A stretch of DNA of 38,853 nucleotides from Planctomycetales bacterium (GTDB taxonomy: Bacteria; Planctomycetota; Planctomycetia; Pirellulales; Pirellulaceae), in assembly GCA_020426865.1 (NCBI GenBank), contig JAGQPD010000106.1:1-38853 (forward strand), given 5' to 3'. Both the position numbers and the translations under genes were made by a program. This document shows positions 1 through 38,853 of the stretch, in pieces. The notes beneath the pieces were generated by a model, which was not told the origin of the DNA, made no database searches, and worked only from the letters and a program-made list of their open reading frames with translations. How positions within the stretch are numbered: the stretch's first letter is position 1; each line of letters opens with the position of its first letter.

Positions 1-326
1 AGGCTGGCTTCGATAAGGTTGCCCGGCGAGCCGGCGTTGTCATTATAGACTTCGACTCTCAGACCGGGCCCGCTCCGTATCGACGACAATGCCAGATCGA
101 TTCCTTCCAGATAATAGCTCGACGATGGCGAGAACTGTTCCGCCAACGACTGCGGCAGCGCCGAACCCGGGCCTTCGATTTCCACGCCGTTCAACGCATC
201 ATACGAATCACCAACCCCAAACGTTGAATAGACCGTGTCGGCCGACGTGATGCTCGATCGCGAATTGCTCACAAGCATCAACAGCATCATGCACCCGATT
301 GACCATGCTTTGTGTTGACGTTTCAT
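1..326 (-). CDS. Secreted protein, N-terminal part only (cut by window edge)
   Basis: Reading from the ATG at 326 gives about 108 codons that stay open to the window edge. The product begins MKRQHKAWSIGCMMLLMLVS, a clear signal peptide with probable cleavage after ITSA. The mature part (TFGVGDSYDALNG, then SPSSSYYLEGIDLAL and VEVYNDNAGSPGN) resembles the beta-sandwich domain called choice-of-anchor R, found in bacterial secreted proteins that often end in a PEP-CTERM anchor. The C-terminus lies outside, so the anchor cannot be checked. The ATG overlaps the stop of the Kelch gene as ATGA (323-326), and GGAG lies just upstream inside that gene, so the two are probably translationally coupled. 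Function unknown; an extracellular or envelope role is inferred. The domain name is a memory-based family call. Confidence 0.7.
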   Translation of the reverse strand, partial: MKRQHKAWSIGCMMLLMLVSNSRSSITSADTVYSTFGVGDSYDALNGVEIEGPGSALPQSLAEQFSPSSSYYLEGIDLALSSIRSGPGLRVEVYNDNAGSPGNLIEAS

Positions 327-3301
327 GGAGCGCTCCCGTACCGAACCAATGGCGTTGAGGCGCCGATATGGCCAAACTCATCGACGGGAGCAATCGTGAC
401 ACCAGTATGGTAGACCGCTCCCGTTGGGATCAATGCCAATGCTGCTGACAGTTGGTTCCCCGGTACCATTACCACGCGCGTGCGCCGGCGACTGCTCCAC
501 ATCCAATGCATTGTGATCCGGTAACTCGCAATCGACGACACGTTGTACGCCGGGGCCGACCACGATACGGTTGCTGAGTTGCCTGATCGAACGGCAGAAG
601 CGTTCGTTACCGGTCCTGAGAAAAGTACATTGAGCGTGAGCGAAATGTCACGCGGTCCGACATTGTTCGTCGCCCTGACCTTGACAATGTGCGTACCGAC
701 GTCGGCGCTTCCCGGCATCCAAGTGGCCAAACCGGTCGCCCTGTCAATTGTCATGCCAAGTGGGCCGTCGACGATTTCGAACGTCGCCGGGTCAATGCCC
801 ATATTGTTCAGTTGGATATGTACCGGTTGGTTGGCGATCAACGGGCCACCGTTGGGATTCGAAACGGTCCAACTGACGTTGGGAATTGCCGGTACCGAAA
901 CCACCGTGACCGCTTCGGTGCTGAACGCCCCATGATGACCGTTGGCGTCGTAGGCACTGATTGAGATTTTGTAGGTCTTGCCGGAAAGTAGCCCTTGGAT
1001 CTCGGTCGATGTGGCGCCGCCAGGAACGTCGACCGTCACCGAGTGTGAACGGTATGCTCGCCCCCAGCGATATCGGGTCGTTGCCCGCAGGGTATATCCT
1101 TCGATTTCCGCGGCGCCAGCGCCGGTCGGGGCCGACCAGGTAACGGTTGGATGAAGGAGCGTTTGGCCGGTCACCTGGATGTTCGTGGGACTACCAGTAA
1201 AATAGGTCTCGAACCCAATGTTCATGTCCGTGCTTCCGGCACTGTTCGTGCCACGCACAGCAATCAGCGTTGGCCCGGCGTCGGCGACCGTTGGGGTCCA
1301 TTGAATGAGTCCCGTGACCGGTTCGATCGTCATGCCATCAGGTGCACTGACGAGTTCGAACGTTGATGGTGTCAGGCTGATATCTGAGACCAGCATTTCC
1401 AACAGATTTCCAGCGATAGGTAAGCTGGAACCTGTGGCGTTGGGATCGAATTGCAGGCGCAACACCGGCAGATCGGCTGTAACGGTGATGGGAATATCGA
1501 GCTGATCGCTGCCGACCGAATTCGTCGCTTCCACGGAGATGGTATGTCGCCCCACGTCCGTCGCCGTCGGTGTCCACTGCACTTTGCCGGATGTCGGATC
1601 GAGCGTCATCCCAGCCGGCCCGTCGAGTAAAGCAAACGTGGGCGCGGGGTTCGCCGAAGCTGCCAACGTGATCTGCAACACGTGGTTGGCCACTACGCTG
1701 ACACTGCCGTTCATCAATCCGTTCGTGTAGTATCGCAGCGTAGGAGGTGCTTGTGTCTGCGCGATCACCTGGTTGGAGCGGGGCGAAACATTTCCAGCAA
1801 CGTCGACGGCACGGATACTGAGCTTGTATGTGGCGAGCGGCGCTAGTCCGGAAAGGGTAGTACTCGTACCGGTGATTCCGGTCTGAATTACAGCGTAGGC
1901 CGTCTTGATACCGCGAAAGCCCGTGCGATATGCCTTGAGCACTTCGTAGTAGGCAATCCCCCGGTTGTCGGTGGCTGGCTGCCAGCTAAGGTCGATACTG
2001 TTGGTGCTGATCGCGTCGATCGCTAACGCTGTCGGCGCGGTCGGAGGTGTTGTATCGAACGCTACGTTGATGACGAACTGTTGATCCACAAAGCCGACGC
2101 GGTTCTCCGCACGCACCGTGACGCTGTTTTCGCCGTGCTGTCCTTCAACAGGTTGCCAGGAGATGACCCCCGTTTGCGTGTCGATCGACATGCCCGCTGG
2201 CGCCACCACGAGCGAATAGGTCGCTTCCGGATTTGCCGTGGCGTTCACATCGTATGTATACGGACTATCGAGCGACCCCGTCGTTGGAGCCCGGGACGTA
2301 ATCACTGGAGCGGTCTCGGGAATATCAAATCGCTGGCTGCGATACACGTTACGGACGGCCTGGCCAGCGGCATCTTTCCCACCCGCCACCAAGATGCGAC
2401 TTAGTCCATCAATTGCAGCGGCGTGCGCATACAATGACATTGGCAGATCGGTGTCGGTGCTCCAGCTGTCAGTTGCTGGGTCATAGACTTGTACGGTCGC
2501 CGTCGGACCCGCCGATGTCAACCCGCCAAGCACATAGATCAGACCGTTTTCCGCTTGAACAGCCGCGCTATCTTGTACGGCCAATGGCATGGAGGCAAGC
2601 GTCGTCCAGGAATCAGACGCAACGTCATAACGGAACGTCGTGCTTTCTATTCCGCCGGTTGACGTTGTCGCCGAACCTCCAAAGACGTAAATGTGTCCCG
2701 TAGTGTCGGTCGCGGTAGCCATTCCGCGGCGTGGCTCCGGCAGCGGCTCCATGTCTGACCATGTGTCGGCCGACGGACTGTACTGTTCAACCGAATCCAA
2801 TACGATATTGCCGTCGGTATCGATGCCGCCGATCGCGTAGGCATGGCCGGACAAATCGATCGCTGCACCAAAGTCCAAGCGGGGGACGGTCATGTCTGAG
2901 ATGTTCTGGTGATCGCCAACCAGATAGTCGTATGTCCAGCCTTCCGAGGTCGACTCGGTACCATCACGGCCCCCAAAAATAAACATTCGGCCAGCCGAGG
3001 TTGTTACTGCCCCAGGCCCTTCCAACGCCTTGTCCAACGGGAACGATGTTGTCCAAGCAGTGGCCGCGGTCGTGAGTTTCGGAACCACGTTGCTGCTCCC
3101 CCCGATCATCAGTACCGCGTCCCCAGGGGCGAGAATTGCGGTAGCCTCGGACTGCGGTGCCGCCAATGAAGGGCCGGCTGTCCAGGCCACCGCAGAAAGT
3201 ACCTCCCGTGCTTCAAGATGCTCGAGTAACAGATGCTGGGCCGGTCGGCTCAACCGCGATGTGTGCGCGCGGGATCTCCGGCGAAATAAATTACGGAACA
3301 A
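323..3301 (-). CDS. Extracellular Kelch / putative-Ig / fibronectin type III protein with LEPR-like sorting motif
   Basis: This is a large secreted protein of 992 residues. The start is TTG at 3301, chosen because AAGGAG sits 7 nt upstream. The N-terminus is very basic (MFRNLFRRRSR) and carries LEHLEAREVLSA at about residues 26-37, a variant of the planctomycete LEPRxLL extracellular-targeting motif. Residues about 37-330 hold Kelch-type repeats (IGGIDTDG, YVFGG, YVLGG and ILVAGG, each followed by DSW-type strands), which should form a beta-propeller. After that come putative Ig (He_PIG-like) modules near 333-417, 520-608, 610-700 and 803-895, each with a GMxIDxxTGxIxWxP pattern. These alternate with FnIII modules near 418-515, 702-800 and 897-992. 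No catalytic residues are visible, and an adhesion or matrix role is an inference. The stop overlaps the start of the next secreted gene by 4 nt. Confidence 0.85.
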   Translation of the reverse strand: MFRNLFRRRSRAHTSRLSRPAQHLLLEHLEAREVLSAVAWTAGPSLAAPQSEATAILAPGDAVLMIGGSSNVVPKLTTAATAWTTSFPLDKALEGPGAVTTSAGRMFIFGGRDGTESTSEGWTYDYLVGDHQNISDMTVPRLDFGAAIDLSGHAYAIGGIDTDGNIVLDSVEQYSPSADTWSDMEPLPEPRRGMATATDTTGHIYVFGGSATTSTGGIESTTFRYDVASDSWTTLASMPLAVQDSAAVQAENGLIYVLGGLTSAGPTATVQVYDPATDSWSTDTDLPMSLYAHAAAIDGLSRILVAGGKDAAGQAVRNVYRSQRFDIPETAPVITSRAPTTGSLDSPYTYDVNATANPEATYSLVVAPAGMSIDTQTGVISWQPVEGQHGENSVTVRAENRVGFVDQQFVINVAFDTTPPTAPTALAIDAISTNSIDLSWQPATDNRGIAYYEVLKAYRTGFRGIKTAYAVIQTGITGTSTTLSGLAPLATYKLSIRAVDVAGNVSPRSNQVIAQTQAPPTLRYYTNGLMNGSVSVVANHVLQITLAASANPAPTFALLDGPAGMTLDPTSGKVQWTPTATDVGRHTISVEATNSVGSDQLDIPITVTADLPVLRLQFDPNATGSSLPIAGNLLEMLVSDISLTPSTFELVSAPDGMTIEPVTGLIQWTPTVADAGPTLIAVRGTNSAGSTDMNIGFETYFTGSPTNIQVTGQTLLHPTVTWSAPTGAGAAEIEGYTLRATTRYRWGRAYRSHSVTVDVPGGATSTEIQGLLSGKTYKISISAYDANGHHGAFSTEAVTVVSVPAIPNVSWTVSNPNGGPLIANQPVHIQLNNMGIDPATFEIVDGPLGMTIDRATGLATWMPGSADVGTHIVKVRATNNVGPRDISLTLNVLFSGPVTNASAVRSGNSATVSWSAPAYNVSSIASYRITMHWMWSSRRRTRVVMVPGNQLSAALALIPTGAVYHTGVTIAPVDEFGHIGASTPLVRYGSAP

Positions 3302-3510
3302 GGTCGGTCTCCTTTTTCGGTAATCGGAACGTTGGCGCAGCTTCCTCGCGAAAGTGTTAGCACTGCGAGGACTACCCCAACGTCCTGAGTAGCAAAAAAA
3401 GGCGCCGCGACCCGCCAGATATTTTCAAGAATGGGCAGAAATCCGACGTGTAGCTGGACGTTCCAAGTCGAATACGTCGGCGGTGCGGCGCGGAAAACTC
3501 ACGAGGACCC

Positions 3511-4311
3511 CTAGATTGTCCCGAATACTTGTTGGTTCGAGGTATTGCGGCCCTTCGATCGAAGGACGATTCCGACAATCAGCAGCGACAGGGCCGAGTA
3601 GGCCGGTTCGGGTACGGAGACGAGTCCAGCGCCGTTTCCGAAGTTGTCTTTCCAGACCGTGTAATCGGCTGCGTCCACGGTGCCGTTGCCATTGCCGTCG
3701 GCATCCAGTTCTGCCGTGCTGCCGAAATCGTCTTTCCAAACAGTGTAGTCGGCAGCGTCAACCGTGCCGTTGTGATTGTAGTCACCCAACAAGTGTGGGG
3801 CGACGACCTGGAACACAAGTTTGTTTCCGGCGGGTGGAATCGGCAAAGGGTCCCCGAGGCCGTCCTCTCCTTCGCTATCGACGAACGAGATGAGAATCTC
3901 GGCCGTGCCGAGTGATTGTGGAGTCGTTGCGAATCGGAAGAAAGAACCGTTCGCGTTGATCGGAATTCCGCCGGTGGCTAGTCCGCTTTCGAAGACGGCA
4001 GTCCCCAGTACTTCACTCCCATCGTCGATTCCCGCAGCAAAGAAATTGTCGCTCCCCGTCGGAACAACGTCGCCACGAGCAAGTGACGCAGGAATGGTCA
4101 AGTTGTCAACGTTTACGTCAGTACCGAGGTACGATAGGCTGTCGCCTGGCGATAGGCCGAGGAGCAACACTTCGACTTGAATAGTCTCGCCGAGCGTTAC
4201 AGAGTCTCCCGTCACATCTGTTTGTAGCCCAATCGTCGGTGCCGCGACACCGAGGCTGGATGAAAAGAGGCCGAACAACACGACGCTTGCTAGATACAAC
4301 TTCTTGAGCAT
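3511..4311 (-). CDS. Secreted dockerin type I protein with PEP-CTERM anchor
   Basis: A 266-residue exported protein. I take the ATG at 4311 because AGGTGA lies 5 nt upstream; a GTG three codons earlier (4320) is also possible. The N-terminus MLKKLYLASVVLFGLFSSS is a signal peptide. The body (residues about 25-170) is beta-rich and could be a cohesin-like or similar sandwich fold. Two dockerin-type calcium-binding repeats follow, DYNHNGTVDAADYTVWKDDFG and DADGNGNGTVDAADYTVWKD, with the usual D-x-N/D-x-N/D-G-x-V-D spacing. The C-terminus has VPEP, a hydrophobic helix and then RSKGR, the PEP-CTERM layout recognised by exosortase. It lies 31 nt downstream of the subtilase gene on the same strand, so cotranscription is likely. 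The role of the dockerin is unknown, since no clear cohesin scaffold is seen in the window. Confidence 0.82.
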   Translation of the reverse strand: MLKKLYLASVVLFGLFSSSLGVAAPTIGLQTDVTGDSVTLGETIQVEVLLLGLSPGDSLSYLGTDVNVDNLTIPASLARGDVVPTGSDNFFAAGIDDGSEVLGTAVFESGLATGGIPINANGSFFRFATTPQSLGTAEILISFVDSEGEDGLGDPLPIPPAGNKLVFQVVAPHLLGDYNHNGTVDAADYTVWKDDFGSTAELDADGNGNGTVDAADYTVWKDNFGNGAGLVSVPEPAYSALSLLIVGIVLRSKGRNTSNQQVFGTI

Positions 4312-4342
4312 CTTCGTCACCTATACGCATTCTAGTTGTGGA

Positions 4343-7300
4343 TTAGATCAACAGTTCGAGTCGGATTACGATCGAATCGGTCACGGAATTTCCGTCGGCG
4401 TCGGTGTACGCGAGGATAATCTGATGGTCCGTTGTGACCGTTCCAGGCTTGTGATAAAGCCGAACCAGCGGATTCGCCTCGGCTGACAAGAACGGCGCTT
4501 GGACGTCACCGCGATTCGTGAACCACTGTCGGTTTCCCGGAATGATCGGCTGGTCGTCCGTGATCGAACTCTGTAGGAAAACATTGATGTACCACTGTTG
4601 ACGCACGGGGTCGAACTGATCAACGTACAGGTGGGGACTGCCGGTTGGAGAGACAATGCGGACCGTAGGGGGAATCGTTTCCGTCGGCTCGACCACAACC
4701 GTGATCGTGTCCGAATCGGAGAGCCCTTGCGAATCGGTGCCGATCAACGTGATCGTATGGGTGCCCACGATCAATCGTCGCGTCAATTCGGCCCCCGTGC
4801 CAAGCACGCCCTGCAGGTTGGATTCCCAGCGGATTTGAGTTCCCGCGAGAATGCCGCCGTTTTCCAGTTCGTTGAAATCCGAAGTCTGGGCACGGAAGAC
4901 GACGTCTGTCGTTTCGAAGACCGTGACATTGTCGACTGGTGACGAAATGGCCACCGTCGGTGCACTGTTGGTGATCGTGATCGTGCCGAGTGACACGGTC
5001 GTGGACCGGCCGCTCGTGTCGGTCACGGTAACGCGGATATTGTGATTGCCGTAGTCAAGATTATGAATCGCTGTATCGTCACCGGACGCAATGGCCACGG
5101 CGGACCGATGTGAAAACCAGCGGACGCTGAGCGCGGACGTTTCGTCTTCGTAATCGGCGACGAGCACCTGCAGGGGTACCGAGACACCTCGCGGATAGCT
5201 GCGGCCATCGATCTCTGTCAAAGGTTCGACGTAAGGCGCAAATTCACCTCGTTCTGTCAACGCACGATCGACGGCACCGGCCGCATGAACGTATTTGGGC
5301 ACGAAGTCCTCGGGTACTTCCGGCGCGACTATCGTGCGACCTGCTCGAGCCGTTTGGGTGAGAATCGTCTCCACGTCGCTGGCGTTTAACGCTGGGTTAG
5401 CTGCCCAGATCAACGCAGCGACGCCAGCCGCGTAGGGTGATGCAAAGCTAGTACCGTTAACCGTTCGCACGAAATCGCCAGTGCGAGACGGGTCGGGGCC
5501 GACATATACCGTGTAGGGCGCAAAAATGTCAACGTCCTCATGTCCATAGTTGGAATTTGGGTGCCGGATCGTATCGCCGGCAATAAGGCCACCAACTCCG
5601 ATCACACCAGGATTCTCGATGGGGCTATGGTCGACCGTCTCAAAGGACAAACCAAGAAATTCGACGTCGTCGTCAACGTCGTCTCCGCTGTTGCCGGCCG
5701 AGGCAAAAATGAGGGTTCCCGTCGCTCGAACCAATGCGGTTGTATGTTCGAATGGCCGGTTGACAAAACCAAAGACGCCCGGGATCTCGGCCGAATAGCT
5801 CATGTTGATAATGTCAGCGCCCACCGCTTTGGCAAGTGTCACCGACGCAATCGACGTTACAAAATCGTAGAGCGTGAAAATTCGGATGGGGTTGACGACC
5901 GGGCCGGCAGTGCCGGCACTCCCCAGCCCGTTGTCCGGCATGGCCGCGGCGGTGCTCAACACGTTGGTTCCGTGCCAGGGACATGGGCCACCATTGCAAC
6001 CGATCAAGTTAGAAGTATTCAAAGGTGATGCGAACGGGACCGTCGAATGATTGACAGCTCCAGGCGCGTCATCCGCTGAGGCGACGAAACCCATGTCCAG
6101 CACGGCGAGATTGACGGTACGGTGCAACTGGCCAGCGGCCTCAAGGGCTTTCCAAGCCTCGGGGACACCAATGTCTTGATTGCTTCCCGCGCGAAGGTGG
6201 TCCCAATTGAACGCGTTTCGACTGTATCCCCCGTCGATCGTACCACCCGCGCCGCTTTCGGTGGAAACGAGATCTTGAAAATGGTCGCCCTGCCCAATGA
6301 AGTTGACGCCGATTTCCAGTCCACCGGCGGCCGCAGTCGTTGCCATGTGCAATAGTCGCACTCCTTGGGAACCGGAGACCGCCAATTCACCGCTGGCGCT
6401 TGGGTCTCGCGCGAGGAGCAAATCGACTAGTGACTGCGGGTCGTCTGTTGCCAGCGACGTATCGACGCGAACGGTGTGGATTGCAGTCGCTTCCGATACG
6501 CCGGCGTCACGAAGGTCGCTGGTTCCCAACAATGTGCCATTCCAACGGTCGAGGAAGCTCTGAAGCGTTGCCTCGTCGTTGGTCATCACCATGAGTTCGT
6601 TCGCGACAAAGTCCACGGTTTCCCCTTGCGGCCCGCGCAATTTCGCCACCGGACGATCGGGATCCGGCTCGCCTGTTTCGGGATGGAAGTAATTCGGCAT
6701 ATCGGGTTGCAACGTCGTGTCGACGTTTAGCGAAAGCGGTGTCGGTGCGAAGACTTTGCTGCCGACATTCCGCCTAGCCAACGCGTAGTCGCGAGCCGAG
6801 ATCAAACCGTCGCGATTGATGTCGGCGCCGAGTTGATAACTATCGTTTGCTGCGGTCGAGCCAAGCAGGGGAGTGCGGCGGATGTCACGCAATTCTTGCG
6901 AAGTCACCGCACCATCGTGATCGACATCGCCGGCAAGAAAATAACTGAGCTCGAACGCTCGATTTGCCAACCCGCCGTCAACCTGGATCTGGTAGTCGCC
7001 GAATGTTAATCCCACGACGGAGATGCTCTTGTTTTCGTTGATGGCTTGCCGCGAACTTTCATAGAGGACATCGACGGCGCTGCCTTGGGCATCCGTGATG
7101 CCCACAACCGTCGGCGGAGCGCCGTTTCCGATTTCACTGCCGAGCCAGCTCAATTGCAGACCCAAGATGACGGAATCGTTGCCAATCGAGAAATCCTGCT
7201 CGTTGATCGCCAACGGTACCACAAGATCTCCTGTCGCGTCGGTGGTCCTTAATTCAGCAAAAAACGACGCCGCGTCGGCCGCCAGAAGCGCGCGGTTCTC

Positions 7301-7429
7301 AAGCCCTTCCAACCCCGTAAGGCGGCGTCGACCGTGCCGCATGGCAGGTGCTTTGCGCCTGGTCCAGATACGACGACGATCGGAATGGAGACGTCCCCCG
7401 AATGGTAATTTGCTGAATCGCGGCAACAT
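4343..7429 (-). CDS. Secreted subtilisin-family (S8) serine protease with dockerin-like EF-hands and Ig/PKD-like tail
   Basis: A 1028-residue extracellular protease. The open frame runs up to 7570, but ATG 7429 has GGAG 9 nt upstream and is followed at once by basic, targeting-type sequence. LEGLENRALLAAD (residues about 40-52) is the LEPR-type planctomycete export motif. Residues 166-223 hold two EF-hand loops (GDVDHDGAVTSQEL and ADINRDGLISARD) like dockerin repeats. NELMVMTNDEATLQSFLDRW (277-296) resembles the propeptide of fervidolysin-like subtilases. The catalytic triad is visible as Asp445 (LAVLDMGF), His486 (HGTNV) and Ser661 (NGTSFASPYAAG), with the oxyanion Asn580 in SAGNSG. The C-terminal 330 residues look like PKD/Ig-type modules (VTDTSGRS, GTDSQGLSDSD). 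All key residues are present, so it should be active. The substrate is unknown. Confidence 0.9.
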   Translation of the reverse strand: MLPRFSKLPFGGRLHSDRRRIWTRRKAPAMRHGRRRLTGLEGLENRALLAADAASFFAELRTTDATGDLVVPLAINEQDFSIGNDSVILGLQLSWLGSEIGNGAPPTVVGITDAQGSAVDVLYESSRQAINENKSISVVGLTFGDYQIQVDGGLANRAFELSYFLAGDVDHDGAVTSQELRDIRRTPLLGSTAANDSYQLGADINRDGLISARDYALARRNVGSKVFAPTPLSLNVDTTLQPDMPNYFHPETGEPDPDRPVAKLRGPQGETVDFVANELMVMTNDEATLQSFLDRWNGTLLGTSDLRDAGVSEATAIHTVRVDTSLATDDPQSLVDLLLARDPSASGELAVSGSQGVRLLHMATTAAAGGLEIGVNFIGQGDHFQDLVSTESGAGGTIDGGYSRNAFNWDHLRAGSNQDIGVPEAWKALEAAGQLHRTVNLAVLDMGFVASADDAPGAVNHSTVPFASPLNTSNLIGCNGGPCPWHGTNVLSTAAAMPDNGLGSAGTAGPVVNPIRIFTLYDFVTSIASVTLAKAVGADIINMSYSAEIPGVFGFVNRPFEHTTALVRATGTLIFASAGNSGDDVDDDVEFLGLSFETVDHSPIENPGVIGVGGLIAGDTIRHPNSNYGHEDVDIFAPYTVYVGPDPSRTGDFVRTVNGTSFASPYAAGVAALIWAANPALNASDVETILTQTARAGRTIVAPEVPEDFVPKYVHAAGAVDRALTERGEFAPYVEPLTEIDGRSYPRGVSVPLQVLVADYEDETSALSVRWFSHRSAVAIASGDDTAIHNLDYGNHNIRVTVTDTSGRSTTVSLGTITITNSAPTVAISSPVDNVTVFETTDVVFRAQTSDFNELENGGILAGTQIRWESNLQGVLGTGAELTRRLIVGTHTITLIGTDSQGLSDSDTITVVVEPTETIPPTVRIVSPTGSPHLYVDQFDPVRQQWYINVFLQSSITDDQPIIPGNRQWFTNRGDVQAPFLSAEANPLVRLYHKPGTVTTDHQIILAYTDADGNSVTDSIVIRLELLI

Positions 7430-7624
7430 GCAGTTTTTCTCCGTCTTTAGCACTTTCGGACATGGCGATGACAAACAACGAAGCTTTCCCTCGAGTGCCC
7501 TTTTCGCTGGGCGACGGCTCATGCGCGATGGCCCTAGGGATGGATCCGAGAGCAGATGCCGCGTATCCACAAGAAATCTGCAGCAAGAAATCTATAGAAC
7601 CTGCGGAATCAGACGAATCGGCCG

Positions 7625-10600
7625 CTATCGAGCGGGAGACTTGATCAGATCGAAGTGAATGTGGTCGATCCCCAATCGCTCGTCTTTCGCGTCCGGGTGC
7701 CGGCCAACAATCTGGAACGACACCGTGTTGCGGCCCTGGAGAAGCTGAACCTGACCGATCGCCTGTGACGGCGGAAGTAACCGGTCGGTTCCGAGCCCCA
7801 CGGTAAGATTGGTATACCGGTCCAATGCGTCCCCCACTGGGTGGTCATTGACGAACACCCGGCAAATGCCTCGTCGCGGTGACAAGCCCATGCTCAGGTG
7901 AACTGAGTAGATTCCGGCAGCGGGAACATCAAACGGGATTCGAAGCCGCTCGTCGCGAGATTGCGGCTTCCAGGAAAGCCGGGTTTCGCCTGAGTATCGT
8001 CCGAAGGAAGTTGGCGACGATTCGTAGATCGTTTCGATCAGCTGCGGTGGATTCGCTGTATTGGTGGCGGACGCGACAAGGCAGGGAGCTTCCAGGACGA
8101 TCCCGCCGTTGTCTGGATCACGTTGCACTTGTTCATGTTCGGTCGGATAGGTGAGAAATCGGAATGAGCGAGCCGGGTTTTCAGGCCGCAAGGCACTCTG
8201 TTCGATCGGTGGTGCGTCCCAATCGAGATTGAGGTCACCTAACTCGGATCGCAGTTGCTGAAGGTCCCAAATCGACAGTCGAGCATTGCCAGAGTGACGG
8301 TACGCTGTCATAACAGTGCTGACGTTCCCGTCAAGGAACGAGGGTTCGTCGGTAGTCGAGCGTGGGTTGGCTACTGGCAATCTGGCGAGAAGGCGATTGG
8401 CGGAAAAATCAAATAGCCTCGAACAACGAGCGTGATCGTCGGCGATAAGGGAGATGCTACTTCGTCGCAACACCGATTGCCGCGCCAGCACCCCCGGATA
8501 CTCCCACGGGGTTGGGCTCCAGTCCTTTGTGTCGACAATCGTGGGATTCTGGAGCCCAGCAAGCACAAGGTACCGACCGCTTCCGTCGAATTGCGGGCCG
8601 CCTGCGATGTCGAAATGTACCAACGAATCTCCAGTCTTAGTATCGAAGACTGTGCAATCTTCGTAGCCTACGGCCAGCCATCTACCGTCGGGCGAAATGG
8701 ACAATTGACGACAAGTTCCCGGATGACAGATGCGCTGAACATCCCATTCGGATTCCCGCTTCCGCATGATGGCAAAGCAAGTCGGTCCGCCAACAGCCAC
8801 TAGTTCGCCGGTCTCGCTGGTGACCACTTCACCGTCGGCATCGAAGCCCAAATCAATGCGTAGCGGCGGGCCAATCGTACATTCTTCACCGTCGCGCGAG
8901 ATAGGCCATTGCAGGATCCCACGGTGTGCGACCGCTAGGATCGCCGTCTGGTCGGGAAGCAGGATCCCGTCAGAATGGATTCTTGCATTAAACTGAATGC
9001 GACCGATACGTCGCTCAAACGCGGCATCGTAGAACGCAACACCGTCGGAATAGATCGCCCAAAAACCATGCGAAGATAGTTCGCTCCGGATCGTATGCAA
9101 TGTTGCCATCGACCTCGATTTATAGGCTTTTGGCGAAGTGAATTCCAAGTACCCCATTCTGTGTCCGTGCATGTAACTCAAGTGTTGACCATCCTCGGAG
9201 AATCGAGGACGGAATCCCTGGCAGGACAGAACTAACGTCCCCGATCGGTCCCAAATGCGAATATGATGGTCCCAACTTTCCGTAACAACGAATTCATTGT
9301 TCGGATGCAGGTCGACGTGACTCACCTCTGAGGTCGTAGTGAGGCTTGTGACAACTCGCTGAGATTCCAAGTCCCAGACTCTTACATTGACGCTTCCGTC
9401 CTGTGTTGCTAACAATCGTCCATCATCGCTAAGATCGACATACCATTTCGCTGTGACCGAAGGGAGCGGCGACACGGTGTGGGATGCGAGGTCCACCAAG
9501 TAGCAACGTGAATTAAACCCCCAGGCGACGGCCTTGGTGCCATCGGCCGCGATGCGAACTCCATAAATGTTCGATGGAAACTGATACTGGTGAATTGTTT
9601 CTCCCGTGACGGCCGAGATAATCTCGAGAGTCCTGTCGTCGATCATTACGCCCAAAGCCGGTGAATGTGACGAAATGTCAATTCCCCGCTCAGTAAACGA
9701 TCGTTCGCGCGAGTAAAAATCGACGAGCTGCCCGTCGGGTGTGACCCTCCAAATTCGAACCGGCAGATTGCCGGGGTAGGGGCCGTGGACGATCGCCAGC
9801 AGACGATGTTGTGTGTTGTACTGAAACCAATGAATTCCATCCGCGGTTTCTTCCGTTGTTGTCCACAATGACCCATCCGAGATTCGTCGCAATTGCAATT
9901 GTCTGGCTGGCCAAAACTTGCTCGTGATGTAGAGATCGCATTCCGGGTACGCCATTGCCCAGGGGTCTCTTCCGGCTTGCCTGTTGTCAACTTCCCATAC
10001 GGGTGAAACGTCTACCAGACTCAAAGCCTTAATCGCGAGCGACTGCAATTCCGATCGCGCACGCTCGTCGAGGCCCAACGGGTCGACGAGCGGTTCCGCG
10101 ATACGTATCGAATGTAGCGCCGCGTGGCGTTGGGCCGGCATTCCCGTTACTAGCGACGACCGAGCGGCGATGACACTCGCGTCATACAAGTGTTTTTTCG
10201 ATTTCAATTCGGCTTGCGATGCCGTTCGCTGCATCTCCTGCGACACGTTGAGCGCGTTCCTGAGATCGTCGGATATAACAGAAAAACGGTAAGCCACCAG
10301 TGTGGAAACCGCTGACGCAGCAACCAGCAAGACCAGAATCGTCGACGTCGCAAACGCCAGTGCAGGATTGCGTCTTGCCCAGCGCGCGAGCACCCCAGCC
10401 AATGATGTCCGCCGCGCATGGATTGGCTCGCTGTTCAAGAAACGCTGCAGGTCGCCGGCCAGTTCACGCGCCGTTTGATAGCGGTCGCTGGGATCGCGCT
10501 CGATCGCCTTGTGAATGATCGTCTCTAAGTCATAGGGAATCCCCCGACATGTTGTGCTCAGCGCGTCCGGATTCGATTCCGTTATCTGGTGGAGCAACGC

Positions 10601-11674
10601 GGGTCGGTCGACTTGGCAATAGGCCGGACGCTGTGCAGCCAATTCATAAAGAGTCAATCCGAGACTGCAGATATCGCTCCGTTCGTCAACCTTGCCATGC
10701 AATGTTTCTGGGGCAAGGTATCGAAGCGTGCCCAGGATGTCTCCCGTCCGCGTCAGCTCGTCCTCTTCATCCGATTTGGCGAGCCCGAAGTCTGCAATCC
10801 AGACGTGGCCGTTGTCGTCAATCAACAAATTCCCCGGCTTGATGTCTCGATGGATCACATTACGGCTATGGGCGTGTGACAAACCCTCTGCGACCTGCAG
10901 CCCGATCTCCGCCACCAACTTCCAGAATTCCCGGCCGCCCCCCGACACGCCCAGCCTCGCTGAATCTGTCGCTGACGCCGCATGGGAAATGGGAAGCGTG
11001 TCGCGAGTGCCGATATCGTGGCTGTCCGGTGGCGACCTCAAGGTCGCATGGTCCTGACCAACAGAACCAAAGATCAGCTTCCGGCTTGCTGTTAAGTCAC
11101 TAGCCCGTTCCGTGGCCGAGCGGAGCAGGCTGGCGAGACTCTGGCCGCGAATGTACTGCATGACATAATAGTAATTAACTCCCTGAGTGCCGAAATCGAA
11201 GACGGGGACGATATTGCTGTGGTGAAGCCGTGCTGCCGAACGAGCTTCACGCAAAAATCGCAACTTGTACGCCTCGCTCGCAAGGTGACGCGGCAAGACC
11301 TTAACCGCGACCTCTTTGCCCAGCGAACAATGACGTGCATGATAGACGACGCCCATCCCGCCACGCCCCGCTTCCGCAAGCAGCTCATAGTCGCCAAAAC
11401 GAGTTCCCTTCAAATCCTTTCCGTCCGCCAATTCTACTGGGGGACTGTTCGGTCGGTAGATGTCCTCCAACACGGCAATCGCCGGAAAGAGACTGCGGAT
11501 TTCTTGAGCCAACGCGGGAGGGTAGCGATCGGCGAATGACTCAATCGAGACGGATTTTCCTTGTCGCCGTTCGTTAAGAAAGCGTTCGAAGAGCTCCTCG
11601 ATTGGATTTCGAGTATATTCGTCCATCAGCAAACCACTGTTGTTTATTCTGTCACCATTACCATTTTGTTCCAT
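7625..11674 (-). CDS. Membrane Ser/Thr protein kinase with WD40-like sensor and C-terminal carbohydrate-binding-like domain
   Basis: A kinase of 1349 residues if started at ATG 11674, or 1333 from ATG 11626. The longer open frame reaching 11872 runs through intergenic repeats and is rejected. An N-terminal helical segment typical of planctomycete kinases (EELFERFLNERRQGKSVSIE) precedes the kinase domain at about 93-370. Visible motifs are GRGGMGVVY, AVK (Lys125), HRDIKPGN and DFG, all present, so it should be active. A Ser-rich insertion lies between the N- and C-lobes. A transmembrane helix sits near 438-461, followed by about 650 residues of WD40-type strands (VRVWDLES, IRIWDRSG). The last 100 residues (FVNDHPVGDALDRY and NTVSFQIVGRHPDAK) look like a jelly-roll binding module. 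It is divergent from an ECF sigma gene, an arrangement common in planctomycetes that suggests the kinase controls the sigma factor. Confidence 0.9.
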   Translation of the reverse strand: MEQNGNGDRINNSGLLMDEYTRNPIEELFERFLNERRQGKSVSIESFADRYPPALAQEIRSLFPAIAVLEDIYRPNSPPVELADGKDLKGTRFGDYELLAEAGRGGMGVVYHARHCSLGKEVAVKVLPRHLASEAYKLRFLREARSAARLHHSNIVPVFDFGTQGVNYYYVMQYIRGQSLASLLRSATERASDLTASRKLIFGSVGQDHATLRSPPDSHDIGTRDTLPISHAASATDSARLGVSGGGREFWKLVAEIGLQVAEGLSHAHSRNVIHRDIKPGNLLIDDNGHVWIADFGLAKSDEEDELTRTGDILGTLRYLAPETLHGKVDERSDICSLGLTLYELAAQRPAYCQVDRPALLHQITESNPDALSTTCRGIPYDLETIIHKAIERDPSDRYQTARELAGDLQRFLNSEPIHARRTSLAGVLARWARRNPALAFATSTILVLLVAASAVSTLVAYRFSVISDDLRNALNVSQEMQRTASQAELKSKKHLYDASVIAARSSLVTGMPAQRHAALHSIRIAEPLVDPLGLDERARSELQSLAIKALSLVDVSPVWEVDNRQAGRDPWAMAYPECDLYITSKFWPARQLQLRRISDGSLWTTTEETADGIHWFQYNTQHRLLAIVHGPYPGNLPVRIWRVTPDGQLVDFYSRERSFTERGIDISSHSPALGVMIDDRTLEIISAVTGETIHQYQFPSNIYGVRIAADGTKAVAWGFNSRCYLVDLASHTVSPLPSVTAKWYVDLSDDGRLLATQDGSVNVRVWDLESQRVVTSLTTTSEVSHVDLHPNNEFVVTESWDHHIRIWDRSGTLVLSCQGFRPRFSEDGQHLSYMHGHRMGYLEFTSPKAYKSRSMATLHTIRSELSSHGFWAIYSDGVAFYDAAFERRIGRIQFNARIHSDGILLPDQTAILAVAHRGILQWPISRDGEECTIGPPLRIDLGFDADGEVVTSETGELVAVGGPTCFAIMRKRESEWDVQRICHPGTCRQLSISPDGRWLAVGYEDCTVFDTKTGDSLVHFDIAGGPQFDGSGRYLVLAGLQNPTIVDTKDWSPTPWEYPGVLARQSVLRRSSISLIADDHARCSRLFDFSANRLLARLPVANPRSTTDEPSFLDGNVSTVMTAYRHSGNARLSIWDLQQLRSELGDLNLDWDAPPIEQSALRPENPARSFRFLTYPTEHEQVQRDPDNGGIVLEAPCLVASATNTANPPQLIETIYESSPTSFGRYSGETRLSWKPQSRDERLRIPFDVPAAGIYSVHLSMGLSPRRGICRVFVNDHPVGDALDRYTNLTVGLGTDRLLPPSQAIGQVQLLQGRNTVSFQIVGRHPDAKDERLGIDHIHFDLIKSPAR

Positions 11675-11697
11675 CGTGCCGCGAAATTCAAACTCAC
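11644..11697 (-). other. Possible 17-codon leader ORF before the WD40 kinase
   Basis: A GTG at 11697 follows immediately after GGAGGTGATC (complement of 11698-11707), a near-perfect complement to the 16S rRNA tail, with 5 nt between GGAGG and GTG. The frame reads VSLNFAARWNKMVMVTE and stops at 11644. The kinase ATG at 11674 lies inside it in another frame, and the alternative kinase ATG at 11626 is 18 nt after its stop. Neither kinase ATG has a good ribosome site of its own, so translation coupling from this leader is possible. The evidence is only the SD and spacing; a chance match cannot be excluded. Confidence 0.35.
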
Positions 11698-11708
11698 GAT
11701 CACCTCCG

Positions 11709-11795
11709 TAGCGGAAGGGCGCAAGCCCTCCGGTTCTACACCCCCGGACGGCTTGCGCCGTTCTACAGCACCGGACGGCTTGCGCCGTTCCGCTA
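11709..11795. repeat. Three-unit inverted repeat of the planctomycete GCGCAAGCC type
   Basis: Unit 1 at 11709-11734 (TAGCGGAAGGGCGCAAGCC...) is inverted relative to unit 2 (11744-11765) and unit 3 (11771-11795). Units 2 and 3 are direct copies with a 27-bp period. Unit 3 reverse-complemented differs from unit 1 only by paired G/C swaps inside each inner hairpin, so each unit keeps its own GGCGCAAGCC self-pairing. This pattern of compensatory change points to selection or a copying mechanism acting on the folded form. It sits in the divergent intergenic region between the kinase and the ECF sigma gene. Confidence 0.75.
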
Positions 11796-11909
11796 AACCC
11801 CAAGTTCGCGAGTACCACCCGGTAAAAAAACAAACATATGGGTGGACGACGGGGACGAATCCTCGGATACACTTATTAGGTCGAGCCAAAAAGAGGCTAG
11901 GATGCAGCC

Positions 11910-12491
11910 ATGAACAATGAAGAATTCGAGCGTGTCTTCAGCGGCCATCGCCAGCGACTGCGCGCTATGCTGGGACTGAGAATGGACCCTCGACTTCGTG
12001 AACGGATTGATATATCAGACATCCTGCAGGAAGCCTATCTCGAAGCACACCGACGACGAGGCGAGTACGATGCGAACCAAATGCCGCCGTATCTTTGGTT
12101 GCGGATGATTGCAGGCCAAAAGCTAGTGGACGTACACCGACACCATCTGCAGGCCAAGAAACGCACAATGCTGCGCGAAGTTCGTATGATGGAGCGAGGG
12201 ATGCCAGAGGCCTCGTCGATTGATCTTGCCGCGGAACTAGCGGACAGCATGACATCCGTCACCAAAGCCGTTATTCGGGCAGAAGTGCGACTAAAAGTCG
12301 AGGAGGCTTTGTCGCAGCTGCAGGCAATCGACCGCGAAGTCCTGGCACTGCGTCATTTTGAACAGCTGACCAATGCCGAAGTAGCGCAAGTCCTCAATCT
12401 CTCGCCGACCGCGGCTAGTAATCGCTACGTTCGTGCCATCAAAAAACTGAGAGATGCGCTGCCGTCCGACATCAGTGGCGAAGCGATCTGA
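11910..12491 (+). CDS. ECF-type RNA polymerase sigma factor (planctomycete kinase-linked type)
   Basis: A 193-residue alternative sigma factor. Region 2 covers about residues 10-80 (DISDILQEAYLEAHRRRGEY, then PPYLWLRMIAGQKLVDVHR), which binds core polymerase and the -10 element. Region 4 covers about 128-183, with LQAIDREVLALRHFEQLTNA followed by VAQVLNLSPTAASNRYVRAI, the helix-turn-helix for the -35 element. There is no region 3, and no anti-sigma gene sits next to it. AAGAGG and AGGAT lie 8-14 nt upstream of the ATG. It is transcribed away from the WD40-type kinase gene, 235 bp apart. In planctomycetes such sigma/kinase neighbours are common, which suggests regulation by phosphorylation rather than by an anti-sigma; that link is inferred here. 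Confidence 0.9.
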   Translation: MNNEEFERVFSGHRQRLRAMLGLRMDPRLRERIDISDILQEAYLEAHRRRGEYDANQMPPYLWLRMIAGQKLVDVHRHHLQAKKRTMLREVRMMERGMPEASSIDLAAELADSMTSVTKAVIRAEVRLKVEEALSQLQAIDREVLALRHFEQLTNAEVAQVLNLSPTAASNRYVRAIKKLRDALPSDISGEAI

Positions 12492-12597
12492 TCGAACGTG
12501 ATTTTCACGAGAGTTGGCGATTGTGGCGCTCGTGCTCGTTGCCACCGACAGGTTCTTCGCGGCTAGCAGTCGCTACGCCCCGTCAAATAAGGAGGTG

Positions 12598-13002
12598 TCA
12601 CTCCTCAAGTTTCTCGGTTCCCTGCCGATTCGAGATCACAATCTCCCACTCAGGCCGCGACCGCTTGAGCGCTTCAACAGCCGTCCGGTCGACGTTGCCA
12701 TTGCGAAAGGCAAGCTTCCGAAGATTCTTTATCTGCCGGACACCGTCGAGGGTCGCGTTGTTGGGTGTGCAATCCCAAAAAACAATGGCGGAGAGGTTGG
12801 CGTCCCGCAGCGGTTGAAAAAGGTCGACGGGGGTGAACTCGCAGCGCGCAAACACCAGGGTGTCAACGACGGAATTACAGGAGTTCTTGCGGGGAAACGT
12901 CGTCCCCGAAATCAGGCGGCAGTTGGGGCACGACGGCGATGTGCGAGGGGTCGCCGGACCATCGGCCGATTCGCCCGCGGTATGTTCGTTGGAATTGGCA
13001 TT
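12598..13002 (-). pseudogene. C-terminal remnant of a leucine-rich-repeat protein
   Basis: The minus frame is open from 13002 to a TGA at 12598, with the only in-frame start a GTG at 12855 that has no ribosome site. The sequence contains LQ-type repeats such as TPNNATLDGVRQIKNLRKLAF and ends in VEALKRSRPEWEIVIS. This closely follows the ending of planctomycete ribonuclease-inhibitor-like LRR proteins (AVEALKKALPxCEI). The part before 12855, with PSCPNCRLISGTTFP and VVDTLVFARCEF, also looks coding. I therefore read it as the tail of a once longer LRR gene whose 5' part is gone. The AbiEii-like fragment begins on the other strand at the same place, so the two remnants abut. Confidence 0.5.
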
Positions 13003-13474
13003 CTATCCAACTGCCACGGTCGGGAGTCGAATCGAAATCCCGTTCCAGATCACTCCTATCCCATGTTTTGATCGTCCAACCGTGCGCACGGTTGCTGGTA
13101 CGGTCTTCCTTACGACGTCCGATGCGGACATGATCGAAAGCAAAGTTGTGGCGATTATTTGTCGTCGTTTTGTGCAGGCCCGTGATATTCTCGATCTGTT
13201 TCTATTCCAGAGTACGTTGAAAGGCGATTCGGATACTCGCGTGTTAGAGAAGTTTCGAGGACTATCTCTTTCAGCCAAGGACGTGAGGGACCGCTTAGGT
13301 CATCTAGATGACATGTCGTCTGTACATATCCGGGAAGTGGACCAGATAATAGCCAGTCAAGTCGAACCTTCCGTAGGCAGCAACTTGTTGACGGCTGGTG
13401 GTGCCCCGATGATCTGGGAGGCGGTGATGGATGTGATCCTGAATCGCCTTCGATTGCAGGATTATCATCCATGA
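12833..13474 (+). pseudogene. AbiEii-like nucleotidyltransferase, N-terminally truncated
   Basis: The open frame starts at a GTG at 12833, but the first 50 or so codons are antisense to the LRR remnant and carry no recognisable protein signal. From about SLELAFYPTATVGSRIEIP onward it matches the C-terminal half of AbiEii/AbiGii-type nucleotidyltransferases, including DADMIESKVVAIICRRFVQARDILDLF, the family's eeLlaeKl..l..R...RDlyDl element. The catalytic GGTxL and D-x-D part, normally near the N-terminus, is missing. The gene overlaps the AbiEi-like gene by ATGA (13471-13474). A toxin without its NTase site should be inactive, so I call it a remnant. An alternative is a divergent short NTase whose N-terminus has been replaced. 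Confidence 0.55.
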
Positions 13475-14088
13475 AGAGTAGCCAGTGGCGGGAGTATTTG
13501 GAGGATCAGCACGTGCGTCACGGCAAGACGCTGTACACGATCACCGAGTTGACGCATGTTGCGGGGGTCTCACCCGTGGCGTTGAACGTCGAGCTATCAC
13601 GGCTGCGAAAGCATCGCATAATCGAAAAATATGCACATGGTCTGTACGGCCGACCTGGCGCGGTGAGTCTCGAGACGCTGGTGCAAGCGATCGATTCGCA
13701 CGCATATCTATCGGGCCATTACGCGTTGCAGCTTCACAACATCGTTCTGCAAGTGCCGACGATAATTACGTGCGTGACCGATCGACGTAGTCCCCGAGCA
13801 AGGCGACGAACAACACCGCTGGGGCGACTGGAGTTTGTTTGCGTGCAAAGTCGCGTCTATGCTCCACCGCAGGACGGCCTGATTGCGATGCCGGCTCAGG
13901 CGCTGTGCGATTTCTTGTACTTGTCCCGCCGTCGAGGTGTACGCCCCGAATCGCTGGTCGCGTTCACTCACCTGAACCGGATCGATTCGAACGAATCTGC
14001 AAATGTTCTTGTGCGTTATCCTCAAACGGTGCAACGCCACTTTCACGAGTTGCTGCGATCTGCGGGGTCAGCGACGTGCGGCAATTAA
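13471..14088 (+). CDS. AbiEi-like antitoxin / transcriptional regulator of a type IV toxin-antitoxin module
   Basis: A 205-residue protein. Residues about 18-60 form a winged helix (YTITELTHVAGVSPVALNVELS, then LRKHRIIEKYAHGLYGRPG). They are followed by SHAYLSGHYALQLHNIVLQVP, RRTTPLGRLEFVCVQ and IAMPAQALCDFLYLSRR, the conserved blocks of the AbiEi family. In studied AbiE systems, AbiEi represses its promoter and neutralises the AbiEii nucleotidyltransferase. The usual order is abiEi then abiEii; here the NTase-like part comes first and overlaps this start by 4 nt. With the toxin truncated, this may be an orphan antitoxin kept as a regulator or as protection against related toxins. Its stop overlaps the metF stop on the other strand (14085-14088, TTAA). 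Confidence 0.7.
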   Translation: MKSSQWREYLEDQHVRHGKTLYTITELTHVAGVSPVALNVELSRLRKHRIIEKYAHGLYGRPGAVSLETLVQAIDSHAYLSGHYALQLHNIVLQVPTIITCVTDRRSPRARRRTTPLGRLEFVCVQSRVYAPPQDGLIAMPAQALCDFLYLSRRRGVRPESLVAFTHLNRIDSNESANVLVRYPQTVQRHFHELLRSAGSATCGN

Positions 14089-14963
14089 TGCCCGGCACGT
14101 TTGATTTGCAGGTTGTCGAGCACGGCACTCGTCGCCTGCGATTTGTTGAGGACGTAAAAGTGTACTCCGGATACGCCTCCTTCGATCAACCTGCGGACTT
14201 GTTCTGTTGCCTGCTCGATGCCCACTTGCATCTGCCATTGCTCGTCGTCATGCTGGCCGAGCCGAGCGACGAAGTCGCGGGGGAGGGAGGCCTTGCATAA
14301 TGTCGTGATCCGTTGAATCTGACCGAGATTTGTCACCGGCAGGATCCCCGGAACGATCGGTACCGTTATGCCCAACGAACGACAGCGGTCTTGAAATCGA
14401 AAGAAGTCGCCGTTCTGGTAAAATAGCTGAGTAATGATGATGTCTGCGCCGCTGTCGACCTTGCGTTTCAGGTTTCGCAGATCCTCCTCGGCGTTCGGCG
14501 CCTCTTGATGCACCTCCGGATATCCGGCAACAGCGACACCAAATTCCGAATACTCGCGGCGAATGAGCGCGACCAGTTCGTTGGCGTAGCGCAGGCCTCC
14601 GTCAACCGCCACGAATTCCGTGCTCCCCTGCGGCGGATCACCCCGGAGTGCCACAATGTAATCGACTTGCTGCCGTCGGGCCTGCTGCAAGTAATCTCGT
14701 AATTGTTCCACGGTTGCTGCCACACACGTCAAATGCGACGCAACAGCAATCCCGAACTCCGCCTTGACCCGTGAGACGATTTGCAGCGTCTTGTCACGGG
14801 TCGATCCGCCGGCACCGTACGTGCATGTGATATAGTCCGGTGAGAACTCCGCCAATCGTCGTACATGCGATAACAGGGCGTCCTGTCCGGCCGGCGTCTT
14901 GGGAGGAAACAGCTCGAACGATAAGCCGAATCGGCCACGTTGGTAGTATTCAGGCAGTTGCAT
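14085..14963 (-). CDS. metF: Methylenetetrahydrofolate reductase
   Basis: A 292-residue FAD enzyme that reduces 5,10-methylene-THF to 5-methyl-THF for methionine synthesis; the length is normal for bacterial MetF. Family motifs are complete: FELFPPK with catalytic Glu17, TYGAGGSTR (49-57), SHLTCV, ALRGDPPQG (106-114), GYPEVHQEA (148-156), TQLFYQ (179-184) and VPGILP (205-210). The ATG at 14963 has GGAAG 8 nt upstream. It is transcribed toward the AbiEi-like gene, with stops overlapping by 4 nt. It lies 126 bp beyond the GlmU-family gene on the same strand, so they may share a transcript. No riboswitch is obvious in that gap. Confidence 0.95.
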   Translation of the reverse strand: MQLPEYYQRGRFGLSFELFPPKTPAGQDALLSHVRRLAEFSPDYITCTYGAGGSTRDKTLQIVSRVKAEFGIAVASHLTCVAATVEQLRDYLQQARRQQVDYIVALRGDPPQGSTEFVAVDGGLRYANELVALIRREYSEFGVAVAGYPEVHQEAPNAEEDLRNLKRKVDSGADIIITQLFYQNGDFFRFQDRCRSLGITVPIVPGILPVTNLGQIQRITTLCKASLPRDFVARLGQHDDEQWQMQVGIEQATEQVRRLIEGGVSGVHFYVLNKSQATSAVLDNLQIKRAGH

Positions 14964-15089
14964 TGTCAGGCTTCCAAATCACTCGCTTCGTCGCGTTACA
15001 TCGTCGCGATGTATGCCGCTCGGTCTGCCTATTATTGCTGCGGAGCGGCGATTTTGACAGGGCGCTTCGCGATTGATCGACTGCTTGGC

Positions 15090-16364
15090 TTAGAAACGCG
15101 GCGGTTCGACAGTCAAGTCCGCATCGAATGTGGCGCGTTCGTCCCGCGTTAACTCGTGCATATCGCGCAATAGCTGCACATCACACGAACGCTGCTGTCG
15201 ATGTCGGCGAGCCCACATCCGCTGCTGCATCGCGACCACGACGTCGGGCGACATTTCGCTGACGTGCCCCAGCGTCTTTGCATAGTTCACGAAACTAGGG
15301 ACGTTCGAAGTCACCATCCCATACAGCATGCTGCAGGTCCCAATTAGCTTTCCCGTGAAGATGCCGGTTTGAATCGCTGACTTGGTGTAGTCGCCCACGC
15401 AACAGCCAAAGAACTGAAGCCCGGTCGCGACTCGTCCATACGGATATTCCACGCGGATTTCGCCATACGTGTTCTTCAAATCGCTGTTGGACGTTCCCGC
15501 ACCAAGGTTCACCCAACTGCCAATATAACTGTGACCAAGAAAACCGTCGTGCTGCTTGTTGGAATACGATTCCATCATCGACGCAGCTACCTCGCCACCG
15601 ATCTTACAGCGGGCTCCTACAGCGACGCCATTTTTTAGAGTCGACCGTTCCGTCACGCGCGTCCCACGTCCGACATAGACCGGCCCTACCAAATAACTGA
15701 ATGGCCCTAAGGTAAATTCTGCTTCCAGGACAACCGGTCCCTTGCTGGTATCAAAGGCCGCCCCCTCGCAACCTGCAACCTGTTCGGCGGCAAATACGCC
15801 ATTGGCAATTTCGCGATACCCACCTTGTTCGATCCGATAGGCCAGGTTACCCGCCAACATCGACTCGTGGTGCGCTACGACTTCGTGAGCATGGTTCAGC
15901 AGCGGCAGCTGCACCGCCCGCCGAGGCAACGTTGCGAAAGCAGGTAGCTGGCTGAGCTGCTGGAATGCGTCGTTGGAATCGTATCGACGTAGGTTTAGAT
16001 CAGTTCCGCGCATCTTGGCCATGGCGATCTGTCCGTCAACCGTCAAGACCTGTTCCGCGTCGTCCCTTAAAACACCCAGTATCGTTTCACGGACTTCGCA
16101 ACTGGGAAGTAGCCGAGCATTGACGAGCAGCACGTGGCCGGTGGTTTCCAGCTGTTCAACCGGTTGAATATCCGTATAATCAAGCGTCTGTATGTCGCGC
16201 AGATGGTCCCGCACCATGCCGTACAAAGGTAGTCGTAACTCGGCAACCAGTTCCCACAACCGATTGCCGCCACAAAAGATCGCGTAAGCCGGACGGCCCA
16301 ACGCCATGGGCCTTAACCGTGAGGTCATCGCATCTTCATACAGACAAATCACATCCTGTTTCAT
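15090..16364 (-). CDS. GlmU-family sugar-nucleotide protein (alternative GlmU / left-handed beta-helix)
   Basis: A 424-residue protein of the alternative bacterial GlmU type, related to UDP-N-acetylglucosamine pyrophosphorylase/glucosamine-1-phosphate acetyltransferase. The N-terminal half resembles a reduced nucleotidyltransferase domain (AYAIFCGGNRLWELV, HVLLVNARLLP). Residues about 205-345 show left-handed beta-helix repeats (GPVYVGRGTRVTERSTLKN and VAVGARCKIGGEV), followed by NLGAGTSNSDLKNTYGEI (286-303), the acetyltransferase/pyrophosphorylase signature. The N-terminal NTase motif LAAGxGTRM of classical GlmU is not visible, which is usual in this subfamily. It probably acts in cell-envelope sugar supply. 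It is divergent from the ABC transporter, with the decamer repeat array in the shared intergenic region. Confidence 0.7.
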   Translation of the reverse strand: MKQDVICLYEDAMTSRLRPMALGRPAYAIFCGGNRLWELVAELRLPLYGMVRDHLRDIQTLDYTDIQPVEQLETTGHVLLVNARLLPSCEVRETILGVLRDDAEQVLTVDGQIAMAKMRGTDLNLRRYDSNDAFQQLSQLPAFATLPRRAVQLPLLNHAHEVVAHHESMLAGNLAYRIEQGGYREIANGVFAAEQVAGCEGAAFDTSKGPVVLEAEFTLGPFSYLVGPVYVGRGTRVTERSTLKNGVAVGARCKIGGEVAASMMESYSNKQHDGFLGHSYIGSWVNLGAGTSNSDLKNTYGEIRVEYPYGRVATGLQFFGCCVGDYTKSAIQTGIFTGKLIGTCSMLYGMVTSNVPSFVNYAKTLGHVSEMSPDVVVAMQQRMWARRHRQQRSCDVQLLRDMHELTRDERATFDADLTVEPPRF

Positions 16365-16440
16365 AGCCGTAGCTTAGATATTTTTTCAAGAACGAGCAAT
16401 GTCGCTGTCGGGCAAGATTTGTCTGCCAAGACGGGCAAAA

Positions 16441-16530
16441 AATGGTCAAGCATGGCCAAGCATGGTCAAGCATGGTCAAGCATGGTCAAGCATGGTCAAG
16501 CATGGTCAAGCATGGTCAAGCATGGTCAAG
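16441..16530. repeat. Nine-unit 10-bp tandem repeat (CATGGTCAAG)
   Basis: The units are exact decamers: AATGGTCAAG (16441), CATGGCCAAG (16451), then seven identical CATGGTCAAG copies to 16530, followed by a partial AATG. The repeat is in the 215-bp divergent region between the GlmU-family gene and the ABC ATPase. Each unit carries an ATG, and because 10 is not a multiple of 3 the ATGs cycle through all three frames; those at 16442, 16472 and 16502, plus ATG 16532, are in frame with the ABC gene. The minus strand reads TTGACC once per unit. The perfect copies suggest recent slippage. Confidence 0.95.
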
Positions 16531-16579
16531 AATGTCCGGCCGCCGGCGAATCTCTCCATATTTCACGGACTACCAAAAG

Positions 16580-17356
16580 ATGGAAACAGACTGGGCGATC
16601 GAAAGTGAAAACCTGACGCGTGCGTTTGGGGACGTGCGCGCTGTGGATGACGTGAACTTGCGAGTCCGCTGGGGATCGTTCTACGGATTTCTCGGGCCCA
16701 ACGGGGCAGGAAAGTCGACCACCATCAAGATGTTGACCGGGTTGCTCGAACCAACGTCCGGCTCGATGCGCATTCTCGGTGAATCGGTGCGCCAGGATCA
16801 GGAACAGCTGGCGATCAAAAAACGCATTGGCGTTGTCCCGGAAAACTTGGGCCTGTTCGACAACCTGACCGCCCGCGAGTACCTGACATTCGTCGGCCGG
16901 ATGTATCTTATGCCGGTCGATACCATCCAGCAACGCAGTGAAGACTTGCTTTCCGTTCTGGGATTGCAGGACGAACACAAGAAGCTGACATTGGAATACT
17001 CGCACGGAATGAAGAAGAAGTTGTCCCTGGCCGCTGCACTGCTGCCTAATCCAGATCTGCTGTTCCTGGACGAACCGTTCGAAGGAGTCGATGCGGTGAC
17101 CTCGCGGGCCATTCGGGATATCCTCTCCGACTTCGTGGCCCGTGGTTCCACGGTATTCCTCACCAGCCACGTACTCGAAATCGTCGAACGCCTGTGTACC
17201 GACGTGGGGATCATCGCCCACGGCAAACTGATCGAACAAGGGCCGCTCGATGAGCTGAAGCAAGACGGTTCACTCGAGTCGCTGTTCCTGCAACGTGTCG
17301 GCAACCACGAAGAGACGCGAGTGGAAGTGAGTTGGCTGAAAGATCGTGCTGTATGA
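16580..17356 (+). CDS. ABC transporter ATP-binding protein
   Basis: A 258-residue ABC ATPase started at ATG 16580, where family homology begins (ESENLTRAFGDVRAVDDVN). The frame stays open upstream through the decamer repeats to 16442, which would add 46 residues of KHGQAWSSMV repeats with no family support. Motifs are Walker A GPNGAGKST (39-47), Q-loop region VVPENLGLFDNLTARE, signature YSHGMKKK (140-147, in place of LSGGQ), Walker B LLFLDEP (160-166) and the switch His197 (TSHVLE). It resembles the ABC-2 type export or drug/lipid ATPases. Its stop overlaps the permease ATG by ATGA, so the two form one unit. No strong ribosome site precedes 16580, which leaves ATG 16532 possible. Confidence 0.9.
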   Translation: METDWAIESENLTRAFGDVRAVDDVNLRVRWGSFYGFLGPNGAGKSTTIKMLTGLLEPTSGSMRILGESVRQDQEQLAIKKRIGVVPENLGLFDNLTAREYLTFVGRMYLMPVDTIQQRSEDLLSVLGLQDEHKKLTLEYSHGMKKKLSLAAALLPNPDLLFLDEPFEGVDAVTSRAIRDILSDFVARGSTVFLTSHVLEIVERLCTDVGIIAHGKLIEQGPLDELKQDGSLESLFLQRVGNHEETRVEVSWLKDRAV

Positions 17357-19227
17357 ACCTCGAGCAACTCAAAGTCCTTGTCTGGGTGCGTTGGCGGATC
17401 GCGATTAATCAGCTTGTCCATGGTGGGTCCGTGGGGGCCGTTCTCAGTTCCGTCTTGGGAGTCATTGTCATCGCGCTGTCGATCAGTTCGCTTGTTCTGG
17501 CGTTCGGGCTGGGACTTTTTCTGCTCGCCAAAGTGCCAGCGTCCACGCTAATTGTCGTCTGGGACGTGATCATGGCGGCCTTCCTCTTTTTCTGGATCAT
17601 CGGTCTAGTCACTGAACTTCAGCGTTCCGAGACCGTGTCGTTCGAGAAGCTAATGCATCTGCCGATCTCATTGCGCAGTGCGTTCTTCTTGAACTACCTC
17701 TGCTCGTGGTTCAATCTGTCGATGGTCGCATTCCTGCCGGCCATGCTGGGGCTGGCCTTGGCACAAATCGTCACGCATGGGATGGGCATGTTCGTCGTCC
17801 TCCCGCTGCTGGCCAGTCAGCTGGCAATGATTACGGCGATTACGTATCAGCTGCGCGGCTGGATCGCCGCACTGATGGAAAACCCGCGAAAGCGACGGAC
17901 CGTAATCGTCACGATGGGAATGATCATTATGTTCCTGTCTCAAGCCCCCCAATTGTTCAATGTCTATGTCATGCGGAAGAGTCGCCAATCGCGGCAAACT
18001 TCCCAGCAGCAGTTGCAGCAGGAGTTGGAACGCTATGAGCGCGACATGTCGGATTTGCGGCAGGAACTGCAGGAGGGCCAGATCGAGCCCGCCGAATTCA
18101 ATCGTCGTGCCGCAGAGATAGAACCTCCGGTTCCCTCGCCGGCCACGACAAAACCGCCCTCGCTTGACGAGCAAACCATCGCACTGTTGCATGCCGCCTT
18201 GCCGCCAGGATGGTTGGGACTTGGTGTAAAGACTTTAGCACAACACCGCTACTGGCCTGCAATGGTTACGACATTCCTTGCCGCCGGCGTGGCCGCGGTC
18301 AGTCTGCGTCGTGGTTATCGCTCGACCATACGCTACTACCGTCTCGGGCATATGCACACCGTTCGCTCCGGCGCCAAACATTCGGCGCCGGATCCGCAAG
18401 TGACGAATAAGCATGATGCCAGTTCCTTTCGAAAGATTCACGTCCCTGGTATTCCAGATGTTGTGCTCGATTTTACTCGTATTCATCTTCGACATCTCCT
18501 GCGAGCTCCCGAGATTCGCATGGCACTCCTCGTCCCCCCGATGGTCGTCGGTTTGTCGTTGATCCCCGCCATGTTCTCGACACACGACGAACTGAGCAAA
18601 ATGCCGGTCATTTACCGACCGCTATTGTTGATGGGAGCAGGCGTGTTTTCCGTCCTCTCGATCCTCCAGCTACTGATGAATCAGTTCGGTTTTGATCGCG
18701 ACGGTTTTCGCACTTACATGCTCGTGCCGCTGTCGCGTAGAAATCTGCTGCTTGCCAAGAATCTGTCGTGTCTTCCGATCGGCTTTGGCATCAGTCTTGT
18801 GATGGTTTCCGTCGCGCAGTTCATGACCCGCGCCAGTGTGGACGGTTACCTAGGGACGATCGTGCAGTGTGGCTCCGGATTTTTGGTTTGCTGCATGTTC
18901 GGTAACTTCATCTCCGTCCTCTCTCCCATGCCCGCGGCGACGCGCACGATGAGGCGGTCGCGAGTTAAACTCGTGAACGTGCTCTTACACGTCGTCTTTG
19001 CGATGACCTTGCCATTCGTGCAAATCCCGATCGCCGTGCCGTATGTGGTCTATTGGTTGTGGCATTTTTATGGCGGTACGAGGTGGGTGCCCGTCTATAC
19101 GCTGTCGTCGCTCGTGCTGTTGGCGGCACTCGGCGCTGTCTACCTGTGGGTGCTGCCAATGCAGGGACGGCTGCTGCTCCGCCGCCAGGGTGCTGTGTTG
19201 AGAGTCGTCGCAGCCAGTCAGGACTGA
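17353..19227 (+). CDS. ABC-2-like transporter permease, membrane subunit
   Basis: A 624-residue integral membrane protein started at ATG 17353, which overlaps the ATPase stop. Hydrophobic helices are visible near the N-terminus (VLSSVLGVIVIALSISSLVL, VVWDVIMAAFLFFWIIGLV), in the middle (VAFLPAMLGLALAQ), after residue 380 and at the end (LSSLVLLAALGAVYLWVLP). A charged coiled-coil-like stretch rich in Gln/Glu (QQQLQQELERYERDMSDLRQ, about residues 216-250) splits the membrane halves and is probably cytoplasmic. The layout of two membrane halves in one chain suggests it pairs as the sole permease with the ATPase. The substrate cannot be told. No family name is certain beyond the ABC context. Confidence 0.8.
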   Translation: MNLEQLKVLVWVRWRIAINQLVHGGSVGAVLSSVLGVIVIALSISSLVLAFGLGLFLLAKVPASTLIVVWDVIMAAFLFFWIIGLVTELQRSETVSFEKLMHLPISLRSAFFLNYLCSWFNLSMVAFLPAMLGLALAQIVTHGMGMFVVLPLLASQLAMITAITYQLRGWIAALMENPRKRRTVIVTMGMIIMFLSQAPQLFNVYVMRKSRQSRQTSQQQLQQELERYERDMSDLRQELQEGQIEPAEFNRRAAEIEPPVPSPATTKPPSLDEQTIALLHAALPPGWLGLGVKTLAQHRYWPAMVTTFLAAGVAAVSLRRGYRSTIRYYRLGHMHTVRSGAKHSAPDPQVTNKHDASSFRKIHVPGIPDVVLDFTRIHLRHLLRAPEIRMALLVPPMVVGLSLIPAMFSTHDELSKMPVIYRPLLLMGAGVFSVLSILQLLMNQFGFDRDGFRTYMLVPLSRRNLLLAKNLSCLPIGFGISLVMVSVAQFMTRASVDGYLGTIVQCGSGFLVCCMFGNFISVLSPMPAATRTMRRSRVKLVNVLLHVVFAMTLPFVQIPIAVPYVVYWLWHFYGGTRWVPVYTLSSLVLLAALGAVYLWVLPMQGRLLLRRQGAVLRVVAASQD

Positions 19228-19455
19228 CCTCTCGCAAAAGGCCTGTTGTCGTTTTGCATCAGGGATGCAGCGATAAAACCACATCTCCATGGCCTGTTGC
19301 CGCCGGGCTACATGTTGTAAGTCGTTATTTTATAAAGAGTTATGGCGATTTGTGTGCGGCCGATGTCGGCTTTGGCATCGATGGTGCATTGAGGGGCAAG
19401 CGTCCTCGTGTTTCGGCGAGGCACGCGGCTTTTACAATTCACCAGGAGAGCATCT

Positions 19456-21102
19456 GTGTCCAAAGCCCAATCCCAACCGGCCCCTCAACGCGGCAAGAAA
19501 AAGGCGGACTCGGCCGCCCCTCGCAAGTCCAGTTCGCGACCGGGAAACCAAGATCGCAATCTGGATTTTGCCGACGATCGGGATGGCCACGACGACTTCT
19601 ACGACGATGAAGATGGCTCCGATCAACACGCCGATGACGACCACTCCGACGATGACGAACAACAGTACCTCACCGCCAAGGACATCGGCGATGCCGCCAT
19701 TGACGACCCCGTCCGGATGTACCTGATGCAGATGGGAGAAATCTGCATGCTCAGCCGCACCGAGGAAGTTGCGGCCGCGCGCGAGATCGATCGCTGGCGG
19801 AAGCGGTTTCGGATCAGTATGTTAACGTCGGACTTCATCTTACAGGGAGCGGCCGGGGCATTGGATAAGGTCCGGACCGGTGAACTGCGGTTGGACCGCA
19901 CGATTGAAGTCTCCGTGACGAATACGACCGAAAAGAAACGCATGATGAAGCGGTTGGGCCCCAACCTCAACACGTTGCGGCATCTGCTCGTCCAGAACCA
20001 TCGCGATTATCGGCTGGCGATCAATAAGAATGTACCGAAGAAAGAACGCAAAATTGCCTGGCGCCGGATGGTCCGGCGCCGCTATCGATCCGGCCGCCTG
20101 GTCGAAGAACTGAACCTGCGTACGCAACGCCTGTTGCCGCTGTACGAACAACTGGAACAAATCTCCGCTCGAATGCACGAACTGTTGCTGCAGATTCAAG
20201 AAACTCGGCGTGGACTCGACGTCGGGCGTTCGTTTGACGAGCTTCGCGCCGAATTGCACTATCTGATGCGGATCACGTTGGAAAGTCCAGCTACATTGAA
20301 ACGGCGAATCGAGCGCACCAAAGGGTACCGCAAACACTACGATGCCGCCAAACGTCACCTGTCCGCCGGCAACCTGCGACTGGTGGTGTCCATCGCAAAA
20401 AAATACCGCAACCGCGGCCTAAGCTTCTTGGATTTGATCCAGGAAGGTAATACCGGCTTGATGCGAGCGGTCGATAAGTTCGAGCACGCACGTGGTTATA
20501 AGTTCTCCACTTATGCCACCTGGTGGATTCGCCAAGCGATCACGCGTGCCATTGCCGACCAAAGTCGCACGATCCGCGTTCCCGTGCATATGATCGACAC
20601 AATGAGCAAAGTGCGGCTAGTAACTCGCGAACTCGTCCAGGAACTGGGCCGCGAACCGTCGGCGGAAGAACTCGCCGAACGAGCGAAAATGACCATCGAC
20701 GAAGCCCGTTGCATCATGCGAATGTCGCGCCAACCACTGTCGCTTGATCAGCCAGTCGGCGACCATGAGGATAGCTACTTCGGCGAATTCCTCGAAGATC
20801 ATCGTGATGATGACCCGTTGTACGATGCCAACCAAGAGGCGCTAAAGAAACGCATCGACGAGGCCATGGAAGCGTTGAACTATCGCGAACGCGAGATCCT
20901 CCGCCTGCGATACGGCCTGACCGACGGCTACTCGTATACCTTGGAAGAGGTTGGCCAGATCTTTTCAGTGACTCGCGAGCGGGTCCGACAGATCGAATCC
21001 AAGGCCGTTCGCAAACTCCAGGAACCCTACCGCAGTCGCAGTCTTATGGGCTTTCTCGATATCGCCGTACCCGCTTCGGTCTCCACGAACACCTTGGAAT
21101 AA
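19456..21102 (+). CDS. rpoD: Primary RNA polymerase sigma factor (sigma-70, RpoD/SigA)
   Basis: A 548-residue housekeeping-type sigma factor. The start is GTG 19456, with AGGAGAG 5 nt upstream; the longer frame from 19408 lacks support. Residues 33-68 are almost entirely Asp/Glu/His and stand where region 1.1 normally lies. Region 1.2 follows ([18 protein letters not shown]), then a long charged spacer. Region 2 is complete: [58 protein letters not shown]. Region 3 has [12 protein letters not shown] and region 4 has [35 protein letters not shown]. These fit group 1 or a close group 2 sigma; the full promoter-binding set favours the primary factor. A hairpin terminator follows 80 bp later. Confidence 0.9.
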
Positions 21103-21443
21103 CCAAAACTCTCAACAAAACACCCTGGCCGAAAAACTGGCCTGACACCGCACAGCACCTCCGAAAGCTGTAACACGCACCGAACCACCGCCGGCAACGG
21201 CGGTGGTTCTTTTGTTCCACGGCTGTCCCAGCCGTCCCAATTTACCATTACACAACACGCGGTGGCAAATCCCATTGAGCTTCTCGTTCATTCGCGGGCG
21301 AAATATTTCGCGGAGCCACCGAGCCACGGAACTGCATTGACGGGCGCAGCTCGATGGCCGAAGATACCTGCGAAGGCGTTTGGATTTGCTGATGGTCGGC
21401 GTGCTTTCAAAAGTTGGGGATCAATGGTACAGGAGTTCGTTGC
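21103..21443. other. Intergenic region between rpoD and arsC
   Basis: Besides the terminator above, no gene is supported here. Short open frames have no ribosome site and no family signal. A TTGACG at 21338-21343 with AAGATA 18 bp later could be a weak promoter for arsC. No palindromic operator for an ArsR-type repressor is obvious. Confidence 0.5.
21182..21213 (+). terminator. Rho-independent terminator after rpoD
   Basis: A perfect 12-bp stem GAACCACCGCCG / CGGCGGTGGTTC (21182-21193 and 21198-21209) closes a GCAA loop of the GNRA class and is followed by TTTT at 21210-21213. It lies 80 bp after the rpoD stop and before arsC, so it separates the two transcripts. Confidence 0.85.
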
Positions 21444-21875
21444 ATGTTGAAGGTTTTATTTTTATGTACTGGCAATTCATGCCGCAGCCAGATGGCCGAG
21501 GGTTGGGCGCGGCATTTGATTGCCGATGACGTTGAGGCCTATTCGGCGGGAGTTGCTACGCACGGCATGAATCCGTACGCCATGTCGGTGATGGCCGAGG
21601 CGGGAGTGGATATTGGCGGACAGTACTCGAAGCATGTCGACGAGCTGGCCGAGATTCCCTTTGACTATGTTATAGCGGTTTGTGATCATGCGGCGGAAAC
21701 TTGTCCGACATTTCGGGGTGATGCCCAGATCATTCGTCATCAATTCGATGATCCGCCGAAACTGGCGAGTTCAGCCGCGACGGACGAGGAACGTCTGGTG
21801 CATTACCGGCGAGTGCGGGACGAGATCCGTGAATTCGTGGCGGGGTTGCCGAATTTGCTAAAGGATGTAGGCTAA
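21444..21875 (+). CDS. arsC: Arsenate reductase, thioredoxin-coupled low-molecular-weight phosphatase type
   Basis: A 143-residue cytoplasmic enzyme that reduces arsenate to arsenite. The start is ATG 21444 with AGGAG 8 nt upstream; an earlier in-frame ATG at 21414 adds 10 unsupported residues. The active loop is CTGNSCRS (Cys8-X5-Arg14), and the redox pair Cys80 and Cys87 stands in VCDHAAETCP. These match Cys10, Cys15, Cys82 and Cys89 of the plasmid pI258 ArsC with a constant offset of 2, so the full thiol relay is present. DPPKLASS (about residues 104-111) is the usual second-Asp region. The gene lies 54 bp before arsM, so both are probably one operon: the arsenite made here is the substrate for methylation. 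No arsR or efflux gene is next to it. Confidence 0.92.
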   Translation: MLKVLFLCTGNSCRSQMAEGWARHLIADDVEAYSAGVATHGMNPYAMSVMAEAGVDIGGQYSKHVDELAEIPFDYVIAVCDHAAETCPTFRGDAQIIRHQFDDPPKLASSAATDEERLVHYRRVRDEIREFVAGLPNLLKDVG

Positions 21876-21929
21876 TGGGTAGAGCGTGAGCCTTTCATCG
21901 ACCGGAATGTGAAATGAACGGATGAGATC

Positions 21930-22829
21930 ATGACGGACAAACAGACGATTCTCGATCAAGTGAATTCGCAATATTCTTCGGTAGCGAAGCGAGGTCTTTC
22001 CAGCGATCACGCGGGGGTCCGAGCGGTGGCGGAGGCATTTGGCTACACGGCCACTGAACTGTCATCGATTCCGGCGGAGGCTAACATGGGCCTCTCGTGT
22101 GGCAACCCGGTGGCCACGGCCAGACTACGGCCCGGCGAAGTTGTCGTCGATTTGGGTTGCGGTGGTGGCTTGGACGTGTTGCTGGCTGCCCCCAAGGTGG
22201 CCCCGTTGGGGAAGGCGGTCGGAATCGACATGAGTCACGAGATGATCGAACTGGCAAGACGCAATGCCGCAAAGGGGAGCGCCGGTCAGCCGATTGAAAA
22301 CGTTGAATTCCACCAATCGACGATCGACCAGATTCCATTGCCTGACGGATCGGTCGACTGTGTGATCAGCAATTGCGTGATCAATCTTGCTCCCGACAAG
22401 TCGGCTGTGTTGCGGGAGGTTCATCGCGTGCTGAAGCCAGGAGGACGCGTTGCCGTCAGCGACATTGCCTTGAAGACGATGCTTCCTGATGAGATTCGCG
22501 AAAGCGTAGCGGCTTACATTGGCTGTATTGCCGGTGCGATCCCCATCGACGACTATCACGAGCTATTGCTTGAAGCGGGGTTTTCAGCGGTGGAGATCGT
22601 GGACACCGGTGCCGACTTGAACGCCTACGCCAAGGCAGAAAATGCCGCCTGCTGTGCCCCGGCGCCCGAGAGTAACGACTCGTTGGCGGTAGTCGAACCG
22701 GGCGGATGCTGCCAACCCAGCAAGGCCGTCGTCAGCCAGGTTCATGCACAGTTGGCCGAACTATTGCGGCGCCATGATGTGAATCAGTACGCCGCGAGCG
22801 TCCGGGTCTTTGCTGTTAAGGGGCGCTAA
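21930..22829 (+). CDS. arsM: Arsenite S-adenosylmethionine methyltransferase
   Basis: A 299-residue enzyme that methylates As(III) using SAM. The SAM motif [18 protein letters not shown] (about 71-88) and [13 protein letters not shown] (98-110) are clear. The three As(III)-binding cysteines typical of ArsM are Cys57 (GLSCGNP), Cys149 (ISNCVINL) and Cys199 (YIGCIAGA); the last two are 50 residues apart, as in the algal CmArsM. A Cys-rich tail adds CC at 241-242 and 260-261 inside a linker, which may add a metal site. GGATGAG lies just upstream of the ATG. It follows arsC by 54 bp. A hairpin GGCGCT/AGCGCC (22822-22839) spans the stop codon but has no T-tract. Confidence 0.92.
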
Positions 22830-22853
22830 GTCGAGCGCCGCGCGTTGCTCCCA

Positions 22854-23104
22854 TTGACGCAATCTGCGATACTCGGTTGGGCTGCGCGGTGGCGGAATGC
22901 GTCAAGCTTGTTTCGACTAGCCGATGTGCCGGTGGAAACTCTCTGGGGTTACCCCAGGGAACCGTGAAGGAGTGACATCTCGTGGCGTGAGCAAAGATGC
23001 GAGCCTTCGCATAGCCGCTCACGCCCAACCAGACTCGTTGTTGCATTCTGTCGCCGGCAGCCTTGTTACCGCGCGTGAACAACCCATATGCGTCGCATCT
23101 TGCG
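22854..23104 (+). ncRNA. Candidate retron-type structured RNA (msr/msd-like) upstream of the reverse transcriptase
   Basis: This stretch between arsM and the RT holds several stacked stems and no supported gene. Stem A: CTGGGG/CCCCAG (22943-22948 with 22952-22957, loop TTA), enclosed by CGGT/ACCG (22930-22933 with 22961-22964). Stem B: GGCGTGAGC/GCTCACGCC (22984-22992 with 23017-23025), enclosing ATGCGA/TCGCAT (22997-23002 with 23007-23012, loop GCCT). Outer pairing: CGCAATCTGCGA at 22858-22869 pairs with TCGCATCTTGCG at 23093-23104 apart from two central mismatches, and could be the a1/a2 pair that bounds a retron RNA. TTGACGCA/TGCGTCAA (22854-22861 with 22898-22905) is an alternative. The stems are seen; the retron role is inferred from position just before an RT. 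No folding program was run. Confidence 0.5.
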
Positions 23105-23136
23105 AACGGCGCGACGGCGATTTGAAAGGCTTGGTC

Positions 23137-24267
23137 ATGGCGAACCAAAGTGGTCCGCAGGATAGAGACAGGGTCAAGCCGCGGGTCGTTTCCTGGCGGC
23201 CGCGGGGGACCGAAATGCGACCGGTGTCGGCTGCCAGTCAGTGGCATGTCCCTGAAATACGCACACCACGCGAACTAGCCGCATGGCTGAACGTATCGTT
23301 CAAACAATTGGATTGGCTGGCTGACATCCGGTCGCTCGAGTATACACCCGGTCGTGGGCGTTCGAGGCATTACTGTTATCGCGTGTTATCCAAACGATTC
23401 GGGGCCGTGCGTTTGATCGAGGCACCCAAGTCGCGGTTGAAGGCAATACAGCGACAAATCTCCTCGGAAATTCTGTCGCAGATTCCTGTCCACGAATCGG
23501 TTCACGGATTTCGTCGCGGCAAGTCGATCAACACGTTCGCAGCCCCACATGTCGGCCGGGCGTGCGTTACGAAGATTGACCTGGAGGATTTTTTTCCTAC
23601 CGTGACGCGGTCGTGGGTACGTGGCATTTTTCAGAGTGCGGGTTATCCCGACGCCGTTTCGGTATTGTTGGCAGGATTATGTACCAACTCGGCACCCCAC
23701 GATGTGTGGCAGGACATGAGGGAGCAGTTGCCGCGGCAACGCTTGCGCTATATCGAGGCCCTATATGCAACACCCCATTTGCCCCAGGGCGCTCCCTCAT
23801 CGCCCACGCTCGCCAATCTTGCCGCGTTTCGGCTGGATTGCCGGCTATCCGGATTGGCTCGAAAGATGGAGCTAACGTACACGCGTTACGCCGATGACTT
23901 GGCGTTCTCCAGCGATTCCCCGGCGACGCGCGATATCCACCGTCGCTTGCCGTACATCTACGCCATCGTCATGGAAGAAGGTTTTCGAATCCATTTCCGC
24001 AAGACCCGAGTGATGCCGAGCGCGGGACGGCAGTTCTTGACCGGCTTGGTCGTCAACGACCGATTGAATATCACCCGCACAGACTACGACGTGCTCAAGG
24101 CCATCCTGACGAATTGTGTACGACACGGTCCGGACGGCCAGAATCGCGATCGTCGCAATGATTTTCGCGCCCATCTATCCGGGCGCATTGCCTTTGTCGA
24201 AAGCGTGCACCCGGAGCGTGGCAATAAACTGCGTCAGCTCTTTGAGCGGATTCAATGGCCGACATAG
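23137..24267 (+). CDS. Retron-type reverse transcriptase
   Basis: A 376-residue RNA-directed DNA polymerase started at ATG 23137, with GAAAGG about 7 nt upstream. The frame continues up to 22924 but there runs through the structured RNA, so the longer start is rejected. RT motifs in order: RLIEAPKSRLKAIQRQI (92-108, fingers), KIDLEDFFPTV with catalytic Asp148 (146-156), LPQGAPSSPTLANLAAFRLD (215-234), YTRYADDLAFS with YADD at 251-254, GFRIHFRKTRVM (282-293) and FLTGLVVND (300-308), the retron-type VTG-like box. No maturase or endonuclease domain is present, which argues against a group II intron. The N-terminus (residues 40-90) resembles that of myxobacterial-type retron RTs by memory. No effector gene is fused or adjacent: arsM is upstream and a convergent beta-propeller gene downstream. 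Confidence 0.88.
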   Translation: MANQSGPQDRDRVKPRVVSWRPRGTEMRPVSAASQWHVPEIRTPRELAAWLNVSFKQLDWLADIRSLEYTPGRGRSRHYCYRVLSKRFGAVRLIEAPKSRLKAIQRQISSEILSQIPVHESVHGFRRGKSINTFAAPHVGRACVTKIDLEDFFPTVTRSWVRGIFQSAGYPDAVSVLLAGLCTNSAPHDVWQDMREQLPRQRLRYIEALYATPHLPQGAPSSPTLANLAAFRLDCRLSGLARKMELTYTRYADDLAFSSDSPATRDIHRRLPYIYAIVMEEGFRIHFRKTRVMPSAGRQFLTGLVVNDRLNITRTDYDVLKAILTNCVRHGPDGQNRDRRNDFRAHLSGRIAFVESVHPERGNKLRQLFERIQWPT

Positions 24268-24283
24268 GACGCCAATCGTTCTA

Positions 24284-25291
24284 CTATTTGACCCGCACCA
24301 ACTTCATGATCCGCCCGGACACGTTCCAGTCCTGGACATAGAGATTGCCGTCTTTATCCCAATACGAACCGTGGGTACCACTGAAAATCCCCTCGATCCA
24401 TTGATCTTGCGGAATATTGTAGCTTCCCCCTCGCGCGGGATCGGGGTTATGGCCGAGTACAGCCATGATGGTATTGTTCTTGTCGAGAATCACGAGTCGG
24501 CCTTGCAGATCGGGTACGGAGACATAGTCACCTTGGACAGCGGCCGACGTAGGCATTCCAAGTCCGGTGATGACTTCGTCGATGTAGTTGCCGTCCAGAT
24601 CGTAGTGCAGGAGGCGGCCCTTCGGTTCGTGATTGCGATCACAGATCAACAATCGCGGCGGATCATAGCGAGTGTCAAGTGTCATGCCGTGGGCGGTGTT
24701 GAATTGTTTCAGATCATTCCCTTTGGTGCCAAAGTGCATCAGATACTTGCCAGTCTTGTCGAACTTGAAGATGTGATTGCTGGCGTAGCCGTTGGACAGA
24801 AAGATGTCGCCGTTGGCGGCGACAGTGATCGCCGTCGGATTGAACTTGTCCAATCCTAGGCCTGATTCCTTGGGAAACGGCAGCCGTAAGACAATTTCAC
24901 CCGTACGGATCGAGAATTTTATTCCTTCCGCATTGTTGTTCCTGGCTCCGTAGATAAATTCGCCGCTCTCTTCGTCCCTGATTTCCATGTCGTGGATATT
25001 CGAATAGTCGTCACCCAAGTAGGAATGAATCACCTGCCCTTCGGGCGAAAACACGAAAACTCCAGCCTTGGCGCTGGTATAGATGTTTCCTGCTTTGTCG
25101 ATGACCACCGCACCGTGAGTCGAGCCTAAAGCCGACTTGCCGTCCGGGCGCAATCCCCAGCCTGGTACCGTGTCAAAAGTCATGATGCCGCAACCCATAC
25201 GAACCGGTTTCTGCGGCTCAGCTGCCCATACTGGCGAACTGCAATTTGTCAGGTAAAGAAGGGCGAACAAACAAATCGAATGAGTTTTCAC
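24284..25291 (-). CDS. Secreted NHL / six-bladed beta-propeller protein
   Basis: A 335-residue exported protein. I use GTG 25291, which has AAAGG about 9 nt upstream and begins a signal peptide (VKTHSICLFALLYLTNCSSP, likely cut after VWA). The open frame extends to 25456 without a better start. The mature protein is built of strand repeats of the NHL/6-bladed type, such as HGAVVIDKAGNIYTSAKAGV, PTAITVAANGDIFLSNGYAS and GSYWDKDGNLYVQDWNVSGR. This class includes lyase/monooxygenase-like propellers and lactonase-like proteins. No catalytic set is identified, so the function is unknown. It is transcribed convergently with the RT, 16 bp apart. Confidence 0.85.
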   Translation of the reverse strand: MKTHSICLFALLYLTNCSSPVWAAEPQKPVRMGCGIMTFDTVPGWGLRPDGKSALGSTHGAVVIDKAGNIYTSAKAGVFVFSPEGQVIHSYLGDDYSNIHDMEIRDEESGEFIYGARNNNAEGIKFSIRTGEIVLRLPFPKESGLGLDKFNPTAITVAANGDIFLSNGYASNHIFKFDKTGKYLMHFGTKGNDLKQFNTAHGMTLDTRYDPPRLLICDRNHEPKGRLLHYDLDGNYIDEVITGLGMPTSAAVQGDYVSVPDLQGRLVILDKNNTIMAVLGHNPDPARGGSYNIPQDQWIEGIFSGTHGSYWDKDGNLYVQDWNVSGRIMKLVRVK

Positions 25292-25756
25292 AGGTGCAAG
25301 CCTTTGAGATTGAGGAGGGGAATGCAGGCAGACCGCATGGGTCAGCAGGGGAATGACTAATATGATACGGTTTGTTTTTAGGCAAGAAAATGGGCGCAGG
25401 AAGATAGCGTGTTGTGGCGGCAAAGAAATTGGACACTCTTCGCTAACCGACGCCACAACTAACTCTCCCGCTCTGGGCCCGGCAGGCCGGACGGATGTAG
25501 CTTCCAGTTGCCGGATGGGAATTTGTACAGATCGTCAGCGAAATCAGTTCGTGAAGTGCCCACGGAAGTTACCGATGCAAGCTCGCCCATGAATTCGTTC
25601 CTGGGGATACGACGTCCCTAATCCTGTCGTACTAATGCGTGATGACAGCTTTGGCAAGAATGAATCCACATCGAGCCAGCACTCGCTACGCGGCTTGACG
25701 TCGGTTCACCTAATGATTCGCATACCCTCATGGTAATCGCGAAAGTGTTGATAGAT
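25292..25756. other. Intergenic region of about 465 bp
   Basis: This lies between the end of the second kinase gene and the start of the beta-propeller gene, both on the minus strand. I see no gene, no clear terminator and no strong promoter in it. Short open frames on both strands lack ribosome sites and family signals. The minus strand has an AT-rich patch near 25355-25385 (TATCATATTA) that could hold a -10 element for the propeller gene. Confidence 0.5.
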
Positions 25757-28700
25757 CTACTTCTGATTGCTGACGAGTGAAAGCAGGAATTCCAGGTGCG
25801 ACGATTTTTGCTCGATGAGTTCTGCCCGGGCGACAGCTGATTGCAACAATCTTGCCGACGAAGCGGAATTCAGCTTGTGGGCTATGGTAGCCAATAGCAG
25901 TTCATCTTCAACAGTGGCCTCAGACGCACGCAGCTGAAGAGCCTTTTGGATCGAAGCTTGCGCTGACTGCACATCTTCTTGCATGTACTGAACCAAAGCA
26001 CACCAATGCCAGGCTTCGGGCGATTCCGGGCAACTAGTGACCCAAGCCCGTACAACACGTTGAGCCCGTGAGGCATCGTTGATCAGGTCAGGGTGGCTCT
26101 CGCATAACGCCTTGAGTAGAAAGCGATTGGCCTGGTAGGAAATGCGGTAGGCGCCGCTACGCGCTGCAGATTCAATGTTATCGAGTGCCTGAGCTAGCAA
26201 CGCCGCTTGATCCGCGGAAGTCGAATTTCCAGAGAGATTTGCTTCAAGAAACTGCGCTTTACCTTGTAACCACTGCAGCTGCGAGTCGTTTAGGCTGCCC
26301 TGAAACGGAGCAACAGATTCCTTGAATGATGCGAGCTGGTCGAGGACTTGTGAATCGTTGCCCGAAACGCAGAAGTTTTCCGCCTTGGCAATAATGTGCG
26401 CAAGGGCCAAAGAGGCCGCTTTAGGGTATTTCAATTCCAAGAGATGCGGTACCAGCACATCGTTCAGCTCTAGCCATTGTTTGGCTTCATCAGACTGCTG
26501 TTCCGTGAATAGCTGTGCCAAAGACAAGTAGCAACATGCCAAGCGGTAGACTCGATCCGGGCTAACTCCTTCTGTTTCCACCAATTGTTGCCATTCGTCG
26601 ACTGCCGAATGCAAAGCCTCGATTGCCTCTTGATTACGACCAGAGATCGTAAAAGTGTCCGCCAAGTTTGCTAACAAAACGGCCCGATTCTCGCGATAGA
26701 AACTCTCACCGTAAAGCAAATGCCACGCGCGATCCAGATCGTTTTCAGCATCTCGATAGGACTCCAGCGCCGACTTCATTCTGCTCTCTGCCAACATTGA
26801 TGACGCCAGGAGCGAAGCCGCCAGCGAACGCGATTCAAACAGGTCGGGGCGTGCTGGTGATTCGTCCAAGCTACGGTCATAAAACGCAATCAGGTCTCGT
26901 GCGGCCTGGGCAGCCTTCACGTACTGGCCGGAACGAAACAAGACTCTGGTTTTCTCCTCGATGATTGTTCCCCGCAACTTCACATGGCCCGGTGATGGAG
27001 ATTGCTGAAGTAGGATTTCGCTGTCGGGGAGAGCGTCGGTGAGATATCTCTCGGCTGATTCCCAATCCGATCGGCAAGCTGCAATTCTTGCTGCTACCAC
27101 TCGGGCGCGAGTTAGCGCGTTGCGAGCGTCGCGATTCGTTGGATCTTGCTGCAGCAATTGTTGAGTCATTGCAATGGCTCGGTCGATAGTCCCCTGCGAC
27201 TCGATGGGAGATTCAGCTTGCTTGTCGACCACTGCTGCGACTGTCTCCAAATCGATTGCTGGCAGGTTGCCGAGATTCTCTTGCCCCAAGATCGCCTGGC
27301 CGATGAAGGCGTTCGCCAACTGGACGGTCGCTTCCGCTTGGGATTGAGTTGCATCACCCTCGTTCGCCGAGAGGCAAGCTTCAGCGAGTGATTGGGCCTG
27401 CTGATAGTTTTGCCTTGATTCGTCCGGTCGACCAAGCAACCTTTGAAGGTCCCCCAGGCGGAGAAGATGATTCACAATTTCCGATTGGATTTGTCGTTGA
27501 TCATTGAGTGACTGTCGTGAGGCCGCTACGTCTCCATTCTTGACGGATTCACCGAGCAGAACTTCTTGATCGTGTTTAGTGGTGTCCAGTAGGTTTTGGT
27601 AGTGCTGGACGCCCCTTTCCAAGAGCATTTGCCGCACAGGTTGCAGACCGGGGTAGAACTGCAAGTCACCGCTGATGTCAATCAACCACGAGTCCGCCGC
27701 CTCTCGGGATGCAACTAACTGCTCTGCAGTTCTCTGGCGTGCCAAGCTTTCGTTCTGCAAGGCCAACTTAGCCGATGCCGATGCCGAATCTGCGGCAAGC
27801 CTCGCTATTCGTTCTTGCTGGTGAGCCTGTGAAACCTTACCAACGGCAAATAGGGCGGTGGCGGTAACCAACAGGCACGTGGCAAAGATCGCTCTGAAAG
27901 CAGTGCTGTGACGGTTGGCCAGCCGGTCGAACCTTTCCCAGGCGGATTCGCTATAGACGCTTACCAGGCCACCTGCCAGGAAATTGTCCAGATCTTGTGC
28001 CATCTGATGGGCATCTGGATAGCGATTGCCAGGCTCGCGCTGCATGGCATACTCGCAGATCGCCGCCAAAGAGCGCGGGATTCTCGGCGAAACTTCTCGC
28101 AGCGGGCGATAGTCGCACAACACAACGCGCCTAAGTGTTCCTTCCAGCGTGTCGCTCTGGAACGGGAGTTGGCCAGCGAGTATCTCGTATAGAATGACTC
28201 CCAATGAAAATACATCCGAACGTTTACTGACCCGATCGTTCTCTCCGAGCGCCTGTTCGGGGGACATGTAACTGGCCGTGCCCATCACGGTTCCCTGTCG
28301 CGTCATATCACTACGACTTGAATTGCGGGAGAACTTGGATCGCACGTTGACCTCGGGCTTGGTTGAGAGTGCGTTCGCATCGGAACCAGGAACGCCTGCT
28401 TGTAGCGTCGCGTTTGCACAAGCCTCTGGCTGCTCTGGCTGGACCGCTTCACGGCGAGCCAGTCCCCAGTCGAGCAGGATCGTCTCGCCAAATTCGCCCA
28501 CCATAATATTGGCGGGTTTTAGGTCACGATGTATCACTTGGGAACGATGTGCGTATGCAACGGTATGGCAAACGTCCCGGAATCGATCGAGCAATTGCCG
28601 TAACAAAATCTGGAATTCTTGTTGTGATTGGTTGGCGTGTAGAGTTTTGATTCGATGTGCAAGTGTTTCTCCTCGCACTTGCTTCATCGTGTAGAAGGGA

Positions 28701-29419
28701 AGCAGATTCTGGTCTACGCCAATTTCGTAGACGGGCACGATGCCGGGATGCTCGAGTTGTCCTGTGATTTGAGCTTCATTGACAAATCGTTGCACCAGGT
28801 CATTGGTGATCTCGTGGTGATCGACGATACGTTTGAGAACAACATTTCTCTGAATCTGCAGGTCGAGGGCCTGGGTGACGACGCCGCAGCCCCCTCGGCC
28901 AATCTCGCCCAATTCTTGATAGCGTTCAAGCCCGGTAACGATGCCTGACAACTGCTGTGCCAGTTTCGCTCCCAGACGATGCGAGTTCCGCCCCTTAGAC
29001 TCTTCGGCGGGCGATTTCTGCCTGGAGGACTCTCGATGCCTGCCGGATTTTGGTTGAGTACTTTGGTCGCCTCTGGGGTGCTTGGCTTGGCCGCTGGCCA
29101 ATGTTGCTTGGCCATGCTGGCTCGGCGGAGCAGACTTGCGACTTTTTCGTGGCCCAGTCGTCTTGCCAATCGTCTCTGCCTGCGGAGAGAACAACTCAGA
29201 TTGTCGCGAGATTTCCTCAAGCAACTGCCGCAGTTTGACAAGCTTTTCCGCATCATTGGCAAAAGTGTTATACACCACGGCATGAATCGTGGTTTCAGCC
29301 TGCGCTGCCTGGAGAAGAATCTGCGACGCTTCCACTGCATCGATTAGGCGTTGCTCGATCGCATGTTCAATCCATTTGGCGTACAGTCCGGCCTGATTCA
29401 AGTTCGTGTTCCGATGCAA
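25757..29419 (-). CDS. Large membrane Ser/Thr protein kinase with TPR-like C-terminus
   Basis: A 1220-residue kinase. The only plausible start is TTG 29419: the frame has a stop just 40 bp further upstream and no ATG until the kinase domain. Residues 90-150 are a low-complexity basic linker. The kinase domain spans about 166-485: GRGGCGVV, VLKR (Lys196), HRDLKPAN (297-304), DWGLA in place of DFG (317-319), GTASYMSPEQ and SDVFSLGVILYE. DWG is frequent in bacterial PknB-like kinases of this phylum, so activity is expected. A transmembrane helix lies near 507-527. The remaining 690 residues are helical, with TPR-like pieces (QSLNDQRQIQSEIVNHLLRL, ESRQNYQQAQSLAEACL) and AWHWCALVQYMQEDVQSAQA near the end. 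It is divergent from the FHA-GGDEF gene across 371 bp. Confidence 0.9.
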   Translation of the reverse strand: MHRNTNLNQAGLYAKWIEHAIEQRLIDAVEASQILLQAAQAETTIHAVVYNTFANDAEKLVKLRQLLEEISRQSELFSPQAETIGKTTGPRKSRKSAPPSQHGQATLASGQAKHPRGDQSTQPKSGRHRESSRQKSPAEESKGRNSHRLGAKLAQQLSGIVTGLERYQELGEIGRGGCGVVTQALDLQIQRNVVLKRIVDHHEITNDLVQRFVNEAQITGQLEHPGIVPVYEIGVDQNLLPFYTMKQVRGETLAHRIKTLHANQSQQEFQILLRQLLDRFRDVCHTVAYAHRSQVIHRDLKPANIMVGEFGETILLDWGLARREAVQPEQPEACANATLQAGVPGSDANALSTKPEVNVRSKFSRNSSRSDMTRQGTVMGTASYMSPEQALGENDRVSKRSDVFSLGVILYEILAGQLPFQSDTLEGTLRRVVLCDYRPLREVSPRIPRSLAAICEYAMQREPGNRYPDAHQMAQDLDNFLAGGLVSVYSESAWERFDRLANRHSTAFRAIFATCLLVTATALFAVGKVSQAHQQERIARLAADSASASAKLALQNESLARQRTAEQLVASREAADSWLIDISGDLQFYPGLQPVRQMLLERGVQHYQNLLDTTKHDQEVLLGESVKNGDVAASRQSLNDQRQIQSEIVNHLLRLGDLQRLLGRPDESRQNYQQAQSLAEACLSANEGDATQSQAEATVQLANAFIGQAILGQENLGNLPAIDLETVAAVVDKQAESPIESQGTIDRAIAMTQQLLQQDPTNRDARNALTRARVVAARIAACRSDWESAERYLTDALPDSEILLQQSPSPGHVKLRGTIIEEKTRVLFRSGQYVKAAQAARDLIAFYDRSLDESPARPDLFESRSLAASLLASSMLAESRMKSALESYRDAENDLDRAWHLLYGESFYRENRAVLLANLADTFTISGRNQEAIEALHSAVDEWQQLVETEGVSPDRVYRLACCYLSLAQLFTEQQSDEAKQWLELNDVLVPHLLELKYPKAASLALAHIIAKAENFCVSGNDSQVLDQLASFKESVAPFQGSLNDSQLQWLQGKAQFLEANLSGNSTSADQAALLAQALDNIESAARSGAYRISYQANRFLLKALCESHPDLINDASRAQRVVRAWVTSCPESPEAWHWCALVQYMQEDVQSAQASIQKALQLRASEATVEDELLLATIAHKLNSASSARLLQSAVARAELIEQKSSHLEFLLSLVSNQK

Positions 29420-29790
29420 GGTAATATCGAGGTTTGGCAGAGGAAACCGCCCAAAAGTCTAGAATTTGGCTGTGGCTGGGCTTGGGCACCGGTGCAGATG
29501 GACACGGGAATTCACCGTAGATTGAAACGGTATGGACGGTCAAAGCGATTGCAGGGTCCGTACCAATTGCCAGCGACCACCGCCTCCAATTGTCACAATT
29601 GGTATCGCCAGTTGTGGAAATCATTAGACGAACAACCACCCCCCCGTTTTTCGCTCTGGTTGCGAGCTAACTTTGCAGTGTGTTTACTCGCCGTGGAACT
29701 GGTTGCGAGCTTGAAACACTGCACACGCCGAAAGCAATACTTTGCTTATTACCAGTTACGAACAATTCAAATCCGCGCGAAGGCACTTGA
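29420..29790. other. Divergent intergenic region between kinase and FHA-GGDEF genes
   Basis: No gene is supported in these 371 bp. The region holds the CAATTGG repeats listed separately. Short frames on both strands are not credible genes. Promoters for both flanking genes must lie here or overlap their starts, but no clear -35/-10 pair stands out. Confidence 0.6.
29561..29604. promoter_or_regulatory. Possible operator: three CAATTGG half-sites
   Basis: CCAATTG (29586-29592) and CAATTGG (29596-29602) form a perfect 7-bp inverted repeat around TCA. A third site, TACCAATTG at 29561-29569, is a 9-bp inverted match to CAATTGGTA at 29596-29604. Three related half-sites within 44 bp of a divergent promoter region suggest a regulator-binding site. 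The regulator is unknown. Confidence 0.45.
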
Positions 29791-30696
29791 ATGAACGGTA
29801 CAATTCTTCACACCAAACTGCTGGAAACTAACGCCGAGGATGCCGATGTTGGACAGCGTTGGCTCGTTCAGGTACATCCGCTGAATTTGGAGCAGAACCG
29901 TATCGAGTTGGACCGACGCGATACGATTCTCGGTCGGTCTCATGAATGCGACGTGGTTCTCGAGGATGAATCCGTGTCTCGTCAACACGCCGTCATTCGA
30001 TTCGGCGAAGATGGCTACACCATCGAAGATCTAGGCAGCACCAATGGTGTGATCGTCAACGATGAACTGCTCAGTCTTCGGTTACTGCGGACCGGGGACC
30101 GAATTCAATTGGGAAAACGGATTTTCAGGTTTCTGGCAGACACTGATGTCGAGGCACAGTATCACGAAACTGTCTATTCCATGATGACCAGAGATGGATT
30201 GACCTCAGTTTTCAACAAGCGTTATCTCCTGGAATGCATGGATCGAGAGGTCGTCCGTTCGCAGCGACATCAGCGCCCGCTTTCGGTAATCTTAATGGAC
30301 ATCGACCATTTCAAGTCGATCAATGATACACATGGTCATTTGGTCGGCGATGAAGTGCTGCGAGAATTGGCTCAGCGACTGAGTCGATTGTTGGGAGACG
30401 ACGAAATCCTGGCGCGATTTGGTGGTGAAGAGTTTGCGATCATCTGCGACGAGTCCAAATTGGAATCAGCGCTCCAGCTTGCCGAGCGCTGTCGGCAAGA
30501 AGTCGCAGACTCTCCGTTCTCAACGGCCAGTGGTCCTTTGGATGTAACCATAAGTTTGGGAGTTGCGACTTTGGGCAAGACTCCAGAATGCACGCGAGAC
30601 AGCTTACTTGCTGAAGCGGACGGCTATTTGTACGAGTCGAAACGAGCTGGACGAAATCGAGTCACTGGTCCAGCTCACTGCGCTGACTACGCATAA
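29791..30696 (+). CDS. FHA-domain diguanylate cyclase (FHA-GGDEF)
   Basis: A 301-residue cytoplasmic protein that should make cyclic di-GMP. GAAGG lies 7 nt upstream of the ATG. Residues about 27-115 form an FHA phosphothreonine-binding domain (TILGRSHECDVVLEDESVSR and GSTNGVIVND); the GRS, SRQH and GSTNG landmarks are intact. The GGDEF domain follows: DGLTSVFNKRYL, MDIDHFKSINDTHGH with metal-binding Asp170/Asp172, and the active site GGEEF (211-215). The inhibitory I-site RxxD is replaced by GDDE, so product inhibition may be absent. No transmembrane segment is seen. It is divergent from a membrane Ser/Thr kinase, so a phosphorylated partner of that kinase is a plausible FHA ligand; this is inferred. 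Confidence 0.92.
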   Translation: MNGTILHTKLLETNAEDADVGQRWLVQVHPLNLEQNRIELDRRDTILGRSHECDVVLEDESVSRQHAVIRFGEDGYTIEDLGSTNGVIVNDELLSLRLLRTGDRIQLGKRIFRFLADTDVEAQYHETVYSMMTRDGLTSVFNKRYLLECMDREVVRSQRHQRPLSVILMDIDHFKSINDTHGHLVGDEVLRELAQRLSRLLGDDEILARFGGEEFAIICDESKLESALQLAERCRQEVADSPFSTASGPLDVTISLGVATLGKTPECTRDSLLAEADGYLYESKRAGRNRVTGPAHCADYA

Positions 30697-30717
30697 GAGC
30701 GCGCAACAAAGTCGCAA

Positions 30718-31539
30718 TCATTCAATTGTGATTCTGGCGCCCATTTTGGCGAGCTCTTCGATTTGAGTTGGCGTGGCCTCTTTATCCAGTGGGTTGCCTT
30801 TCAAAAAGATACGCCAAAAAGGTGAAAATCTCCTCATCTCGTCGGCTCGCGCCATTTCGACCAAAACGCTCAGATCGGTGATCTTATTGTCCATCAATTG
30901 AATAGACATGATACTTGGCAGCGGCTTGAGGAAGCTCAGGTCTGAGATACCACAGTGGTTGAAGTTCATGGTGTCCAACCCCTTGAGCTCAGACAGCGGT
31001 GAAAAGTCTTTGACGGGATTACCCGCCAGATTCAGCGACCATAGTTTTGTCAATTTTGGCAATACGCTGACGTCTTGAATACGATTCCCCCCCAAGTACA
31101 GCGATCGCATGTTGGAGATGTTCTCCAGCGGAGAAATATCAATCACTTGGTTATCGTCCAATTGCAGATATTGCATCCTGGTGAGATTAGCCAAGGGTTT
31201 GATGTCCGTGATGTTGTTGTCGGTCAACGTGACGGACAGTAGCAACTTCAGCTCGGCAATCGCAGAAATGTCGTAGATCTTATTGTCTTCAAGGTCCAGT
31301 TCCTCGAGGGCGACGCAATGCTCAAGCCCCTGGAGATTCTTGATTCCCATGCTCTTGCCTTTTACGACGGAGATACGCTTTACGTCGTCGGCCGTAAGAG
31401 GCTGGTCATTATCACGCTTTTCAAAGACTTGCTTCCGAACTGCAGCCTCAAGCGCTTTGTCCGGGAATAGATCTTCGGCTGTCGCCAGCTGCGTGCACAT
31501 ACAAAAGACGGCGATCGCCGATAGCCACCATTTCTTCAT
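30718..31539 (-). CDS. Secreted leucine-rich-repeat protein (internalin-like repeats)
   Basis: A 273-residue exported protein. I start at ATG 31539 because MKKWWLSAIAVFCMCTQLATA is a signal peptide; the open frame up to 31692 has no support. After a short cap (FPDKALEAAVRKQVF) there are about seven 22-residue LRRs: NKIYDISAIAELKLLLSVTL, NNITDIKPLANLTRMQYLQL, NQVIDISPLENISNMRSLYL, NRIQDVSVLPKLTKLWSLNL, NPVKDFSPLSELKGLDTMNF, SDLSFLKPLPSIMSIQLMDN and NKITDLSVL. These are the internalin-type repeats, a protein-binding surface. No anchor is visible at the C-terminus, so it should be periplasmic or extracellular. The function is unknown. Confidence 0.85.
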   Translation of the reverse strand: MKKWWLSAIAVFCMCTQLATAEDLFPDKALEAAVRKQVFEKRDNDQPLTADDVKRISVVKGKSMGIKNLQGLEHCVALEELDLEDNKIYDISAIAELKLLLSVTLTDNNITDIKPLANLTRMQYLQLDDNQVIDISPLENISNMRSLYLGGNRIQDVSVLPKLTKLWSLNLAGNPVKDFSPLSELKGLDTMNFNHCGISDLSFLKPLPSIMSIQLMDNKITDLSVLVEMARADEMRRFSPFWRIFLKGNPLDKEATPTQIEELAKMGARITIE

Positions 31540-31823
31540 GTCAAAGCTCGAATTGTTCCAAGGCGAAATGAACTGAAGTGAGTTGATCGAGGATATGTCG
31601 TATATGTTAATCGCATAGCACGAACTGTGCCAATTGCTACAATCTGCGGGAATCGATGGTAGCCCAAACACATGCACCAATCCATATGCCATAATTCGAT
31701 GATCAGGGATGATGATACTTTGAGATTATCGCAGCGGCTGCCGCGTCTCGACCAGTCAACTCTAAACCCAAGTCTCTAACTCTATTGCGGCATGCCAATT
31801 GGGCTAGAGAGGGATACCTGAAC

Positions 31824-32422
31824 GTGCGTATTCTGCTAACAGCCTTCGAGCCTTACGGCGATTGGTCGGACAATTCCAGTTGGCTGGCACTAGTGGAGCT
31901 GCTGAGGAATTGGCCCAATCACGTCGAATTGGTAACGCGGCGTTACCCGGTCGATTTGGCAACGGTCCGCAGCCGTTTGAACAGCGATTTGCAAACTGAT
32001 TTTGACGCGGTGCTGCATCTTGGGCAGGCTCCAGGCTCGCCTATAATCAAGCTTGAAGCAATGGCGCTGAACGTCGCCGGTTGCTTGGAGCAGGCGGGGG
32101 TGGAGCTGCCATACATCGTCGATTCTGCCCCGATGGCATTTCGCAGCCGTATGCCGCTGGCGACCTGGAATCACACCCTAGCCGCAGCTGGTATTCCATC
32201 GCAGATTTCATATCACGCCGGTACATACTTGTGCAATGCGATTATGTACCTGAGTCACTATTACTTCTACACACGCGACCTGAACACCCCGGTCGGGTTG
32301 TGCATCTGCCACTAGCTTCGGAACAGGTTGCGGCGCGAGGACAGCTGCTTCCGTCTCTTCCAGTTAGAACCATGGCAGACGGTGTTGGTATTCTGCTGCA
32401 GGGGCTAACAAGTTCAACTTAG
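31824..32422 (+). pseudogene. Pyroglutamyl (pyrrolidone-carboxylate) peptidase, frameshifted
   Basis: The sequence reads as a C15-family cysteine peptidase that removes N-terminal pyroglutamate. The start GTG 31824 gives VRILLTAFEPYGDWSDNSSW, the family N-terminus. Glu78 stands in IKLEAMALN and Cys137 in HAGTYLCNAIMY. The frame then ends at 32315 with VGLCICH. One frame over, from 32300, the expected ending continues as VHLPLASEQVAARGQL to a stop at 32422. The break fits loss of one base after the TT at 32298-32299 (GGG TT- GTG CAT), and the catalytic His lies in the second frame. It could be a true pseudogene, a sequencing error or a programmed shift; no slippery run is visible. The end overlaps the GTPase gene on the other strand by 9 bp. 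Confidence 0.75.
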
Positions 32423-34201
32423 GACGTGAATACTCAGCAGAAATTCAGCCTGTTGCAATAGCTCGTCTTCGAATTCCAATCGTATGACGCCAGATTGCCG
32501 TAGTTGCGCAATGCAGGCCTCATGTTCATCGACAACCTGTTTGGCAACCCTGCGAACATAACGTCGGCTTAGGGACCAAGTCAGTACCAGCATACAATAC
32601 ACAGCCAGGGGCAGCAGGGAGAGGATCACACTGGTAAACAGCAGGCCTGGCGTCGGGTGGGGGAAAGCGTCCAGATGAGATTCGGCTCCACTGAATACAT
32701 GATACGAAGCAACGAAATACTCTCGGTAGATAACGACGACGGGGCCAGCCATAAACATCCAAAAGAGCAGCACTCCTACCAAAGCGTAGACTTGGACAAG
32801 CCAGCTAGGTGTCGCATGGCTCTCAATTGCTCCGTCAAAGATGCGTTGGGAACGAGTTTGCAGCTCTTCAATACCGGACAGTCGCATACCTGTAGAACGC
32901 TGGTCTGCGTCGGAGCGATCCTCGCGCGGTCTCAGTTTCAGTACGGTGCGGTGAAACTGATCGCAAAGAGGTTGCAAGCGTTCGGCGACTTGTTGCTGAG
33001 TCCGCTGGCGGATCCCTTCTTGGATTTCCAAAGTGAAATCTCGATTCTGTCGGACGTTTCTGGCGAACGAAGTCAATGCACCGAATAGACTTGGCACACT
33101 TCCAGCAAGCGCGAGCATCACGCGATCCCAGGCACCTTGGGTTAGATTCAAGGTGGACATAACTGTTCGGTAGGGAAACCACAGCAGGGACGTATCACCG
33201 ACTAGACGAGCGCGCAGCCGCATGCGAACGCCGGTTTCTAACAGTGATTCACTACCAAGCAGTGAGGCGAGTACCCGCTCGGGCAGCTGTTGAGTCTCAC
33301 GCGACAGCTGGTCAACTGCCGTGGCCAATTGCGGCAGTTCACCACGGATCAACTGATGAACGCGTTCGTGCAACCTCTTGCCAGTGGCCGCCAAGCGAAT
33401 ATCGTGGGACGTGCCAAGTTGTTGTTGCGTCAATCCCAAAGAGCTGATGCGATCGAGCAACCCAGTTACAAACACGGAAGACGATGATTCTTCGTTGCCG
33501 CTGATTTCGAAGTCTGGAACCAGCAATTCCGAAGTCAACTGCGAACTCGGCGCCAGCAGCATCAGTTGTTCACGAAGCGATCTCAAATCGTCACGCAAAT
33601 CACCTGCTGGCGCACCGTTCTCGATCTCCTCGGGCTCAACGGAACTGATAACTGGAACGCAGTAAGATCCCTCGATTTGCTGTGCAATGACCATATTGCT
33701 GGCCGCACGGATCTGATCACGAGCAATGACCAGCAGTTTCACTGGAGCTAGCGAGAGCGCCTCCTTGGCAAGTTGCGCAGCCATGTGGTTGGAGTCGGTC
33801 AGACCTGGCGTATCGAGCAAGACATATGTTTGACCAATGTCAATCATCTTGCTGGAAGGGCAGGGATGGTAGAACTCCGTCGATGGATCCAGATTGTCCG
33901 GGGGCAGCGGTCCAACCCAAACTAATCGCGTCGTCGCATCCTGCACCAGATCCCCGCTGGGCATCAACTTCTTGATATGCTCATCCCGAATCAGCTGCCG
34001 GGCTACCCAGGTCTTGCCTTGTCCTTTGGCTCCTACAATTGCAATTAACAGAGCGCCGATGCCGCGCCCCGCTTCTATGTTCGCGACGTCCTCTAAATAG
34101 TGTCGGCATGCCTCGGCAACTTGGCGAGTCACTGGCGCGTTGCCAAAGACCGCGTTGGTTGCCGATTCGATACGACGGGCGATGGACGGACTGATGGTCA
34201 T
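32414..34201 (-). CDS. Membrane-anchored dynamin-like GTPase B
   Basis: A 595-residue P-loop protein. Walker A is GAKGQGKT (57-64) and the G3 motif is DTPGL (130-134); no clear NKxD is visible. A long helical middle follows. Two strong transmembrane helices lie at about 468-492 and 519-543, with a short cytoplasmic tail, and a hydrophobic patch near 362-378 may act as a membrane paddle. This order (GTPase, helical stalk, membrane insertion) is that of bacterial dynamin-like proteins, though sequence is far from the known ones. It starts 9 bp after the stop of GTPase A and is the last gene of the obg-coaX operon. Tandem partners that work as heteromers are common among bacterial dynamins. Function is inferred only. 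Confidence 0.65.
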   Translation of the reverse strand: MTISPSIARRIESATNAVFGNAPVTRQVAEACRHYLEDVANIEAGRGIGALLIAIVGAKGQGKTWVARQLIRDEHIKKLMPSGDLVQDATTRLVWVGPLPPDNLDPSTEFYHPCPSSKMIDIGQTYVLLDTPGLTDSNHMAAQLAKEALSLAPVKLLVIARDQIRAASNMVIAQQIEGSYCVPVISSVEPEEIENGAPAGDLRDDLRSLREQLMLLAPSSQLTSELLVPDFEISGNEESSSSVFVTGLLDRISSLGLTQQQLGTSHDIRLAATGKRLHERVHQLIRGELPQLATAVDQLSRETQQLPERVLASLLGSESLLETGVRMRLRARLVGDTSLLWFPYRTVMSTLNLTQGAWDRVMLALAGSVPSLFGALTSFARNVRQNRDFTLEIQEGIRQRTQQQVAERLQPLCDQFHRTVLKLRPREDRSDADQRSTGMRLSGIEELQTRSQRIFDGAIESHATPSWLVQVYALVGVLLFWMFMAGPVVVIYREYFVASYHVFSGAESHLDAFPHPTPGLLFTSVILSLLPLAVYCMLVLTWSLSRRYVRRVAKQVVDEHEACIAQLRQSGVIRLEFEDELLQQAEFLLSIHVLS

Positions 34202-34210
34202 AGTTACAGA

Positions 34211-36406
34211 TTAGCCCAGGTGTTGAAGCGTGGATCGAAGGCTGCGCAGGAACGTGTCATCGAGTGCCCATTGATTGAAGGCGACCACGTCGGGAATCGA
34301 CTTCGACTCAAGGTTGCTGGCTAGCAATCGCCGGTTCGAACCATGAATGTTGGTCGACGGCAGTTCGGCTAGCTCGGGTCGCGGTAGCCGCAGACTATCG
34401 CAAGCAATCGCGAACAAATCGCTCAACTGTCTCCACGGTGTTTCACGCTGAACGATCGATAGCGTCTCGCCACCGGTTGCGACTGAAGTCGTCAGTACGG
34501 CGATGCCAGCGGCAGCAAATAGTTCTTTGGTCGATGCGAAAACCAACACTGCCGTGCCGCCGGCATCGATGGGAATCAGTACTGCTGCCAGGAGAGGCGC
34601 CATCAGTACGGCCAGAGGTTGCGTGCCTTTCCACAGCTTGTCTTTGAACGACATGCCCTGCCAGACTTGTTTGCTCCATTCGTCCAACTGCTGGGCGTCC
34701 AGTCGAGTTGTGTCCTCGGCTGCAAAGCGTTTCATGGCTTGCTCGCAGCAATTAGTCAATTGTTCATCATTCAGTCGGAATAGTGCGTCGTGCTTATCGG
34801 CGGCCCGCATCGCCTGCGCCAATCTCTGTGGCGTTACCACTTGCGCTCCTTCGCCTCGCCGAAATCGTTTGGTCAGCTGAGTGACCGACTGGGAAGCACT
34901 TTGCAAGATCTTGAATCTGGAGGCAGAATTTGCCACGGCCTGATGCAACTGCCGGGCGGTGCGGTCGATGCTTAAGCTCAAACGCATCCAAGCAGGAGCT
35001 GTCTTTTGCAGACTATCAGCCATCTGCGCGACGATCGCAGGTGAAGCTTGCAGCCGTAGCCCTGTCGTCCGGCCAGAGCTATCGCGTTCGGCCATGAATT
35101 CATAACACGCATCGGCAACAGCTTGCCAAGCATCAGCACTTTGTAACGCTTGCTGTCGTTGGTTCTTATCCAACCAAGCAAGCGATTCCAGAGTCTTGGT
35201 CTTAAGCTGCAACTGTAGGCTGCGGCTGCTTTCGTACGATAGTGCACCTATATCCAATCTTTTTCCCAAATCGTACAAGTAGAGAGGCTCTGCCGAAGGC
35301 AATGTCTCAGCACGAGCGGCGAAAAAGACGGGCAAGTCTTCGTTTTCCTGGTCCTGCACGGGCATGCCGGGCGGTCGGCCGGGTAGGCGAGATGTCGCCA
35401 AAGCGCTACGAAAATCATAAGCGGTGAAAATCTCGCTGATGCCAAATCGATCTTTCAGGCCTTGCGCTTGCTCCAAGACCGTCGCAGGCGCATACCGAGC
35501 TTTGAGCTTGTTGATCGCCAATAATCGCGGCACACTGGGCATCGCATCGCGGAGAGTGGTCAGGATATCCAGCAGCCCGTCGTCGTGCAGACTATTCAAT
35601 TTGCAAACGACTACAAAGGCTGAGCAAAGTCTCCCCATTCGCGCCAGCTGAAGCCGTCTTTCCTGGGCCAATACTTGCCCTGTTGAAGACGAGCCTGCAT
35701 AGGAGTAGAACCCCGTCTGGATATCGGGGCAATCCGCCAACCCGAGCTTCAAATCGTCCAGGCATTCGTCGTATGCGATCAAAGGTACGTTCAACGCGTT
35801 GCTGGAGCCAGGTGCTGCATGCCCCTCCGATGATTCAGAATGTACAGAATGGGAATCAGTGGGACCTGCGTGCTGGACAACCCACTGGGCCAGCATCGAT
35901 CCGTTGTACTGCAAGGCAGCCTCTTCGGGATCTTCCGACAGCAGCTCCGGCCGCCGCCCAAAAACATTGGTCAAAAATCCTGTCATCGTGCTCAAAAGAT
36001 CGGGATTGTCCCACCAGACTTTGGGCAACCACAGCACGAAGCGATGCGTACCTGAGTTATTCCCCAAACCACGCAGCACGCGGGCGCGGTTTTTCGCGGA
36101 CAAATAAGTCGCAATTAGCGAACTCTTTCCAGAATTCAATAAGCCGGTCACTGCCAATATCGGGCAGCGGCTGATCTCTCGAAAAGTGGTTAATTGACCG
36201 ATCAGACCGTCGAGCGCGTGCGCTAGTTCGCTGCCGGATTGGAGTAACTCGGGTGTCGCAGCTACTTGATCGGAAGCTAATGCTTGTTGGATACTCAAAC
36301 GAGCATCGGTTTGCGGAAACGATTGTAAGAGTCCATGCCGCGGATCGCTGCTCGATAGCAAATCAATCAGAAGCTGCGCATTGTCGGACTGTGGCGTGTT
36401 AGTCAC
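34211..36406 (-). CDS. Dynamin-like GTPase A, large
   Basis: A 731-residue P-loop GTPase starting at GTG 36406, which overlaps the coaX stop (GTGA, 36403-36406). G1 is GLLNSGKSS (88-96), G2 probably Thr120 in NNSGTHRF, G3 is DCPDIQT (225-231) and G4 is NKLK (299-302), so nucleotide binding is likely. A Ser/His-rich insertion lies at about 182-203. A helical region rich in Gln and Arg runs to about 590, then a hydrophobic stretch at 597-645 (PLAVLMAPLLAAVLIPIDAG) suggests membrane association. The family is unnamed to me; it resembles dynamin-like or YeeP/YfjP-type GTPases. It immediately precedes GTPase B, and the pair probably acts together. Confidence 0.65.
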   Translation of the reverse strand: MTNTPQSDNAQLLIDLLSSSDPRHGLLQSFPQTDARLSIQQALASDQVAATPELLQSGSELAHALDGLIGQLTTFREISRCPILAVTGLLNSGKSSLIATYLSAKNRARVLRGLGNNSGTHRFVLWLPKVWWDNPDLLSTMTGFLTNVFGRRPELLSEDPEEAALQYNGSMLAQWVVQHAGPTDSHSVHSESSEGHAAPGSSNALNVPLIAYDECLDDLKLGLADCPDIQTGFYSYAGSSSTGQVLAQERRLQLARMGRLCSAFVVVCKLNSLHDDGLLDILTTLRDAMPSVPRLLAINKLKARYAPATVLEQAQGLKDRFGISEIFTAYDFRSALATSRLPGRPPGMPVQDQENEDLPVFFAARAETLPSAEPLYLYDLGKRLDIGALSYESSRSLQLQLKTKTLESLAWLDKNQRQQALQSADAWQAVADACYEFMAERDSSGRTTGLRLQASPAIVAQMADSLQKTAPAWMRLSLSIDRTARQLHQAVANSASRFKILQSASQSVTQLTKRFRRGEGAQVVTPQRLAQAMRAADKHDALFRLNDEQLTNCCEQAMKRFAAEDTTRLDAQQLDEWSKQVWQGMSFKDKLWKGTQPLAVLMAPLLAAVLIPIDAGGTAVLVFASTKELFAAAGIAVLTTSVATGGETLSIVQRETPWRQLSDLFAIACDSLRLPRPELAELPSTNIHGSNRRLLASNLESKSIPDVVAFNQWALDDTFLRSLRSTLQHLG

Positions 36407-37569
36407 TGGATTCGGTTCTCTTGGTTTGCCGCAAGAGTCATTGCCAAAGCAAGGAGTCCCTGCTGTACCAAATGTGGCACCACGATGGTTGGCTGGTCAA
36501 GGTACGGCGCCAGACGCATTCCGTCACCTCCACTGATTATAACCGGTACAGACAGTCCGAAATCCTCACGATATCTCCGAACCAAGTGCATGGTTCCACC
36601 AACCAGGCTGCTGGCTGCACCGCACAACATCGCCGACTGAGTATTGCGACCTGGCAACGGTGGCAGGTCGGTCAAGTCATCAGCAATCAATTCAGGCAAA
36701 AGATCGGCACCTTTGCCGAGTAGCCGCAAAATCATAGGAACACCGGGTAAGATCGCTCCGCCACAAAACACGTCTCCTTCCGTAGAAGCATCCGGCGTGG
36801 AATCATTTTGCACGGGTTGAGTTGCGTTCCTGTCGCCCCGCTGCTTTAGCAATGCCCCCTGGTCCGAGCAACGATCGGAGCTAACGGAGAATCGAGAGAG
36901 CAGAGCTTGAGCAAATAGCGATTGATCGTTCAAGTTCGAAGACGATGTGCCCATGCTCGGTTCCAGAGAGGTCAATTCTTGAGCTGGTACATCATTGCGA
37001 ACCAGGTCGACGGTCACAGCTGAACCAGCTTGCACCACAAGCATAGGGCGTTGGCGCGATATGCGACAAGCTGCGAGTGCTGCTAACAAACGGTCAATGC
37101 CCACCTGTTGTGGAAATTCGACAGAAAACTTCAAAGGAATATGACGCCAGTCGACGGGCAGGTAGAGTTGCGGATGAGGTAGACGCTGAACAAAGGACCT
37201 GAGTACTGCTTCCGCATCGCGTCGAACGCTGCTCACCAACCAACAACAAAGGCCACCTTCTGGCGTATGTAACCGCACAAACTGATCAACTTTGTCTGTC
37301 CAGGCTGGATCGTCGGGGGTGAACAGAGAGCCATTCTGATGCGGCGCCGATGACAGCGGCGTCTCCTTGCGCGGGGCACGATTGCGTCGGGATTTATCAT
37401 GTTGGGCTACAGTGTGTTGGGCTACAGTGTGTTGGGCTACAGTGTGTTGGGCTGGGTCGTGCAGCCAATTCAGTCGCATGCTTTCGCCCAGTCGCTCGAC
37501 CGCGGGGAGCAACTCAGAAACCCGCAGGCCACTGTTGCCTATGTCAACTCCGAAGTAACGTGTTGTCAC
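36403..37569 (-). CDS. coaX: Type III pantothenate kinase, with unusual insertions
   Basis: A 388-residue enzyme that phosphorylates pantothenate, the first step of coenzyme A synthesis; type III kinases are normally near 250-260 residues. It starts at GTG 37569. Core motifs are DIGNS (9-13), VGIDRLLAALAA (156-167), VVQAGSAVTVD (178-188, where most members have DxGTAxTxD), GGAILPG (270-276) and SGGDG. Two low-complexity inserts explain the extra length: residues 41-95 (with QHTVA repeats) and about 191-265 (Ser/Asp/Gln-rich). The first insert comes from a 15-bp tandem repeat. It lies 97 bp after obg on the same strand and overlaps GTPase A by 4 nt. Gln180 in place of Asp in the phosphate motif is odd and could lower activity. 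Confidence 0.8.
   Translation of the reverse strand: MTTRYFGVDIGNSGLRVSELLPAVERLGESMRLNWLHDPAQHTVAQHTVAQHTVAQHDKSRRNRAPRKETPLSSAPHQNGSLFTPDDPAWTDKVDQFVRLHTPEGGLCCWLVSSVRRDAEAVLRSFVQRLPHPQLYLPVDWRHIPLKFSVEFPQQVGIDRLLAALAACRISRQRPMLVVQAGSAVTVDLVRNDVPAQELTSLEPSMGTSSSNLNDQSLFAQALLSRFSVSSDRCSDQGALLKQRGDRNATQPVQNDSTPDASTEGDVFCGGAILPGVPMILRLLGKGADLLPELIADDLTDLPPLPGRNTQSAMLCGAASSLVGGTMHLVRRYREDFGLSVPVIISGGDGMRLAPYLDQPTIVVPHLVQQGLLALAMTLAANQENRIQ
37401..37453. repeat. 15-bp tandem repeat inside coaX
   Basis: GTTGGGCTACAGTGT occurs three full times (37401-37415, 37416-37430, 37431-37445) plus 8 bases of a fourth. Because 15 is a multiple of 3 it stays in frame and encodes QHTVA repeats in CoaX (residues 41-57), in an insert that most family members lack. 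Copy number may vary between strains. Confidence 0.9.
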
Positions 37570-37666
37570 CCTGTATTAACCTCGTATCCGGCGGGCGTTC
37601 TCATTCTTCGCGCGGCTCATTACGCCGCACTTGCTTTCCCAGCGAGCAGGGGTTCATTCCTGCCAA

Positions 37667-38683
37667 CTAGAATTGCGTATTGGCTACAGGTTGGGTCCGC
37701 TCGGCAAGCATCTTGGCAATTCGACGTATCAAAATGTTCAGACCTTGTCCGGTAACCGCGCTGATCAACAGAACTTCGCGATCGGTTTCTTGGGTCAGTT
37801 TGGCCACGACTTCAGCCGACTCAGGTATTTCCGACTTGCTAACGACCAATATTTCCGGGCGTTGCTGGAGCTCTTGGCTGTACTGAGCCAATTCGTTACG
37901 AATAACACGATAGTTGTCCACAGGATCGGAGCCATCACCGGGAAGGGGTTCAACGAGATGAACCAGTATTCCAGCTCGCATGATGTGGCGCAAGAAGTCG
38001 TGTCCCAAGCCAACACCGTCGGATGCCCCTTCAATTAAGCCGGGGATATCTGCCATGACAAACGAAGTGTCGATGTCTGCTACAACTAAGCCGAGATTGG
38101 GGAACTTGGTGGTAAAGGGGTAAACTGCGATTTCGGGTCGCGCCCGTGAAAGACGGCTTAGTAGCGTGCTTTTTCCGGCGTTCGGCTTTCCGACCAATCC
38201 AACATCGGCGATGACTTTCAGCTCGAGAATAATTCGGCGCGATTCACCTTCGGAGCCGGGGGTGGCCTCGCGGGGGGCTTGGTTGATCGAACTTTTAAAA
38301 TGCGGGTTGCCTTTACCGCCGCGTCCGCCGCGGGCAATAACGACGCTATCACCATCGCGAACCAAATCCTTCACGACCATTCCGGATTCGGCATCGATTA
38401 AGACGGTTCCTGGAGGTACCTCGATCAATAAATCGGCACCTCGCTTACCATGCATGTCCGAGCCTCTACCATGTTCTCCTCGGGCGGCGCGCCAATGCTT
38501 GCGGTGTGCGAATTCGACGAGACTATTGACACCCTCTCGCGCACGCATGATCACACTTCCCCCGTTGCCGCCATCGCCTCCGTCGGGTCCGCCGAGAGGT
38601 ACGTGTTTTTCGCGTCGAAAAGACATGCAACCGTTGCCGCCCTTGCCCGCTTCAACTTGAATTTCCGCTCGATCGACAAACAT
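37667..38683 (-). CDS. obg: Obg-family GTPase (ObgE/CgtA)
   Basis: A 338-residue ribosome-assembly GTPase; the length fits the family. The glycine-rich Obg domain covers 1-158 (RAEIQVEAGKGGNGCMSFRR, GGPDGGDGGNGGSV, GRGGKGNPHFKSS). The G domain has G1 GKPNAGKS (165-172), G3 DIPGLIEGA (212-220) and a G5-like SAVTGQG. G4 reads SKSE (282-285) instead of NKxD. Obg binds the 50S subunit and responds to GTP/GDP and ppGpp. It is the first gene seen of the operon obg-coaX-GTPase A-GTPase B. The usual partners rplU/rpmA are not present in the 170 bp that remain upstream before the window ends. Confidence 0.95.
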   Translation of the reverse strand: MFVDRAEIQVEAGKGGNGCMSFRREKHVPLGGPDGGDGGNGGSVIMRAREGVNSLVEFAHRKHWRAARGEHGRGSDMHGKRGADLLIEVPPGTVLIDAESGMVVKDLVRDGDSVVIARGGRGGKGNPHFKSSINQAPREATPGSEGESRRIILELKVIADVGLVGKPNAGKSTLLSRLSRARPEIAVYPFTTKFPNLGLVVADIDTSFVMADIPGLIEGASDGVGLGHDFLRHIMRAGILVHLVEPLPGDGSDPVDNYRVIRNELAQYSQELQQRPEILVVSKSEIPESAEVVAKLTQETDREVLLISAVTGQGLNILIRRIAKMLAERTQPVANTQF

Positions 38684-38853
38684 TGCTATTGCATTCCAGG
38701 TAATAAGCTGCTGGGAAACAGACGCAAATCGCCGTCCATAATAGACTTGCCAGCCGTAATGACGTGCTCGTTGACGCAGCGAGAAAGCAAGAGCCGTCAG
38801 CCTCGGGATTTATATAGTTCGCGTCCAGTTGTGATGCTCTGGTCAAGCAGGCC

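Follow-up and report, generated by a model that had tools for sequence, protein, structure and literature searches.

Bacterial dynamin-like proteins (DLPs) are mostly found in pairs (PMC6104087). Campylobacter jejuni encodes two different dynamin-fold proteins, Cj-DLP1 and Cj-DLP2 (PDB 5owv/5oxf), by genes lying side by side; singly they show negligible GTPase activity, while their hetero-tetramer gives activity, lipid binding and tethering (PMC6104087). Enterotoxigenic E. coli possesses the tandem pair LeoA/LeoBC (PDB 4aur), and mycobacteria harbour two DLPs per operon, IniA and IniC, of which IniA brings about membrane fission and possibly depends on IniC (PMC6715688). The idea of a dynamin pair is already known, and in the open-access literature we found no description of such a pair as reported here in planctomycetes. 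The membranes of planctomycetes are strongly infolded. These bacteria lack FtsZ, and the mechanism of their division by budding is an open question (PMC4164004).

The two genes studied here, A and B, lie on a stretch of 38,853 nucleotides from a Planctomycetales bacterium of the Pirellulaceae (contig JAGQPD010000106.1), in the following called the window. The window comprises the entire contig and belongs to a genome assembly of 7.5 Mb in 1341 contigs, which is 78% complete. Four ORFs follow each other on the minus strand in the order obg, coaX, A and B (Table 1), with coordinates, overlap and gap exactly as the initial annotation had given them. The GTG start codon of A is part of a GTGA by which A overlaps the coaX stop by 4 nt, only 9 nt separate the stop of A from the start of B, and the spacing between obg and coaX is 97 nt. 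Because a convergent, apparently frameshifted pyroglutamyl-peptidase gene sits downstream of B, the co-directional run stops at B. A scan for promoters and terminators found no more sites than in shuffled sequences. Chance ORFs can be excluded for A and B, since full-length homologues are present in dozens of genomes.

Some further properties of the window should be mentioned. The pyroglutamyl-peptidase gene (PF01470, 31785-32422, plus strand) has an ORF which stops early at 32315, and the frame 32081-32422 resembles the C-terminal part of this protein; a frameshift is the probable cause of the split, representing either a pseudogene or an assembly error. CoaX, with 388 aa, exceeds its relatives in length (285-356 aa); near residues 41-57 it contains AQHTV in tandem repeat, and near residues 200-262 there is a second insertion, rich in Ser. 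An FHA-GGDEF protein (29791-30696, plus strand) is also encoded, as is a Ser/Thr kinase of 1220 aa that contains TPR repeats (25757-29419, minus strand), and no evidence was found that ties either of them to A-B.

Table 1. Features of the A-B locus in the window (aa, residues of the respective protein).
Feature	Position	Strand	Remarks
obg (Obg/CgtA GTPase)	37667..38683	-	338 aa; NCBIfam TIGR02729 Obg_CgtA 1.4e-132; neighbour outside the A-B system
coaX (type III pantothenate kinase)	36403..37569	-	388 aa; Pfam PF03309 Pan_kinase 1.8e-21; neighbour outside the A-B system, clade-specific
Gene A, predicted 731-aa dynamin-like protein with G domain, helical neck/trunk and hydrophobic paddle	34211..36406	-	ORF, AF2, Foldseek
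A Walker A/G1 GLLNSGKS, aa 88-95	36122..36145	-	G and K in 97% of 85 homologues
A THRF, aa 120-123	36038..36049	-	T120 98% conserved
A G3 position DCPD (versus DxxG), aa 225-228	35723..35734	-	DCPD in 84/85 homologues, ECPD in 1/85
A G4 position NKLK, aa 299-302, Asp of NKxD missing	35501..35512	-	end of strand 5 in the model
A hydrophobic paddle-like hairpin, aa about 596-641	34484..34621	-	family-mean hydropathy maximum 1.9; between trunk helices in the model
Gene B, predicted 595-aa dynamin-like protein with transmembrane hairpin	32414..34201	-	ORF, AF2, Foldseek
B Walker A/G1 GAKGQGKT, aa 57-64	34010..34033	-	kept in 95% of 64 homologues
B G3 DTPG, aa 130-133	33803..33814	-	D[TASI]PG in 59/64 homologues
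B FPYRT...GAWDR...GSVPS, aa 342-371	33089..33178	-	best-conserved stretch, part hydrophobic; F342, P343, R345, G356 and W358 invariant
B TM helix 1, about aa 470-490	32732..32794	-	hydropathy 2.0 (family), 2.45 (window)
B TM helix 2, about aa 521-541	32579..32641	-	hydropathy 2.2 (family)

AlphaFold (AF2) models of good confidence were built from 67 aligned A and 51 aligned B sequences and reached a mean pLDDT of 85.3 with a pTM of 0.81 for A, and of 84.7 with a pTM of 0.64 for B. A Foldseek comparison of the A model with the PDB gave 20 matches at E<=1e-3, every one of them a dynamin-superfamily protein, including SynDLP, Drp1, BDLP, IniA, dynamin, MxA, EHD2 and mitofusin 2. The top 44 matches of B are likewise members of this superfamily, led by Nostoc BDLP1 (PDB 2j68/2j69; 3.7e-8) and LeoA (4.8e-7). 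IniA, Fzo1 and Mfn1 are also among them, the latter two matching over the G domain plus neck, as is the Cj-DLP pair, for which no significant sequence match to A or B exists. As predicted by models and fold matches, both A and B carry a large dynamin-type G domain followed by a helical neck and trunk. A membrane-inserting element within the trunk is predicted from hydropathy and from the order of helices in the models, namely a hydrophobic hairpin in A and two strong TM helices in B; BDLP with its paddle and mitofusin with its TM helices similarly have a hydrophobic hairpin among trunk helices. The membrane segments and the tandem dynamin-like pair which the initial annotation had put forward are thus both supported, and the comparison with dynamin and LeoA folds that it proposed yielded a dynamin-like fold with paddle or TM helices in place, rather than one devoid of them. 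Normalised by query length, the global TM-scores amount to 0.2-0.35, and normalised by target length B reaches at most 0.50, against Fzo1. Such low values are expected of hinged proteins in differing conformations, yet there is no full-length match. From BDLP1, mitofusin and Fzo1 the pair differs by this low full-length TM-score, by divergent G motifs and by being a likely obligate two-gene system.

On the sequence level, no Pfam or NCBIfam model, Dynamin_N included, matched A or B of the window above cut-off. Single members of both families match Dynamin_N weakly, five out of 67 A proteins (best 6e-5) and 17 out of 51 B proteins (best 1.5e-4), and the profiles of A and B align with each other across the G domain (E 7e-5). 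Direct searches gave no usable PDB sequence matches for A or B, and profile searches of PDB sequences found no dynamin at a significant E-value; designed helical repeats, as best hits of profile A1, and viral nsp8, as hits of profile A3, most likely reflect artefacts of helix composition. A library of viral folds returned only giant-virus dynamins and other GTPases, and a viral origin is not indicated. B weakly matches the PADLOC model for LeoA (2.7e-4) and also shows a weak sequence match to LeoBC. However, LeoBC is split into two genes whereas B is one protein with a TM hairpin, the organisms belong to different phyla, and there is no close sequence relation. In comparison to IniA/IniC, no iniB-like gene was seen near A-B, whose neighbours are coaX and an mnmE-like GTPase gene (mnmE') or kinase and ExbB genes.

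According to model and alignment, A starts with N-terminal helices, followed by the G domain (about 80-335), a 53-residue helix, more trunk helices, the hairpin and return helices. Every complete A homologue possesses a G1 P-loop of the form GxxxxGK[ST], because the two out of 85 sequences without it are fragments cut by a contig start. The conserved Thr of the THRF motif is a probable G2/switch I residue. At G3, A departs from the DxxG of the dynamin superfamily; its DCPD is aligned opposite the DTPG of B in the profile alignment, and therefore we file A as a dynamin-fold protein and not as a canonical GTPase. The G4 position reads N[KR][VI]x in the 85 homologues, with N in 100%, K in 52% and R in 41%, and its fourth residue is never D.

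B consists of N-terminal neck helices, the G domain (51-255), long helices, an invariant stretch and the two TM helices (model and alignment). The same P-loop pattern is found in 95% of the B homologues, while neither K nor D is present at the end of strand 5. In three distant B proteins (L056, L057, L058) G1 as well as G3 is gone. The differing state of their G motifs makes A and B asymmetric partners. Cj-DLPs, on the other hand, have an alignable G1-G4 set (PMC6104087), which contrasts with the DCPD of A and with the G4 Asp absent from A and B. The term "P-loop GTPases" used in the initial annotation is therefore appropriate as far as the P-loops are concerned, but the G3 and G4 deviations make the GTPase label less certain. 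Judged from these motifs, specificity for guanine as the base, GTP binding and GTP hydrolysis are putative for A and B.

Studying the distribution reveals that A is present in 55 out of 149 Pirellulaceae genomes and B in the identical 55, neither ever occurring alone, in raw counts that ignore kinship. The same holds for an order-level sample, in which A and B are found in the same 12 of 147 genomes, and for a check of 21 genomes with B in 13/13 carriers and 0/8 others. By their coordinates the two genes are adjacent in 37 of the 55 carriers and non-adjacent in 18; in one genome (G598) they lie 5.4 Mb apart on one contig. B is directly downstream of A in 68 of the 90 A loci read. Copy number is nearly always one per carrier genome, several members of each larger carrier genus have the pair, and the cultivated Rhodopirellula baltica is among the carriers. 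A phylum-wide sample of 392 contains three true carriers. A scan of the whole collection confirmed 104 A relatives, and the 80 loci returned from these are nearly all from Pirellulaceae/Planctomycetota, with two from Verrucomicrobia and one from the MAG of a gammaproteobacterial symbiont. An extra weak A match in the family sample (G577, 57 residues, E 4.8e-4) and two more in the phylum sample (E 2-3e-4, below 50 residues) are most likely other GTPases. Single in-frame stops, due to sequencing error or decay, were seen in the A gene of G643 (TGA, C1:564663-566801) and as TAG in the B genes of G630 (C89:39535-41331) and G641 (C203:4011-5798). One genome (G145) has two apparently identical divergent A-B copies 6855 bp apart (L056, 6306-10153 and 13161-17008), both with a B lacking P-loop and G3.

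The identical set of carriers, 18 of them with non-adjacent genes, makes an obligate partnership of A and B likely; these 18 cases argue against simple linkage, and without a joint function it is hard to see why the pair should persist once its genes have separated. Taken as a whole, A and B probably form a heterotypic pair of bacterial DLPs in which each partner is obligate, and as they are always together even when their genes are distant, they probably act jointly in bending, tethering or fusing membranes. B would be permanently anchored, mitofusin-style, in the cytoplasmic membrane or in infoldings continuous with it, and A would be recruited through pairing with B. Pairing of the two G domains could then drive nucleotide turnover and a hinge movement by which the membrane is tethered, bent, fused or repaired. 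As the switch II of A reads DCPD and the DxPG of B is intact, B is probably the main engine of hydrolysis, with A as the paddle-bearing nucleotide-binding partner or activator.

The initial annotation had linked the pair to growth through a coupling with the genes for CoA synthesis and ribosome assembly. In a specific form of this idea, a transcript in common with obg and coaX would tie membrane remodelling to the supply of CoA and the assembly of ribosomes. The GTGA overlap of the window agrees with this, and so does a coaX gene immediately upstream of A in eight of 90 loci, i.e. the window, its near-identical copy L064, L065-L069 and L072. However, all eight belong to one subclade, most carriers being organised otherwise; only on a deeper, long branch (L074) are coaX and A again close, separated by one globin-like gene, so that the linkage had one or two origins. 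The gene order proposed for checking therefore does extend beyond this genome, but is confined to this subclade and one deeper branch. Distances between coaX and A range from -4 to 164 nt, and the genomic context of the pair changed repeatedly across the tree. In the subclade of the window the order is obg-coaX-A-B-mnmE' (L066, L072; likewise L067 and L068, where obg is not on the contig), while in several genomes without the pair the mnmE-like GTPase gene comes directly after coaX (L169, L170, L171), hence the housekeeping cluster is probably older and A-B a later insertion. In most of the carriers sampled, obg-coaX is found with no A-B genes beside it (L165-L168, L173, L175, L179), and in three carriers of another order B and mnmE' are still joined (L210, L212, L215). 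The simplest reading is an ancestral insertion of A-B at the coaX/mnmE' junction that was later partly broken up. We thus regard the growth coupling as very improbable; "tuned to growth" would mean co-transcription in that lineage at most, and, as part of the heterotypic-pair reading, we take the position beside obg-coaX for a probable quirk of one lineage which carries little functional information.

A role in defence against phages or envelope damage could be considered as well, because Bacillus DynA delays lysis of infected cells (PMC8844932), and because B weakly matches LeoA of PADLOC. Against this stand the absence of any PADLOC match for A, the nearly always single copy and its presence in several members of each larger carrier genus, and, as a weak argument, neighbours which are housekeeping, kinase or ExbB genes and none recognised defence genes; we find this role improbable. 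To about the same degree we doubt that the pair mainly tethers membranes as a structural element, with A as a pseudo-GTPase scaffold and no nucleotide cycle. The DCPD of A, the G4 Asp absent from both proteins and the loss of G1 and G3 from B in L056-L058 would fit such a tether, as would LeoA, for which neither binding nor hydrolysis of nucleotide was seen when alone (PMC4159319). But a P-loop in all complete A proteins and in nearly all B proteins, together with the DxPG kept in 59 of 64 B proteins, indicates that nucleotide binding is under selection.

If A and B are the heterotypic pair we favour, their neighbours in other lineages give hints at a signal input and at a link to proton-channel function. 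In the Rhodopirellula-type clade a gene of the ExbB/TolQ family (PF01618, 4e-28) comes next after the pair, overlapping by 1 or 4 nt in 12 of 25 loci, and in 14 loci a Ser/Thr kinase gene precedes the pair, usually 2-17 nt upstream with 9 as the commonest distance. Two out of three kinases scanned show a weak Cache-domain match below cut-off. Where the pair is split, ExbB stays with B in six loci (L200-L203, L208, L209) and the kinase with A in three (L204, L100, L107). The window's own lineage is without kinase and ExbB neighbours. In Rhodopirellula-type lineages the pair probably receives input on the state of the envelope, through a membrane Ser/Thr kinase on the side of A and an ExbB/TolQ-like channel on that of B. 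More speculative, and on balance unlikely, is a previously undescribed, signal-controlled module for membrane remodelling, made up of a Ser/Thr kinase that spans the membrane and probably senses through a Cache domain, the asymmetric dynamin pair and an ExbB/TolQ-type proton channel. Here A would have the altered switch II and B would be engine and anchor, or a pseudo-GTPase in some lineages, with ion flux or phosphorylation gating dynamin-driven membrane reshaping in the FtsZ-less, budding planctomycetes.

Other small genes are found beside the pair. Across the Pirellula-type clade, a gene upstream of A and divergent from it codes for a small protein (166-233 aa) whose N-terminal part contains a hydrophobic segment (L079, 9194-9718, and 18 other loci); one of these was scanned and had no Pfam match. 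In two genomes of family f10, the gene immediately before the sequence-divergent A-B pair codes for an unassigned protein of about 290 aa with hydrophobic segments (L057, 14433-15302; L058, 8957-10033).

As far as we checked, new are the family itself, the DCPD switch II of A, the pseudo-GTPase B of some lineages, the persistence of the pair after separation of its genes and the kinase and ExbB neighbours. The family has no Pfam model although about a third of the sampled Pirellulaceae carry it. It provides a natural test of heterotypic dynamin function, with partners that stay together after gene separation and one catalytic motif changed. Deletion is feasible in principle, since R. baltica is a cultivated carrier.

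Several Pirellulaceae also harbour another pair of adjacent membrane GTPases, whose G domains match Dynamin_N and whose genes overlap (L186, 5437-8332; L187, 4980-7875; L188, 5515-8521). These proteins have a DUF697 domain (in L186 up to 7.6e-39) and a canonical MMR_HSR1 G domain, whereas a Pfam scan of the window and homologues found PF05128 (DUF697) absent from A and B; we regard the two as separate systems. A strict replacement of the DUF697 pair by A-B was considered, the two being mostly complementary in the sample, but was rejected because two genomes (G000, G145) have both. One member of the DUF697 pair is encoded in the genome of the window (G000:C444:156-1487).
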